This document shows positions 1 through 64,000 of a stretch of 64,000 nt of DNA, one piece after another. A model generated the notes under the pieces. It was not told where the DNA came from and did no database searches. It saw only the letters and a list, made by a program, of their open reading frames with translations. The stretch lies in contig NZ_MWQE01000001.1 in the NCBI RefSeq assembly GCF_002210285.1, forward strand, positions 372,001 to 436,000. Direction: 5' to 3'. The position numbers were made by a program, and so were the translations under genes. Every line of letters begins with the position of its first letter. The first letter of the stretch is position 1. This stretch comes from Fibrobacter sp. UWR2. Lineage in GTDB: Bacteria > Fibrobacterota > Fibrobacteria > Fibrobacterales > Fibrobacteraceae.

Positions 1-2
1 GT

Positions 3-401
3 ACGTACCTGATTCCTTACAAGTTAAGCGGAATGGGCGACATGGAATTCCTGTTCCCGTTCTCGTTCGGTATCTGTGTGGGGAGTGTCGTCCTCTTCAT
101 TATCCTTTCGCTGGCGCGCAGCAAGCGTTTTGAAATGCCTGCGGTTCCGACGATTTTCGCCTTTGCTGCCGGCATGCTCTGGATGCTCGGTACCCTCGCC
201 ATATTCTGGGCCATTGCCGATGACGGCATGTTCGGCTATGCGGTGGGCTATCCGTTGCTGCAACTCAATCTGGTCGTGAACCAGATGTGGGGCGTGTTCG
301 CCTTCGGGGAATACGCGACGTACAAGGAACGCGTCAAGCTTGCCGCTTCGACGGTCATTATCCTTGCGGGCGCAGCCCTGCTTACACTTTCAAAGATGTA
401 A
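3..401 (+). CDS. GRP/DMT-type sugar transporter, C-terminal part (5' truncated)
   Basis: The open frame runs in from the window edge, so only the last ~132 residues are seen. They hold about four hydrophobic segments and the pattern GYPLLQLNLVVNQMWG, then a short acidic loop and a last membrane helix. This resembles the second half of drug/metabolite-superfamily sugar porters (GRP, GlcU/RhaT-like), which carry sugars across the inner membrane. The substrate cannot be told. Internal ATGs at 33 and 42 are not likely starts because coding continues upstream. It converges on and overlaps the next gene by 20 bases at the 3' ends. Confidence 0.6.
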   Translation, partial: TYLIPYKLSGMGDMEFLFPFSFGICVGSVVLFIILSLARSKRFEMPAVPTIFAFAAGMLWMLGTLAIFWAIADDGMFGYAVGYPLLQLNLVVNQMWGVFAFGEYATYKERVKLAASTVIILAGAALLTLSKM

Positions 402-1293
402 TTTCCGCTTCGAATTTCTCGGCGGTCTTCGCGTCTTCGTTGTAGAGCGCGTTTATCTTCTTGCAGCTGAGTTCGAGTACCTTGCGGGCGAGTTCGTTAT
501 CGCCTTTTTCGCGCAGCATGCGTAACGACGCGTCGATGCGCTTTATATCCACTTGCTCGGGGTAGCTTTTCATGAAGGCATAGAGCTGCTTTACCTGCTG
601 GTCGTATTCGTCGTCGCTTTCGCAGGCGAGCAGGAAGGGGATTACCTTCACGTTCAGCAGGTTGTTGAGGTCGCCCGCGAACGTGTTGAGCGAAGCCCCT
701 TCGGGGAAGAGTTCCACCGTGTCGTTCATGATGTCGTCGTTGTCGAGGAATCCGCCGTTCTCGAATTGCGAGAGCATGTCGTTCAGAAGCTCCATCTCGT
801 GCTTTTTTGTCTGTTCGCGGTAGCGCGCCTGGTAGTAGATGGGGAGCGTCGTAAGGCAGAAATGCGCCTGGTTCGCGCCGATGAACTCGCCGACGTAGTA
901 GATGTCGGCATCTTCCTTGAGAATTTCCTCTTCTTGCGTGAAGTTCCCGATACGTGCAGGAATCGGGATGACTTCCATGTTCGAAAGTTCATGCAGGCGG
1001 TCGCGCATGGTTTCTACGTCGAGGTTCTCCGGGAGTTCCACTCCGTTCTCTTCCATGGTCTCGAGCAGTTCGTTCAGACGCTCGTCCATGACACGGTTCC
1101 TCTTCTGGCGAGAAGGCACGGTCGGGTTGAACTTGCGGAAATCGCCTTCGAGCGTCAGGAGTCCGTTCTTGATCATATCTCCGAACGGGGAGTCGCTTTC
1201 TTCGTTGTCGGGCGTAGGCAAAATTCTTGCGTAGGCAATCATCCTGCCGCAAAGTTTTTCGTCGTTTCCTTTTTTCTGTTCAATTCCGAGCAT
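382..1293 (-). CDS. Conserved hypothetical protein, soluble
   Basis: A 303-residue acidic protein with no signal peptide or membrane segment, so probably cytosolic. I do not recognise a family. It is mostly helical in appearance, with charged heptad-like stretches (ERLNELLETMEENG near residue 75) and a central block with aromatic residues (YYVGEFIGANQAHFCLTTLP). The start MLGIEQKKGN at 1293 was chosen because the longer frame would run into the divergent coding gene that begins at 1327. This leaves only 33 bases for both promoters, so the two genes may be co-regulated. Confidence 0.75.
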   Translation of the reverse strand: MLGIEQKKGNDEKLCGRMIAYARILPTPDNEESDSPFGDMIKNGLLTLEGDFRKFNPTVPSRQKRNRVMDERLNELLETMEENGVELPENLDVETMRDRLHELSNMEVIPIPARIGNFTQEEEILKEDADIYYVGEFIGANQAHFCLTTLPIYYQARYREQTKKHEMELLNDMLSQFENGGFLDNDDIMNDTVELFPEGASLNTFAGDLNNLLNVKVIPFLLACESDDEYDQQVKQLYAFMKSYPEQVDIKRIDASLRMLREKGDNELARKVLELSCKKINALYNEDAKTAEKFEAEITSLKV

Positions 1294-1326
1294 GCGTATA
1301 ATATAGCAATTTCTATCTTTGCACTT

Positions 1327-2118
1327 ATGGAACCCGCGACATGGCAAAAGATTCTCGACCTGTGCAACAGGCTCTCGCATGTGACCTACGAGAACCTCAC
1401 GAAAATCATACGCCTTGAATCTACGGGCAGCGCTACTGCGGCACGCAACCTCGACGATAGCGACCAGAACGATGTCGATACATGGATGGGTGGCGGCACG
1501 TGCTTCAGCATGACGTGGCACCTCTACCAGAGCCTGCGCGACATGGAACTTGAACCTCGGCTTGTGATGGGCCACAAGCGCAAGGAACGAAACATCCACT
1601 GCGCGCTGATATTGCCCGATCAGGATTCCCTCTCGTCCAAAGAGTTCCTCTTCGATCCTGGCTACCTCATCTTCGATCCACTGCCTATCCCGCTTCCGCA
1701 GCCATTCGGTTCCGGCGAAGCACTTTTCCCGCTCGTGCCGAACAGCGTGCGCCTCGTACGGCCCGACATGGATTCCATGGAACTCTGGACCGGCGGCGCC
1801 ATCCGCGGGGATGGTTCGCTTTCTTCACCCATGAAGTTGCGGTTCGAGTACCCGGTGGCAGGAGTAGGCGTAGAGGAATTCAAGCAGCACTGGAGTGAAA
1901 GTTTCTACCGCGAGATGATGACCTACCCGGTGCTGAACCGCCTCGACCGCGAGCGCGGCGTGCAGTACTATTACCAGAAGGGCAACCTTGTGACCCGTGA
2001 TGCGAACGGAAGCCGCATGGAACGTATTGCCGAACCCGAAAGGGTGTCGAAATTGAGCGAAATTTTCAAGCTTTCGCCCGAACTCGTGTCCAAGGCTCTC
2101 GGAATCCTCTCGAAATAG
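1327..2118 (+). CDS. Arylamine N-acetyltransferase / transglutaminase-like protein
   Basis: This 263-residue cytosolic protein carries a Cys-His-Asp pattern in the order and spacing of arylamine N-acetyltransferases: Cys in GGGTCFSMT (~residue 59), His in IHCALIL (~93) and Asp in LFDPGY (~112). NATs use the cysteine to move acetyl from acetyl-CoA onto aromatic amines; related folds act as transglutaminases or as amide synthases in secondary metabolism. The C-terminal half is unlike classical NATs, so the substrate is open. Start ATG 1327 fits the divergent gene at 1293. It stands alone; no biosynthetic cluster surrounds it. Confidence 0.6.
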   Translation: MEPATWQKILDLCNRLSHVTYENLTKIIRLESTGSATAARNLDDSDQNDVDTWMGGGTCFSMTWHLYQSLRDMELEPRLVMGHKRKERNIHCALILPDQDSLSSKEFLFDPGYLIFDPLPIPLPQPFGSGEALFPLVPNSVRLVRPDMDSMELWTGGAIRGDGSLSSPMKLRFEYPVAGVGVEEFKQHWSESFYREMMTYPVLNRLDRERGVQYYYQKGNLVTRDANGSRMERIAEPERVSKLSEIFKLSPELVSKALGILSK

Positions 2119-2163
2119 TATATATTTAGGTTCAGCAATATAAGATGTTCCCTAATTGCAAAT

Positions 2164-2190
2164 GTCATCCCCGCGAAGGCGGGGATCTCC
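2164..2190. repeat. REP-like palindrome
   Basis: A perfect 8-bp stem (ATCCCCGC, loop GAAG, GCGGGGAT) flanked by GTC and CTCC. A second element of the same design, with compensated C-to-T and G-to-A changes, sits inside the Nudix gene at 13733-13757. Here it lies in the leader of the lipoprotein gene that starts at 2220. Confidence 0.6.
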
Positions 2191-2219
2191 TAGCATAACA
2201 GGAACATAAGGAGTTTTCT

Positions 2220-2705
2220 ATGAAAAAGATTCTGGCCGCTTTCGCCATCCTCGTTTCCGCTGCACTCGTCGCTTGCGGCCCCTCCAAACTCGAAATCCAG
2301 GAGATGTCCTCCTCTTGCGATGTCTCCATCGAAGTGGGCAAGGTGCTCGACGATACCATCAGCCTCTACGTGGGCAACATGTTCTTCCTGAACGCGAAGC
2401 AGACCGTGAACGAGGATCTCTTCCCGCTTTCGGCCAGCGTCCGCGACCCGATGAACATCGAGGTCAAGGGCCGTACCGACGTGATTGCCTCTGCAGAAGA
2501 TTTTATCAACTACCTCCGCCGCCCAGCTCCGAATGCGGTGACCTTCGGTATCGTGGTGAACGAGGGCGCGAAGAACGAGATTGGGTTTGACGAGGCGAAG
2601 ACCGTGAACCGCCTGGTCGAAGTTCTCAAGACCCTCGAGGGCGGCTCTGTCATCCTGTTCCACGAGAAGGACGGCCAGCTGACCGACGCGAAAAAGTTGT
2701 TCTAA
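2220..2705 (+). CDS. Small lipoprotein, function unknown
   Basis: 161 residues. An N-terminal export signal ends in a lipobox (ALVACG, Cys ~19), so the protein should be lipid-anchored in the envelope. The mature part (~140 residues) is an alpha/beta domain with a repeated hydrophobic/charged strand pattern, for example SVILFHEKDGQLTDAKKLF at the end. The layout suggests an ExbD-like or secretin-like small fold, but I cannot assign a family. A good ribosome site (AAGGAG) precedes ATG 2220. A TATATTTAG promoter-like core lies at about 2119. Confidence 0.8.
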   Translation: MKKILAAFAILVSAALVACGPSKLEIQEMSSSCDVSIEVGKVLDDTISLYVGNMFFLNAKQTVNEDLFPLSASVRDPMNIEVKGRTDVIASAEDFINYLRRPAPNAVTFGIVVNEGAKNEIGFDEAKTVNRLVEVLKTLEGGSVILFHEKDGQLTDAKKLF

Positions 2706-2708
2706 GGT

Positions 2709-4094
2709 TTATTTCAGCTTTTTCAGTTCGTGCGCGAGCATGCACACCCCGATGATGGCCGCGCCGACATCGGAAATAGGCTGCGCGAGGAACACTCCCT
2801 TCAGTTCAAAGAAGCGCGGGAGCACGAGCAGGAAGGGAATCAGTAAGATAACTTGACGGCAGGCGTTCAGGAACATGGACCTGAGCGCCTTTCCTGTACC
2901 CTGGAAAAAACTCCCCGATACAAGCCCGAGTGGAATCATAAAGAAGCCTGCGCCGAAAATCCTCATGGCCCAGGAGGCGGTCTCCTGCAGTTTCAGGTCG
3001 TTCGGGGCGAACGGGGCCACGAGCGCCTCTGCCTGCCACATCATGATGGCCCATGCCACGAGCATCACGCCAAACGCATAGATGAACGTGAACTTGAGGG
3101 TCGCCTTCACGCGGGCATTGAGGCGCGCGCCGTAGTTGTACCCGATAATCGGCTGCGTGCCATGCACGAATCCGAGCAGCGGGAGCAATATGAAGGAGGC
3201 TATGCTGTTCACGATACCGAAGGCAGAAATTGCCATGTCGCCGCCCGAAAGCAGGCCCGTATCGTGCAGGCTGATGTTTCCGTAGGTGGTGAGGCTCCAG
3301 GCGAGAATCGCGTTCATCAGGCTGTTACAGACCTGCATTATTGAAGGCGGAATGCCGAGGATGATAATCTTCCTCACATAGGCAAAGCGCAACTTCATAT
3401 GGCGCCAGCGGATGCGTATGGGAGTCCCCTTCTTTACGAAGAACTGCGTGATGAGCGATGCCGAAACCAGCTGCGAGCAGATGGTCGCCCATGCGGCGCC
3501 CTCGATGCCCCAGTGGAACTTCATGATGAAGAGCCAGTCGAGAACGATGTTCGTGACGGCACCGATGACTTCGCGGAACATGGCCGTCTTGGGGTGGCCC
3601 ATGCTGCGGATAAAATGGTTCATGCCCGGGGCGACCGTCTGGAAGAATGCGCCGCAAAGCAGGATGCGCATGTAGCTGCTTGCAACGGGGAGCGTCTGGT
3701 CGCTGGCGCCGAACAGCTTGAGCAGGGGCTCCATGAAGATCTCGCCGAGCGTGAACGTGCCTGCTGCCATCAGTAACAGCAGCGAGAACGAGTTGTTCAG
3801 GATAATGCTTGCCTGAATGTACTTCTTTTGCCCGAGGCGGATGGCGAAAAGCGTGTTGCCGCCCACGCCAATCATCATCGACATGGCCATGATGAAGAGC
3901 GTGATGGGGAAGCAGAGCGTGATGCCCGCGATACCGAGGCTTCCGACTCCCTGGCCCACGAAGAATCGGTCTACAATATTGTAGAGCGCGTTCACCATCA
4001 TGCTGATGATGGAGGGGACCGAGAACTGCAAAACCAGTTTCGGAATGCTCGCGGTACCGAAGGAATTAAGCTTGCTGGAGTAGAAATCGCTCAT
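2709..4094 (-). CDS. MATE family multidrug/sodium antiporter
   Basis: 461 residues with about twelve membrane helices and the two-fold repeated layout of MATE exporters (NorM/DinF superfamily): N-terminal IPKLVLQFSVPSIISMMVNALYN, and the repeat start KIIILGIPPSIMQVCNSLMNAIL near residue 240. MATE proteins export cationic drugs or metabolites in exchange for Na+ or H+. The length is normal for the family. It follows the second MATE-like gene by 21 bases on the same strand, so the two probably form an operon. The ATG at 4094 is preceded by a purine-rich stretch. Confidence 0.9.
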   Translation of the reverse strand: MSDFYSSKLNSFGTASIPKLVLQFSVPSIISMMVNALYNIVDRFFVGQGVGSLGIAGITLCFPITLFIMAMSMMIGVGGNTLFAIRLGQKKYIQASIILNNSFSLLLLMAAGTFTLGEIFMEPLLKLFGASDQTLPVASSYMRILLCGAFFQTVAPGMNHFIRSMGHPKTAMFREVIGAVTNIVLDWLFIMKFHWGIEGAAWATICSQLVSASLITQFFVKKGTPIRIRWRHMKLRFAYVRKIIILGIPPSIMQVCNSLMNAILAWSLTTYGNISLHDTGLLSGGDMAISAFGIVNSIASFILLPLLGFVHGTQPIIGYNYGARLNARVKATLKFTFIYAFGVMLVAWAIMMWQAEALVAPFAPNDLKLQETASWAMRIFGAGFFMIPLGLVSGSFFQGTGKALRSMFLNACRQVILLIPFLLVLPRFFELKGVFLAQPISDVGAAIIGVCMLAHELKKLK

Positions 4095-4115
4095 TTCGGC
4101 GCCAAATATACTTAT

Positions 4116-5831
4116 TTAGCGTTCGAACTTGAAGGTGTAGCGGTTGTAGTTGGCGGTAGGCAGGTACTTTTTCTCCTGTTGGGCCGCCATGAACATGTTT
4201 ATCAGGTACATTCGCAGGTCGTTGATCGACTGCTCGAGATCGGTCATGTCGATTCTCTTGCCGTCATCCTTGCAGATGAGCAGGACATGGTCGTTCCGGA
4301 AAACCAGCGCGAATTCGATATAGACGGTTTTCCCATTGTTGTGCTGGTAGATTTCCATCCCGAGTTCCTCTATCATGAGCATTACCCTCATGCGGGTGTT
4401 CGCATTCACGTTCCGGCGTTCCATGATACGCCCCATGCGGTCCCGGAACATCAGGAGGCTTTCGGGCGAGAGCTTGGTGTCGGTGATGAACCAGTTCGCC
4501 ATGTCCTTCGGGTCTTCTATCATGAGTGGGAATTTTTCCCTCCCGTAGGCGGCAATCTGCAAGAGGCAACCGAGTGCAAAAGCGATAAACGGCGAAATGG
4601 AGAAGCCGACCCAGAACGCCTTCGGCCCCAAAAGGGAACCGAGAGTCACGATGCTTATGAGCGGCGAGACGAACATGACAAGCGTGATGAAGGTTAACGA
4701 GATGAAGGGATTCTCGTGTACGTGGTAGTTCGCGTAGATTTTGGAAAAGGCGAGGGGCAGGAACCCGATGGCGCAAGCCCTTACTGCAAATATGGCGGTG
4801 TCCTTTAGGCCTTCGGAATGGATATGGAATATCGATATGACAAACGGTGCGGCAATAAACAGCAGCAGCGACGCGAGCAGCGCTTCTTTCATGGTAGTAC
4901 GGTTCACGAACTGCATGGAACGCATGATTCCCTTGCAGTTTTTCTCGCCGCGGTAGGTGTTCACCAGGGGTTCTGCCGCCATCCAGATTCCGTTGAAGAA
5001 TACGCTGAGTTCCACGATTTCGTAGACCATCGAGAGTACGGGAAGCTTGCCGAACCCGAACGAGCAGATGAAATAGTAGTTCAGTATCGAGGAAAATAGG
5101 GCGAACATCAGGAACTCGCTGGCCTCGGCGAGACTGAAGCGGACTACCGCTGCCATGTCGCGCCATTTAATGTACCATACGAACTTGAGTGTGTTGCTTT
5201 TCTTGATAAAGTGCGTGCAGAGAATCGCTATGCTCAGGAGTACCGATACGAGCGTGCCGAGCGCGACGCCCTTGATGCCCATGGATTGACAGAATACGAT
5301 GGAAAAGATGGCGTTGCCGACCAGGAGGGCCGCGTAGGAGAGGTTGCAAGTGCGGGTGTCACCGTCGATATAGACCATCTCCTGCAAAACATTGTTTACC
5401 GGGATGAGGAACGAGAACCAGATGAACCAGGTGTAGAATCCGTCGATGTAGCCGATGAGGTCGGCATCTAGGGCTAGACCCCGCAGCAGTAGGCTCCGAA
5501 TGATGGTGAATAGCCCCGCTAGGATGATCCCGCTGGCGAAGGAGAGAATGATGCCCTGCCCGAAAAACTGGTTGGCGCGGTCCTTCTGCATCTTGCCAAT
5601 CTCGAACGAGTAGCAAACCAGGGTCCCGACCATGACGACGGCGCTCACGAATAGCACGATCGAAAAAAGCGGCGTGAAGAATGTGATGGCGGCAAGGGCT
5701 TTTTCGCCCAGGAACTGTGCCGCGACAATCTTGTCGACGAGGATATTCAGGGTTTCGGCACAGACCGAAATAGATGCTGTAAAAAGCATCGACCTGAAGC
5801 GCCTTCCGCAGAATGTCGATTTGATCCGCAT
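4116..5831 (-). CDS. MATE-like transporter fused to a C-terminal GHKL/HATPase domain
   Basis: 571 residues. Residues ~1-430 form a MATE-like membrane domain (about twelve helices). Residues ~450-571 are soluble and resemble the anti-sigma/serine kinase type of HATPase: an N-box-like stretch MIEELGMEIYQHN, then LICKDDGKRIDMTD as the DxG ATP-binding box, and a C-terminal strand NRYTFKFER. These ATPases bind ATP and often phosphorylate or sequester signalling partners. A transporter carrying its own ATPase/kinase module is unusual and may sense or gate export. I see no matching anti-sigma antagonist or PP2C gene beside it. It leads the operon with the plain MATE gene. Confidence 0.75.
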   Translation of the reverse strand: MRIKSTFCGRRFRSMLFTASISVCAETLNILVDKIVAAQFLGEKALAAITFFTPLFSIVLFVSAVVMVGTLVCYSFEIGKMQKDRANQFFGQGIILSFASGIILAGLFTIIRSLLLRGLALDADLIGYIDGFYTWFIWFSFLIPVNNVLQEMVYIDGDTRTCNLSYAALLVGNAIFSIVFCQSMGIKGVALGTLVSVLLSIAILCTHFIKKSNTLKFVWYIKWRDMAAVVRFSLAEASEFLMFALFSSILNYYFICSFGFGKLPVLSMVYEIVELSVFFNGIWMAAEPLVNTYRGEKNCKGIMRSMQFVNRTTMKEALLASLLLFIAAPFVISIFHIHSEGLKDTAIFAVRACAIGFLPLAFSKIYANYHVHENPFISLTFITLVMFVSPLISIVTLGSLLGPKAFWVGFSISPFIAFALGCLLQIAAYGREKFPLMIEDPKDMANWFITDTKLSPESLLMFRDRMGRIMERRNVNANTRMRVMLMIEELGMEIYQHNNGKTVYIEFALVFRNDHVLLICKDDGKRIDMTDLEQSINDLRMYLINMFMAAQQEKKYLPTANYNRYTFKFER

Positions 5832-5843
5832 TGACCTTAATTT

Positions 5844-5873
5844 AAAAATCCCGGCGGCACAAGGCCACCGGGA
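5844..5873 (-). terminator. Intrinsic terminator of the GH5 gene
   Basis: On the minus strand a 9-bp GC-rich stem (CCCGGTGGC / GCCGCCGGG, one G-U pair) is followed by TTTTT. It lies between the GH5 stop and the MATE-fusion start, so the two are separate units. Confidence 0.75.
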
Positions 5874-5916
5874 CTTCTCTCTCTTTGGTGTAAATGGGAT
5901 GATTGTGACTTATGTC

Positions 5917-7293
5917 CTAGCGGATGTCAAAACGTACCTGGCGGATGTTGGCTCCCTGGCGGACCCTGGCAAGGTAACTGCCTGCGGGGAGTGCGCCGAT
6001 GTCGACCAGGTGGCTGCCGGACGAAAGAGATTCCTCTTTCTGGAGGCGAGTGTTGCCGAGCAGGTCGAACACTTCGATCTTGGTGGCGCCGCTAGCGCTG
6101 GATTCAAGAGCGAGCTTGCCATTTGCGAAGGAGACGCTGAATTGGTCGTTGCTCTTGAAGAACGGAATGGCGATGACGGAAGAAGAGGAACTTTCGGGAG
6201 TCACGTCGTGACAGGCCTTGTAGGTCGTGGGATTGGTGGAAAGGTAGCCCTTCACCAGGTTGCCCGATGTAGTGTACTGCAGCGAGGTCTTGCTGGAGCC
6301 GTTCTGGAAGGCGGCCGTTCCTTCGGAAATGTAGGAGGCGGACCAGTTCGCCCAGGAGAGCTTGTGCTTGTTCATGTAGTCCTGCCAGCTCTGGTTGCGG
6401 CTCTGGTCGGGATTCCCGTTACCATCTGAGTTGGCGGTGCCCCATTCCGAGACGAATACGGAGAGGCCCGCGTTCATTGCCTTTTCGCCCTTGGTTCCTT
6501 CGCAATCACCTCCCCATGTCGGGTCGCTCCAATCGTAACTGCCGCTCCAACAGTGGCTGTTGGCGTAGTAGTGCAGGGTGTAGGCCGTGTTCTTCTTGGG
6601 GTCGTTGACTTCGTTGCCGATAGGTGCATGCGGGTTCTGGTCCCATCTAGGTGTTCCGACGAGAATCAAGTTGTCGGAGTGTTCGCGGATGGCCGAAACC
6701 ACTTGGTCTGCATAGGTCTTGATGGTGTTCCAGGAAACGTCCGTGGGTTCGTTGAAGAGTTCGAAAATCACGTTGTCGTACTTGCCGTATTCCTGTGCCA
6801 TCTTCGAAAAGAAATCCTTTGCGGAATTGGTCTGTTCGTTGGCGTTGTGCGAATGCCAGTCGATAATCACGTAGATGTCGTTCTTGATGGCCGCTTCCAC
6901 GACGGTCTTCATCAAGTTCATTTGCGTGGTCGGGTCGCTGCCGTAGCCCTTGTAGCCGTTGCTCCAGTCTTCGTTGCCGGTTGCCATGGCTGCGCGCACA
7001 ATCTGGATGTTCATGTCGCGAACCATGGTGGAAACGCCTTCTTCGCTCCAGTATTCGACGGCCTGGGGCATAAGGCTCCAGTAGAGGCTCATGCCGCGCA
7101 CCTGCACTTCGGCGCCGTCCTTCACGCCTTCGCAGCTACCGTAGATTTGGCCCTTGCCCTGCGAGTTCTTGCCGGTCATCAGCTGGCCGTACTGGCTCAC
7201 GGGCCCCACGCGGGTGGGGGTGATGGTTTGGGCAAAAGTCGTTGCCGTGAGGGCAGAAACTAGCGCCAGGGATGTGAAAAGCAGATGCTTCAT
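5917..7293 (-). CDS. Secreted GH5 endoglucanase (cellulase)
   Basis: 458 residues. A signal peptide (~1-21, ending TTFAQ) is followed by a family 5 glycoside hydrolase domain to ~residue 345. The proton donor is Glu182 in ELFNEP and the nucleophile Glu283 in VSEWG; HSHN near 149 and HYYANSHCW near 241 also fit subfamily GH5_2. It should cleave internal beta-1,4 bonds of cellulose. A short Ser linker leads to a C-terminal ~75-residue beta domain (KIEVFDLLGNTRLQ, ending QVRFDIR) like Fibrobacter BTD or type IX sorting domains. Start 7293 is chosen over an ATG five codons upstream, because that ATG overlaps the GGAGG ribosome site. Confidence 0.93.
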   Translation of the reverse strand: MKHLLFTSLALVSALTATTFAQTITPTRVGPVSQYGQLMTGKNSQGKGQIYGSCEGVKDGAEVQVRGMSLYWSLMPQAVEYWSEEGVSTMVRDMNIQIVRAAMATGNEDWSNGYKGYGSDPTTQMNLMKTVVEAAIKNDIYVIIDWHSHNANEQTNSAKDFFSKMAQEYGKYDNVIFELFNEPTDVSWNTIKTYADQVVSAIREHSDNLILVGTPRWDQNPHAPIGNEVNDPKKNTAYTLHYYANSHCWSGSYDWSDPTWGGDCEGTKGEKAMNAGLSVFVSEWGTANSDGNGNPDQSRNQSWQDYMNKHKLSWANWSASYISEGTAAFQNGSSKTSLQYTTSGNLVKGYLSTNPTTYKACHDVTPESSSSSVIAIPFFKSNDQFSVSFANGKLALESSASGATKIEVFDLLGNTRLQKEESLSSGSHLVDIGALPAGSYLARVRQGANIRQVRFDIR

Positions 7294-7570
7294 GGTACAA
7301 ACCTCCATACATTCGCTCTTAATATATTCGCTTGCGAAAAAAGAAGGTGTTTTTTTTCAGGATTAGGTGTTTACAGGGGGAAACGAGTGATTTTTCGCAT
7401 ATTTGGAAAGGTTGTTTTGGGTGGAAAATTCCCAAAAAATGTGATTTTTTGTGATTTGTGTACGGAAAATCGGCAAAGAGGTAAAATGAATTTAGGCTTA
7501 CTTCGGCCGTGAGGAAATAAACGTATATTTATGTTATAGAAAGTTCCTGGGGATCCAAAAAGGAGAAAAA
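7294..7570. other. Divergent intergenic region, GH5 / rSAM-lipoprotein locus
   Basis: 277 AT-rich bases with no credible gene. It holds a small palindrome TTCGCTTGCGAA (7327-7338) next to a TATATT stretch on the GH5 side, and a GTATATTTATG promoter-like core at ~7522 followed by AAAAAGGAG before the first lipoprotein gene. The island element seen at 25.6-43.3 kb is absent here. Confidence 0.5.
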
Positions 7571-8056
7571 ATGTTCTACAGACACTGGAAAAAGATTGCA
7601 CTTGCGCTGACCGGATTATTGTGGGCCAGCTGTGGGGACGATGGATCGAAAGACGATACAGCTGTGTTTGCTCCCGAGTATGGCGTTCAGGTAATGCCAT
7701 CCGACTCTATAGGGGGTGCAGTTTGCCTTTATGGGGTAGAGGCTCCAGTCATTATCGAACAGGGAGTCCTTTGCTACAACGATACCGCAACGAACGATTC
7801 GGGCAAAGTGTTCAAGATTATCGACTGCACCGATGGCAACAAGTACCTTCGAGATCCGTCTGATGCCGGTTACGAGGGTGTTGAGCTTCCCGAAGGAGTC
7901 CAGATATTCGCCCCGGAGGCCGGCAGCGGAAAAGCCATAAACTGCACAAGCGACCAAGATATCTGCATCGAACGGAATCCGGAAAAACCGATTGAACAGG
8001 ATTCTCTTGCTGGCTGCCACCCCATCATCGAGTGCCCGGAAAAGACAGAACAGTAA
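7571..8056 (+). CDS. Cys-rich lipoprotein 1 of an rSAM/lipoprotein locus
   Basis: 161 residues. The signal peptide MFYRHWKKIALALTGLLWAS ends at lipobox Cys21. The mature part has six more cysteines and two Tyr-Gly motifs (APEYGVQ, and VCLYGVEAP). A block FKIIDCTDGNKYL resembles a block in lipoprotein 3. The export signal is almost the same as in the next two genes, while the mature parts differ, which suggests three substrates of one maturation pathway. The likely modifying enzyme is the radical SAM protein at 9153. No enzymatic motif is visible, so its final role (adhesin, signalling, redox) is unknown. Confidence 0.75.
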   Translation: MFYRHWKKIALALTGLLWASCGDDGSKDDTAVFAPEYGVQVMPSDSIGGAVCLYGVEAPVIIEQGVLCYNDTATNDSGKVFKIIDCTDGNKYLRDPSDAGYEGVELPEGVQIFAPEAGSGKAINCTSDQDICIERNPEKPIEQDSLAGCHPIIECPEKTEQ

Positions 8057-8093
8057 CTAACCATTAGTTACTAGATTAAATTTAGGAGAAAAT

Positions 8094-8729
8094 ATGTTCT
8101 ACAATCATTGGAAAAAAATTGCGCTTTCGCTGACCGCCCTGTTCTGGGCTGGTTGCGAAGACTCGGCCTCATCGGCCGTATGCCTTTATGGTCCCGACCC
8201 CAATTATAGCAGCGCCACCGAAAACCCGGTTTCCAGTTCCAGCGAGGCTTCACAGCCCGAAAGTTCCAGCAGTTTCGACCTAGAAAGAATGGCGCTCGAT
8301 TACGGCATAGATATAGACTTCACATGCTCCCCCATGGATTCTAGTGTTGCGTATTTCGCTCAGGATTACAGCGCAGATACCAAGAAGATGTGGAAAGAGG
8401 AAGAGGCCAAGCACGATGCCGTAGACAAGATAGACTCCATCACGCCGACCTTGGCAGAAACGCCCTTGTGCCTCGAACATTTGCGCATGGAACTAGACAG
8501 GTTCGTGGCCCTTTACGGCGCCCCGACCATCATCAATAACGCGGTAGACTCTTGCAGCGACGGCACCATCAGGCCCAGCGAGGAATATGCCAAGTTCCTC
8601 AAGATGCAGGAAGAGTGGGAAGCGAACAAGCCTGCCCTGGAAGAAGAACTCCAGAAGGTCTACGAAGACAAGATGAAGGAAATCGAAGAACGGATTAACA
8701 AGTGTCTTTCCGGCGAGGCTGATAAGTAA
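8094..8729 (+). CDS. Cys-rich lipoprotein 2 of an rSAM/lipoprotein locus
   Basis: 211 residues. Signal MFYNHWKKIALSLTALFWAG ends at lipobox Cys21. Next comes VCLYGPDP, the same Tyr-Gly motif as in lipoprotein 1, a Ser-rich linker (VSSSSEASQPESSSS), a second Tyr-Gly motif (LDYGIDIDF), scattered cysteines, and a highly charged C-terminal helix (~residues 155-205, EEWEANKPALEEELQKVYE) that could form a coiled coil. It lies 37 bases after lipoprotein 1 with its own GGAG site, and the next gene follows after two bases. It is probably co-transcribed with its neighbours. Confidence 0.75.
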   Translation: MFYNHWKKIALSLTALFWAGCEDSASSAVCLYGPDPNYSSATENPVSSSSEASQPESSSSFDLERMALDYGIDIDFTCSPMDSSVAYFAQDYSADTKKMWKEEEAKHDAVDKIDSITPTLAETPLCLEHLRMELDRFVALYGAPTIINNAVDSCSDGTIRPSEEYAKFLKMQEEWEANKPALEEELQKVYEDKMKEIEERINKCLSGEADK

Positions 8730-8731
8730 TC

Positions 8732-9115
8732 ATGTTCAAGAAACACTGGAAAAAAATCCTTTTAAGCCTGTGCGCTCTGTTCTGGGGCGGTTGTAGTGAC
8801 GATTCGTCCAGCGACAGCCCTTCAGCCGGGAAAAAACTGGTCGCATGCGAACTCGACCAGATATGTCCCGAATATGGCATTTTCTACAATTGCGAGAACG
8901 ACGAAGACAGGATTTCCGGGAACTTCGAAAACTGCACAGTGTCGTACCCGGCATGCACAGACACGTACTATTGTGAAGACGACGTCACCTGTTTCCAATC
9001 GACCGACGACGAAACGAAAACTTTCGACTGTCGCGATGAAAAGGACAACAAGACTCTCTACACTGAAGACGAATTCAAGTCGAAATACTACGTGGATGGA
9101 CAACGCATCCATTAA
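8732..9115 (+). CDS. Cys-rich lipoprotein 3 of an rSAM/lipoprotein locus
   Basis: 127 residues. Signal MFKKHWKKILLSLCALFWGG leads to lipobox Cys21, a short Ser/Asp linker, then a compact domain with nine cysteines, including the pattern CELDQICPEYGIFYNC and CTDTYYCEDDVTC. The paired spacing suggests disulphides or thioether crosslinks. PEYGI matches the Tyr-Gly motif in lipoproteins 1 and 2. ATG 8732 starts two bases after the previous stop codon. The radical SAM gene begins 37 bases downstream. Confidence 0.75.
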   Translation: MFKKHWKKILLSLCALFWGGCSDDSSSDSPSAGKKLVACELDQICPEYGIFYNCENDEDRISGNFENCTVSYPACTDTYYCEDDVTCFQSTDDETKTFDCRDEKDNKTLYTEDEFKSKYYVDGQRIH

Positions 9116-9152
9116 TCCCTAATCACACCTCACATTTCACACTACACATTTT

Positions 9153-10229
9153 ATGCAACTCTCTCTCAAGAAGAAACTCGCTCTCGAAGCCTACCGCCTT
9201 TACCGCCACAACGAAATCAAGGCGCACCCTCTTACGTACTTTTTCTGGGAATGCACGCTCCGCTGCAACCTGCACTGTCTGCACTGCGGTAGTGACTGCG
9301 TGAAGGACGCCATCCCGGACATGCCGCGTGAAGACTTCATGAACGTGCTGGACAAGTTGGCCCCGCACATCGACCCGAAACATTTTATCGTGGTGATTAC
9401 CGGCGGTGAGCCGCTGATGCGCGCTGACCTCGAGGAATGCGGCCAGGAAATCAAGAAGCGCGGCTACCCGTGGGGCATGGTCACGAACGGGCTTGCGATG
9501 ACTCCCGAACGTTACACCAAGTTGCTGAAGGCGGGGCTTCGCTCGCTTACCATCAGCCTTGACGGACTCGAGGCGAATCATAACCATTTCCGCGGTGACC
9601 CGCATAGCTTCGAGCGCGCACTGCGTGCCATTGACATGGCTGCCCACACGCAGGGCCTCACCTTCGACGTGATGACGTGCGTGAACCGCGAGAATCTGAA
9701 GGAACTCCCGAAGATTCTCGACATGCTTTTAAAAATCGGTGTGAAGCGCTGGCGCATTGCGACCGTGTTCCCGAAGGGCCGCGCGAAGGACAATCCGCTG
9801 TTCCAGCTCACGAACCAGGAATTTCGCCAGGTGTTCGACTTTATCCACGAAGTCAAGAAGCAGAACCTCATCAACGTGAATTACGGCTGCGAAGGGTTCC
9901 TCGGGAGCTACGAGAAGGACGCCCGCAACTACCCGTTCTTCTGTCGTGCCGGCGTGAACGTGTCTTCCGTGCTCTGCGATGGCAGCATTTCTGCCTGCCC
10001 GAGCTTGCGCGGCGACTATATCCAGGGCAACATCTACAAGGACGACTTGTGGGATGTATGGCAGAACCGCTACCAGGTGATGCGCGACCGCAGCTGGGCC
10101 AAGATTGGCGATTGCAAAAAATGTAAATACTGGCGCTACTGCGAAGGCTCTAGTCTGCACCTTAGGGACGAGAAAACAAAGGAACTCGCATACTGCCACG
10201 TACAGCGTCTGGAGGATGCCGGCGCATAA
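9153..10229 (+). CDS. Radical SAM/SPASM enzyme of an rSAM/lipoprotein system
   Basis: 358 residues. The SAM-binding [4Fe-4S] motif CTLRCNLHCLHCGSDC lies at ~residues 34-49 (CxxxCxxC), with the GGEP motif at ~90 and a C-terminal SPASM region (FFCRAG, VLCDGSISACPS, CKKCKYWRYC, final YCHVQ) for extra clusters. Sequence style and neighbours match the family I recall as TIGR04133 (rSAM/lipoprotein system), partner of the TIGR04134 lipoproteins in Bacteroidetes. It likely modifies the three upstream lipoproteins before export. No clear Shine-Dalgarno sequence precedes ATG 9153 (CACATTTTATG), which suggests coupling to upstream translation or a Bacteroidetes-like start. Confidence 0.85.
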   Translation: MQLSLKKKLALEAYRLYRHNEIKAHPLTYFFWECTLRCNLHCLHCGSDCVKDAIPDMPREDFMNVLDKLAPHIDPKHFIVVITGGEPLMRADLEECGQEIKKRGYPWGMVTNGLAMTPERYTKLLKAGLRSLTISLDGLEANHNHFRGDPHSFERALRAIDMAAHTQGLTFDVMTCVNRENLKELPKILDMLLKIGVKRWRIATVFPKGRAKDNPLFQLTNQEFRQVFDFIHEVKKQNLINVNYGCEGFLGSYEKDARNYPFFCRAGVNVSSVLCDGSISACPSLRGDYIQGNIYKDDLWDVWQNRYQVMRDRSWAKIGDCKKCKYWRYCEGSSLHLRDEKTKELAYCHVQRLEDAGA

Positions 10230-12521
<2,292 letters not shown>

Positions 12522-12550
12522 TTGTAATATTCCAGTTTGGAACAAATTTT

Positions 12551-12575
12551 AGGGCCCTTCCGGGCCCTTTTTTTT
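12551..12575 (+). terminator. Intrinsic terminator of icd
   Basis: A 7-bp perfect stem AGGGCCC / GGGCCCT around TTCC, followed by eight T residues. Confidence 0.9.
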
Positions 12576-12692
12576 GTGTGCTTGAGCACAAAAAGAACAC
12601 TTATGTTGTCCGTTACGTTACTTTCTGTATAAAAAATTTTATTTTCGTCTAGACAGAAACCCAATTTCGTGACAAGCGAAAGGAGAGCCATT

Positions 12693-13454
12693 ATGAAAAC
12701 GATGGTGAAAAACATTTGGATTCTCGCAGGCGCCTCACTTATGGCGTTTTTCGTGGCCTGTTCTGCGGACGGCCCTGTTCAGGTAATCACTCCGAAGGGT
12801 GATATCCTTGGCGAGGATGAATATGCCGAAATGGTCGAAAAAGGTGAAGTCGACGACCAGGGCAATGTCATTGTAAAGGATACGACGGCAAAGTCGTCCA
12901 GTTCCAAGAAGGTGTCCTCGAGTTCCACGAAGGGGTCTTCTAGTTCGGAGAAGGCGACCTCCAGTTCGAGTTCCGCGAAGGATTCCTCCTCTTCGGGCGA
13001 GGCTGAATCCAGTTCCAGCGAGGCGAAGTCTTCCAGCTCGGAAGAGGCGGAATCGAGTTCCTCTGAACCCGAGTCCAGCGCCACCGCAGGCAAGGAAACC
13101 ATTATAAATGAAGAAGAAGGCGAATTCTCCATCGGGACGGACGATATGACTGCTGTTTCTGATGACGCCCAGTCCGAACTCGATAGCCTCAAGGAAATTT
13201 TGGACAACGGCGGTTCCGTGGACGGATTCGAACTTGCGGATTCGGAATTCAACGAGGAAACGCTGTTGTTCGAGGACTTCAATGATAACGATTTCTTCTG
13301 CTTTACCGGTGAGGGCGAGTGGATGCAGATTACTAGGGAACAGCTGGGCAAGCACATTCCGCACTACAAGAACGGCCAGGCCTGGGGCAACTTTAGACAG
13401 TTCGAGGTGAAGTTCATGGACGCCTGCGCTGCGGTCTATATCAGGCGCAAGTAG
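12693..13454 (+). CDS. Ser-rich-linker lipoprotein, function unknown
   Basis: 253 residues. The signal ends at lipobox AFFVAC (Cys20). Residues ~70-140 form a low-complexity linker of nine SSSS blocks separated by charged triplets (KKV, TKG, EKAT, AKD, GEAE and so on), a hallmark of Fibrobacter surface lipoproteins. The C-terminal ~110 residues are acidic, with one Cys pair (FFCFTG, MDACAAVY), and end in YIRRK. I do not recognise that domain. The ATG at 12693 is chosen over the GTG at 12669 because AAAGGAGAG lies just upstream of it. Confidence 0.85.
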   Translation: MKTMVKNIWILAGASLMAFFVACSADGPVQVITPKGDILGEDEYAEMVEKGEVDDQGNVIVKDTTAKSSSSKKVSSSSTKGSSSSEKATSSSSSAKDSSSSGEAESSSSEAKSSSSEEAESSSSEPESSATAGKETIINEEEGEFSIGTDDMTAVSDDAQSELDSLKEILDNGGSVDGFELADSEFNEETLLFEDFNDNDFFCFTGEGEWMQITREQLGKHIPHYKNGQAWGNFRQFEVKFMDACAAVYIRRK

Positions 13455-13462
13455 CTAGCGGA

Positions 13463-14056
13463 CTATAAAGTGCGGGCGGCAAGTTTCCACTTGAAGTAGC
13501 CCGCCATTTGGAGCGGATGGCAGAACGTGTCGTCCGCCATTTTCTTTTGCAGTTCATCGTCGGAGAGTTCGAACGATTCAATATCCTCGGTGCTGTCGAA
13601 ATGCGTGCCGCCAGCCTTTACGACACCGTCGATAGAGACGATGTGGAATTTGCCGCGGTGCCTGTCCGGGTTCACCGGTAGCTCCCCGAGGTAACGGATT
13701 GCCTTGCCATCGTCATCCTCGCGAGCCCCATCGTCATCCTCGCGTAGGCGAGGATCTATGCAATACCCGCATTCCTCCTGCAGTTCGCGCAGTGCGGCCT
13801 GTTCCGGCGTTTCGCCTTTGTTGATGATTCCTGCGGGGAACTCTAGCTCGATGGTCTGGCTGCCGTGACGGTACTGTTCCGTCATGACCCAGTTACCCTG
13901 TGCCGTGCGGGCGAGGATTAGCACCCAGTCGGGTTGCCATAGCGTATAGAAATCGTCGATAACCTTCCCGTTGGGGAGTTCGCATTTTTCCTTGGCGACC
14001 TTGAGCCAGGGGGCGTTCACAAGGTATTCCGTATCGAGTAGTTTCCAGGGTTTCAT
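13463..14056 (-). CDS. Nudix hydrolase (ADP-ribose pyrophosphatase-like) with a repeat-derived insertion
   Basis: 197 residues. The Nudix box is present: G-x5-E-x7-REL-Q-EE-C-G, from GIINKGE at ~86 to ECGY. Together with MTEQYRHGSQTIELEFPAG this matches ADP-ribose/NDP-sugar pyrophosphatases, which hydrolyse nucleoside diphosphates linked to another group. Right after the box lies a low-complexity run DPRLREDDDG then AREDDDG, encoded by the palindromic repeat at 13708-13757. The usual sequence resumes at AIRYLGELPVNP. The frame stays open, so the enzyme may still work. Start MKPWKLLD (14056) was chosen because the longer frame enters the promoter region of the divergent gene at 14164. Confidence 0.88.
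   Translation of the reverse strand: MKPWKLLDTEYLVNAPWLKVAKEKCELPNGKVIDDFYTLWQPDWVLILARTAQGNWVMTEQYRHGSQTIELEFPAGIINKGETPEQAALRELQEECGYCIDPRLREDDDGAREDDDGKAIRYLGELPVNPDRHRGKFHIVSIDGVVKAGGTHFDSTEDIESFELSDDELQKKMADDTFCHPLQMAGYFKWKLAARTL
13708..13757. repeat. REP-like palindrome inside the Nudix coding region
   Basis: The full copy (13733-13757) has a perfect stem ATCCTCGC, loop GTAG, GCGAGGAT, flanked by GTC and CT exactly as in the copy at 2164. A half copy, GTCATCCTCGCG, lies 21 bases away at 13712. On the coding strand it translates to Asp/Arg-rich peptide. Confidence 0.7.
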
Positions 14057-14163
14057 GGTCTGTAATTTAGAATTTTTTGCGAAAAAGTGAGTTTTTGCAC
14101 ACTGGCGGGGGTATGGAGACCCCATATTTGACTTTTTCGGGGAATTAGTGTATTTTCTCCAAT

Positions 14164-15300
14164 ATGAGTACTTATGTCTTTTATGCCTATATCAGCGTCG
14201 GGTGTGCGTGCATCTTGACAGTCCTGCTATATAGCATCAATAGACTACCGACTCCGCAGCTGAAGTTTACGCTGTTCCGCAAACTGGTGCTTTGGCATAT
14301 CGCTTATTTTGTGAGCGATGCTCTGTGGGCTCTGGTGAATGACGGCGTTATTCCGAAAAATATCGTCACTGTTCTTGCTGTAAATTATTCGAATGCAATT
14401 ATTGCGGCGGTCCTGTTTTACAGTTGTTTTATCTATGCCGAAATGAGCACGCGTCCAGATATGACTCGTGCACAAATCAGTTCCTTGCAGGCGAAATTGC
14501 GCATTCCGATTTTTGTAGAAATGGTGGTGTTGCTTGTTTCGTTCGCTGTAGCGCCTAGTTTTTGGCTTGACGAAAATCTGGAGCCCTGCGACTTGTATTA
14601 TTTCATCTTGTCGTTCCTTCCGTTTATCTATATAATTTCGGTGACAATCCGAGGTGTCGCGCGTGGGCTTAAACCGCAAAACCGGAAGAATCTGAAGACG
14701 TACCTGATTATTGCGAGCTATACTCCGGGCTGTATCGTTGCGGCCGGGGCCCAGATTTTCTTCTCGCTGACGACTCCGATTTTCTGCTTCTGGTGTACAC
14801 TGATACTCCTGTTTGTTTTCTTGAATTCGCTAAACAAATTGATTTCGACCGACCCGCTGACATCGCTCAACAATCGTAACCAGCTGCGACGCTACCTGCA
14901 GTTACAGCGCGGAGCCAAGAACCTGCATGTGATTATGGTGGATGTGGACCACTTCAAGAGGATTAACGATACCTACGGGCACATCGAGGGCGACAGGGCG
15001 CTGATGCTGGTCTCGCGAGCGCTGAAGAAGGCCTGTGGCCGCATGGATATCTCGATTTTCCTGTGTCGCTACGGTGGTGACGAGTTCATGCTGCTGGCGA
15101 AGACGGAATCGCCGCAGGAAGTCATCGACCAAGTCAGGGATTGCCTGAAAGAGGAAATCGCTAACCGCGAAGGCCCGCATTCCTATAGGATTGCAGCGAG
15201 CATGGGCTACGCCAGGTGGGATGGCGATATCTCGAGTTTCAAGGACTGCGTGGCAAGCGCAGACCAGAAGATGTACGAAGACAAGCGCTCCGCCGCTTAA
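14164..15300 (+). CDS. Membrane diguanylate cyclase (GGDEF)
   Basis: 378 residues. Six or seven membrane helices (residues ~1-215) are followed by a GGDEF domain (~220-378) with the start motif DPLTSLNNRNQL, Mg-binding MVDVDHFKRINDTYGH, and an intact active-site loop RYGGDEF near 305. It should make cyclic di-GMP from two GTP, with the N-terminal membrane part as sensor. I see no RxxD inhibitory site five residues before GGDEF (ISIFLCRYGGDEF), so feedback inhibition may be lacking. It is monocistronic and divergent from the Nudix gene. Confidence 0.92.
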   Translation: MSTYVFYAYISVGCACILTVLLYSINRLPTPQLKFTLFRKLVLWHIAYFVSDALWALVNDGVIPKNIVTVLAVNYSNAIIAAVLFYSCFIYAEMSTRPDMTRAQISSLQAKLRIPIFVEMVVLLVSFAVAPSFWLDENLEPCDLYYFILSFLPFIYIISVTIRGVARGLKPQNRKNLKTYLIIASYTPGCIVAAGAQIFFSLTTPIFCFWCTLILLFVFLNSLNKLISTDPLTSLNNRNQLRRYLQLQRGAKNLHVIMVDVDHFKRINDTYGHIEGDRALMLVSRALKKACGRMDISIFLCRYGGDEFMLLAKTESPQEVIDQVRDCLKEEIANREGPHSYRIAASMGYARWDGDISSFKDCVASADQKMYEDKRSAA

Positions 15301-15331
15301 GGGCGCCTTAATTTATCTGCTGGACATGTAG

Positions 15332-15359
15332 TTGACAGGCTGGCAACTGTTTTATAGAT
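15332..15359 (+). promoter_or_regulatory. Promoter copy A (TTGACA / TATAGA)
   Basis: TTGACA at 15332 and TATAGA at 15353 are 15 bases apart. The stretch CTGTTTTATAGATT recurs at 16122-16137 with the same spacing. It lies 12 bases before the secreted protein gene at 15370. Confidence 0.5.
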
Positions 15360-15369
15360 TAATTATAAG

Positions 15370-16134
15370 ATGAAAAAAGCCTTAGCATTTCTTTTACTAG
15401 TCGCATCGCTTGCCTTTGCGGGAGATGATTGCGGTATTGATACAAGAATTCGAGTGCTCTTCATAGATTCTGCAATTTGGAATAATAGTGAAACTCTCCC
15501 TTATTGGACCTATACTGTAATAGCGGATTCTATATCAGAATCTCTTCCTGATGGTTATAAGTGTTTAAAAAAAGGAGAAACGAGTGAAATTGCCTACCTT
15601 GATTCTAATGTTTTTCTTTATTATCCGCATGTTGGTGAAAAAAGTATTTATATGTATAGTATTTCCATACTGAATCATGGCTTAGGTGATGCCTTTAGGG
15701 ATGAATTCCTCCATTGGCAGCAATGTGGCTTTTTAAACTTGTCGTACGAAGAAGCGGATTCGTTGGTCGGATCCTTGGTTGATGCGTTGAATGACTTTTA
15801 CAAGGGTAAAGTGATTCAAACGTCCTGGGTTGAAATTGAGGAGGCTTATTTTGATGTATCTTCTGACCAAATTAAAAACTGGGCGAAACGCGCCTGTGCA
15901 AAGGCTCCCATTGCACAAGTGAAGAAAAACGGTGTCGCGGGAATTGTTCTTGAAAACGGCTTGGCGCATATTCCAGAACGCCTGATGGGGCAAAAGTATT
16001 TCGTTTTCGACATGAACGGCAGAGTCATCCAGGCAGGCATTGCAAAAGAATCCATCCGCATGCCGCTTTACCCCGTAATCCTGAAAGTCGGGAATGAGAA
16101 AATTGTTCTTGACAAACTAGTGCCTGTTTTATAG
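15370..16134 (+). CDS. Secreted protein, paralogue A flanking the C39-like gene
   Basis: 254 residues with a signal peptide (LLVASLAFAG, cleavage ~residue 18). The central domain (~20-175) holds three Cys, HWQQCGF and a helix YEEADSLVGSLVDALND; I know no family for it. The last ~75 residues (KNGVAGIVLENGLAHIPERL, then YFVFDMNGRVIQAGIA) are a beta domain of the type used for type IX sorting or surface attachment. It is strongly similar along its whole length to the gene at 18787, from which it is separated by the large gene 16166-18790. Confidence 0.8.
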   Translation: MKKALAFLLLVASLAFAGDDCGIDTRIRVLFIDSAIWNNSETLPYWTYTVIADSISESLPDGYKCLKKGETSEIAYLDSNVFLYYPHVGEKSIYMYSISILNHGLGDAFRDEFLHWQQCGFLNLSYEEADSLVGSLVDALNDFYKGKVIQTSWVEIEEAYFDVSSDQIKNWAKRACAKAPIAQVKKNGVAGIVLENGLAHIPERLMGQKYFVFDMNGRVIQAGIAKESIRMPLYPVILKVGNEKIVLDKLVPVL

Positions 16135-16136
16135 AT
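16109..16136 (+). promoter_or_regulatory. Promoter copy B, inside the 3' end of paralogue A
   Basis: TTGACA (16109) and TATAGA (16130) are again 15 bases apart, followed by the same TT-rich run and GTAA as copy A. It is embedded in the last codons of the 15370 gene and could start transcription of the gene at 16166. Confidence 0.45.
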
Positions 16137-16165
16137 TGGTTGTAAACTGCTTCGGGAAACAGGCG

Positions 16166-18790
16166 ATGCGATTCTTTTTATCGAAGATAATCTTTCTCCT
16201 TGTGCTTATTTGTGATGTTTCTGCCATTACTGTGGAGACTCTAGACGAGCAGGTAAATTCATCGAAGCAGACTGCTCTTCGACTCCGGATAAATAACGAG
16301 ACGGGGAAAAACCTCTATGATATAAATGTAAGGTTTTTTGTACAGAAAGGGCGAAATGAACTTCTTGTAGTAGAGGGGTATGATCTGGGCGGAGCTAGAG
16401 CTAGACTAGATTCGCTGCGTGAGAATATCTGGGTCTTAACGATTTCCGTCGACACCTTGCCCCCGGGAATCTACCCATATGAATCGGGTATTTGCCTTGG
16501 CATACATGACGTGAATTGGCAAGAAAGAGACAAGAGTCTGGATCCGAGCTACATTGCATCATCCATTTTTGTAAACAATAGCAAAGTCGAAGTGAATGTT
16601 GACGGGAACCACTTACCCGATGCAGTTCCCGTGACTCTAGTCTCTGGAACCAATATGCTTATTGACGAGGGAGATCCTATTCCTTTTGCGTGGCACAGGG
16701 TCCCCAATGCGGAGAAATACAGGCTGAGGGTTTTCACTACGGATACGCAACTGGTGTACCAGAAAGAAACTTACGAGAACCGAGAATCTGTCGCTCTTGG
16801 TGCCGGGGATTATTTGTGGCAGGTCGAGGCGAAAAATTCGGGAACCGGTTATTCTGGTGCAGGGGCTGGTGGATTGCTCAATTACTTGACTATTGACTAT
16901 TTTGGCTCTGTGGTTGTGAGGGATTCGATGAGTCACAATATCAGATCGGTATCAGGACACAAGGATACCCCGATGCTTGTTGTAGGGTGGGGAGAATACG
17001 CGGACCTCCGTGAATGGGACAGACCTCACCTAGGGCGAACTTTTCTGGACGAAATAGAGGACTATTCCTGCTGGGCTATTGCTATAAAGAATCTGAATCA
17101 GTTATATGAGGGCAACCTGTCGCTCGATGAAATAATCTGGCGTGTGAAGAGTAACGGAGACTCCGTTAATGCGTTCCGTTTTTTGTTGAATGCCGAGGCT
17201 TCTTATGAAGAGAGTAAAATTGGACTGAAATATGCGCTAGATTCGCTGGCGCCTTATGAAAATATCTCATACAAAGAAGAACCTTTGACTTTCGATAAGG
17301 TCAAGGATTTTTTGGCGCAGAACCAGGAAATTTTAATAAAGATGACCTGGCCAAATACGACTAGTGGGCATATTATGTTGATAGATTCTTATTATATCAC
17401 GGATGATGGCAACTTTGTCCGGTGTGTCAATGTAGATAATTTAGGAAATAACGGAGTGTTCTTGGCGGACTCCCTTTTTAAAGCAATTGGCTGGTATATA
17501 ATAATCGACAAACCGGAAAGCGTTCGGAATATGAGCCCCTTGCTCGGCGTTGAAAACAATGAAGGAACAATCGAATGGACTGATTCTGACAATGATGGAA
17601 TAACGGACTTTGACGAAATCTATCGCTTCAGGACTAATCCAAACCTGGATGATTCCGATTCGGATCGGGTGAAAGACAAGGATGAAATACATTCCTACAC
17701 CATTCTCGAAAAGGGATCCCTTGATTTAAGAGGCTCGTATGTCGGGATGAATATTGATTTGACGCAAATGAGATTTATCGCAGGAGTCCAGAGGGAATAT
17801 ATGGCCGATGTGGATGGGGATGGCAAGCGTGCGGAATTAGACCCGGATTCTGACAACGATGGCATCTTGGATGGAGATGACCCGGAGCCCTATAAGGTAA
17901 ACGTCTTTAAAGATTCGATGGACATAAATGAGTTGCCGAAAGATGTCGTGCTTTACGTACGGAAGCAGCTGAATGTCAATGATGGCACTGCTTGCGAAAG
18001 TAATTTAAACCGATACTGTATGTATGCCTCGGAAGGGACAGACTCTGAATATGGGATGATTATGGGGGCTAGGGTGGCTCCGGTAAATCTTTATGCAAGG
18101 AATAAAATACTTATTCGCAGCAACGATAATACTTTTGCGGTTAATTATTATGGTTCCAGTGATTTGACCACGGTGAGGCCTGATGGAAAGGCTACCATTG
18201 AACGGCATTTCGATGATGATGAATGGCCCTGGAAACTGGATATTAAGGCCCCTTCTTTTGACGAGGGTGATTCCGTCCTGGTTGTCCAGCGGGGGGATAC
18301 CTGTTTTTTGAGAGATAATCTTCATTTGAAAAAACTGAAGGTTGAATCGGGAGGTGTGGTCTATCTTCCTACAGGAAAAGTTTATGTTGGGGACCTACAG
18401 TTGGATTCTGGAGGCAAGGTGGGTTTTGAAAATCAGGCGCGAAATACGATTCTTTATGTTAAACGAAGAATCATATGGAGGTCAAAGTTTATCTACAAGG
18501 CTAATGGACAGTTCTCTTACGAACCTGTCGCGGCAAAGTTTAAGCTGATTTATTCAGGTGTCGACAGGGTCTTTTTTGATGTGAATTGGTTCGGCTCGAT
18601 TATTGCTCCGAACGCAGAGATTGTATTGGGTCAAACACACGAAAAAAAATTTTTTGGTCAGTTCTTTGCAGATAAAATTACAGTACATCAATATACCCAG
18701 TTGAAAAATATTCCCTTTGAATTCGACCGAGAACGGGTGGAATATGTGTTTAGTGAAAATAAACAAAAAAACAATGGAGGAAAGATATGA
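16166..18790 (+). CDS. Secreted multidomain protein with C39-like cysteine-peptidase domain and Ca-binding repeats
   Basis: 874 residues. Order: signal peptide (~1-20); a beta domain (~25-150) like a carbohydrate-binding or filament module; an Fn3-like domain (~155-245); a papain/C39-like region with Cys302 in DYSCWAIA, His402 in SGHIMLID and VNVDN near 424; Asp-rich thrombospondin-3-type repeats (DSDNDGITDFDE, DSDNDGILDGDD, ~470-590); and a C-terminal beta region (~600-860) ending with the motif GSIIAPNAEIVLGQ that recurs in Fibrobacter surface proteins. It is probably a surface peptidase or adhesin. Start 16166 gives a clean signal peptide. The C39 assignment rests on motif order only. Confidence 0.7.
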   Translation: MRFFLSKIIFLLVLICDVSAITVETLDEQVNSSKQTALRLRINNETGKNLYDINVRFFVQKGRNELLVVEGYDLGGARARLDSLRENIWVLTISVDTLPPGIYPYESGICLGIHDVNWQERDKSLDPSYIASSIFVNNSKVEVNVDGNHLPDAVPVTLVSGTNMLIDEGDPIPFAWHRVPNAEKYRLRVFTTDTQLVYQKETYENRESVALGAGDYLWQVEAKNSGTGYSGAGAGGLLNYLTIDYFGSVVVRDSMSHNIRSVSGHKDTPMLVVGWGEYADLREWDRPHLGRTFLDEIEDYSCWAIAIKNLNQLYEGNLSLDEIIWRVKSNGDSVNAFRFLLNAEASYEESKIGLKYALDSLAPYENISYKEEPLTFDKVKDFLAQNQEILIKMTWPNTTSGHIMLIDSYYITDDGNFVRCVNVDNLGNNGVFLADSLFKAIGWYIIIDKPESVRNMSPLLGVENNEGTIEWTDSDNDGITDFDEIYRFRTNPNLDDSDSDRVKDKDEIHSYTILEKGSLDLRGSYVGMNIDLTQMRFIAGVQREYMADVDGDGKRAELDPDSDNDGILDGDDPEPYKVNVFKDSMDINELPKDVVLYVRKQLNVNDGTACESNLNRYCMYASEGTDSEYGMIMGARVAPVNLYARNKILIRSNDNTFAVNYYGSSDLTTVRPDGKATIERHFDDDEWPWKLDIKAPSFDEGDSVLVVQRGDTCFLRDNLHLKKLKVESGGVVYLPTGKVYVGDLQLDSGGKVGFENQARNTILYVKRRIIWRSKFIYKANGQFSYEPVAAKFKLIYSGVDRVFFDVNWFGSIIAPNAEIVLGQTHEKKFFGQFFADKITVHQYTQLKNIPFEFDRERVEYVFSENKQKNNGGKI

Positions 18791-19557
18791 AAAAAATTCT
18801 GGCCTTTCTTTTACTAGTCGGCTCGCTGGTCTTTGCAGAAGATGATTGCAATATTCGTTATGGGGTACAAATTCATTTTTTAGATTCAACGATTTGGTAT
18901 GATGATTATGTGTTTTCATCGGGAACTTATGTTGTCGTTGCAGATACGTTATCAGAAGAATTGGAAGATGGGTATAAATGTTTTAAATATGGGAGAGCAA
19001 GTGAAAAAGCATTTCTTGACTCTAATGTCTTCCTCTATACGGGCTTGCCTCCGGGGGTATATCCTCAAGATGGAGAACACATCCTTTACATGTATAGCAT
19101 TCCCGTTGCAACACATGGCTTAGGCGATGTCTTTAGAGATGAATTCCTCCATTGGCAGCAATGTGGTTTTTTAAACATGGCGTACGAGGAGGCTGATTCA
19201 TTAATTGATTCCTTGGTATATGCGCTGAACGATTATGATGAGGGAGAAGTGTTTCAGACATCGTGGGTCAAAGTAATGGAAACTCCCTTTGTGTATCCAG
19301 ATCAAATCATAACTTGGGCCAAAAAGGCCTGTGCAAAGGCCCCCATTGCACAGGTGAAGAAAAACGGTGCCGCGGAAATTGTTCTTGAAAATGGCCTTGC
19401 GCATATCCCGGAGCGCTTGATTGGTCAAACGTACTTCATTTTCGACATGAACGGCCGGGTCATCCAGCAAGGTATTGCCCGCGAAACCATCCGTATGCCG
19501 CTTTACCCCGTAATCCTGAAAGTCGGCAACGAAAAGCCGTTTTTGTCGAAGAATTAG
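18787..19557 (+). CDS. Secreted protein, paralogue B flanking the C39-like gene
   Basis: 256 residues, start ATGA overlapping the stop of the upstream gene, so translation is coupled. Signal peptide ~1-18 (LLVGSLVFAE). It matches paralogue A throughout: DDCN, GYKC, FRDEFLHWQQCGFLNMAYEEADSL, AKKACAKAPIAQVKKNGAAE. The C-terminal beta domain (FIFDMNGRVIQQGIAR) is nearly the same, but the last residues differ (EKPFLSKN) because copy A carries promoter copy B there. Function unknown; the fixed pairing with the C39-like protein hints at a substrate or partner role. Confidence 0.8.
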   Translation: MKKILAFLLLVGSLVFAEDDCNIRYGVQIHFLDSTIWYDDYVFSSGTYVVVADTLSEELEDGYKCFKYGRASEKAFLDSNVFLYTGLPPGVYPQDGEHILYMYSIPVATHGLGDVFRDEFLHWQQCGFLNMAYEEADSLIDSLVYALNDYDEGEVFQTSWVKVMETPFVYPDQIITWAKKACAKAPIAQVKKNGAAEIVLENGLAHIPERLIGQTYFIFDMNGRVIQQGIARETIRMPLYPVILKVGNEKPFLSKN

Positions 19558-19560
19558 GCC

Positions 19561-20745
19561 TTACCCTTCCAGTTTATATTTCAGGTAGTGCCGTGCCGTC
19601 CATGTGAAATACAGGATGTCGGCGATTACAAGCGCGATGGCGCAGGTGAAAAATACCTGCTGGTGCATGCCGAAGTGTTCGGCCATCGAGCCGCCCGCGA
19701 GGATGCCGATACCGATGCCGATGTCCCAGCCGCTTAAGTAGGTGCTGTTGGCCGTGCCGCGCTGGTCGTGGCGGGCGAGGTTCACGCACATGGTCTGGTA
19801 GCCCGGGAAGATTAGCCCGAGGCTCGTGCCGATGAGGAATGCTGCCCCGAAGAAGGTTGCGGGAGAGTGGCTGAAGGCGAGCAGGAAGTAGGCGACGATG
19901 TTGAGCGTCATGCCTGTACCTACCAGGTGGATGAGGTAACCCCTGTCGATGAGCCGCCCTGTGGTGAGGCGGTTGATGATAAGCCCTGCGGCGATGAGCG
20001 CGTAGAACCAGCCGGAACCGCCGATGCCGAGTTCCTTCGCGTAGAGCGCGATGTAGTTGGTTACTGGCCCGTAGGCGAACCCCACGAAGATGAAGTTCGC
20101 GAACTGCGGGATGGCACGCGTGAGGAAGAATCTGTCGAGCGAGAGCGGGGCATGCGGCTTTTTCTCCTTGGGGGCGACTTTGAGGGTCTGCACCAGGACG
20201 AGGCCGATGATGCACAGGATTATGGAAATCGCGAATACGATGGTGTCGCCGAAGGCTTCGTACAGGAACATGCCTGTCATGGGGCCCGTAGCGAAAGCGA
20301 GGTTCACGCTGACGCCGAAGTAGCCGATGCCTTCGCCGCGGCGGCTCGAAGGGAGCGCGTCGATGGCGACCGTGTTACTTGCTGTCGTAGAAATTCCGAA
20401 GCATAGCCCGTGCATAAAACGGAGCACCGCGAGGAGCGGGATGAGCCCGAGCGCCTTGTAGCCGATAAAGCACAGGGTGAACGCGAAGAATGTCCAGAAG
20501 TACAGCGGCTTGCGGCTGAGGGTATCTACGAGGAAGCCCGCGAAGGGCCTGCAGGCGAGCGCGCCGATGGTGTAGAGCGAGATGACGATGCCTGCGGTCG
20601 CGTTGTCGGTCTGGAACTTCTCGATGATGAACATCGGGAGGATGGGCAACAGCTGGTAGAAACTGAAGAACAGCAAAAAATTCGCTGCGGCGCAGGTCGT
20701 GAAGTTCCGCGTCCAGAGGGCAGGTTTTGTGTTAGCGTCCGTCAT
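19561..20745 (-). CDS. MFS transporter
   Basis: 394 residues with about twelve membrane helices and MFS hallmarks: the loop 2-3 motif GFLVDTLSRKP (~residues 69-79) and RFMHGLCFGISTTASN for helix 4. It is of the arabinose/drug efflux type (YfcJ/AraJ-like), so a proton-driven exporter is likely; the substrate is unknown. Start MTDANTKPAL (20745) is preferred to a TTG seven codons upstream. It converges with the paralogue B gene, with three bases between stops. Confidence 0.9.
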   Translation of the reverse strand: MTDANTKPALWTRNFTTCAAANFLLFFSFYQLLPILPMFIIEKFQTDNATAGIVISLYTIGALACRPFAGFLVDTLSRKPLYFWTFFAFTLCFIGYKALGLIPLLAVLRFMHGLCFGISTTASNTVAIDALPSSRRGEGIGYFGVSVNLAFATGPMTGMFLYEAFGDTIVFAISIILCIIGLVLVQTLKVAPKEKKPHAPLSLDRFFLTRAIPQFANFIFVGFAYGPVTNYIALYAKELGIGGSGWFYALIAAGLIINRLTTGRLIDRGYLIHLVGTGMTLNIVAYFLLAFSHSPATFFGAAFLIGTSLGLIFPGYQTMCVNLARHDQRGTANSTYLSGWDIGIGIGILAGGSMAEHFGMHQQVFFTCAIALVIADILYFTWTARHYLKYKLEG

Positions 20746-20897
20746 GTCAAATATCCCGGAGGCCAAAGATAGAAATTTTGGAGATTGCTTACAAAAAGGG
20801 AGCTTTTATTCCGCTTGGGAATATGCTTCGGAAGGGTGATTCGGTGGCAAGGATCTTTTTTTATAGGAAAAAGGTATATTAAAAAGGAGGTTATGTT

Positions 20898-22445
20898 ATG
20901 AATCATTTTAAGGCAATGATAATCCTTGGTTGCGCGGTGTTTTTTGCATCGTGTTCGCAAACCGTATCGGCTCCGAAGGAAGATGATTCCGCGACGGAAA
21001 GTTCTTCTAGTAAGAAGGGGGACAAAAGTTCCAGTTCAAAAGAAAAGGTTTCTTCCAGTAGTTTTGCAGAGGATCTAGATGAAGATTGCGTTGGTGAATC
21101 GGGCAATGCGTGGGACGGAACAACAGCCAAGGATTTTGCGTGCGGTGCTGGGACTAAACTTAGCCCCTATATCATTTTGACTGCAGAACAGCTGGCCAAA
21201 CTTTCCTTTATCGTCGGCGCAAACGAGACAGAATATCAAGGCAAGTACTACAAACTCGGCGCCGATATCATTCTCAACGAAGGCAAGATTATCGATGACA
21301 AGGGTGCGTTAGTTGCGGACTCCGCCAAGCTCCACAAATGGACTCCTATCGGGAATTCAAGCGTTGCTTTCTCGGGAAATTTTGATGGCGACGGGCACAC
21401 GGTTAGCGGAATGTTCATCAACACCACGAGTTCGCATAATGGATTGTTCGGGAACAACAGCGGAACCGTGCAGAACTTGACTGTGGAAAATTCTTGGGTA
21501 AGCGGAGGAAAAAATACTGCGGGTGTTGTTGCTGTTCTTCGTGGAGATGGAATTGTAAGAAACGCCAAAAACAAGTCAAGTGTAATCGGTAAAGCGGAAT
21601 CAACAGCGGGAGTTGTAGCGCTAACATCGTACGTCTATTCAAAGAAAGGAATTATTGAAAACTGTGGCAATTACGGCTTTATTCAGGGAGAAAAACTGGT
21701 TGCAGGAATTGTTGCTTCTAGTGATGGAGGATTGACAATAAGGAGCGTGACGAATGAAGGTGAAATTGAGGGAACGTATGGTGTGGGCGGAATTGCGGGA
21801 CATCTAGGTTCTTCTACAGATTTGGATGAAGCAATCAATAATGCGAACATATCTGGGAAAGAGTTTACTGCAGGAATTGCAAGTTACTTTGGCGATATTT
21901 ATTGCCCCGCTAATAAAATTTATGGATTTATGTCTAATGTCAAAAATGTTGGTAAAATAACCGGAACAAATTATACGGCAGGAATTGTTGGAGAAGCCCA
22001 ATGTGTGTCTATAAATGAAGCGTCTAATGTGAATGATATTGTAGGAAATAAATTCTCTGGTGGAATTTCTGGTCACGCTCAAAGAGCAAAGATTGATGCT
22101 GTTTATAATAATGGCGATATATTTGGTTCATATGATGTTGGCGGCATTGTCGGTTATAACGAAGAAGGTGTCACCAGTGCCGCTTACAGTACCGGCAAAG
22201 TCGACGGCGATTCTTTAGTCGGCTTAATGATTGGCTATAACTACAACACCACCATGGCCGACTACTATTACCTTGAGCAAGGCGAACAGGAACCCTTTGG
22301 ACTCAACAATGGCGGCGGTGTCGCCACCCCCAAGACATCCGACGAAATGAAGTCCGAGGATTTCGCGGAACTCCTCGGTGACGAATTCGTCTACGACTCC
22401 GAACTGAATGACGGTTATCCCATCTTGAAATTGGAAGAGGAATAA
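20898..22445 (+). CDS. GLUG-repeat surface lipoprotein
   Basis: 515 residues. Lipobox FFASC (Cys19), a Ser-rich linker with SSSS blocks (~30-56), then a beta-solenoid of at least eight GLUG-type repeats, each with a core such as GGIAGH, AGIVGE, GGISGH or GGIVGY (~residues 150-460). GLUG repeats occur in secreted proteases and adhesins of gut bacteria. A C-terminal tail (DSELNDGYPILKLEEE) is typical of such proteins. It is likely cell-surface exposed. GC falls through the gene, and the next gene starts one base after its stop. Confidence 0.85.
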   Translation: MNHFKAMIILGCAVFFASCSQTVSAPKEDDSATESSSSKKGDKSSSSKEKVSSSSFAEDLDEDCVGESGNAWDGTTAKDFACGAGTKLSPYIILTAEQLAKLSFIVGANETEYQGKYYKLGADIILNEGKIIDDKGALVADSAKLHKWTPIGNSSVAFSGNFDGDGHTVSGMFINTTSSHNGLFGNNSGTVQNLTVENSWVSGGKNTAGVVAVLRGDGIVRNAKNKSSVIGKAESTAGVVALTSYVYSKKGIIENCGNYGFIQGEKLVAGIVASSDGGLTIRSVTNEGEIEGTYGVGGIAGHLGSSTDLDEAINNANISGKEFTAGIASYFGDIYCPANKIYGFMSNVKNVGKITGTNYTAGIVGEAQCVSINEASNVNDIVGNKFSGGISGHAQRAKIDAVYNNGDIFGSYDVGGIVGYNEEGVTSAAYSTGKVDGDSLVGLMIGYNYNTTMADYYYLEQGEQEPFGLNNGGGVATPKTSDEMKSEDFAELLGDEFVYDSELNDGYPILKLEEE

Positions 22446-22446
22446 T

Positions 22447-23712
22447 ATGCAGAATGCTGCACCTTTTATGACATTAGAAAGAGCTCGCAGTACTTATTGG
22501 CTAAAAAATAATTATAGGCCAATGGGTGAATTATTTGACTGTGGTTTTCTGACCACAAGCCGTCTCGAGTGGGGTGCAAAAAATGCCTACGATCCGGCAA
22601 TTAAGAACGCTTGCACCGTTTTACTAAAACAAAAACAACTTTCAACAAAAAGATTTATTGAAAAAGGGCACATCCCCAAGAACCTCGATGAAGCAAGGGC
22701 TGTGATATGGCCGTTCAGCAAATACACTGGAAAAATCGGTTGCACGATGGGTGAGCTAACTGACAACCGTGATATAACAAAGCGGGATTTAGCGTACGCC
22801 ATAGAAAAAGCATGGGACGAGCAGGTTCGTGTAGCATCGCACATTATTCTTCAATCACAATTAGGCATAGAAAATGAACGAATGAACGAACCAAAGGGCT
22901 CACTAAAGGTGACCGCCAATCGAAGTTTCATGGAAAAACAAATTGAAATACTTTCTTTCAAACAAGGAGCGTTTTGGGGAGCATTTTTAGCCATTTGCAT
23001 AGTCATACTTATTGCAGATCTTATCTATATGGCTATAACAGGAGCATTCCCAACTCTTGTCAAATTTATTGCAGATGCAAAATTTCTGGGATTCACATTC
23101 ATTCTTGTAATAGTTATGCTTTGTGTCTTCTTAGGCAACCTCATCATAAAACATACTGCAGAAAAAAAATTTGATGACTACGGCGAACAAATCAAAAGGC
23201 ACAGGCTAGGCCGAGAAGGAGAAGATAAAGTTATCGATGTAATGCGAGAATACCTAGATGGTTCATATCACGCCTTCAGAAACCTAATTTTGCCAAACAA
23301 AAAAGGAGATATGGATATTGTTTTGGTTGGCCCTCAAGGCGTTTTCGTATTCGAAGTAAAAACATACAATGGAAAATATGAAAATTCAGGGGACGATTGG
23401 TTTTATTTGCAAAAAAAGAAAAGGAAGAGATTGAAGAATAATCCGACCATTCAGGTTAAAGCAAATGCCGCTCAACTTGCTGAATATCTTGAATCAGATT
23501 TTATACGCAATAAAGAAAAAAAATGGGTGAATGGAATTGTAATTATGGCTAACGCGGATGTTACTTGTCGTACAGAACGCCCGAGCGTTCCCGTATGGCT
23601 TATTCAATATTTAGCAGAAGAATTAGGCAACATTCCTGATAAGCAAGCTTTCTCTGGGCAAGCACAAAAAGAGATTTGTGAGAAGCTAGAAAAATTATAT
23701 AAGGACCAATAA
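22447..23712 (+). CDS. Membrane protein with NERD nuclease-like domain
   Basis: 421 residues. The N-terminal ~165 residues are a soluble domain of unknown type. Two membrane helices follow (~residues 177-240), then a NERD domain (~258-360): GREGEDKVIDVMREYL, the acidic residue in NKKGDMDIVLVG and the E-x-K pair in VFVFEVKTYNG, as in the restriction-endonuclease-like fold. NERD proteins are thought to process nucleic acids, but proof is scarce. The gene is AT-rich compared with its neighbours, which suggests transfer. It is coupled to the GLUG gene (1-base gap) and followed by a small membrane protein. Confidence 0.82.
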   Translation: MQNAAPFMTLERARSTYWLKNNYRPMGELFDCGFLTTSRLEWGAKNAYDPAIKNACTVLLKQKQLSTKRFIEKGHIPKNLDEARAVIWPFSKYTGKIGCTMGELTDNRDITKRDLAYAIEKAWDEQVRVASHIILQSQLGIENERMNEPKGSLKVTANRSFMEKQIEILSFKQGAFWGAFLAICIVILIADLIYMAITGAFPTLVKFIADAKFLGFTFILVIVMLCVFLGNLIIKHTAEKKFDDYGEQIKRHRLGREGEDKVIDVMREYLDGSYHAFRNLILPNKKGDMDIVLVGPQGVFVFEVKTYNGKYENSGDDWFYLQKKKRKRLKNNPTIQVKANAAQLAEYLESDFIRNKEKKWVNGIVIMANADVTCRTERPSVPVWLIQYLAEELGNIPDKQAFSGQAQKEICEKLEKLYKDQ

Positions 23713-23735
23713 GAATCTTCAAAAGGAATTTACCC

Positions 23736-24353
23736 ATGACTCTAGACGAAATGAAAGAATCTTTGCTGTCAAGCCAACAAAAAGATGCATACGAAAAATA
23801 CCAGCAAACTTTTGCGGCGAGACCGCAAGCAAACGCAGCTTCTGGCACAACAATGCTGGGCGGCATTTTGAATCGTATAGCAGGAATTCCTTACTTATTG
23901 GTCCTTGTTGCTTTAGCGCTGCCTCTTTTTACAGTCACATGTTCCGATGTCCCCGTCGCAGAATTCAATGCCTATGAGATTACTATAGGCGGTGATATCA
24001 GAACTTCTTCAGTTGGTTCCCTAGACCAAATTGCTAGAGAAATCGATTCCTCATACAAGAATCAATCTACTCATTATGATGCATCGCCTTGGGTGGCGGG
24101 AATATTCGTCTTTGTGATTGCCGCTGCCGTTTTTAGCTTTATGAACAAAGCTGTTTTGGCAATTATTGCCGGCGGAATAAGCGTTTTATATATATGGATT
24201 ACATTCTTGGTTGGATATTTTTCATGTAGAGATTTGTCAACAAGCGCAATGGGAATGATTTCTGTATCTCCAGGAGCCGGGATTTTCTTATCAATGCTTC
24301 TTATTGCAACTGCATTAATAATGAATATCATCGCATTGACTCATCGACAATAA
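23736..24353 (+). CDS. Small four-helix membrane protein of the NERD operon
   Basis: 205 residues. A cytoplasmic-looking N-terminus (MTLDEMKESLLSSQQKDAYEKYQQT) precedes about four membrane helices (~50-70, 122-140, 142-165, 177-200). I do not recognise a family. It follows the NERD gene by 23 bases with AAAGGA before ATG 23736, and shares its low GC, so it probably works with it. It could be a membrane partner or immunity-like protein; this is inference only. Confidence 0.65.
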   Translation: MTLDEMKESLLSSQQKDAYEKYQQTFAARPQANAASGTTMLGGILNRIAGIPYLLVLVALALPLFTVTCSDVPVAEFNAYEITIGGDIRTSSVGSLDQIAREIDSSYKNQSTHYDASPWVAGIFVFVIAAAVFSFMNKAVLAIIAGGISVLYIWITFLVGYFSCRDLSTSAMGMISVSPGAGIFLSMLLIATALIMNIIALTHRQ

Positions 24354-24430
24354 TCACCCCCTCCAATCCATCAAAATGAGTGGGGCTTGGATTTTTCAGT
24401 GTTTCACGTCCCTAGATGGCGATTGACACC

Positions 24431-25591
24431 CTATTTGCGTTCCAGCATCACGATGGTTTCCAGGTGCGGGGTGCCTGGAAACAGGTCGAGCGGCTGCACT
24501 TCCTTGACGCGGAAGCCGTAGCGTTCCCATTCCTTGATGGAGGCGGGAATCTCGTCGGTGCCGCAGAAAACGTGGCAGACGCGTACGGGCTTGCGCATGG
24601 CGAGCGCGTGGATGACTCCGGGTTCGCAGCCCTTGCGGGGCGGGTCAAGCAGGATTTTCTCGGGTTCGCCGGCTACGGGGCGCGGGAGCCTTGTCTGCAC
24701 GAAGTTCTCGTCGATCTTGCCTGCGACAAAGCGGTAATTCTTCTTGAGATATTTCGCAGAAGCCTTCGCGCATTCGATGGAAGGGCCTTCCATTTCGACG
24801 CCGAGTACGGATTTTGCGGCTTCGCCCAGCGCAAAGCTGAAGAGCCCGTAACCGCAGTACAGGTCGAGGAAGTTGTCTTCGCGGGTAAGCGAAAGCAGGC
24901 GGCCAGCGGCCTTGATGAGGTTGTGTATCTGGCTCTCGTTCACCTGGCTGAAGCCGGTCGCGGGGTACTTGAGGCTGAAATGCCCTAAATTGAGCGTAAG
25001 TTCGCGCGGGCCAAAGAGTTGCTTAAAGGAAAGTCCTTCGGTCGGTCGCTTGGCCTCGAGGTAGTAATCGGACTCCGTCGTGTCAATGTAGGCGTGCGCC
25101 GCAGTCACGTGATAGGGCGAATTTTGCAAAATTTCGGCAATTTGCTTCAATTTGCGGACGATCGCGGCATCGATTTTCTTGATATTGAATATCACGACCC
25201 TGTACTTGTACGTGCCGCGGATGATAATCCAGTTGAGCGCGTAGGCGAGGGGCTTGTACGGCGGCGTGATAAGCTTGTCGAACAGCAGGCGGTAAATGGC
25301 GTTGTGCTCTTCGGGCTCCAAGATGCTGTCGTATTCGTTGAAGCGCAGGTCGCCCGGCTGCATGTCGACGCGCCGCTTGCTGGTGGTACGGTAGTTGCGG
25401 GGCATGGGGCTTGCGGTTACCGGCTGCGGGTTGCGCGGGAGCCTGTTTACATCCCAGAATTCACGGATGGCATCGTTCTTGACTTTCAGCTCTTCTTTAT
25501 AGCTGAGGGGAGCGAGGGTTTCGCCGTAGGCGGAATCGGATTCTTTCGTGTAATTGGGGATTTGGTGGGCGATGGCTTGTTCAAAGAGCAT
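24431..25591 (-). CDS. RNA m5U methyltransferase, TrmA/RlmD-like, without TRAM domain
   Basis: 386 residues. The C-terminal half is a SAM-dependent methyltransferase of the RumA/TrmA family: FLDLYCGYGLFSFALG for SAM, LLDPPRKGCEPG, the catalytic Cys in HVFCGTDEI and the general base in GTPHLETIVML. It would methylate C5 of uridine in tRNA or rRNA. The usual motif around the Cys is SCNPxT; here it is FCGTDE, so this is a divergent subgroup. No N-terminal TRAM domain or FeS cysteine set is visible. Start MLFEQAIAH (25591) was chosen because the longer frame overlaps the esterase leader. Confidence 0.8.
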   Translation of the reverse strand: MLFEQAIAHQIPNYTKESDSAYGETLAPLSYKEELKVKNDAIREFWDVNRLPRNPQPVTASPMPRNYRTTSKRRVDMQPGDLRFNEYDSILEPEEHNAIYRLLFDKLITPPYKPLAYALNWIIIRGTYKYRVVIFNIKKIDAAIVRKLKQIAEILQNSPYHVTAAHAYIDTTESDYYLEAKRPTEGLSFKQLFGPRELTLNLGHFSLKYPATGFSQVNESQIHNLIKAAGRLLSLTREDNFLDLYCGYGLFSFALGEAAKSVLGVEMEGPSIECAKASAKYLKKNYRFVAGKIDENFVQTRLPRPVAGEPEKILLDPPRKGCEPGVIHALAMRKPVRVCHVFCGTDEIPASIKEWERYGFRVKEVQPLDLFPGTPHLETIVMLERK

Positions 25592-25643
25592 GCCCAAAAT
25601 GTAGAAATTTGCGCAATTTCTTTGTAGGGGGAAATTTGGACTA

Positions 25644-25710
25644 TGGATTTTTTGTCCAAGAAAACTGCCTTGCGGCGTGTAGGGAAGGGGGGAGCGTTTA
25701 TGTAGTTTAG
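25644..25710 (+). promoter_or_regulatory. Island upstream element 1 (esterase)
   Basis: 24-nt element 25644-25667 (core GTCCAAGAAAACTG) followed, with its first base 35 nt after the element end, by GTAGTTTAG (25702). It is a divergent copy of the element in front of the GH2-GH43 genes. Confidence 0.45.
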
Positions 25711-25742
25711 GGGTACAACCGATTAGGAAAAGGAGTACAAAC

Positions 25743-26924
25743 ATGAAATCCATGATGTTGAAGGGTTTGATTATGGTGAGTGCCTTCGCATTCATGAGTT
25801 GTGATGAAAGTACTATTGCCGCACCAGGGCCAGAAACGGGAATGAATCCTGAATCCAGCGCTGCGCTCGGCCCGGAGTCCAGTGCGGCTGTTGACTTGGA
25901 ATCTAGCACGTCCGTCAATCCGCAGTCCAGCACTGGCGTGGGCCCGGAATCCAGCACAATTGCTGCTCCCGAGTCCAGCGAGACAGTCAATCCGGCTAGT
26001 TCCGAGACGGTCCCCCCTGCTTCTAGCGAAACGGTGACGCCGGCCTCTAGCTCCAGCGAAGTCGCAAATCCGCAGTCCTCTTCTAGCGAAACGGTCGTTT
26101 CTTCTTCCAGCGAAGAAGTGAAGCCGGCCGGCATCTTCCTTACCGAAGGCACGGACGAAGACAAGAACTACCTCGAAGTTGAATATATCAGGAATACTGC
26201 CGATAACGGCGGTGGCGTCCTCTGCTACCCGAAGCAGCTTTCTAACGACAAGAAGCACGGCGTTATCCTTTGGGGCCCCGGCGGCGGTTCCAGCCCGAAC
26301 GACTACGAAGGCATCATTCGCCGTCTTGCTTCTCACGGCTTCGTCGTGGTTGCTACGAGCGAATCTCCGGATGGCACGAACCGTGGCATTCCTGCACTCA
26401 ACTGGCTCTCCAAGAAGAACGAAACCCAGGGCGACGTGCTGTTTGGCAAGCTCGACATGACCAAGGTGGGTGCAAGCGGCCACTCCATGGGCGGTCTCCA
26501 GTCCGAAAAGATGCTCATTAACGACGATCGCGTGATTACTGCGGTGCTCAACAACAGCGGTGCATTCAACCATGCGGAACTGGCCAACGTCTCTACTTCC
26601 AAGACTGCTGCAATCGTTTACGGTGAAGGCGGTATGGAACGCCCGAACGCCGAAGGCGACTACAACAACAATAACGTCAAGGCTCCGGCTTGCCTCCTCA
26701 AGATGACCGGCGGTCAGGGCAATGAATGCTACAACGGCGAATGTGGCTGGGGCCACGGTTCGGGCCCGTGGGGCGGCATGGCTGCTACGGTTGCCTGGAT
26801 GCGTTGGCACCTCGGTGGCGAAGACTGGCGCAAGAAGGACTTTGTCGGCACTAGCGGCAAGTACATCGATGGCGCAATTAATGGTCAGCCGGGCAAGTGG
26901 AAAGGCCAGTGCAAGAATTTCTAG
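25743..26924 (+). CDS. Secreted lipoprotein esterase/lipase (alpha/beta hydrolase)
   Basis: 393 residues. Lipobox FMSC near Cys20, then a long linker (~residues 30-125) of degenerate eight-residue repeats (SSxxxxPE, later SSETVxPA and SSSSE). The catalytic domain has the nucleophile elbow GASGHSMGG (Ser ~248), an oxyanion-like GPGGGSS near 178, and a conserved His in GWGHGSGPWGG (~340). The fold resembles the PET hydrolase/chlorophyllase/dienelactone group. In this island it may remove acyl groups from hemicellulose or pectin, but the substrate is not shown by sequence. The terminator at 26951 follows. Confidence 0.82.
   Translation: MKSMMLKGLIMVSAFAFMSCDESTIAAPGPETGMNPESSAALGPESSAAVDLESSTSVNPQSSTGVGPESSTIAAPESSETVNPASSETVPPASSETVTPASSSSEVANPQSSSSETVVSSSSEEVKPAGIFLTEGTDEDKNYLEVEYIRNTADNGGGVLCYPKQLSNDKKHGVILWGPGGGSSPNDYEGIIRRLASHGFVVVATSESPDGTNRGIPALNWLSKKNETQGDVLFGKLDMTKVGASGHSMGGLQSEKMLINDDRVITAVLNNSGAFNHAELANVSTSKTAAIVYGEGGMERPNAEGDYNNNNVKAPACLLKMTGGQGNECYNGECGWGHGSGPWGGMAATVAWMRWHLGGEDWRKKDFVGTSGKYIDGAINGQPGKWKGQCKNF
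25846..26118 (+). repeat. Degenerate 24-bp tandem repeat coding for an octapeptide linker
   Basis: About ten units encode SS-x4-P-E/Q/A, shifting to SSETVxPA and finally SSSSE. The third-codon bases vary, so the repeat is old or selected at protein level. Confidence 0.75.
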
Positions 26925-26950
26925 GTTTCACAATCCCACACACCCAAAAA

Positions 26951-26977
26951 TGTCTCGGATATCCCGAGGCATTTTTG
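26951..26977 (+). terminator. Terminator of the esterase gene
   Basis: Stem TGTCTCGG / CCGAGGCA (one G-U pair) around a short loop, followed by TTTTTG. Confidence 0.75.
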
Positions 26978-27009
26978 TTTTGTTTGCGGGCTAAATGCGT
27001 TTTTGACCC

Positions 27010-30565
<3,556 letters not shown>

Positions 30566-30590
30566 AAAAGTTCCACACATCCAACATCGG

Positions 30591-30621
30591 GCGTTCCGGC
30601 TTCGTGCCGGAGCGTCTTTTT
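30591..30621 (+). terminator. Terminator of the GH2 gene
   Basis: Stem CGTTCCGGC / GCCGGAGCG (one G-U pair) around TTCGT, followed by TCTTTTT. Confidence 0.85.
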
Positions 30622-30627
30622 GCGTCT

Positions 30628-30693
30628 TTGAAATTTCTGCAAAGGAGAATCCCCGAAGGGGGGTGTTTTTGCATATTGCAGGATTTATTTTTT
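30628..30693 (+). promoter_or_regulatory. Island upstream element 3 (GH127)
   Basis: Element 30628-30651 (TTGAAAT, then core GCAAAGGAGAATC), and TTATTTTTT at 30685, 34 nt after its end. A small CCCC/GGGG hairpin with a T run lies in the gap (~30644-30670). Confidence 0.5.
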
Positions 30694-30729
30694 GTATTGG
30701 TGCAAGGTATAGGGAAAGGATGGTATAAG

Positions 30730-33432
30730 ATGTTTGGCTTTAATGCAAAAAGGCTCGCCTTTGTCACGTTCGCTGCGGTTTGCGGCATTTTCTCGCAGGG
30801 ATTTTCGCAGGACCTGCTTTACTCGGATATGTTCCCGCTGGGCGACGTGCAGTTGCTGGGCGGCCCCCTGAAGGATCGCCAGGATCTGAATGCGGAAACG
30901 CTGCTTTCCTACGATACGGACAAACTAATTGCGCCGTTCTACGAAGAGGCGGGCATGAAGCCGAAGGCGACTAAGTTCTCGAACTGGGCTGGCCTCGATG
31001 GGCATGTGCTGGGGCATTACCTGAGCGCGCTTGCCATGCACTTTGCGGATACCGGGGACGAACTTATCAAGCAGCGCCTGGAATACGTGCTGAGCGAACT
31101 CAAGACCATCCAGGACTACAATTCCCGCGACAACAATTTCAAGGGGTACATCAGCGGTGTACCTAATGGCAAGCAGATGTGGCTCAAGTTCAAGAGCGGC
31201 AATGCGGGCGCGCAGAACGGCTATTGGGTGCCGTGGTACAACATCCACAAGCTTTATGCGGGCTTGCGCGATGCCTATATCTATGCGGGCTACGAGCAGG
31301 CGAAAACGATGTTCCTTGCTCTTTGCGACTGGGGCCTCACGATTACGGGCGGGCTCAACGACAACGCCATGGAATCGATGCTCGGTACGGAACACGGCGG
31401 CATGGCGGAAGTCTATGCCGACGCCTATGCGCTCACCAAGCAGGACAAGTACCTGAAAGAGGCCAAGCGCTGGAGCCACAAGTGGCTTTTGAACGCGATG
31501 GCGGCAAGTAACGACAACCTCACGAACGTGCACGCGAATACGCAGGTCCCGAAGGTGGTGGGTTTTGCCCGCATTGCGGAACTTACCGGCGACCAGACTT
31601 ACGTGAAGGGTTCCGAGTACTTCTGGGACCGCGTCGTGAACAAGCGCAGTATCGCGATTGGCGGCAACAGCATTTCGGAACATTTCCCGTCTTTCGATAA
31701 CCACAAGAAGTACGTGGAAGAGCGCGAAGGGCCGGAATCTTGCAACACCTACAACATGCTCAAGCTGACGGAACGCCTGTTCAACATGGATCACAGCGCC
31801 AAGCAGGCGGATTTCTACGAACGAGCGCTCTTCAACCATATCCTTTCGACAATTCACCCGACGCACGGCGGCTACGTGTACTTTACGCCCGCAAGGCCGC
31901 GCCATTACCGCGTCTATTCGAAGGTGAATGCCGCCATGTGGTGCTGTGTGGGCTCGGGCATGGAAAACCCCGCGAAGTACAACCAGTTTATCTACACGAA
32001 GGATGGCGACAATCTTTACGTGAACCTGTTTGCGGCTTCGCTTTTGAACTGGAAGGATAAGGGCGTGAAAATCAAGCAGGAGACGGAATTTCCGAAGGGC
32101 GAAAGCGCGAAGTTCACCGTTACGGGTAGCGGCAGTTTCGACATGAAAATTCGCCATCCGTACTGGGTGAAGGAAGATGCGTTCAAGGTTATCGTGAACG
32201 GTGATACCGTTGTGAAAAAATCCGACCCGTCTAGCTATGTGTCTGTGGGTAAGTCCTGGAAGTCCGGCGACGTGATTGAGGTGCTGTTCCCGATGTACAC
32301 GCACGTGGAAGAACTCCCGAATGTTTCTGACTACGTGGCCCTGCTGCATGGCCCAATCGTGCTTTCCGCGAAGACGGGGACGGCGAACCTGAACGGCCTC
32401 GTTGCCGATGACGGGCGCTGGAGCCATATCGCGTCGGGAGCGCTTGAATCCCTGGATCAGGCCCCGATGCTTGCGAGCAAGAAGGAAGATATCCCCTCGA
32501 AGGTGGAACCCGTGAAGGGCGAGCCGATGCACTTCAAGGCGCCCTACCTGTTTGCGGCCAAGAAGGATGCAAACCTGCTGCTGGAGCCATTCTACGAGGT
32601 GCACGATGCCCGCTACATGATGTACTGGATGGTGCTTACCGACCCCTCCATTCTTGAACGCCTGAAGAAGGAGCAGGAAGAGGCTCTTGCGCTCGACGAG
32701 AAGACGGTCGACAAGGTGGCGCCCGGTGAGCAGCAGCCCGAAGCGGACCACAAGATGAAAATTGAAAATTCCACCTCGGGCACGGCGAATGGGGAATTCT
32801 ACCGCGATGCGGGCAAGTGCAGCGGTGGCGACGGTGGCCTTATCAGCTATGAATTCGAGACGAACAGCGAGGATTCCCTGAGCCTGATGGTGCGCTACTG
32901 GGGCAACGAGGGCTGCACCCGCATATTCGATATCGATATCGATGGCGAGAAACTCGTGACCGAGACGATTTCGAATCGCTGGAACAAGAACGAGTTCGTG
33001 AACGTGACGTACCCGATTCCGGACAACATGGTGAAGGGCAAGAAAATCGTGCGCATCTCGTTTACGGCAAGTTCCGGCATGGTGGGCGGCATCTACGGCG
33101 TGCGACTGCTCCGCAACAAGCCGAAGCCCGAAGTAAAGGATTCTGTGCCGTCGGCGATTGCTACACCCGCGAGAATGCCTGCGCGCCCCGACTTGAAGGC
33201 CCGCGTGATGGGCGGTGAGTTGCAGATTGCTTCCGGAACGGCGCTCTCGCAGGGCTTTACCGCAAGGATTTACGCGATGGATGGCCGTCTCGTGAAATCC
33301 GAGGCTCTCCCAGCAGGGCAGTCCAGTTTCAGCATCGGAATTGGTAACATGAAAAGCGGAATGTATATCCTGAAAATCCAGCGGGATGGTTTCAGCTATG
33401 CTTCAACGATTTTCAGGAAGGGTGGCTTTTGA
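30730..33432 (+). CDS. Secreted GH127 beta-L-arabinofuranosidase-like enzyme with BTD
   Basis: 900 residues. Signal peptide ~1-26 (FSQGFSQ). The (alpha/alpha)6 GH127 domain (~30-530; LLGGPLKDRQDLN, WAGLDGHVLGHYLSA, YYNIHKLYAGL-like VPWYNIHKLYAG) carries the Zn/catalytic cysteines in GPESCNTYNM and WCCVGSG (Cys405-Cys406). Family members hydrolyse terminal beta-L-arabinofuranose with a cysteine nucleophile. A DUF4986-like beta domain follows, then a second beta-sandwich (~675-800) and a BTD (~830-900; ARIYAMDGRLVKSEALP). It lacks CBM6. The likely targets are arabinan or extensin-type side chains. Confidence 0.9.
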   Translation: MFGFNAKRLAFVTFAAVCGIFSQGFSQDLLYSDMFPLGDVQLLGGPLKDRQDLNAETLLSYDTDKLIAPFYEEAGMKPKATKFSNWAGLDGHVLGHYLSALAMHFADTGDELIKQRLEYVLSELKTIQDYNSRDNNFKGYISGVPNGKQMWLKFKSGNAGAQNGYWVPWYNIHKLYAGLRDAYIYAGYEQAKTMFLALCDWGLTITGGLNDNAMESMLGTEHGGMAEVYADAYALTKQDKYLKEAKRWSHKWLLNAMAASNDNLTNVHANTQVPKVVGFARIAELTGDQTYVKGSEYFWDRVVNKRSIAIGGNSISEHFPSFDNHKKYVEEREGPESCNTYNMLKLTERLFNMDHSAKQADFYERALFNHILSTIHPTHGGYVYFTPARPRHYRVYSKVNAAMWCCVGSGMENPAKYNQFIYTKDGDNLYVNLFAASLLNWKDKGVKIKQETEFPKGESAKFTVTGSGSFDMKIRHPYWVKEDAFKVIVNGDTVVKKSDPSSYVSVGKSWKSGDVIEVLFPMYTHVEELPNVSDYVALLHGPIVLSAKTGTANLNGLVADDGRWSHIASGALESLDQAPMLASKKEDIPSKVEPVKGEPMHFKAPYLFAAKKDANLLLEPFYEVHDARYMMYWMVLTDPSILERLKKEQEEALALDEKTVDKVAPGEQQPEADHKMKIENSTSGTANGEFYRDAGKCSGGDGGLISYEFETNSEDSLSLMVRYWGNEGCTRIFDIDIDGEKLVTETISNRWNKNEFVNVTYPIPDNMVKGKKIVRISFTASSGMVGGIYGVRLLRNKPKPEVKDSVPSAIATPARMPARPDLKARVMGGELQIASGTALSQGFTARIYAMDGRLVKSEALPAGQSSFSIGIGNMKSGMYILKIQRDGFSYASTIFRKGGF

Positions 33433-33494
33433 CATTCTGTCCATAGGAACTCCCTAGCGGGGGTTCCTTTTTACGCTTTTTTCAAGTAATTTTC
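33429..33494 (+). promoter_or_regulatory. Island upstream element 4 (GH5-CBM6)
   Basis: Element 33429-33452 (TTGACAT, then core GTCCATAGGAACTC) overlaps the stop codon of the GH127 gene; GTAATTTTC starts at 33486, 34 nt after its end. The terminator 33446-33472 sits between the two. Confidence 0.65.
33446..33472 (+). terminator. Terminator of the GH127 gene, nested in element 4
   Basis: Stem GGAACTCCC / GGGGGTTCC around TAGC and a run of five T. Its 5' arm is the last part of the upstream element. Confidence 0.8.
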
Positions 33495-33520
33495 TTATTG
33501 GTGTTAACAAGGAAGTTCTT

Positions 33521-35185
33521 ATGATGTTTGGTTATGGTTTCAGGCGTGTAGCCTGTTCTGTTCTTGCTGCAACCGCACTTTCGGCAGTGAGTTCCTTCGC
33601 CGTCACGAGCCAGTTCCGCGGCGTAAACTGGGCGGACAAGCGTGACAATTTCGTCTCTGGCGTGCTCGTACTTTCGGGCATGAGCCTTTCGGACAATTAC
33701 CAGTCGGCATCTGTGGTGGCGGACCGCGTCATCGGGCAGTTCCAGGAACTGTTCGGCACCAACAGCGTGCGCATTCCGGTGAACGAGCCCACGGTTCTTA
33801 CGTTCTGGGATACCTACACGGGCGTTATCGACATGGGCCTTTCCAAGGGCCGCATCGTGATGGGCTACTGGGGCCCCGCGCAGCCCTCCGGCCCCAAGAA
33901 CATGGACGACTGGTGGAAAATGTGGGCGAGAATCGTCGAAAAATACGGCGACCACCCGAATGCCTATTTCGAGATTTTCAACGAACCGCACATGTATAGT
34001 AAGGACGAGTTGCGCAACTTGTATGCCACATGGCTCGAAAAATTCCCGAATGTGCCGCGCGACCATATTCTGCTCGACGGCTCGGGCCTTGCATGGAACG
34101 TGCCCGATATTGCCGACGACCCGCGCTTTGAAGGCTGCCTTTTCGCTGTGCACGAATACACCTTTTGGAACATGAGCATCACCACCGAACAGGGCTGGAA
34201 GAACAGCTTCAAGGGCAAGGTGGGCAAGTATGCCGACCGCACCGTGTGTACGGAATGGGGTGGCGCGATGAGCCCCGGCGAAAAGAACGGTGTGCACTAC
34301 GACTACATGGACTACAATGCGAACCCGACCAACTACTTTATGGCATACATCCGCGGCATGTCTGCCCAGTTGCGCGAATGGGAAATGGGCAGTTTCTACT
34401 GGCCGGGCCTGCGCGATGGCGACTGGTACAGCATGACCAAGCGCACGGGCGAAGGTGCCAACATCAAGCTTGAAATCGTGAACCAGTCGGGCGTGGACCG
34501 CATGAAGATGGCCTGGGCCGACACGGTCGAGACGACCCCGCTCGTGCGCGAGGCGTATAACGGCGAACCTGCGGCGATTCCGGGCGTAATCGAAGCCGAA
34601 AATTATGATAAGGGCGGCAACCGCTTCAGTTTCTATGACAAGGATGCAGCCAACAAGGGCGAAACCTACCGTGAAGATGCGGTGGATGTCGTTACCCTCG
34701 ATGGCGCAACCTGTGGCGGTGAGGCCTGCAAGGGCTATGCCGTCGGGTATACCGAGGCGGGCGAGTGGCTCGAATACAGCGTGAAGGTCGCTACGAGCGG
34801 CAAGTACGCAATTCGCGCGAACGTGGCGACCGCGTCCGAGACCTCGAAAATCCAGCTGTTTGTCGATGGCGAGGCGATTGGCGATACGGTGACTTTCGAG
34901 AAGGTCGATACCACATGGAACGTGTACAAGGAAGTTGATGTCGGTGTCGCGAACCTTACTGCGGGCGAACACATCCTGAAACTTGCCATTGCGGGTAGCT
35001 ACGTGAACGTGGACTGGCTCAAGTTCTGCGAAGGCGAGGCCTGCGAGGCGCCTACGGGAATCCGCGAAATCATGCCCGCCTCCCTTACCAAGGCTTCGGC
35101 CCCGCGCCTCCGCAAGCAGGGCGGCCAGCTGTTTGTGGAAAGGAACGGCATGCGCTTCGACCTGACGGGCCACCGCATCAAGTAA
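33521..35185 (+). CDS. Secreted GH5-family hydrolase with CBM6 and BTD
   Basis: 554 residues. Signal peptide ~1-27 (SAVSSFA). The GH5-like barrel (~28-345) has RGVNW near the start, proton donor Glu155 in EIFNEP and nucleophile Glu245 in CTEWGG. CBM6 (~351-505) begins IPGVIEAENYDKGG and contains YREDAVDVV and EWLEYSVKV, a strongly conserved module in this island that usually binds xylan or beta-glucan. A basic C-terminal domain (~510-554) ends LTGHRIK. The GH5 subfamily cannot be told by eye; endo-acting hemicellulase or mannanase/xylanase activity is plausible. Confidence 0.92.
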   Translation: MMFGYGFRRVACSVLAATALSAVSSFAVTSQFRGVNWADKRDNFVSGVLVLSGMSLSDNYQSASVVADRVIGQFQELFGTNSVRIPVNEPTVLTFWDTYTGVIDMGLSKGRIVMGYWGPAQPSGPKNMDDWWKMWARIVEKYGDHPNAYFEIFNEPHMYSKDELRNLYATWLEKFPNVPRDHILLDGSGLAWNVPDIADDPRFEGCLFAVHEYTFWNMSITTEQGWKNSFKGKVGKYADRTVCTEWGGAMSPGEKNGVHYDYMDYNANPTNYFMAYIRGMSAQLREWEMGSFYWPGLRDGDWYSMTKRTGEGANIKLEIVNQSGVDRMKMAWADTVETTPLVREAYNGEPAAIPGVIEAENYDKGGNRFSFYDKDAANKGETYREDAVDVVTLDGATCGGEACKGYAVGYTEAGEWLEYSVKVATSGKYAIRANVATASETSKIQLFVDGEAIGDTVTFEKVDTTWNVYKEVDVGVANLTAGEHILKLAIAGSYVNVDWLKFCEGEACEAPTGIREIMPASLTKASAPRLRKQGGQLFVERNGMRFDLTGHRIK

Positions 35186-35196
35186 GTGTCCCTCCA

Positions 35197-35262
35197 TTGA
35201 TAAGTTGTCAACGAGAACTCCCTTTCCGGGGGTTCTTTTTTTATTCGTAAATGGTAATTTTC
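35197..35262 (+). promoter_or_regulatory. Island upstream element 5 (beta-helix/CBM6 gene)
   Basis: Element 35197-35220 (TTGATAA, then core GTCAACGAGAACTC); GTAATTTTC starts at 35254, 34 nt after its end. As at element 4, a terminator hairpin fills the gap. Confidence 0.62.
35214..35242 (+). terminator. Terminator of the GH5-CBM6 gene, nested in element 5
   Basis: Stem AGAACTCCC / GGGGGTTCT around TTTCC, followed by seven T. Confidence 0.8.
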
Positions 35263-35309
35263 GGGATAGGGATCCCCCCTTGGTGTAAAAACGGGAAAAA
35301 GAGGAAATT

Positions 35310-37925
35310 ATGGGAACGAAGTCGTTACTATCCTTCTGTTTGGTGATGTCGGGCATGTCTCTTGCCGCGACGCAGGCAACCTTCTACGTGTCCCCTTCGG
35401 GCAATGATGCCGCAGACGGATCGAAGGATGCTCCCTTCAAGACGATTACGCAGGCGCAGAAGGCTGTGCGTGCCATAAACGGCACCATGACGGGCGACAT
35501 CGAAGTGGTTTTACGCGAGGGCACCTACGTGCTTCCGTCAACCGTCAACTTCACGGAAGCCGATGGCGGTAAGGACGGCCACTATGTGCGCTATAAAGCC
35601 TACGAAGGCGAAAAGCCCCTGATTACCGGTGGTATGCCCATTACGGGCTGGGCCATTCACGATGAAGCGAAAAACATCTGGAAAGCCGAAGGCGTTGACG
35701 GTCGTTTCCGCCAGCTTTACGTGAACAACCGCAAGGCGGTTCGTGCTTGCTTCCCCAATGTGATTGCCGCAAATGAAAAGGGCAATGGCGGTTTCGACCA
35801 CGATTTCGTGCGCCTCACGAAGGTAGACTCTTCGGGCCGCGCCTTCGATGTCTCCGCCGACTACATCAAGAATATCAAGAACATCGAAGATGTCGAAATC
35901 CACCTGATGATTGCCTGGTCCGAAAACATCTTGCGCTTGGAGAAGGCCCAGGTGAACGGCGGTACGGCAAAGCTCATTCCCAAGGACCCTGAACGCACCA
36001 AGCTGTTCCACCGTGCTTACCCGATGCTCGGCACCGCTTTCGCGAGCAATCCGCCCAAGCAGCAGGTTTTCTATCTCGAAAACTCCTACGATTTGATTGA
36101 CGCTCCGGGTGAATGGTACCTGGACGAAAAGAATCAAACGCTTTATTACAAGCCCCGTGAAGGCGAAAGCATGGCGACAGCCCACGTGGTTGCGCCCCGT
36201 CTCAATACCTTGTTCAGCGTCTTGGGTAAAGATACCAAGAACAAAGTTGGCTACATGTCTTTCGAGGGCCTGACCTTCGCCCATTCCAACTTTACACGCC
36301 CCAGCGAAGAAGGCTTCTTGGATTTGCAGGCGGCAAACTTCAACGTAGACGTGCTTCCGGATCCTAGCCGCGGAAATTGGGAAAAGCTGAACAGCAACAA
36401 GTATCTGCTATGGCGCCCCGATGCGGCGTTCCGTGTCGAGAACGCACATCATTTCTTGGTGCAGGGCAATGTGTTCTCGCAGATTGCGGCTACGGGCCTC
36501 GACTTTGTCTCCGGCACCAATGACGACATGATCCAGGGCAACGCCTTCTTCGAAATCGGTGCAGCGGGCATTATGCTCGGCAAGTTCTATCAGGATTCTA
36601 CCACCGAAATCCACATCGCCTACAATCCGAGCGACAAGGACGAAATCAGCACCCGCGATACGGTCAAGAACAATTTGGTCACCAACGTGACGAACGAACA
36701 TCAGGGTGCCGTGGGTATTGGCGCCGGTTACCCGCGCTATGTGGTGATCGAGCATAACGAAGTCTCTTACACGTACTACTCCGGCATTTCCATCGGATTT
36801 GGCTGGACAAAGGCCCAGACGGCCATGACCAACAACCATGTGAACTGGAACGAGATTCACCATATTGCCCGCCTGCTTTGCGACTCCGGCCCGATTTACA
36901 CCTTGAGTAACCAGGGAACCGGCAGCGAAATCCAGCACAACTATATTCACGACAACGGAACATCCAAGTGGGCCGACTACTGGAACGTGCCCATTTACCT
37001 AGACGAAGGTTCCAGCGGCTTTACCGTGAAAGAAAATGTGTTCAAGAATTCCCCTTCGGGCGTGGGCCAGAATCAGGCCGGTCAGAATACGATTCAGCAG
37101 GACGGCAACTACTACAGCGAAAATGTCGTGAACAATGCCGGTATCGAGAAGGAATTCCGCTACATCCGCGACATCAAGGAAATTCCGCTGGCAGACTTCA
37201 GTAATACCGTCACGCAGGCCGCATTCAAGGTCGTGATGACTATTCCGGGCATCCTCCAGGCCGAAGACTACGATGTGGGCGGCCAGAGCGTTTCGTACAG
37301 CGACAAGGACTTCGTGAACGAGGGCAATACCTACCGCGAAGACGGCGTCGATGTGGTGGGCTTCGGCTGCAGCGATACGCTCAATACCCAGGATTGCAAG
37401 GGCTTTGCCATCGGTTACACGGCTGCGGGCGAATGGCTGGAATACAGCGTGAACGTGGTGACGGCGAGCAAGTACTTGTTCCGCGCGAACGCGGCGACCG
37501 GGCTTGAAGGCGGCAGTTTCCAGTTGTTCCTCGACGGCAAGGCGGTTTCGGATACGATACCTGTGCCGCAGGGCGAAGACTGGAATACTTATGCCACAAT
37601 CGACGGCGAGACCGCCGAACTTGCGAAGGGCGAGCATGTGCTCAGAATCCTGTTCACCGGTAGCTACGTGAATCTGGACTGGATAAAGTTCGCGCTTACT
37701 ACCGAGGAACTTTCTCCCATTCGCCAGACGGATATGCGCCTTGGCCTGGGCGAGCGCGCTTACGATGTATTTGGCGTAGATGGCTCCTACATCTGTCGCA
37801 TCGAGGACGTGCGTGCGCAGGGCGGCATCAAGGCGGCTCTCAAGCTCAAGGGGGTGAATCCCGGCATATACGTGGTTCGCGGACTTGAAAGTCATAGGAG
37901 TATCAGGATAAACACTGTGCGCTAG
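35310..37925 (+). CDS. Secreted right-handed beta-helix hydrolase (GH141/GH120-like) with CBM6 and BTD
   Basis: 871 residues. Signal peptide ~1-20, then FYVSPSGNDAADGSKDAPFKTI, the typical opening of parallel beta-helix enzymes that act on plant polysaccharides. The helix runs to ~residue 640 with Asn/His/Gly-rich rungs (EHNEVSYTYYSGISIGFGW, NEIHHIARLLCDSGPIYTL). This pattern fits GH141 (fucosidase/xylanase) or GH120 (xylosidase) better than pectate lyase. CBM6 (~645-790; EYSVNVVT) and BTD (~795-871; YDVFGVDGSYICRIE) follow. The exact activity is open. Confidence 0.85.
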   Translation: MGTKSLLSFCLVMSGMSLAATQATFYVSPSGNDAADGSKDAPFKTITQAQKAVRAINGTMTGDIEVVLREGTYVLPSTVNFTEADGGKDGHYVRYKAYEGEKPLITGGMPITGWAIHDEAKNIWKAEGVDGRFRQLYVNNRKAVRACFPNVIAANEKGNGGFDHDFVRLTKVDSSGRAFDVSADYIKNIKNIEDVEIHLMIAWSENILRLEKAQVNGGTAKLIPKDPERTKLFHRAYPMLGTAFASNPPKQQVFYLENSYDLIDAPGEWYLDEKNQTLYYKPREGESMATAHVVAPRLNTLFSVLGKDTKNKVGYMSFEGLTFAHSNFTRPSEEGFLDLQAANFNVDVLPDPSRGNWEKLNSNKYLLWRPDAAFRVENAHHFLVQGNVFSQIAATGLDFVSGTNDDMIQGNAFFEIGAAGIMLGKFYQDSTTEIHIAYNPSDKDEISTRDTVKNNLVTNVTNEHQGAVGIGAGYPRYVVIEHNEVSYTYYSGISIGFGWTKAQTAMTNNHVNWNEIHHIARLLCDSGPIYTLSNQGTGSEIQHNYIHDNGTSKWADYWNVPIYLDEGSSGFTVKENVFKNSPSGVGQNQAGQNTIQQDGNYYSENVVNNAGIEKEFRYIRDIKEIPLADFSNTVTQAAFKVVMTIPGILQAEDYDVGGQSVSYSDKDFVNEGNTYREDGVDVVGFGCSDTLNTQDCKGFAIGYTAAGEWLEYSVNVVTASKYLFRANAATGLEGGSFQLFLDGKAVSDTIPVPQGEDWNTYATIDGETAELAKGEHVLRILFTGSYVNLDWIKFALTTEELSPIRQTDMRLGLGERAYDVFGVDGSYICRIEDVRAQGGIKAALKLKGVNPGIYVVRGLESHRSIRINTVR

Positions 37926-37943
37926 TTTTTTGCGAAAAACCCA

Positions 37944-38009
37944 TTGTATTTTCTTCAAAAGTATATTTGGAGACCTCCTTTTAAAACCATGCTCTTTTAG
38001 GTACCTTAT
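37944..38009 (+). promoter_or_regulatory. Island upstream element 6, weak copy (clan GH-A gene)
   Basis: A weaker match at 37944-37967 (TTG, then CTTCAAAAG) with GTACCTTAT starting at 38001, again 34 nt after its end. The matching position supports it more than the sequence does. Confidence 0.3.
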
Positions 38010-38046
38010 ATATGTAAAATGTGCTTTTTTGGCACAAGGGATGGTT

Positions 38047-39996
38047 ATGATGGATTTTCGTACGATTTTTCCGCTTGTTTTGCTGCCGTCGTGCCTTTTT
38101 GCGGCGGTAAACCTCAATGTGAGTCTGGGCGATAGCATTAAGCCGGTGACCCACGTGGCCACGGGTTCACTCTATGGCCTTACGGAAACGCTCCCGAGCA
38201 ATATCGAGAAGGATGTTGCTCCGCTCAAGCCTAATGTTTTCCTTTCGCCGGCGCGCAGCGGCAGCGGTCGCCAGCAGGGTATAGGCGGAGCCTTCCTCGT
38301 TGCTCCGCGTGTAGAAAGCCTCGGGGCCAAAATCCAGATTCGCCTTGCCGACGTATTGCCCGGCTGGCCGTACAAGTTCCAGAACATGGACCACTGGAAA
38401 AACGAGGTGAAGTCCGTTATCCAAGATAAGCTTGCCTCGAACAACAAGAACTTTGACGGCTACGAAATCTGGAACGAACCGAACGACACTTGGAAATCGA
38501 ATATCGACTTTAATTCGGGTCTCTGGAAACAGACTTATGATCTGATTCGCCAGATGGACCCCGGTGCAAAAATCATCGGACCTTCTTATTCGTTCTATCA
38601 CGCTTCGAAAATGGAAGAATTCGTTAAGTACTGTTCGCAAAACAACTGCATGCCCGATGTGGTGAGTTGGCACCAGTGGGGATCGGGCGGTTTCGTGGGC
38701 TCTGTCGAGACCTACCGCAATCTCGAAAAAAAGTACAATGTGTCTCCGCGCCCGCTGAGCATTAACGAATATTCTTCGACGGAACACTCCGAAGAGGGTT
38801 GCCCCGGAGTGTCCGTCCCGTTTATTGCCAAATTCGAACGCCACGGTGTCGAAAGCGCGATGATTTCTTGGTGGTTCGTACCGCTTCCGGGGCGTCTCGG
38901 CAGTCTCCTTACCTCCAATAACGAGCGCGGTGGCGGCTGGTGGCTGTACAAGTGGTATGGCGACATGAGCGGCTACATGGCGAAGGTCACGCCCCCCAAC
39001 GACAAGAGCGACGGCGTAGACGGCTTTGCCGCCCTCGACAAGAAGAAGGGCTTTGCAAGCATCGTGCTCGGCGGAAACACCAAGGGCGAAATCAGCGTGA
39101 ACATTTCTGGCATCCCTGAGGCGTTTGGCAACAAGGTGAATGTCGACGTGGAATACGTTGTCTGGGAAAACAAGGACAAGGCCGTGCCCTCGACGACGCC
39201 TGTATCCAGCAAGGAATACGATGTGAACGGTGGCAAGATTACGGTGCCGGTGAACATTACGAACACCAAGTATGGCTATCATATCAACATTACGCCGATT
39301 ATCCCGCAGGCGCCCTACAAGGATGTCGCTGCCGCCATCCCGGGCAAGATTGAGGTAGAAAACTACGATGTCGGTGGTTCGGGCAAGGCTTACCTGGATA
39401 AGGACGACGATAATAAGGGCGGTGAGTACCGCGAAGATGCGGTAGATATCGTAAAGGCGGGCGAGGGGTATGCCATCGGGTATACACAGGAAGGCGAATG
39501 GCTCGAGTACACCGTGGATGTGGCGGCGGCGGGTGACTACAACCTCTCCGTAAGCTATGCGACATCTTCTGAAAATACTGGCATCAAGCTGTATGTGGAC
39601 GACAAGGTTGTCAAGGACGATATCGTGTTCCCTCAGGGGGCCGACTGGGAAACCTACACCACGTTCGAAGCGGGCAAAGTGAACCTTTCTGCTGGCAAGC
39701 ATGTCCTGAAACTTGAAATTGTGGGCAACTATGTGAATATCGACTGGCTTAATTTTGCCGACCCGGCAGACACGGCCACAACGCGTTTGGTGGACATGCA
39801 ACCACTGCACCTAAATGCGGACGAACGCGGTTACGACGTTTTCGGCATGGATGGTCAGTTTGTCTGTCACATCGAAGGCGTGCAGGCGCAGGGCGGCATC
39901 AAGGCGGCTCTCGCAGCCAAGGGCGTAAACCCCGGCGTTTACATGGTTCGTGACATTGCAAGTCGCAGGAGTGTCAAGGTAAACACCGTAAGATAG
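38047..39996 (+). CDS. Secreted clan GH-A glycosidase with CBM6 and BTD
   Basis: 649 residues. Signal peptide ~1-20. A catalytic barrel (~22-350) has an acid/base candidate Glu144 in [12 protein letters not shown] and a nucleophile candidate Glu241 in LSINEYSS, as in GH39 and related clan A families; YWWF-like [12 protein letters not shown] follows. I cannot fix the family. CBM6 at ~430-575 ([23 protein letters not shown]), BTD ~580-649 ([16 protein letters not shown]). Three ATGs cluster at 38041-38050; 38047 is chosen for its distance from AAGGG. The catalytic domain sits between a beta-helix hydrolase and a GH95 gene in the island. Confidence 0.8.
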
Positions 39997-40020
39997 GCCG
40001 ATTTATCGTTTTTCCCCATT

Positions 40021-40048
40021 CCCGCCATCATCGGATGTGCGGGTTTTT
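40021..40048 (+). terminator. Terminator of the clan GH-A gene
   Basis: Stem CCCGC-CATC / GATG-T-GCGGG with a short loop, followed by TTTTTC. Confidence 0.75.
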
Positions 40049-40059
40049 CTTGTTTGCTA

Positions 40060-40125
40060 TTGATAAAAAGTCAATGGGAATTGCCTTTTTGAGGGGAATT
40101 TTGGCCTTTTTTGGGGATATTTTTA
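40060..40125 (+). promoter_or_regulatory. Island upstream element 7 (GH95)
   Basis: Element 40060-40083 (TTGATAA, then core GTCAATGGGAATTG); ATATTTTTA starts at 40117, 34 nt after its end. Confidence 0.62.
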
Positions 40126-40154
40126 AGGAGGATGTTAGAAAAATAGGAGAACGT

Positions 40155-43124
40155 ATGAAATCCTTTGGTGTAATGTTTGGCGCTCTCGCTTGTGCGGTTA
40201 CTCTCGCCTTTGCCTCTGCAGACAATCCGCTTACGCTTTGGTACAATAGCGACGCGGGTACGGAATTTACGAATGCGCTGCCGATAGGTAACGGCTACAT
40301 GGGCGGTATCGTCTATGGTGGCGTCACGAAGGATATCATCGGCCTGAACGAGAGCACGGTCTGGTCGGGCGGCCCGGGCGACAACAACAAGCAGGGTGCG
40401 GCAAACCACCTGAAGGATGCCCGCGACGCCATGTTCCGCGGGGACTACCGCACGGCGGAATCCATCGTCTCCAACTACATGATTGGCCCCGGCCCTGCGA
40501 GTTTCCAGCCGGTAGGCGACCTCGTGATTACCACGTCGCATTCGGGGGCCACGAATTACCGCCGCGAACTCGACCTCAAGACAGCCATCGCGAAGACGAC
40601 TTATACGAGCGGGGGAGTCAAGTACACGCGTGAATACTTCGCGAGTTATCCGGACCACGTGATTGTCATTCGTCTGTCTGCAGACAAGTCGGGATCGGTG
40701 AGTTTCGGCGCCACTATGACCACCCCGCATCGTTCAAACAAGATGTCGAATAGCGGGAACACTCTCATTTACGACGTGACGGTCAATTCCATCAAGTTCC
40801 AGAACCGCCTGAACGTGGTTGCTGACGGCGGTACGGTTTCTGTTGCGAACGGGAACATCAATGTGCAGGGCGCGAATTCCGCAATGCTCGTGCTCACGAT
40901 TGCGACAAACTTCAAATCGTATAATGACGTGAGCGGCGACCCGGGCGCTATTGCTGCCGACATCATGAGCAAGGTGAAGGGCAAGTCCTACGATGACCTG
41001 CTTGCAGCGCACCTGAAGGATTACCAGACCATTTTCAACCGCGTGAAAATTGACCTGGGCACCGCCGACGCGAGCGCGGGCGATGTCACCAGCACCCGAG
41101 TGAAGAACTTCAATTCCACGAACGATCCCTCGCTCGTAGAACTGCATTACCAGTTTGGCCGCTACCTGCTGATTGCGAGTTCGCGCAAGGGCGGCCAGCC
41201 CGCTAACCTGCAGGGCATCTGGAACAAGGATACGAACCCGATGTGGGGGAGTAAGTATACTACCAACATCAACCTCGAAATGAACTACTGGCCGGTAGAG
41301 ACGGCTAACCTTGGCGAATGTGTTTGGCCGCTCATCGATAAGATCAAGAGCATGGTCCCGCAGGGCGAAAAGACTGCGAAGGTGCATTGGGGCGTAGACG
41401 AAGGTTGGGTGGAACACCACAATACCGACCTCTGGAACCGTACTGCCCCGATTGATGGCGCATGGGGCTTGTGGCCCTCTGGCGCTGGCTGGCTCAGCAC
41501 GCACCTCTGGGAACATTTCCTTTTCAACCCGACGGACAAGGCTTACCTGCAAGATGTTTACTCCACCATGAAGGGCGCGGCGCTCTTCTTCGTGAACAGC
41601 CTTGTGGAAGAACCTGAAACCGGCCACAAGTATCTGGTGACTGCCCCGAGCGATTCTCCGGAAAACGACCATAGCGGTTACAACGTCTGCTTTGGCCCCA
41701 CGATGGATAACCAGATTATCCGCGACGTACTGAACTACACCATCGAGGCTTCCAAGATTCTCGGCGTTGACGAGGATGTGCGCGCCAAGATGGAAGCGAC
41801 TGTCAAACGCTTGCCGCCGACAAAGACCGGTAAGTACGGACAAATTACCGAATGGCTCCAGGACTGGGATGACCCGAACAACAAGAACCGCCATATTTCG
41901 CACCTGTACGGCCTTTTCCCGAGCGCACAGATTACGCCGGAAGAGACTCCTGACCTGATCAAGGGTGCAGGCGTTACGCTGAAACAGCGCGGCGACGATG
42001 CGACCGGCTGGTCTCTCGCGTGGAAAATCAACTTCTGGGCCCGCATGCACGACGGCGATCACGCCTACACGATGATCCGCATGCTCCTTACCCCGAACAA
42101 GACGTACAACAACCTGTTCGATGCGCACCCGCCGTTCCAGATTGATGGCAACTTTGGTGCGGTCTCGGGCGTGAACGAGATGCTCATGCAGAGCCATAAC
42201 GGCCGCATCCAGCTCCTGCCGGCGCTCCCATCGCAGTGGAAGGACGGTAGCATCAAGGGTATCCGTGCCCGCGGTGGTTTCGAAATCGATTCCATGGCCT
42301 GGAAGGGCGGCAAGCTCACGTATATTGCCATCAAGTCCGATGTGGGCCAGACGCTGAACTTGGTCAGCGGTACGAATACCTTCACGACTACGACGGTCCC
42401 CGGCAAGATTTATGAATTCGATGGCAATTTGAAACTCACGAACCAGCCGTTTGAGCCGGTGACCATCCCGGGCAAGATTCAGGCCGAAAGCTACATCGCC
42501 ATGGACGGCGTGCAGATCGAACCCGATGCTGATGGCGAGCCGAATCTGGGTTGGATTAACGCTGGCGATTTTAGTGAATACCTGGTGAAGGTCCCGACTG
42601 CAGGCACCTACACGGTTACGGCCCGCGTGGCGAGCGAGGCTGAAGAATCCTCGACCATCACGATAACGGATTCTACCGGCAAGGCGCTCGCGACCCTTAC
42701 GGTAGACCCCGAGAAGACGAACGGATGGAACGACTGGTACGAGACTTCGGCCACCATCGCCCTTGGCGCAGGCGAGCAGAAACTCCACTTCGAGTATTCC
42801 GGCGCAAGCGACTTCCTGATGAACTTTGACTGGTTTAGCATTGAAAGCGACCCGTCACCGATTCGCCCGAGTGTCCAGATGGCGAACATGCTCTCGGTGC
42901 GCCCGGTATCGTTGGCGCGGGGCTCCGTCGGCCTCATGGTGCATGCCTCGGATGATTTTGAGGTGCATCTCTACGGCATGAACGGAAACCTTATCGCTAG
43001 CCAGCGCGGTACGGGCAATGCGTTTGTCGAATTTGGCGAAAGCGAAAAACTCCCGCAGGGCAACTACATTGCGGTCGTAAAGAGCGGAAAACTCCAGAAA
43101 ACGCTGCGCGTCAGGGCTTTCTAG
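40155..43124 (+). CDS. Secreted GH95 alpha-L-fucosidase/galactosidase with CBM6-like module and BTD
   Basis: 989 residues. Signal peptide ~1-22 (LAFASA). GH95 domains in order: N-terminal beta region ([37 protein letters not shown]), linker, (alpha/alpha)6 barrel with INLEMNYWP (the Asn residues that activate water), WEHFLFNP and the general base in [14 protein letters not shown]95 inverting enzymes release alpha-1,2-L-fucose or alpha-L-galactose, for example from xyloglucan. A CBM6/35-like sandwich (~770-895; [10 protein letters not shown]) is followed by a BTD (~905-989; [15 protein letters not shown]). Start 40155 follows GGAGAACGT. Confidence 0.93.
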
Positions 43125-43168
43125 GCTGGCTTGCGCACCACTGCCTGCTGGTTCATGATTTTTTGGCG

Positions 43169-43195
43169 AAATTCCCCGTTTTTCGGGGAATTTTT
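43169..43195 (+). terminator. Terminator of the GH95 gene
   Basis: Stem AATTCCCCG / CGGGGAATT around T5, then TTT. It ends 13 bases before element 8. Confidence 0.88.
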
Positions 43196-43207
43196 GCTTT
43201 TGGCGCA

Positions 43208-43273
43208 TTGACAAGTTATCCATAGGAACTGGCCTTTTTCATGTAATTTTCCGGCCTGTTGAAAATATCTTTA
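43208..43273 (+). promoter_or_regulatory. Island upstream element 8 (GH43)
   Basis: Element 43208-43231 (TTGACAA, then core ATCCATAGGAACTG), the closest to consensus; ATATCTTTA starts at 43265, 34 nt after its end. Confidence 0.65.
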
Positions 43274-43321
43274 GAATGGTGTGAAATATATACCCGCCTT
43301 TCGGGCGAAAGGGATGTAACA

Positions 43322-45388
43322 ATGAGATTTGAAAAAGCGATAAAGACTGCTACGGTTGCTTTGGGTTTCGGACTTGCGTCTACGGCTTTTGCCGAAAACC
43401 CGCTTATTCAGACATATTATTCTCCGGACCCGGCGCCTGTGGTGTTTGGCGATACGCTTTGCACCTATTCCGGCAACGACGAGGGCGGTAGCTTCTTCAC
43501 GATGCACGGCTGGCGCGTCTCTTGCACCACGGATATGGTGAACTGGACCGACATGAACACCCTCATTTTGGAAGCGGGTGATTTTAACGGTTCTGCCAAG
43601 AAAAACGGCGACTGGGCATCTCAATGTATTCGCCGCAATGACAAGTACTATTATTACGTGACCGTGGAATCTACCCGCGGCGGCCGCGCCGTCAACGTGG
43701 CCGTGTCCGACAAGAAGGAAGGCCCCTTCAAGGATGCCCTGAACGGCAAGCACTTGGCGGGCCCCAACTGGGACTACATCGACCCCACCGTATTTATTGA
43801 CGACGATGGCCAGGCATGGCTCTACTGGGGTAACCCCAAGCTCTATTACTGCCCCCTCAAGGAGAACATGATTGAATGCGCAAGCGAAATCAAGGTCTCC
43901 GACATGAGCGGCTTTAACGGCAAGTATACCGAAGGCCCGTGGATTCACAAGCGCGGCAAGAAGTATTACATGATTTACGCTGCCGGTGGCATTCCAGAAT
44001 CCATTGACTATTCTTGGAGCGATTCTCCGACGGGCCCCTGGACTTACAAGGGCGTCATTATGCCAAGTAGCGAACCGGGTGCCGCGTTCACCGTCCACTC
44101 CGGCATTGTCGACTTTAAGGGCCGCAGCTTCTTCTTCTACCACAACCAGAAGAACGTGAAGGGCGGCGGCTACAGCCGTTCTACCGCCATCGAAGAATTC
44201 ACTTGGAATGCCGACGGTACCATTCCCACTATTCGCGCCACCAACAATGGCGTCGTGAAGCCCATCAAGAATCTTGACCCGTTCGTGCGCGTGGAAGCCG
44301 AAACCAAGGCTTGGGTTGGCGGCATGACTGTCAATACGTCGGGCGGTTACACCATCATCGAGCATGTCGGTGCCGAATACGGCAATGTGTTCCTCACCAA
44401 GATGAACAGCGGGTTCTACACGAAGGTGCGCTCCGTAGACATGGGCGACGGTGCCGACCGCATTATCGTTTGCACCAGGGGTAACGGCGGTAAGCTTGAA
44501 CTCCATGCCGGTTCCGAAAACGGCGCTCTCCTTGCATCCATGAATATCCCTGCAAGTTCTGCTTGGGAAGAACATACCTTCGACGTGACCGATGCTGCCG
44601 GCGTCGACGACCTGTTCTTTGTCGTCAAACAGGGCGGTTTCGATTTCGACTACTGGTATATGGAAAGCGAAAAGACTGCCGTTCCGCAGACGCCTTACAA
44701 GGGCACTGCCGCTGCGGTTCCGGGCAAGATCGAGGCTGAAAACTACGACGAAGGCGGCCACAACAAGGCCTTCTACGACAACGACCGCGAAAACCAGGGC
44801 AAGGCCTACCGCGAAGACGAGGTCGACGTGGTGGATATCAGCGATTCCAAGTGCGGTGACGCTGCCTGCACGGGCTACGCCATCGGCTACACGCAGGCGG
44901 ACGAATGGGTGGAATATACTATAAATGTCACTGCCGATGCCAAGTACGATGTCACTGCGAACATCGCGACTGCGTTCGAGACTGCCGGTATGCAGCTGTT
45001 TGTTGACGACAAGGCGGTTACGGATGCGGTTACATTCGAAAAAGTAGACTCTGTTTTCACCACCTACAAGGTTGTCGATGTGGGCTCCGTGGAACTCAAG
45101 AAGGGCGAACATGTGCTCAAGCTCCTGATTACGGGCGACTACCTGAACGTAGACTGGCTCCAGTTTACCGACCCGAACGGCACGATTTCCATTGCGAAGG
45201 ATGTGCACCTCGATGTTCATGCCCAGACCACGTTCGATGTCTACGGGCTTTCGGGCCAGTACATGGGCCGTGTGGAATTGCAGGGAGAAACTGTTGCCAA
45301 GGCTTTGGCCCGCGACGGTTTTGCCCGCGGAATCTACATGGTGCGTGACCTTGGGCATTCGAAGGCGTTCCGTGTGCAGGTAAAGTAA
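43322..45388 (+). CDS. Secreted GH43 arabinofuranosidase/xylosidase with two CBM6 and BTD
   Basis: 688 residues. Signal peptide ~1-21 (STAFAE). The five-bladed GH43 domain (~22-325) holds the three acids: Asp in YYSPDPAP, Asp in YIDPTVFIDDDG and Glu in KYTEGPWIHK. The subfamily resembles XynD-like arabinoxylan arabinofuranosidases. A first CBM6-like sandwich (~330-458; VRVEAETKAWVGG) is unlike the second, island-type CBM6 (~463-610; VPGKIEAENYDEGG, EWVEYTINV). BTD ~615-688 (FDVYGLSGQYMGRVE). It would remove arabinose or xylose from arabinoxylan; specificity is not visible. Start 43322 is 10 bases after a GGGATG site. Confidence 0.93.
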   Translation: MRFEKAIKTATVALGFGLASTAFAENPLIQTYYSPDPAPVVFGDTLCTYSGNDEGGSFFTMHGWRVSCTTDMVNWTDMNTLILEAGDFNGSAKKNGDWASQCIRRNDKYYYYVTVESTRGGRAVNVAVSDKKEGPFKDALNGKHLAGPNWDYIDPTVFIDDDGQAWLYWGNPKLYYCPLKENMIECASEIKVSDMSGFNGKYTEGPWIHKRGKKYYMIYAAGGIPESIDYSWSDSPTGPWTYKGVIMPSSEPGAAFTVHSGIVDFKGRSFFFYHNQKNVKGGGYSRSTAIEEFTWNADGTIPTIRATNNGVVKPIKNLDPFVRVEAETKAWVGGMTVNTSGGYTIIEHVGAEYGNVFLTKMNSGFYTKVRSVDMGDGADRIIVCTRGNGGKLELHAGSENGALLASMNIPASSAWEEHTFDVTDAAGVDDLFFVVKQGGFDFDYWYMESEKTAVPQTPYKGTAAAVPGKIEAENYDEGGHNKAFYDNDRENQGKAYREDEVDVVDISDSKCGDAACTGYAIGYTQADEWVEYTINVTADAKYDVTANIATAFETAGMQLFVDDKAVTDAVTFEKVDSVFTTYKVVDVGSVELKKGEHVLKLLITGDYLNVDWLQFTDPNGTISIAKDVHLDVHAQTTFDVYGLSGQYMGRVELQGETVAKALARDGFARGIYMVRDLGHSKAFRVQVK

Positions 45389-45408
45389 AAGAACGAATTT
45401 GATGTATG

Positions 45409-45449
45409 GGGCCGGCTCCGCAATAGCGGGGCCGGTTCTATTTTTTTTT
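45409..45449 (+). terminator. Terminator of the GH43 gene
   Basis: Stem CCGGCTCCGC / GCGGGGCCGG (one G-U pair) around AATA, then TTCTA and nine T. Confidence 0.85.
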
Positions 45450-45546
45450 GCCGTTTGCGCCATATTACGGGATTTTTGAGACCCGATTTGTAAACCTTTG
45501 TAACTTTTTGGGGCTTTTCGGATACGGGGGTAAACAAAAAACGCCC

Positions 45547-45566
45547 GTGTTTTCAGGTGAAAACAC
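45547..45566. promoter_or_regulatory. Perfect 20-bp operator-like palindrome before GH9
   Basis: Arms GTGTTTTCA and TGAAAACAC around GG, 17 bases before TATACTT (45584). The position would block or recruit RNA polymerase. Confidence 0.5.
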
Positions 45567-45649
45567 TTTTGTATCCGCGGACTATACTTGTCCGAGTCAT
45601 CCGAGTTTAATTTTGAATGTGGAAACAAGGTGTGAAAGGGAAGGTTCCT

Positions 45650-47521
45650 ATGACTTCGAAAAAAGTAACGATTCTTTCGGCACTCGCCGTAACGGCGACG
45701 CTTGCCGCAACATCCTACCAGAATCAGGTAGGGTTCATCTCCAAGGCTCCTAAGCAGATAGCCGTTGTGGACGCTGCCGGAAAGGACGTCGTGTTCAGGG
45801 ATGCCGAAGGCAATTCCGTGTTGACGGTTACGGCTCCCGAGGCTTCCATGTGGGCCCCTGCAAACCAGGAAGCCTCCCTCGTCGATTTCTCGGAACTTAC
45901 CACGCCGGGGACATACCGTGCGTTTGTCGGTGACGATTCCATAGGCCACCCCATCAACATTTCGGATAATGCGCTTGAAGGCGTGACGAAGGCTTCCCTG
46001 AAGTTCTTCTACTTCCAGCGTTCGTCAATGGAACTCACCGAGGAATATGCCGGAAAGTATGCCCGTGCCATGGGCCACCCGGATACGGCAGTGCTGTACC
46101 ATGAATCTACCGGCAAGGAAGACCTTACTGCGACCTTCAATGGTTCCAAGGGCTGGTACGATGCCGGCGACTACGGCAAGTACGTCGTGAACTCGGGCAT
46201 TACCACCTATACGCTCTTGCAGCTTTATCAGCACAACAAGGCGTATTTCGATACGCTCAACCTGAATATTCCTGAAAGCAAGAACGATGTGCCTGATATT
46301 TTGGACGAAATTCGCTGGAATATTGAATGGATGCTTACCATGCAGGACGATGACGGTGGCGTGTTCCACAAGCTTACGACCAAGCAGTTTGCCGGCATGG
46401 TCTTGCCCGAAAAGGCGACCTCCAAGCGCTTTGCCATTGGTAAGAGTATTACCGCTACCTGGGATTTTGTGGGCGTGACGGCTCTCGCTGCCGATATCTA
46501 CAAGCGTTTCGATGCCGAATTTGCGGAAAAGTGCGCGAAGGCTGCCGGTGCGGCCCGCTGGTGGGCGACCTTGCATCCGTATGATTACTTTACCCAGCCG
46601 AAGGATGTCGGTACCGGAAGCTATACGGACGGCAGCGCTGTCGACGAAAGGATGTGGGGCGCCGCGGAACTTTACCGCATTTCTGGCCTGCCCGAGGTTC
46701 TCGAGGACCTGCACAAGTTCAAGCTGATCAACAATCGCCGCAAGTTGCAGGGTTGGCAGACCGTGTATGCCCTGGCGGCATTTACCATGGCCACGAACCC
46801 GCAGGTTTTTGACCAGGAAGATGTCGATTCCGCCAAGATTCTTATTTTCACACTGGCTGACAGCTATATCAAGGAACTCAACAATGGATTCGGGCTTGCT
46901 ATCGGCAACGAGGATTTCTACTGGGGTTCCAATAGCGTCGTGGCGAACAAGGGTATGGTCCTTATCCATGCCTATATCCTGAGCGACGACAAGAAGTACC
47001 TTGATGCGGCCCAGGGAATCCTGGATTACCTGCTGGGCAGGAACCCGCTGGACCTCTCGTACCTGACCGGATGGGGCGTAAACCAGGTCATGAACCCGCA
47101 CCACCGCCCGAGCGAGGGCGATACCGTCGTGGCGCCAGTTCCGGGTATGCTTGTGGGTGGCCCGAATTCCACTGCAGATGACTGCGCCAAGAAGTTTATT
47201 GATGCAGATGCTCCCGCCAAGTCCTTCTACGATAATTCCTGCAGCTATGCGACGAACGAAGTCGCTATCAACTGGAACGCACCGTTTGCCTATCTCGCCG
47301 GATCCTTGCAGGCAATCTATGCGACGGGTAAAAAGTACGAGGTGGGCGGCGAAAAGCCGGAAACCTTCACGGTCGATGCAATTCCTGGTAAAAAGCCCGG
47401 TGTAAAGACCTTCGTTGCCGGTGACAGGCTCGTGTTCAAGGACAATGCCGTGCGTCTGGAAAGGACTCTGAAAGATGGGACGAAGTCCTACTTCGACCTT
47501 CGCGGTAAGGTAATCCGCTAA
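45650..47521 (+). CDS. Secreted GH9 endoglucanase
   Basis: 623 residues. Signal peptide ~1-20, then an N-terminal Ig-like CelD_N domain (~21-108; YQNQVGFISKAPKQIAVV) and the GH9 (alpha/alpha)6 domain (~110-565). Catalytic residues: Asp171 and Asp174 in GWYDAGDYGKY, the loop NPHHRPS, and the acid Glu537 in YATNEVAINWN. It cleaves cellulose by inversion. A short C-terminal tail (~575-623; DNAVRLERTLKDGTKSYF, ending GKVIR) is Arg/Lys-rich and sorting-like. No CBM6. ATG 45650 follows GGGAAGG. It ends the island, three bases from the convergent coaE stop. Confidence 0.95.
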   Translation: MTSKKVTILSALAVTATLAATSYQNQVGFISKAPKQIAVVDAAGKDVVFRDAEGNSVLTVTAPEASMWAPANQEASLVDFSELTTPGTYRAFVGDDSIGHPINISDNALEGVTKASLKFFYFQRSSMELTEEYAGKYARAMGHPDTAVLYHESTGKEDLTATFNGSKGWYDAGDYGKYVVNSGITTYTLLQLYQHNKAYFDTLNLNIPESKNDVPDILDEIRWNIEWMLTMQDDDGGVFHKLTTKQFAGMVLPEKATSKRFAIGKSITATWDFVGVTALAADIYKRFDAEFAEKCAKAAGAARWWATLHPYDYFTQPKDVGTGSYTDGSAVDERMWGAAELYRISGLPEVLEDLHKFKLINNRRKLQGWQTVYALAAFTMATNPQVFDQEDVDSAKILIFTLADSYIKELNNGFGLAIGNEDFYWGSNSVVANKGMVLIHAYILSDDKKYLDAAQGILDYLLGRNPLDLSYLTGWGVNQVMNPHHRPSEGDTVVAPVPGMLVGGPNSTADDCAKKFIDADAPAKSFYDNSCSYATNEVAINWNAPFAYLAGSLQAIYATGKKYEVGGEKPETFTVDAIPGKKPGVKTFVAGDRLVFKDNAVRLERTLKDGTKSYFDLRGKVIR

Positions 47522-47522
47522 G

Positions 47523-48143
47523 TTATCCACCCAAAAGGGAATCCAGCTGCCGATTGAGGCTCTGGGTTCCTTCACTGTTTTCAATCATGTGCAGCGTTTT
47601 TCCCGGGAATCGCGCTGCATCGCAGATGCCGGCCTGGTCCAAGGTCCGGCGTTTTGCGTCTTCGGGGGCCATCCCGCGGGCGACAAGGCGCTCGAGGCGC
47701 GTCCCTTCGGGGGCGTCTACGATCCAGATTTCGTCAAGCATCCCGACTATTTCGGGAACACGCGAAAGGAGGGCCGCTTCCAGAAAGCGCGGCTGGCTTG
47801 CAGGCTTTTCGTTACCCGCGATGTTCCCCGAAGGCTCGTTGAAAAACGCTTGCACCGCCTGCGTCAGGTACGGGTAGACTGTGTTTTCCAGCTTGTTGCG
47901 GACGCTCTTGTCCGAGAAAGCCCGCTCTACAAAGAATGCACGGTTTACACCATCTTCGGCAAGGCATTCCGGCCCGAACGCCTCTGCAAGTTCTGCGCGC
48001 AGTTCCTTGCAGCCGCGGTACAGTTCGTGCACCTTGCTGTCGGTATCGAGAACGGCGTAGCCCCGCTCCCGCAGGAGCGACGAGACAAACGACTTGCCGG
48101 CACCGATTGTACCTGTGATACCGATTTTTCTCATGGTTTTCAT
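47523..48143 (-). CDS. coaE: Dephospho-CoA kinase
   Basis: 206 residues with the P-loop GITGTIGAGKS at the N-terminus, DTDSKVHELY (the Asp that contacts substrate), and RRTLDQAGICDA as lid region. It phosphorylates the 3'-OH of dephospho-CoA, the last step of CoA synthesis. Start MKTMRKIGITG (48143) has GGAAAA nine bases upstream; longer frames run into the upstream gene's stop. It follows the EamA gene on the same strand. Confidence 0.93.
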   Translation of the reverse strand: MKTMRKIGITGTIGAGKSFVSSLLRERGYAVLDTDSKVHELYRGCKELRAELAEAFGPECLAEDGVNRAFFVERAFSDKSVRNKLENTVYPYLTQAVQAFFNEPSGNIAGNEKPASQPRFLEAALLSRVPEIVGMLDEIWIVDAPEGTRLERLVARGMAPEDAKRRTLDQAGICDAARFPGKTLHMIENSEGTQSLNRQLDSLLGG

Positions 48144-48174
48144 TATAGCAAATTTTCCGGGCATGCCCCGGGAA

Positions 48175-49047
48175 CTACCCCTTGCCGAGCGAAATGAGGC
48201 AGAGGCCTGCTACAACTCCCAGCAGGGCGACGAACTTGAGCTTGCTCTTGCGTTCGCGGAAAATGATGATCCCGGCCAGAAAGCTGATGAATACGCTTGA
48301 ACGCCGGAGCACCGTGATGATGGAGATCAGGGCGTCTTCGTGGCTCACCGCAAGGAAATAGCAACGGTCTGCGATAATGAGGAGTGCTGCCACCGCCAAG
48401 AAACTCCAGCGGAACTGGAACGGGGTCGTCTTCTTGCGAGTCGGGAACCACGTGAATGCCGTCGTGATGAACTGCACCGCAAGCATGTAGATGCTGAACC
48501 ACACCTGAACCGTCATGGGCTCGAAGTTCATGCGCTGCAAGATGAATTTGTCGTAAATGCCACTGCAACTGGCGAGTATTGTCCCGATGAGCATGGACAC
48601 TACCCAGCCGTTGCTGAAAAAGTGCCCCATCTCCTTCCTGCCCGCGAGACTCAGCCCGATGTACGAGCACACGCAGAGGGCTATCCCCACCCACTGGAGC
48701 GCGAAGGGGCGTTCGCCCATGAACCCGACCGCAATCATGATGGTGAACAGGGGGGCGAGGGCGCGGATGGTCGTAGAAATGCTGAGCGGCATGTGCGCGA
48801 TGGCGTTGTAGGTAAATAGCCAACTCAGGCCTACAATGACCGCCTTGACCATCAGCAGCAGGTGGTCGTGCAGGGAAAGCGGTTCACAGTGCCCGGAGAG
48901 GAGTACCGGGAGCATAAAGAGGGCGTAAAAGGCGCTGCACAGGCAAAGTACCGGGCGGACAGCATTGTCCTGTACCGACTTTTTCTTGGCCAGGTCGTAA
49001 AAACCGAGAAAAACCGCTGAGGCAAAAGCCAGAATCAACCATGACAT
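48175..49047 (-). CDS. EamA/DMT family transporter
   Basis: 290 residues with ten membrane helices in two EamA repeats (~1-135 and ~148-288; the second ends [22 protein letters not shown], the usual glutamate-Arg motif before the last helix). Such proteins export amino acids or metabolites. The substrate is unknown. It probably heads a two-gene unit with coaE. Confidence 0.88.
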
Positions 49048-49131
49048 AGCGCGCCAAATTTAGAAAAATGGCTTGCCAAACTTTACCACAATACTATTTT
49101 TCAAGCAGCAACAATCAACAAAGGAGCCCAC

Positions 49132-49572
49132 ATGGGTATCAAAGGTAAAGCAGCTTCCCTTCTCGAAGAGTTCAAGGCCTTCGCGTTCAAGGGAAATATC
49201 GTCGATATGGCTATCGGTGTTATCATCGGTGGTGCTTTCGGTAAAATCGTCACATCCTTCGTGAACGACATCGTGATGCCGAGTGTTACGGCCATCATCG
49301 CCATGGGCGGTGGCAAGGATGCCGGTGAAGGCCTCAAGGCTCTCGCGTTCACGACCGCTGAAGGCGTGACCATTCCGTACGGCAACTTCATTGGCGGCAT
49401 TATCGACTTCTTGATTGTCGCTCTCGTTGTCTTCATCGTGATGAAGAAGTTCCTCGGCTTCATGTCCAACATGCGTAAGAAGGAAGAAGCCCCGGCAGCT
49501 CCTCCGGCTCCTCCTGAGCCGAGCGCCGAAGAAAAGCTCCTCACTGAAATCCGTGACTTGCTGAAGAAGTAA
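49132..49572 (+). CDS. mscL: Large-conductance mechanosensitive channel
   Basis: 146 residues, normal for MscL. The N-terminal helix and TM1 ([37 protein letters not shown]) and TM2 ([23 protein letters not shown]) are canonical, with a short Pro/Ala-rich segment before the C-terminal coiled coil ([14 protein letters not shown]). It opens under membrane tension to release solutes. AAAGGAG precedes the ATG. It is monocistronic and followed by a terminator. Confidence 0.97.
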
Positions 49573-49594
49573 TTTTCCCGAATGTTTTCGGAAC

Positions 49595-49623
49595 GAAGAC
49601 CGCTGCAAGGCGGCCTTCTTTTT
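49595..49623 (+). terminator. Terminator of mscL (shared with convergent recF)
   Basis: Stem GAAG-A-CCGC / GCGG-C-CTTC around a short loop, followed by TTTTT. The last bases overlap the recF 3' end. Confidence 0.75.
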
Positions 49624-50797
49624 ATGCCCCGAGGGGGATTTCCTTGTCGGCCTTAAACGGCAGTTCCTCGACCTGCGGGGTAGCGATGAGTACCTGGCAA
49701 TCTTTTTCACGTACGAGCGATGCCACTGCGTCGCGGCGGTTTACGTCCAGTTCTGCAAAGATGTCGTCGAGCAAAAGGATGGGCTTGCCTACATGTTGCG
49801 ATGCGACATCGACTGCAGCGAACCGCATGGCGATTGCCGCCGAACGGCACTGCCCCTGCGAACCCACCGAACGCATCTCGTAGCCCGAGGCGCACAGCGC
49901 GAGGTCGTCCTTGTGCGGGCCGGCCATGGTGATGCCCTGCATTTTCTCCACCAGTTCGAGTCCCTCTAGTTTTTCTGCAAATGCGTTGCGCAACATTTCT
50001 TCGGTCACGCCGCCGGCATTGTATTCCGTAGGGCTTTCCGCGACCATCGAATCGATTTCGTCCGTTCCCAAAAAGTCGGCACAGTCAAGCGCATCCAGTT
50101 CCTTGAGGATGGAACTCCTGTAGTCGCAGGTAATTTCGTCTACGCCGCCGGAAAGCCTGCGGTAATAGCCGGTTATCACCGGGGATATTTCTGCGGAAAG
50201 GTTAATGCGCGCAAGCCAGAGCTTCGCCCCGAGGTCCACGAGTTGCTGCGAAAGCACATGGAACAGGTCTTCGCCACCTACGGCAAGGCCGTCCTTCTTG
50301 AACTGCCGGAGCCATTGGTTTCTCTGCTGGAGCACGCGCTTGTAGTTCCGGAGTACACCTGCATTCGCGACCGAGCGGAAACAAAGAATTTCGTCGAGCC
50401 AGTGCCTGCGTATCTCAGGCGCACCGCGCAGCAGTTCGATGTCGGAGGGCTGCATTATTACTGCGGGCGACTTTCCGAAAAATGAAGAGACGGCACGAAC
50501 CGTGTTCCCGTTTTCCTTGGCGGTGACCTTCCGGCGTCCGACCTGCAAGGCGCGGGAAAGTGTTATGCTGTCGCAGTCGAATGAACCTCGCAAGATCAGT
50601 TCGTCCGCATTCCACGCAATCAGTTCCTTCAGGTCCTTTGCACGGAACGAGAACCCCTGCGAAAGCAGGTGTACGGATTCGAGAATCGTTGTCTTGCCGC
50701 AACCGTTCGGCCCGTGAATTACGTTGATACCTGGAGTAAACGAGAACTCCTGGCCGTCAAGGCTACGCACGTGGCCGACCGAAAGCGAATTGATCAC
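49622..50797 (-). CDS. recF: DNA replication/repair ATPase RecF
   Basis: 391 residues. Walker A in NVIHGPNGCGKTTILES (~residue 30), the signature GPHKDDL and SVGSQGQCRSAAIAMR, and Walker B ILLLDDIFAELD near 330. RecF binds gapped DNA and helps load RecA with RecO and RecR. The GTG start at 50797 is chosen because it overlaps the TGA of the upstream gene (GTGA), so the protein begins VINSLSVGHVRSLDG. It is the last gene of an operon of envelope proteins, which is unusual; recF normally sits with dnaA, dnaN and gyrB. Confidence 0.93.
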   Translation of the reverse strand: MINSLSVGHVRSLDGQEFSFTPGINVIHGPNGCGKTTILESVHLLSQGFSFRAKDLKELIAWNADELILRGSFDCDSITLSRALQVGRRKVTAKENGNTVRAVSSFFGKSPAVIMQPSDIELLRGAPEIRRHWLDEILCFRSVANAGVLRNYKRVLQQRNQWLRQFKKDGLAVGGEDLFHVLSQQLVDLGAKLWLARINLSAEISPVITGYYRRLSGGVDEITCDYRSSILKELDALDCADFLGTDEIDSMVAESPTEYNAGGVTEEMLRNAFAEKLEGLELVEKMQGITMAGPHKDDLALCASGYEMRSVGSQGQCRSAAIAMRFAAVDVASQHVGKPILLLDDIFAELDVNRRDAVASLVREKDCQVLIATPQVEELPFKADKEIPLGA

Positions 50798-51831
50798 GGG
50801 ATGAATCCCCTCACGCCGATGCTGAGCGGGTTGAATAGCCCCGCGCTGGATTCGTATGTCAGGGCGTAGTTCACGTCGAACAGGTATTTCTTCTTGCCGA
50901 TGCGTACGTTGAACTTGTAGCCAAGCCCGAGCATCGCATCGAGCCCGTCCATGCCTATGCGGACCGTGCCTGCAGGGATGATTTCGCATTCAAAACCGAC
51001 GCGGCCTGTCCATACGTGGTGCTGCGGGTCGAATACGAGAAGCGTGTCGGCTACCTGGTAGTCGATGGCTTCCATCCAGGCGTAAACGGGCTTGTCGAAC
51101 ACTTTCGAACGGTAGCCGAGGCCGACCTGCAGGACCTTAGGGCGCACGCCTTCTGTGGAGGAAACGCTGTTGTCCGTACTCGGGGTACGCGTCCATCGGG
51201 CAGAGAGGTTGCGGCTGAAGCTTATGTTCCTGATGACAACGGACGATGACCATTTCTCGTTCCACTGGCGCAACCATCCGAAGTTGAGTGAGACCGGACT
51301 CGTAAAACCGTCGACCAGTTCGTTGCTCTCGTAGTATTCGGATATGTCCATGTTGTCGTATCCGAGCGAAAGAGAAATGCCGAATGCGTCCTTGCGTGTT
51401 GCGCGGTACGAGAATCCGAGATACATCATCGAGAAGAATGGAGTCGCCGTGCCGAGAGTCTGGTCGTCCTCGTCGATTACCTTGAAGTCGGTATCGCCAC
51501 GGTAGAGCATGGCAAACCCGATGCCCATGCGGTTCCCGACGGAGGTTTCGAGGCCGAGTGATCCGCCCAGACGGTCGAGGCTCCGGCGTTCTAGATTCAA
51601 TGTGTAGTTGAAGTTCTGGCGGAACCCGAGAATGGCGGGGTTCCAATAGGCGCCCGGCATTGCCGAAGTATCTGCTGTGCCGGTGTTGCCGCGCCCGAGT
51701 TCGCGCGTGCCGGCGCCCATGCGTTCTACAAAGCCGTCGAATCCGCCGAGGGCCGCCTTCTTGTCGACGACGCCCGCAAATGCGTTGCCGGCTAGGAGTA
51801 GGGTAAGGGCTAGGAGAATCTCTCGTTTCAT
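50794..51831 (-). CDS. PorV/PorQ-like outer-membrane beta-barrel protein
   Basis: 345 residues. Signal peptide ~1-19 (GNAFAG). RMGAGTRELGRGNTGTADTSAMPGAYWNPAILGF (about residues 36-70) is the hallmark of PorV/PorQ/UPF0164 proteins, followed by amphipathic strands to a C-terminal aromatic-poor end. In type IX secretion PorV shuttles cargo in the outer membrane. Its first codon overlaps the previous stop by one base (TAATG). Given the sorting-like C-termini on many secreted enzymes here, a role in surface secretion is a reasonable inference. Confidence 0.8.
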   Translation of the reverse strand: MKREILLALTLLLAGNAFAGVVDKKAALGGFDGFVERMGAGTRELGRGNTGTADTSAMPGAYWNPAILGFRQNFNYTLNLERRSLDRLGGSLGLETSVGNRMGIGFAMLYRGDTDFKVIDEDDQTLGTATPFFSMMYLGFSYRATRKDAFGISLSLGYDNMDISEYYESNELVDGFTSPVSLNFGWLRQWNEKWSSSVVIRNISFSRNLSARWTRTPSTDNSVSSTEGVRPKVLQVGLGYRSKVFDKPVYAWMEAIDYQVADTLLVFDPQHHVWTGRVGFECEIIPAGTVRIGMDGLDAMLGLGYKFNVRIGKKKYLFDVNYALTYESSAGLFNPLSIGVRGFIP

Positions 51832-53468
51832 TATCGACCCCCTCCCAGCGTCATGACCTTGCCCCAGCCGACATGGCCATGGTTGTCCTTTACGCGTACG
51901 TAGTACACGCCCATGGTACAGGGGTTGCCGCGGTCGTCAAGGCCGTCCCACACATCTTCCTTCGCGTTCGTGCTGCGCGAAGCGTCTGCAAAACGGGGTG
52001 CCGACTTTACGATTTTCCTTACCTTCTTCATGTCGTAGCTGAACACTTCGATGGTAATCTTCGAATCCTTGCTGACCTTGTACGAAACAAGCGATTCGCT
52101 GCCGGCGGTAATAACGGAAGGAACCATACGGATGGTTCCGAGGTCTCCGCTAAGCTTTGCGCGGTTCTGTATGGAAGTCCAGGTCTTGCCGGTATCCGCC
52201 GAGACGGAAATCCCGTTGCCGTAGGTCGCGATGGCGAGACCTTCGATATCTTTTGTGAGCGGGAACGAGGTCATGGACCATATGACGACATCGCGGTCGG
52301 TCACGCCCATGTTGAAACCGTATAGCCATGCGCTTTCTTCATCGTCGTTCTCGTAGGCGCGCACGCCCAGGGAATCGAGTTTCAGGAATCCGCTTTCTGA
52401 ACTGCCTACTGCACGGACGGCGATAAACGTTTCCTTCCCGACGAAGGCCACGTCGCTCACGGTGTAGTCGGCGTTGTCGTACACGTCTTTCTTGAGCGCT
52501 TTGCCGTCGATCCCGATAAACGGAACTTTAGCAAAGTCCTTTGACGAGTCGGCGTATTTGCGCCACAGGCTGCCCGAGATGGATTCTTTCTTCTGTGTCG
52601 AAGTCTCGGCGATAATCTGCGGGGGAGAGCCTCCTAGCCAGACACCCGTTACGCGCATGGTGTCGAGCGCTTTCGATGCGCTTGCGAGTTTTCCGCTGTT
52701 GTCGAGTTTCCAGAGACCCTTCGCTGTTGCAAGCCAGAGAGTCTGGGATTCGTTGTCGAAGGCTACGTCGAAAATCTCGGTGAACTTCTTCAGGTTCTTG
52801 GACGCATTCAGTTTGAGCGTATCAAGGCGCTTTTCGTTGCGATTGAATATGAGGTGGAATTCCTTCGGGTCGAGCGCCCCCCTCGAGATGTCGTATCCCG
52901 TAAGGCCCAGCATGCCCCGTGCAATCCAGAGCGTAGACTTCGTGGAGTCGTAGGCGAACCCGCTTACGGCATATGTCATCGCCGAATCTAGGTCATTCGC
53001 TGCCGACGGCAGTTCCAGCGGGGTTTCGAGCGGGGTACTCAGTGTACCGTTCGCATTTTGGGCCGCAATGAAACCTTCGGGATTCATGAAGTTGCCGCTG
53101 TTGTCGATCCCGAACATTGGGAATACCGTCCCGAGCTTGCCGGCTTTCGTTACAGGAATGCGGCGGTGTTCCGCATATACATCGTTATAGAAGCCGTCGT
53201 GAACGGCGGTCATCGAATCCGAGAGCGATTCCTGCACAGTCTTGTCGACGTGCACCTGGCCCGATGATGTGACCGTCAGGTTCAGGAGGGTCACTCCGCT
53301 ATTTAGTTCCCCGCGGGAAAATACCAGCAGGGTTCCTTTCGAATTCCCTGGCGCGACTGAAAACGCCCAGTTGCTGAACAGCGTCTCGTTCGCCGCGAAT
53401 GCGCAGCCTGCAGAAATGGCTACGATGCCGAGCGAGCGCATTGTCCTGTTCTTTAGACTCAGAGCCAT
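51831..53468 (-). CDS. Secreted beta-propeller-like protein with FlgD-like C-terminal domain
   Basis: 545 residues. Signal peptide ~1-25 (ISAGCAFAA). The middle has repeated four-strand blocks with TLWLATAKGLWKL, TLWIARGM and an Asp-box SVSADTGKTW, so a propeller is likely. The last ~85 residues (SKITIEVFSYDMKKVRKI, WDGLDDRGNPCTMGVYYVRV) form a FlgD Ig-like domain found on type IX-type cargo. It begins two bases after the lolA-like stop. Function unknown. Confidence 0.78.
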   Translation of the reverse strand: MALSLKNRTMRSLGIVAISAGCAFAANETLFSNWAFSVAPGNSKGTLLVFSRGELNSGVTLLNLTVTSSGQVHVDKTVQESLSDSMTAVHDGFYNDVYAEHRRIPVTKAGKLGTVFPMFGIDNSGNFMNPEGFIAAQNANGTLSTPLETPLELPSAANDLDSAMTYAVSGFAYDSTKSTLWIARGMLGLTGYDISRGALDPKEFHLIFNRNEKRLDTLKLNASKNLKKFTEIFDVAFDNESQTLWLATAKGLWKLDNSGKLASASKALDTMRVTGVWLGGSPPQIIAETSTQKKESISGSLWRKYADSSKDFAKVPFIGIDGKALKKDVYDNADYTVSDVAFVGKETFIAVRAVGSSESGFLKLDSLGVRAYENDDEESAWLYGFNMGVTDRDVVIWSMTSFPLTKDIEGLAIATYGNGISVSADTGKTWTSIQNRAKLSGDLGTIRMVPSVITAGSESLVSYKVSKDSKITIEVFSYDMKKVRKIVKSAPRFADASRSTNAKEDVWDGLDDRGNPCTMGVYYVRVKDNHGHVGWGKVMTLGGGR

Positions 53469-53470
53469 CG

Positions 53471-54106
53471 TTACCTCATGTCGATTTCGTCGACGTCCTT
53501 GCCGGGTTTGAACTTGAAGTCGTCGGGCGATACCTTCTTTACGACCTTCAGGTTGATGATGTTGTACCAGGAGGCGTTACCCGAGGGGTCTACGGTGAAA
53601 AGCCTTACGGGCGAGAAGTCCTTCTGCGAGAGCCAGACCTCCATCTGGTCGAACTGTCCGGCATATTTCGAAGCGTCGAGTTTCAGGACCCACAGCTTCT
53701 GCTTGTTGAATTCCGCTTCCTTCAGTTCCTTCGCCTTGCAGTTCAGGTACTTGAACAGCATCTCGGAGGGGTGGAACGCCGAGGACAGGTCCTCGATGGC
53801 CTTGATGAGCACTTGCTTCTGTTCGGGGTTGTACTGCCAGAGGCTCTCGCCGTCACTCGTAAATTCGATGCCCGCGACCTTCAACTTAAACCTGTCGCCG
53901 TCTGCGACTAGGAGCGAACCCTTCTGGCTTGCGATATCCGGCGATTCCGAATAGAACACCTGCACCTGGAACTCGAGGCTCCATGCCTTGCCTGACTTGA
54001 ACCAGGCCTGAGACTTGGCGAGTGCCTCTTCTGCGGTCAGGGCAAATGCCTGCAGGGCCATGACCATCATGGTGCACAATATAATAAGGAAACTGCGATT
54101 TTTCAT
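53471..54106 (-). CDS. lolA: LolA-like outer-membrane lipoprotein carrier
   Basis: 211 residues. Signal peptide ~1-22 (LQAFALTAEE). The mature part has the LolA/LolB half-barrel pattern: KSGKAWSLEFQVQVF, GSLLVADGDRFKLKV, GESLWQYNPEQKQVLIK and a final PDDFKFKPGKDVDEID. LolA carries lipoproteins across the periplasm. Start MKNRSF (54106) gives the proper signal; the longer frame lacks one. It leads the overlapping operon down to recF. Confidence 0.85.
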   Translation of the reverse strand: MKNRSFLIILCTMMVMALQAFALTAEEALAKSQAWFKSGKAWSLEFQVQVFYSESPDIASQKGSLLVADGDRFKLKVAGIEFTSDGESLWQYNPEQKQVLIKAIEDLSSAFHPSEMLFKYLNCKAKELKEAEFNKQKLWVLKLDASKYAGQFDQMEVWLSQKDFSPVRLFTVDPSGNASWYNIINLKVVKKVSPDDFKFKPGKDVDEIDMR

Positions 54107-54211
54107 AACGCTCCTAAATATGCACAAAAATACAAAACGATAGCCGTGCAGGTTGGGTTTTTGTGCAATATATTTCTATCTTTTGTCCTAGAACATTTTT
54201 GGAAGGATTTT

Positions 54212-55333
54212 ATGCGCAAACTCATTTTGCCTATCGCTCTCGTTTCTGCGTCTTTCGCATTCGCCTTGGATGTGGAATTTCACGGGGATGTAAACTTTGA
54301 CTACGGAAGCTATTTCGACAGCTCTTTCAGCCCCACTAACGCGGCCAACCAGGATATCGACCTTTCTGCCAAGGCCAAACTTGACGAAAACGTGTCTGTC
54401 ACGGTGTTTGCCAATACCCACAGCACCTATGTGGACAGCTCCGATGGCCTTACCAAGGCTTCCGAGACCCGCCGTCACTACTACGCGCATTCTACCGCCA
54501 TCAACGATGGGGGCAAGTACACCGAGTTCAACTTTGATGGTGTGGAACTCCGTTGGGACGTGGCTCACTCCATTAGCCTCGTGTTCGGTGACCTCATGTA
54601 CACGGCTGGCGCCTTCAATTACTACTACTGGCGCGATCCGGCCCGCTATGCCGTGATTGTCCGCGAACAGTACATGCGTGGTGCCGGTATCGAAGTCGGC
54701 AACGAGAAGTACGGTAGCGGTAAGGTCTACATGGGTGCTTCCGAGAACAACGAGCATTCCATGGCCCTTTTCGGATCCTACTCCTATCCTCTCCTCAACC
54801 ACGTGGACCAGCACCTCGTGCTTACCCCGAGCGTGGACTGGCTGTTCGGTAAGGAAATCAGCCGTAGCTACACCTACACGTTTGGTCTCGAAGTCGACTA
54901 CACCAGGAGCTACGAAAAGCTGAACTACGGCGTGTACGCCGTCTGGGGTGTCCATCCGTACAAGGGCAAGGGCGTCCACTCCTTCCTCTTGGAACCGACC
55001 TTCAATTACGATTTCTTCAATCTCTCGGCTAACTTCTTCTACGCGATTACCGATGAAGACTACGCAGCTGCTGACCAGATCCTTACCGAAGACCAGCTGA
55101 TGTTCGCCATTGAACCGAGTTTCAACCTCCACAAGAAGTTTGCTCTCGGCGTGGGCTACGAATACCACGACCGCGATACCAATGTGGATAAGGACAGCTA
55201 CCATTACCTCGGCTTGAACGCCTACCTGTACCCGACGCTCAAGACTGAACTCGTGTTCTGGGCCGGTTACAACTTCAGCAAGCAGATCGACACCGATTTC
55301 GCGATGGGTGTCAGCGCGAAGGCTAGCTTCTAG
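54212..55333 (+). CDS. Porin-like outer-membrane beta-barrel protein
   Basis: 373 residues. Signal peptide ~1-18 (SFAFAL), then continuous amphipathic strands rich in Tyr and Phe (VEFHGDVNFDYGSYF, LSANFFYAITDEDY) with a C-terminal Phe (AKASF), as expected for BAM-inserted barrels. Probably a general porin or uptake channel. ATG 54212 follows GGAAGG, and a TATATTTCT core is at ~54169. Codon use is biased to C/G-ending codons as in highly expressed genes. Confidence 0.85.
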   Translation: MRKLILPIALVSASFAFALDVEFHGDVNFDYGSYFDSSFSPTNAANQDIDLSAKAKLDENVSVTVFANTHSTYVDSSDGLTKASETRRHYYAHSTAINDGGKYTEFNFDGVELRWDVAHSISLVFGDLMYTAGAFNYYYWRDPARYAVIVREQYMRGAGIEVGNEKYGSGKVYMGASENNEHSMALFGSYSYPLLNHVDQHLVLTPSVDWLFGKEISRSYTYTFGLEVDYTRSYEKLNYGVYAVWGVHPYKGKGVHSFLLEPTFNYDFFNLSANFFYAITDEDYAAADQILTEDQLMFAIEPSFNLHKKFALGVGYEYHDRDTNVDKDSYHYLGLNAYLYPTLKTELVFWAGYNFSKQIDTDFAMGVSAKASF

Positions 55334-55362
55334 CCGTCGGCCGAGCCTGTCTAGGGATACCC

Positions 55363-56430
55363 GTGAGAATCAGGGCTTTAGATTCTATACGGGGGCTCCT
55401 GCTCCTGCAGATGACCCTGGACCATTTCGGCAGGCCCATATCCTATTACCTTTATCAGTGCTTCGGCTTCTTCAGTGCGGCCGAAGGCTTTTTTTTCTTG
55501 TCCGGATTTGTCGGTATGCTCGCCGCGACAAGCAAGGGCGTGAAGGACCCGAAGCAGTCGTGGATGCGCGCCCGAGCCTTCAAGACATGGCGCTACCATA
55601 TCGTGACGCTTGTATGCCTTTGCCTTGCGGCGTGGCTGTTCTTGCCCCGGGTCACGCACTTCTTCGATTCCCTGTACAATCATCCGGTGCAGGGGAGCGT
55701 GCTCAGCCTCCTGCTCGTGAATACTCCTGAATGGCTCGACGTGCTCCCGCTATACGTGCTGTTCCTGCTTCTGGGGTCGTTCGTGTTCCCGCTGTTCGTG
55801 AAGGCGGACCGCAAACGCATGGTGCTGTTGCTGTGGTTGCCGTCCCTTTGCGTGTGGGTTGCGGCGCAGTTCGGACTCCGCGACATGTGCAATTCCGTTT
55901 TCCCCGCCTGGGTAAGCCACGGGTTCTTTGACCCTTTCGGCTGGCAGTTCGTGTACTTCTCGGGTGCGGCGACCGCTTCCTGGTGGCGTATTGCCCGCAA
56001 AAGTGAATCCGCCGGCGACACGCTTGCCGTCCGCTCCGTCAAGAGGCTTACTCCCGCAATCATCGTGCTTCTTGCAGTCTGCTTCCTCTGGTCGCACCAG
56101 TTTTTCCCATTCGGGTCGCTAGCACTGCCTTCGGATTTCTTCGTGAGCAAGGACCATGTGGGGGTGCTGCGCTTTGTGAACTTCTTCGCGTTCATGTTGG
56201 GCATTTGCGCCATTGTGCGCAGGTGGCCGGCCCTTCTGGATTTCAGGCCGACAAACGTGATGGGCCGGCACAGCCTCGACGTCTATACCGCACATATCGT
56301 ACTCGTCTATATCTGGATGTCGCTGCCTGGCGAGGTGCGTTACCACGGGCCGTGGAATGTCGTCGCTCCGCTCTTTTCGTGCGTGCTGCTCTGGGCGCTC
56401 GCCAAACTCCGCGAACCGCGAGTTAAATGA
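55363..56430 (+). CDS. OpgC-like membrane acyltransferase
   Basis: 355 residues with about ten membrane helices. RALDSIRGLLLLQMTLDHFG at the start and FFFLSGFVGML are hallmarks of the OpgC family, whose founder adds succinyl groups to periplasmic glucans; the wider acyltransferase-3 clan modifies surface sugars. NVMGRHSLDVYTAHIVLVYIW near 305 fits the last family block. It starts with GTG after AGGGA, 29 bases downstream of the porin gene, so the two are probably one operon. Confidence 0.85.
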   Translation: MRIRALDSIRGLLLLQMTLDHFGRPISYYLYQCFGFFSAAEGFFFLSGFVGMLAATSKGVKDPKQSWMRARAFKTWRYHIVTLVCLCLAAWLFLPRVTHFFDSLYNHPVQGSVLSLLLVNTPEWLDVLPLYVLFLLLGSFVFPLFVKADRKRMVLLLWLPSLCVWVAAQFGLRDMCNSVFPAWVSHGFFDPFGWQFVYFSGAATASWWRIARKSESAGDTLAVRSVKRLTPAIIVLLAVCFLWSHQFFPFGSLALPSDFFVSKDHVGVLRFVNFFAFMLGICAIVRRWPALLDFRPTNVMGRHSLDVYTAHIVLVYIWMSLPGEVRYHGPWNVVAPLFSCVLLWALAKLREPRVK

Positions 56431-56725
56431 GACAAGGGGGGGGGGCGCCCCTCATGGTGCGGCGAGAAAAACAGTTTAAAGGAAAGCCGCAGGGACTAAC
56501 AGTCACAAGGTTTTCCTCCCGGAACACACATCCCCTATTTGCGACAGAGCAACAAACAGATTTCTACCGGAGCCACCGCCTATCCTTGGCGGAGGAACAT
56601 GCTTCACTAAGCGAACACTTGAACGAAGTGATCGTGTGAGTGTGTGAAGCATGTCTGTAGCCAACTATATAAAACAAGGCCCCGGCGAAGCCGGGACCTT
56701 GTTACATTCTCTGTAGCAATTACAA
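56431..56725 (+). other. Structured intergenic region with G10 tract
   Basis: 295 bases with no believable protein. It starts with ten G residues (56436-56445) running into GGGGCGCCCC. Later come a hairpin CCGCC/GGCGG (56576-56592) and a larger nested stem: ACATGCTTCAC / GTGAAGCATGT closing an inner CACTT-GAACG-AAGTG hairpin (56597-56655). It could be a small RNA or an untranslated tail. The terminator of the next gene lies at its end. Confidence 0.4.
56666..56702 (-). terminator. Bidirectional terminator of the 56726 gene
   Basis: Stem AACAAGG-CCCGGC / GCCGGG-CCTTGTT around a 3-base loop; on the minus strand it is followed by TTTTATATA. Confidence 0.8.
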
Positions 56726-57787
56726 TTACTGACCGAGGAACTTCTTGCCGATGCCGAATTCATCCTTGTACTGGATGTAGTCCGGAACGAAGCCCTTTTC
56801 GAAGTTGAACGTGATGTTCACGCCGCACTGGAATTCGTTCATCAGCTTGCCCTTTTCGCCAACCTTGAGGTTCTGGCGCTTCTTCTCGATCTTTTCGTCG
56901 CCCTTCTTGCCCACGAGCACTTCGGCTTCGCACCAGCCGGTGCCGGCCTTGGCGTTCACGGACTTGCCGTCGGTAGAGACGAGCGTGATGTTTGCCGGGT
57001 CAAGAACGGTGTTGTTGCCGGTCGATGCCCAGAACTGCAGTTCGCCGCTCAGGGAGGTGGCGGTCAACTTGATGGTCGGGAGGGCCATCACGTAGCCCCA
57101 CTTGTCCACGCGGTTCTTGCCGGACGGGTCGGGGATGTTTTCACCGAAGATGAGGAAGTAGCCACGGGTGCCCTTGCGGCTCTTGTTGAGCGCGGCCTTC
57201 ACGTCGGCATTTTCCGGAGCGATTTCGGCAATGCGGAGCAGGTAGTATTCGCAGACGACCGGATCCGTTTCGTCATTCGCTTCGGCGAGTGCGGCCGGAA
57301 CGTAGAGGTTTTCGGCTTCGGTACGGATGGTCTTCACGGCGGCTTCACCGACGTTCATCCTCTTCGCGATGGAGAGGGCGGTGTCGATCTTGGCGAAGGC
57401 CTGGAGGGTGGAACCGTAGTCCAGACCCTGCTGGGCGGCCTGCTGCTTACCGATAGTGGCGTAGCTCGTCACGAATTCTTCGATGACTTCGGGCTTCTGC
57501 ACCTTGGAAATGTTGGATGCAGCCTTGTCAAAGTAACCGCTGATGAGGTCGCTGTTGATATTGCTCTTCGCTTCGATGTTTGCGCCGCGCACGAGGGCGA
57601 GCGTAAAGTTGTCGTAGAACTCGTCCGAGATTTTGCCCTTCTTTAGGGCATCCACGTACTGGGCGATGGCGTTCCTGTAACGTTCGTTAGCCAGGTGTTC
57701 GTCGCCACGCTTTTCGTTGGCTCCCTTGCATCCGGTAAGCGTAAAGGCCACCGACATGGCTAAAGTGGCAAGAAAAATTTTCTTCAT
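56726..57787 (-). CDS. Lipoprotein with TPR-like helical part
   Basis: 353 residues. Lipobox TLTGC (Cys20). Residues ~25-215 are helical with TPR-like spacing (GDEHLANERYRNAIAQYVDALKKGK), and the C-terminal ~130 residues form a beta domain (GYFLIFGENIPDPSGKN, CGVNITFNFEKGF) with one Cys pair. TPR lipoproteins often hold envelope complexes together. I cannot name a function. It is a single gene with its own terminator. Confidence 0.8.
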   Translation of the reverse strand: MKKIFLATLAMSVAFTLTGCKGANEKRGDEHLANERYRNAIAQYVDALKKGKISDEFYDNFTLALVRGANIEAKSNINSDLISGYFDKAASNISKVQKPEVIEEFVTSYATIGKQQAAQQGLDYGSTLQAFAKIDTALSIAKRMNVGEAAVKTIRTEAENLYVPAALAEANDETDPVVCEYYLLRIAEIAPENADVKAALNKSRKGTRGYFLIFGENIPDPSGKNRVDKWGYVMALPTIKLTATSLSGELQFWASTGNNTVLDPANITLVSTDGKSVNAKAGTGWCEAEVLVGKKGDEKIEKKRQNLKVGEKGKLMNEFQCGVNITFNFEKGFVPDYIQYKDEFGIGKKFLGQ

Positions 57788-57825
57788 TGGTTTAATCCTC
57801 GAGGATGAAGTTCAAAATAACCTAA

Positions 57826-57856
57826 AAACCCATGTTAAATGGGTCGAAGGCCTTCC
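57826..57856. promoter_or_regulatory. Tandem palindromes in the 57.8-kb divergent promoter region
   Basis: ACCCATGTTAAATGGGT followed by the perfect palindrome GAAGGCCTTC, between the lipoprotein gene (minus) and the glycosyltransferase gene (plus). They could be operators; both are short and may be chance. Confidence 0.3.
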
Positions 57857-57932
57857 ACATGATAATTTAATTAAATAAATTTGTCTTATATCACACATGT
57901 AGGTAAATTTTTTTTTGGAGTGTGTGTAGGGA

Positions 57933-59363
57933 ATGGATATTTTAGTTGTCAGCCCGGAAGCGGGTAACTGGCAGATACCGAGTCCGCTGACCACGGCGGT
58001 CAACCGGTTGACCGATGCATTCGCCCAGGCCGGGGTGAATGTTGTAACCTGTTCCCCGTTCTACAAGAACCACTTACAAAATCTGGAAAGTTACAAGTGC
58101 GTGTTCCGCGGAGCGGAACGCCTGCACGGCAAGCCCTACGAGGTCTGGGTATCAGAGGAAGATCCTCTACACACCTATATATATAATGAAGACTATTTCG
58201 GGCGCCCCTATGTCTATGGCCCGCCCAAGAGTGTCCCGTACGGAGACAACCACCTGCGGTTTGCCTTCCTTGCCTCGGCTTGCCTGAGCTACGCTATCGA
58301 GACCAAGACCAAGGTCCAGGCGATTCTCGGCCACGAATGGGGCGGTGCGCTTGTAGGTGCGCTGGCGCACAATATCTACAAGGAAGAATTTGGCGACGTG
58401 CCGTTCTTCTTTACCGTCCACAACATCACCTACGACTTCCATGTGAGGTCCGATGAAATTGAGCGAATCGGCCTTCCGCGCGATAGGTACAACATGGACG
58501 GTTACGAGTTCTGGGGCAAGGTGAGCCTCCTCAAGGCGGGCATCTGCTTTGCCGAAAAGGTGCTGTTCCCTTCTCCCGGCTATCGCGACGCGATGCTCAA
58601 CACGAACTTGCCTGGTGGGCTCAGTGGATTCTTGAGTCACAATGCCGATAAGCTTATCGGTGTGCAGTTTGGCGTGAGTTATAAGGTCTGGGACTTCAAC
58701 CGAGAGGAGCAACTCCCGATTAAGGAAGCCAAGCACAGGGCGAGACTCCAGTTGCAGGAATCCTTCCACGTGAATTTCGGGTCGAAACTTGTGCTTTACG
58801 TGCACCTCGATGACGAAGCCGGCAATACTTCGGAGACGCTAGCAACTATCCTTGCCGATATTACCAAGCAGGAAGTGTTCATCATCGTGGGCATCTCGCC
58901 CGAAGATCCAGAATGGCATTTCTACCAGGACGTGTCGAAGCAGTATCCCGACATCTTGCATGTGCTGCCGCTCGACAAGGAAACCGAGAACGTGAAGCCG
59001 CTCAAGGAAGTCCTTGCCGGTTCGGATGTCCTGTTTGCTGCAAACCTGCGTGAACCGTCGACTTCTATAATCCTCAAGGCCCTTGCTTGCGGAACGCTTC
59101 CGCTTACGGGTTTCAATGTGGGCGTGGCAAGTATGCTGAGCGACTATGCTCCCGAGACTGCCGGCTGCGCGAATGCGTTCCTGGTCGAAGACGAGAATGC
59201 CCCGCACCAGATGTTGCGCCGTCTCAAGGATGCGCTCCACGTGTACAAGAACGAGGTCGCCGACTGGGACAAGGCGGTGGTGAACGCGTACAGCGGTTTC
59301 CATTACGAATGGGCCCGCACGATTTCAAAATATTTGCTAATATTGGGCGAACTGGGACTTTAG
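57933..59363 (+). CDS. GT5-like (glycogen/starch synthase family) glycosyltransferase
   Basis: 476 residues in two Rossmann-like halves. The N-terminal starch-synthase domain shows the pattern MDILVVSPEAGNWQIPSPLTTAVNRL, ILGHEWGGALVG and FFTVHNITYDFHV; the C-terminal half has VLAGSDVLFAANLREPSTSIILKALACGTLPLT. GT5 enzymes extend alpha-1,4-glucan from ADP- or UDP-glucose. The substrate-binding K-x-G-G-L is absent at the N-terminus, so the donor may differ. The stop codon TAG lies inside the tRNA gene that follows (10-base overlap). Confidence 0.72.
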   Translation: MDILVVSPEAGNWQIPSPLTTAVNRLTDAFAQAGVNVVTCSPFYKNHLQNLESYKCVFRGAERLHGKPYEVWVSEEDPLHTYIYNEDYFGRPYVYGPPKSVPYGDNHLRFAFLASACLSYAIETKTKVQAILGHEWGGALVGALAHNIYKEEFGDVPFFFTVHNITYDFHVRSDEIERIGLPRDRYNMDGYEFWGKVSLLKAGICFAEKVLFPSPGYRDAMLNTNLPGGLSGFLSHNADKLIGVQFGVSYKVWDFNREEQLPIKEAKHRARLQLQESFHVNFGSKLVLYVHLDDEAGNTSETLATILADITKQEVFIIVGISPEDPEWHFYQDVSKQYPDILHVLPLDKETENVKPLKEVLAGSDVLFAANLREPSTSIILKALACGTLPLTGFNVGVASMLSDYAPETAGCANAFLVEDENAPHQMLRRLKDALHVYKNEVADWDKAVVNAYSGFHYEWARTISKYLLILGELGL

Positions 59364-59427
59364 CTCAATTGGTTAGAGCAGCGGACTCATAACCCGCGGG
59401 TTCCGGGTTCAAGTCCCGGAGGTCCCA
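59354..59427 (+). tRNA. tRNA with CAU anticodon (Met or Ile2)
   Basis: A full cloverleaf: acceptor GGGACTT / AGGTCCC, D arm TAGCTCAATTGGTTAGAGCA, anticodon loop CTCATAA, T arm CCGGG-TTCAAGT-CCCGG. The CCA end is not encoded (ACGA follows). CAU may read AUG, or AUA after lysidine modification; identity elements do not settle it by eye. A terminator follows at once. Confidence 0.93.
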
Positions 59428-59431
59428 CGAA

Positions 59432-59467
59432 AGGCTTGCAACTGTAAGGTTGCAGGCCTTTTTTTGT
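59432..59467 (+). terminator. Terminator of the glycosyltransferase-tRNA unit
   Basis: Stem GGC-TGCAAC / GTTGCA-GCC around TGTAA, then a run of seven T. Confidence 0.88.
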
Positions 59468-59517
59468 TTGTTCGAATTTTGTTAGTTCGCCTGCAATGCA
59501 GGGGTGCTGGTCCGGCC

Positions 59518-60447
59518 TCAGCGCTCGAGTGTCTTGATGGTTCCGCGCTTCACGCGTTCTTCGCTGTAGGGGTCGATGTGCACCAGGGCGTCGACTACGT
59601 TTTCGCCGGCATCGATAAGCCTGCGTTCCACCTCTTCGGCAAGGTCATGCGCATCGAGGAGTGTCATTTCGGCTGGGACCACCACGTGCAGGTCCACATG
59701 CAGGTCCGAACCGACATATCGGGTGCGGAACCCGTGAATGCTGATGACGTTAGGGCAGGAGAGGGCGACATCCTTTAGTTTCTGCGCCACTTCTTCGCTG
59801 GCGCCTTCGTCTGCGACGCGGTGGATTCCTGGCCAGGCAATCTCGAAACCTGAATGCAGTATGAATACCGACACGATGATGGCCCCGATGGAGTCCGCAA
59901 ACCAGAGGCTCGGGAAGAGGATCCCGAAAAGTACCGCGACTAGTACGGGAATGGAACTGTACGCGTCGCTCCGGTGGTGCCAGGCATTCGCCTCGACGGC
60001 TTCGCTCCGGATGGCGCGGCCCTTTGCTCGCGTGTAGCGGAATAGCGATTCCTTTACGATGATGGAAACGGCGGCCATGATGGCGGCGATCCATTCGGGG
60101 TGAGACTGCTCGCCGTTGATGAGCGCCATGATGGCGTTATAGCCAAGCCCGATACCTACCGCACAGACGGCAAGCCCGATGCCTACAGAAATCAGTGTCT
60201 CGAATCGCCGGTGCCCATAGGGGTGCTGCTCGTCGGGGGGCAGGTTCCAGAACTTGGAACCTACGATGATCGCAATGTCGGTGATGAAGTCCGATGCGCT
60301 GTGGATAGCGTCGGCCACGAGTGCCTGGGACCCGCCGAAATAGCCGGCAAAAAACTTGCCTACCGAGAGCGCGGCGTTCCAGCCGAGCCCTACCCAAGTG
60401 ACGTGGCGGACCTCCGCACTGTCATCTTTTTTTGTGATACGGGTCAT
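59518..60447 (-). CDS. Cation diffusion facilitator (Zn2+/Fe2+ exporter)
   Basis: 309 residues, six membrane helices and a C-terminal cytosolic domain. The two metal-site motifs are intact: DAIHSASDF in TM2 and HHRSDAYSS in TM5, the HxxxD pattern of CDF zinc/iron exporters. The C-terminal part (SIHGFRTRYVGSDLHVDLHVVVP) is the regulatory alpha/beta domain. Start MTRITKK (60447) was chosen; the longer frame enters the divergent promoter. It is probably monocistronic. Confidence 0.93.
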   Translation of the reverse strand: MTRITKKDDSAEVRHVTWVGLGWNAALSVGKFFAGYFGGSQALVADAIHSASDFITDIAIIVGSKFWNLPPDEQHPYGHRRFETLISVGIGLAVCAVGIGLGYNAIMALINGEQSHPEWIAAIMAAVSIIVKESLFRYTRAKGRAIRSEAVEANAWHHRSDAYSSIPVLVAVLFGILFPSLWFADSIGAIIVSVFILHSGFEIAWPGIHRVADEGASEEVAQKLKDVALSCPNVISIHGFRTRYVGSDLHVDLHVVVPAEMTLLDAHDLAEEVERRLIDAGENVVDALVHIDPYSEERVKRGTIKTLER

Positions 60448-60550
60448 AATTATTGATTTTCTAAATATAACAAAACGCAACCTTTCACTAACGTTGTGCA
60501 TCCAAATACACGAAAACGACGATAATACTTTTTATTTTTGGGTGACTCGT

Positions 60551-61891
60551 ATGAAAAAGGTTTTAAAGTTCATTATTGTGGTTGCAGTCCTTGCTGCTGT
60601 CGCGTTCGGCGTGAAGCATTTCTTTTTTTCAGAAAGTGCAAGTGACGCCGCAGGGCCACTCGTGAGTGCGAAGGTCACGCAGACGACGATTTCTACCACG
60701 ATTTCGGCGACGGGTACGCTCGAGCCTGTGGACCAGGTGGAAGTGGGTACGCAGGTTTCGGGCGACATCGCAAAGATCTATGTCGACTTCAATTCTAAGG
60801 TCAAGAAGGGCCAGGTCATCGCCGAACTCGACAAGTCGAAACTGAAGGCCACTCTCACGCAGGCAGAAATCGCCTACAGGAGTGCCGAGAACGACTACAA
60901 GTACAAGGAATCCACCTACAACCGCGTAAAGAAACTTTCCGAGAGCAACGCCGCAAGCGCTGTGGAACTCGAGACCGCCGAGTATAACATGAACTCGGCG
61001 AAGCTTTCCGTGGAACGCAGCAAGAACGAGGTGAACCAGGCCCGGCTCAACCTGAGCTACGCGACCATCAAGAGCCCCATCGACGGAGTGGTGCTGAAGC
61101 GCGCCGTGGAAGTGGGCCAGACGGTGGCGGCCTCCATGAGTACGCCGACGCTGTTCGTAATAGCTAGGGATTTGAGCCAGATGAAGGTGATGGCCGCCAT
61201 TGACGAGGCCGATATCGGGCAGGTGAAGCAGGGCCAGCGCGTGACATTCACGGTCGACGCCTTCCAGGACGACAAGTTCAAGGGCTCCGTGCAGGAAGTC
61301 CGCTTGAATCCGACTACCACGAGCAACGTGGTGACCTATACCGTAGTGATTACCGCCGAGAATCCGGACCAGAAACTGCTCCCCGGCATGACGGCAACCT
61401 GCACTATCGTGACGCAGGAAGTCGAAGACGCCATCGCGATACCCGTGAAGGCGCTCAAGTTTACGCCCGCAGACGGCACCCCGATGGCGGACCCGAAGGA
61501 CATGCCGTTCCCGCCGCACATGGGCCGCGATTCGCTTGCCGGCGGTGACAGCGCGTTTGCGAAGGGAGATTTCCCGCCTCCGCCGCCCGACATGGGCGCA
61601 GGCGGCCCTGGAAAGTTCGGGCCTCCGGGAAAGGGTGGCTTCAAGAAGCGCGCCGGCGCGAAGAAGCCCTCGGGTGACCATGTATGGGTGAGCATCGACG
61701 GGAAGGCTGCCCCGCGCAGGGTCAAGACCGGTATCAGCGACGGCGTGAATATCCAGATTCTGAAGGGACTCTCCGTCGGCGATTCCGTGGTCGTAAGCCA
61801 GGAAACCGTCAGCGCAGCGAAGAGCGAGAAGGCTTCCGCTAGCAACCCCTTCATGCCAGGGCCTCCGGGCAAGAATAAAAAGAAGAAGTAG
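60551..61891 (+). CDS. RND/MacA-type periplasmic adaptor with Pro/Gly-rich insertion
   Basis: 446 residues. One N-terminal membrane helix, lipoyl halves (TLEPVDQVEVGTQVSGDIAKI and YATIKSPIDGVVLKRAVEVGQTV), a long helical hairpin (~90-165), beta barrel, and a final domain (~380-435; GISDGVNIQILKGLSVGDSVV). This is the MacA/HlyD layout of tripartite efflux. Between barrel and final domain lies a ~70-residue Pro/Gly/Lys-rich stretch (PPPPPDMGAGGPGKFGPPGK) not usual in the family. No MacB or outer-membrane channel gene is adjacent, so it is an orphan here. Confidence 0.88.
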   Translation: MKKVLKFIIVVAVLAAVAFGVKHFFFSESASDAAGPLVSAKVTQTTISTTISATGTLEPVDQVEVGTQVSGDIAKIYVDFNSKVKKGQVIAELDKSKLKATLTQAEIAYRSAENDYKYKESTYNRVKKLSESNAASAVELETAEYNMNSAKLSVERSKNEVNQARLNLSYATIKSPIDGVVLKRAVEVGQTVAASMSTPTLFVIARDLSQMKVMAAIDEADIGQVKQGQRVTFTVDAFQDDKFKGSVQEVRLNPTTTSNVVTYTVVITAENPDQKLLPGMTATCTIVTQEVEDAIAIPVKALKFTPADGTPMADPKDMPFPPHMGRDSLAGGDSAFAKGDFPPPPPDMGAGGPGKFGPPGKGGFKKRAGAKKPSGDHVWVSIDGKAAPRRVKTGISDGVNIQILKGLSVGDSVVVSQETVSAAKSEKASASNPFMPGPPGKNKKKK

Positions 61892-61898
61892 GCCTGCC

Positions 61899-63011
61899 AT
61901 GCCTTTAGAGATTATCCGCGCCGACATTTCGAAGGTCAAGGCAGATGCCATTGTCAACTCCGCAAACAAGAATCCTATTTGCGGGGGAGGCGCGGAATAT
62001 CATATATACAAGGCCGCCGGTTACGATGACTTGCTGAAGGCTCGTGAGCAGGTGGGGCCGCTCAAGGTGGCGCAGGTCGCGGTGACGCCCGCCTTCGCAC
62101 TCGATGCCAAATATATCATCCATACTGTCGGGCCCAAGTGGAATGGCGGTGATTCCGGAGAATCGCTGGCCCTTGCCGACTGCTACCGGGGTGCGCTCGA
62201 CAAGGCGCAGGAACTGGGCTGCCAGTCCATCGCCTTCCCGCTTATTTCTAGCGGCGTGTTCAAGTTCCCCAAGGATAGTGCGCTAAGGATTGCGTTGAGC
62301 GCCATCGGTGAGTTCCTGCAGACGAACGAAATGAATGTAATGCTGGTCGTATTCGACCGCAAGGCGTTTGAAGTCTCGGAAGAACTGAGTAGCGATATTC
62401 AGGCATTTATCGACGATAACTACGTACAGGATAAATACGGCGATGTCAATAGGTACGTAAGCAATCGCCGGCGAAATTTGCAGGTCGAACAGGAAGAAAG
62501 GTTTTATGCCCTAGAAGCACCGCAATGCGACATTCCCGACGAGGAACCTCACCGTATCTTGGATAGAGAAGAATTCGTCGAAGAAGATGGTGCTGCAGAC
62601 GAGTGCGTAAGACTGTGCGTCAAATCAGCGGAAAAAAGCCTCGAAAGCCTCGAGGATATTCTTGCGAAGCCGGGCGAAACCTTCTGTAACAAGCTCTTCA
62701 GACTCATTCACGAAAAGAACCAGGACGACGTGGAAGTCTACAAGCGCGCGAATCTCGACCGCAAACATTTTTCCAAGATTCGCAGCAACGTGAATTACAG
62801 GCCCACCAAAAAGACGGCGCTCGCGCTCGCCATCGCCTTGCGCTTGAATATGGACGAAACGGCCGACTTGCTTGCCCGCGCCGAACTTGCGCTATCGCCT
62901 TCCAACAGGGGCGACCTGATTGTCATGTATTTTATTGAGCGACAGAAGTACGATATCTGGGAAATCAATAGCATGCTTTTCAAGTTCGGGCAACCGACTC
63001 TCGGCGCATAA
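61899..63011 (+). CDS. Macro domain protein with C-terminal HTH-like domain
   Basis: 370 residues. Residues ~1-170 are a macro domain: DAIVNSANKNPICGGGAEYHIYKAAG and FPLISSGVFKFPKDSALRIAL match the ADP-ribose-binding loops. A charged linker (~175-255) leads to a helical C-terminal domain (~262-370; VEVYKRANLDRKHFSKIRSN, KKTALALAIALRLNMDETADLLARA) like a lambda-repressor-type fold. Macro domains remove or bind ADP-ribose. It starts 7 bases after the adaptor stop. The vWA gene follows after 140 bases. Confidence 0.85.
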   Translation: MPLEIIRADISKVKADAIVNSANKNPICGGGAEYHIYKAAGYDDLLKAREQVGPLKVAQVAVTPAFALDAKYIIHTVGPKWNGGDSGESLALADCYRGALDKAQELGCQSIAFPLISSGVFKFPKDSALRIALSAIGEFLQTNEMNVMLVVFDRKAFEVSEELSSDIQAFIDDNYVQDKYGDVNRYVSNRRRNLQVEQEERFYALEAPQCDIPDEEPHRILDREEFVEEDGAADECVRLCVKSAEKSLESLEDILAKPGETFCNKLFRLIHEKNQDDVEVYKRANLDRKHFSKIRSNVNYRPTKKTALALAIALRLNMDETADLLARAELALSPSNRGDLIVMYFIERQKYDIWEINSMLFKFGQPTLGA

Positions 63012-63151
63012 AATGTCGCCTGCCAGGCGACCAAATTTCCCTATATAGCACCTATTATTGCTTTCGTCAACCGGTAGCAAACGCAAAAGTGCGAACGCAC
63101 TAAGCCAGCGACCATCACCTAAGCCGCACTTATAGCGGCACGGACGCAAAT
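63012..63151. other. Intergenic region between macro and vWA genes
   Basis: 140 bases. No gene or clear terminator. A short CCTATATAGC promoter-like core is at ~63040 and a weak inverted repeat CCGCACTTATAGCGGC lies at 63123-63139 just before the vWA gene. Confidence 0.35.
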
Positions 63152-63808
63152 ATGAAAAAGGGACTTACCGAAATCGTTTTTATCCTGGACCGCAGCGGTT
63201 CCATGAGCGGGCTCGAAAAGGATACCATCGGCGGATTCAATTCCACCATCGAGAGGCAGAAGCGGGAGGAAGGCGAAGCGATTGTCTCCACCGTACTTTT
63301 CGATGACGACACGGAAGTATTGCACGACCGTGTTTCGCTGGAAAAGATTGCGCCGCTCACCGACAAGGAATACTATGCCCGCGGAAGCACGGCCCTGCTC
63401 GATGCTATCGGCGGGGCAATCCACCACATCGGTAACGTGCACAAGTATGCCCGCGAAGAAGACCGCCCTGAAAAGACCATCTTCGTCATCACCACCGACG
63501 GTTACGAGAATGCGAGCCGCAAGTATTCCTCCGATCGCGTGAAGCAGATGGTGGAACGCCAAAAACAAAAGTACGGCTGGGAATTCATCTTCCTCGGCGC
63601 GAATATAGATGCCGTCGAGACCGCAAGGAATTTCGGTATCGATGAAGAACGTGCCGCAAACTTCGTGAACGATGGAGCCGGAATCGAAGTTATGTACGAA
63701 GCACAGTGCTGCCTTATGAGCGATATCCGCCATAACCGCAAGAACGAGCGCATGTGGAAAAAGAATGTCGACGCCGACTACCAGAAACGCAACAACCGCA
63801 CGAGGTAA
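63152..63808 (+). CDS. vWA domain protein
   Basis: 218 residues. A von Willebrand A domain with the MIDAS motif DRSGSMSG near residue 15, the Thr in RGSTALLDAIG (~85) and the Asp in TTDGYENAS (~118). Bacterial vWA proteins of this soluble type bind a partner through a metal, often in TerY-like stress systems. Start ATG 63152 follows the repeat noted above; no strong ribosome site is visible. The neighbour macro-domain gene suggests a joint role in ADP-ribose signalling. Confidence 0.85.
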   Translation: MKKGLTEIVFILDRSGSMSGLEKDTIGGFNSTIERQKREEGEAIVSTVLFDDDTEVLHDRVSLEKIAPLTDKEYYARGSTALLDAIGGAIHHIGNVHKYAREEDRPEKTIFVITTDGYENASRKYSSDRVKQMVERQKQKYGWEFIFLGANIDAVETARNFGIDEERAANFVNDGAGIEVMYEAQCCLMSDIRHNRKNERMWKKNVDADYQKRNNRTR

Positions 63809-63809
63809 G

Positions 63810-64000
63810 TTATGTGCGGCGGTTCTGGTACCTTACGTAGGCAAACCGTTTGCTGTCGGGGGCCCAGGAATTCACGTTGATGGTTCCCTGGCCGCCGAAT
63901 AGCTTGAGGATGGTGCGGGGCTCGCTCCAGCCGGTTTCATCGCAGCCGGTCATGAGCCGGATTTCTACGTTCTTGTTGGGCACGTGTTCGCCGGGGCGCA
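63810..64000 (-). CDS. PD40/TolB-like protein, C-terminal part (5' truncated)
   Basis: The minus-strand frame enters from the window edge and ends at 63810 (TAA), one base from the vWA stop. The last 62 residues include EIRLMTGCDETGWSEP and SWAPDSKRFAYVRYQ, the PD40 repeat motif seen in TolB-like propellers and oligogalacturonide lyases. The rest lies outside the window, so the family is not fixed. Confidence 0.65.
   Translation of the reverse strand, partial: RPGEHVPNKNVEIRLMTGCDETGWSEPRTILKLFGGQGTINVNSWAPDSKRFAYVRYQNRRT

Follow-up and report, generated by a model that had tools for sequence, protein, structure and literature searches.

Three adjacent lipoprotein genes next to a radical SAM/SPASM enzyme gene in the genome of a rumen Fibrobacter raise the question of which feature the enzyme recognises in these substrate-like neighbours, and which reaction it performs there. 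We addressed this question in a window of 64,000 nucleotides (C1:372001-436000 of the 3.28 Mb genome) and compared the locus with its homologs in other genomes.

The gene block and its signal peptide

We read four open reading frames in tandem at 7571-10229 of the window, separated by intergenic gaps of 37, 2 and 37 bases.

7571..8056, + strand: lipoprotein 1, 161 aa, HWKK signal peptide, lipobox Cys21; signal-peptide profile E 1.5e-14; 29 homologs among array lipoproteins
8094..8729, + strand: lipoprotein 2, 211 aa, HWKK signal peptide, lipobox Cys21; profile E 7.3e-16; 47 homologs among array lipoproteins
8732..9115, + strand: lipoprotein 3, 127 aa, Cys-rich, HWKK signal peptide, lipobox Cys21; profile E 6.4e-14; 44 homologs
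9153..10229, + strand: TIGR04133 radical SAM/SPASM enzyme, proposed splicease, 358 aa; 624 bits; PF04055 and PF13186; model pLDDT 91

The N-termini of lipoproteins 1-3 (MFYRHWKKIALALTGLLWASC, MFYNHWKKIALSLTALFWAGC and MFKKHWKKILLSLCALFWGGC, respectively) share one type of signal peptide, KHWKKI...FW..C. The reading frames, these N-termini and the profile E values agree with the original prediction, which described three adjacent lipoproteins with a near-constant signal peptide and Tyr-Gly motifs in a host outside the Bacteroidota, here Fibrobacter. The Cys-rich mature parts that it also described are evident in lipoprotein 3, where cysteines are abundant, but not in lipoprotein 2, where they are sparse. 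An assignment of the lipoproteins to TIGR04134, the family that it named as the partner of this enzyme type in Bacteroidetes, was dropped, as none of the three matched TIGR04134 at E<=10 (curated cut-off 39.8 bits). None of them matched a Pfam family at E<=1 either, and hence they carry no leader of the Nif11 or nitrile-hydratase type. The AlphaFold model of lipoprotein 3 has a mean pLDDT of 75.5, and a fold search with this model returned no usable match and no inhibitor-like fold (best E 1.7). When the genes from 7571 to the next gene at 10293 were read, no candidate for a PlpY-like RRE partner was noticed. A scan of 7300-10400 for sigma-70-type promoters gave no match, which is uninformative. 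In our best explanation, which we hold as a whole to be probable, the four genes would form one operon-like block of three export-bound substrates and their maturase. The block lies between a GH5 cellulase gene on the opposite strand and, downstream, a gene for a monomeric isocitrate dehydrogenase. A phage or mobile origin of the locus was considered and dropped, the viral contigs having given one partial relative (L220, 46%) and otherwise weak ones.

The same genome holds a second TIGR04133 gene on contig C3 (598 bits, 82% identical to the window enzyme), with a single lipoprotein upstream that contains IAPKYGV-like repeats and six YG in total, and that did not match TIGR04134 at E<=0.1. We built a profile from 12 signal peptides and searched the genome with it at E<=0.05. 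It found seven genes, namely the three window lipoproteins, the C3 lipoprotein and three weaker ones that are not linked to an enzyme gene, two on C10 and one on C2; the four enzyme-linked lipoproteins had E values of 6e-14 to 7e-16. Since just seven genes were found in 3.28 Mb, the shared signal peptide is not a matter of chance. A DNA pattern for HWKK, which gave the four true matches and one chance match in a cytosolic protein (C4), was set aside in favour of the profile. The products of the three unlinked genes are lipoproteins, each with an x-Tyr-Gly motif (xYG; VAVYGVFY, VPLYGIVY and TALYGVYV), and unlinked lipoproteins found by the profile in other Fibrobacter genomes carry it as well (e.g. 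VALYGVQA, VCLYGTFS and DTLYGIRP). As the search that found these genes used the signal peptide and made no use of xYG, they test independently whether signal and motif go together.

The x-Tyr-Gly motif in the partners of TIGR04133 enzymes

Lipoproteins 1, 2 and 3 contain two, three and one YG, respectively, at the following positions.

7676..7684, + strand: E-Y-G (APEYGV) in lipoprotein 1, read from the sequence
7727..7735, + strand: L-Y-G (VCLYGV) in lipoprotein 1, read from the sequence
8184..8192, + strand: L-Y-G (VCLYGP) in lipoprotein 2, read from the sequence
8298..8306, + strand: D-Y-G (ALDYGI) in lipoprotein 2, read from the sequence
8511..8519, + strand: L-Y-G (VALYGAP) in lipoprotein 2, with L, Y and G each kept in 96-98% of homologs
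8870..8878, + strand: E-Y-G (CPEYGI) in lipoprotein 3, in a loop between predicted strands 37-44 and 51-54 of the AlphaFold model

In the comparison of homologs, the L-Y-G of the VALYGAP site is among the most conserved positions of the mature part of lipoprotein 2, and the cysteines in the mature parts of the lipoproteins are also highly conserved.

Of 168 Fibrobacterota genomes, 89 encode an enzyme that scores above the TIGR04133 cut-off. We collected 80 loci from Fibrobacterota and, by scanning GTDB genomes, a further 80; 140 of all these loci were usable. The co-occurrence that the original prediction proposed to check was found: a YG-bearing ORF lies within 300 bases upstream of the enzyme in 134 of the 140 usable loci, from Fibrobacterota, Bacteroidota, Spirochaetota and others. 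Among the other six, two are arrays with YG lipoproteins further upstream (L066 and L092), two have the partner downstream of the enzyme (L098 and L129), in one the upstream lipoprotein lacks YG (L186), and the sixth is L213. At a further locus, L205, the automatic partner call is doubtful.

It could be argued that ordinary lipoproteins merely happen to lie beside an unrelated radical SAM gene, and one 99%-complete genome (G090) does have xYG lipoproteins with no enzyme detected; considering that MAG assemblies are incomplete, this genome is either a true exception or a gap. On the other hand, such a fortuitous neighbourhood is contradicted by synteny, namely by the adjacency across phyla and at two separate loci of the Fibrobacter genome itself, and TIGR04133 is already paired with TIGR04134 lipoproteins in NCBIfam. 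We consider this explanation to be extremely improbable.

When the Fibrobacter lipoproteins near these enzymes were chosen by the signal peptide alone, 151 of 154 distinct proteins had YG, with 432 sites against about 80 expected from their Tyr and Gly content, and three array lipoproteins had none. The density of YG per 1000 residues, for partners that were chosen with YG preferred, was 12.6 against 2.7 in neighbouring genes in Fibrobacterota and 11.5 against 2.5 elsewhere, about 4.6-fold. YGxP occurred in 46 of 54 non-Fibrobacterota partners, likewise chosen with YG preferred, and in 7 of 164 controls. Because of this selection, the count of 151 of 154 is the fairer measure than the density comparison. 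The consensus is [P/A]-x-Y-G-[V/I/A/C/P]-[P/V], PLYGVP-like, with Pro or Ala preferred at -2, Leu, Lys, Glu, Ala or Asp at x (-1), Val, Ile, Ala, Cys or Pro at +1, and Pro or Val at +2. In the immediate partners, the favoured x was L or E for enzymes of the window type, K or L for those of the C3 type, and E, L or M in the other groups.

The architecture of the partners varies. In Fibrobacter, arrays of one to nine lipoproteins have Ser-rich linkers, into which xYG cassettes are inserted, and, apart from these, a Cys-rich domain; the copy number of xYG, up to eight per array lipoprotein, changes by insertion of Ser-rich cassettes, and the Cys-rich domain is constant. In Bacteroidota, Treponema and four Fibrobacterota genomes, the partners are true TIGR04134 proteins with xYG at or just after the lipobox (CEYGTP, CEYGSP and SCYGMP in Bacteroidota and Treponema), and in a Parabacteroides member carboxypeptidase-regulatory-like domains follow the motif. 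A further Fibrobacterota family (L047, L049-L051, L053-L055, L058 and L059) has secreted partners without a lipobox, with one to four xYG and, in the one scanned, a T9SS-type tail. Relatives of the enzyme at about 275 bits (L116-L119) have zinc-ribbon proteins downstream with IYGPPI-type motifs. Accordingly, the finding that the original prediction had named as its refutation, relatives in which no lipoprotein stands beside the enzyme, does occur in the lipobox-less branch, although the neighbour there is still secreted and bears xYG, and we dropped the lipobox as the defining feature of the partner. Since the lipoprotein was lost in one branch but xYG was kept, the common element is xYG and not the lipid anchor.

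These variations bear on another explanation, in which xYG would serve the structure or sorting of envelope proteins and the target of the enzyme would lie elsewhere, for example in cysteines that it turns into thioethers, or in a molecule that has nothing to do with the lipoproteins. The strong conservation of the mature-part cysteines is in line with it, and SPASM enzymes often make thioethers. However, xYG is kept in partners that lack a lipobox and have few cysteines, in very different folds, and in predicted zinc-ribbon proteins in which no signal can be recognised, and its cassette-wise variation in copy number beside a constant Cys-rich domain is what would be expected of modification sites. 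We therefore regard a structural or sorting role as quite unlikely, and consider it highly probable that xYG is the site modified by the enzyme. The array proved of value in the search for what the enzyme recognises, as had been anticipated.

Relationship of the enzyme to spliceases

The enzyme was predicted to be a TIGR04133 radical SAM/SPASM protein, and it is a full member of this family, scoring 624 bits against a cut-off of 425 over the whole model (1-350/350), with CxxxCxxC at C38/C42/C45 and both PF04055 (radical SAM) and PF13186 (SPASM) above their cut-offs. Its score for TIGR04103, the family of the splicease PlpX, is 142.9 bits, below the cut-off of 725, and heme b synthase (142.9 bits) and TIGR04053 (141.2 bits) score equally. 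We accordingly dropped the HMM score alone as evidence of kinship to spliceases and, as such scores do not separate them from other families, used trees and motifs.

The trees included a PlpX-type relative rather than PlpX itself and sampled some of the many SPASM maturase families. In a tree of 32 sequences, TIGR04133 and its relatives joined TIGR04103/TIGR03913 with support of 99/99, apart from AhbD, NirJ, NirJ2, TIGR04053, TIGR04347, MftC and PqqE; with four more sequences the join was kept at 89/78, with long branches present. Two motifs, G[FY]xGxYE...R and CPSL at a SPASM cysteine, are common to TIGR04133 and TIGR04103/TIGR03913 and absent from porphyrin-type and cofactor enzymes. Tree position and shared motifs thus favour a kinship of TIGR04133 with the spliceases. 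A search of PDB sequences with the enzyme found distant radical SAM enzymes only, and the solved folds nearest to its AlphaFold model are the peptide maturases SuiB and SkfB, which have low identity (17-21%) and other substrates and reactions, a Lys-Trp cross-link in SuiB and a thioether in SkfB.

In PlpX systems, tyramine is excised at Xaa-Tyr-Gly and an alpha-keto amide is left (PMC11002830, PMC10533398), with a mass loss of 135.0757 Da (PMC10533398). The leader is reportedly dispensable, and splicing works inside proteins (PMC10533398). The PlpX/PlpY spliceotide systems (TIGR04103, IPR026482) resemble the present locus in their x-Tyr-Gly sites, several per substrate and in a similar local context, as well as in the kinship and shared motifs of their enzymes. 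At a Nostoc locus, for instance, the Nif11 precursor beside a TIGR04103 enzyme (853 bits) ends in IALYGLPPELF, which is very like IALYGPPCV in Fibrobacter. They differ from the present locus, which has lipoprotein signals in place of a Nif11/NHLP leader, no PlpY noticed and substrates of about 100-430 aa.

It may nevertheless be asked whether Tyr-Gly is modified by another reaction, such as a cross-link, oxidative decarboxylation, epimerisation or formation of a C-C bond at Tyr. The near-universality of xYG indicates a site and not a reaction, the enzyme is only distantly related to the PlpX type, at about 29% identity, and scores no higher for it than for non-splicease families, and the closest solved folds belong to enzymes of other chemistry. 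On the other hand, the shared motifs and the tree position favour the splicease side, and we know of no reaction but splicing that uses x-Tyr-Gly with free x and no other fixed residue. In addition, Pro at -2 and +2 resembles the substrates of spliceases, whose tag sequence is PIRPxYGLPI (PMC10533398). Accordingly, we consider another reaction at Tyr-Gly to be unlikely. Judging from sequence comparison, TIGR04133 is probably a splicease for proteins destined for the cell surface, which would excise tyramine at xYG and install ketoamides.

Proposed modification and its context

From these patterns we infer the reaction, its timing before export, a leader role of the signal peptide and an inhibitor role of the products, as follows. 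The TIGR04133 enzyme would bind the lipoproteins in the cytoplasm, before Sec export, and the constant HWKK signal peptide may double as the leader for this binding. At each x-Tyr-Gly, the enzyme would cut the tyrosine remnant (tyramine) from the backbone and leave a keto group. The lipoproteins would then be exported, lipidated at Cys21 and displayed on the envelope, and each of them would bear one or several reactive ketoamides. Their natural use may be the reversible covalent inhibition of proteases of differing specificity. This use is suggested by the variation of residue x (Leu, Lys, Glu, Ala or Asp) and by the protease inhibition that PMC10373908, citing Scott et al. 2022, reports for splicease products; it is the weakest step of the proposal, and we consider it rather doubtful. 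An equally tentative extension is that one or two TIGR04133 enzymes, acting in cis as well as in trans, might splice all seven envelope lipoproteins of the genome (three in the operon, one on C3 and three unlinked). The products would be lipid-anchored arrays of ketoamide beta-amino acids that differ in their side chains and covalently inhibit rumen proteases, and the TIGR04134 proteins of gut Bacteroidota, together with secreted proteins that are not lipidated, might undergo the same chemistry.

The modification had been described as not known, and we found no published report of it; it can now be narrowed to one definite hypothesis, the excision of tyramine at xYG. Our literature search, outside of which lies the list of 939 systems in Scott et al. 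2022, found no paper naming TIGR04133 or TIGR04134 and none joining a splicease with a lipoprotein. PMC10533398, with reference to Scott et al. 2022, attributes the prediction of these 939 splicease systems to Piel and co-workers. Should TIGR04133 be among them, the present locus would be a new member with an unusual array; otherwise, it would represent a new variant in which lipidated, surface-bound proteins are spliced.

In gut and rumen bacteria, the orphan pair TIGR04133/TIGR04134 is widespread. If our reading of xYG is true, the orphan becomes testable chemistry, a backbone splicing of exported, membrane-anchored proteins whose sites can be read from the sequence. The splicease reaction is already in use for protein labelling (PMC10533398), and hundreds of natural substrates with differing x residues would become available for it. 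The surface of many gut bacteria would also bear electrophilic keto groups, which might affect the proteases of hosts, protists and competitors.

Within the catalogued pair (rSAM_w_lipo and lipo_with_rSAM in NCBIfam), the TIGR04134 proteins carry xYG like the window lipoproteins, although the latter match no TIGR04134. The arrays of up to nine lipoproteins per locus and the partners of some relatives, which are not lipoproteins, differ from the catalogued arrangement. The TIGR03913 systems (GDL-motif/DUF1843), whose enzymes are sister to the PlpX type, are alike in that several of their partners carry xYG (KPYGVAI, QPYGAGI and MLYGGAM), whereas these partners are small peptides without an export signal and not lipoproteins.

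Secreted partner proteins and unlinked possible substrates

In one family of Fibrobacterota, the partners of the TIGR04133 enzymes are secreted proteins that are not lipoproteins (fetched loci L047, L049-L051, L053-L055, L058 and L059). They have in common a constant signal, SRWS..LYSK...FALFC.ASGQ, and each carries one to four x-Tyr-Gly (xYG) motifs. A T9SS-type C-terminal tail was found in the one protein that was scanned.

In the UWR2 genome, three lipoproteins that combine the HWKK signal-peptide class with xYG are unlinked to any TIGR04133 gene, and these may be substrates in trans.

Unlinked xYG lipoproteins of UWR2
Contig C10, 119802-120964: two lipoproteins, signal-peptide class and xYG
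Contig C2, 53224-53274: one lipoprotein, signal-peptide class and xYG

In another Fibrobacter genome (G090, 99% complete), no TIGR04133 gene was detected despite the presence of partner-type xYG lipoproteins, which may reflect either loss of the enzyme or a gap in the assembly.

Zinc-ribbon proteins beside TIGR04133-like enzymes

At four loci (L116-L119, from genomes G061, G126, G118 and G066), the TIGR04133-like enzymes score about 275 bits, below the cut-off. Immediately 3' of these enzymes lies a zinc-ribbon protein, about 260 aa long, that contains I/L-YGPPI and may be a non-exported xYG substrate.

KYGYP-repeat proteins beside a different radical SAM/SPASM enzyme

Two Fibrobacter genomes encode a radical SAM/SPASM enzyme other than TIGR04133 (L243/L264 in G129:C36 and L244/L265 in G121:C56), which scores about 205-208 bits against TIGR03913 and is positioned beside the PlpX/TIGR03913 clade. 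Immediately 5' of it, both genomes encode a protein of 280-300 aa with 12-13 YG pairs, mainly as KYGYP repeats (KYGYPCGTNDVNLKYGYPC...). This protein looks like a multi-site substrate, with the chemistry proposed for TIGR04133.

Separately, a radical SAM enzyme on the Tropicibacter oceani plasmid NZ_CP124618 (L245) falls with PlpX/TIGR03913; its neighbours are an M23 metallopeptidase and a protein with a trypsin-like peptidase domain.
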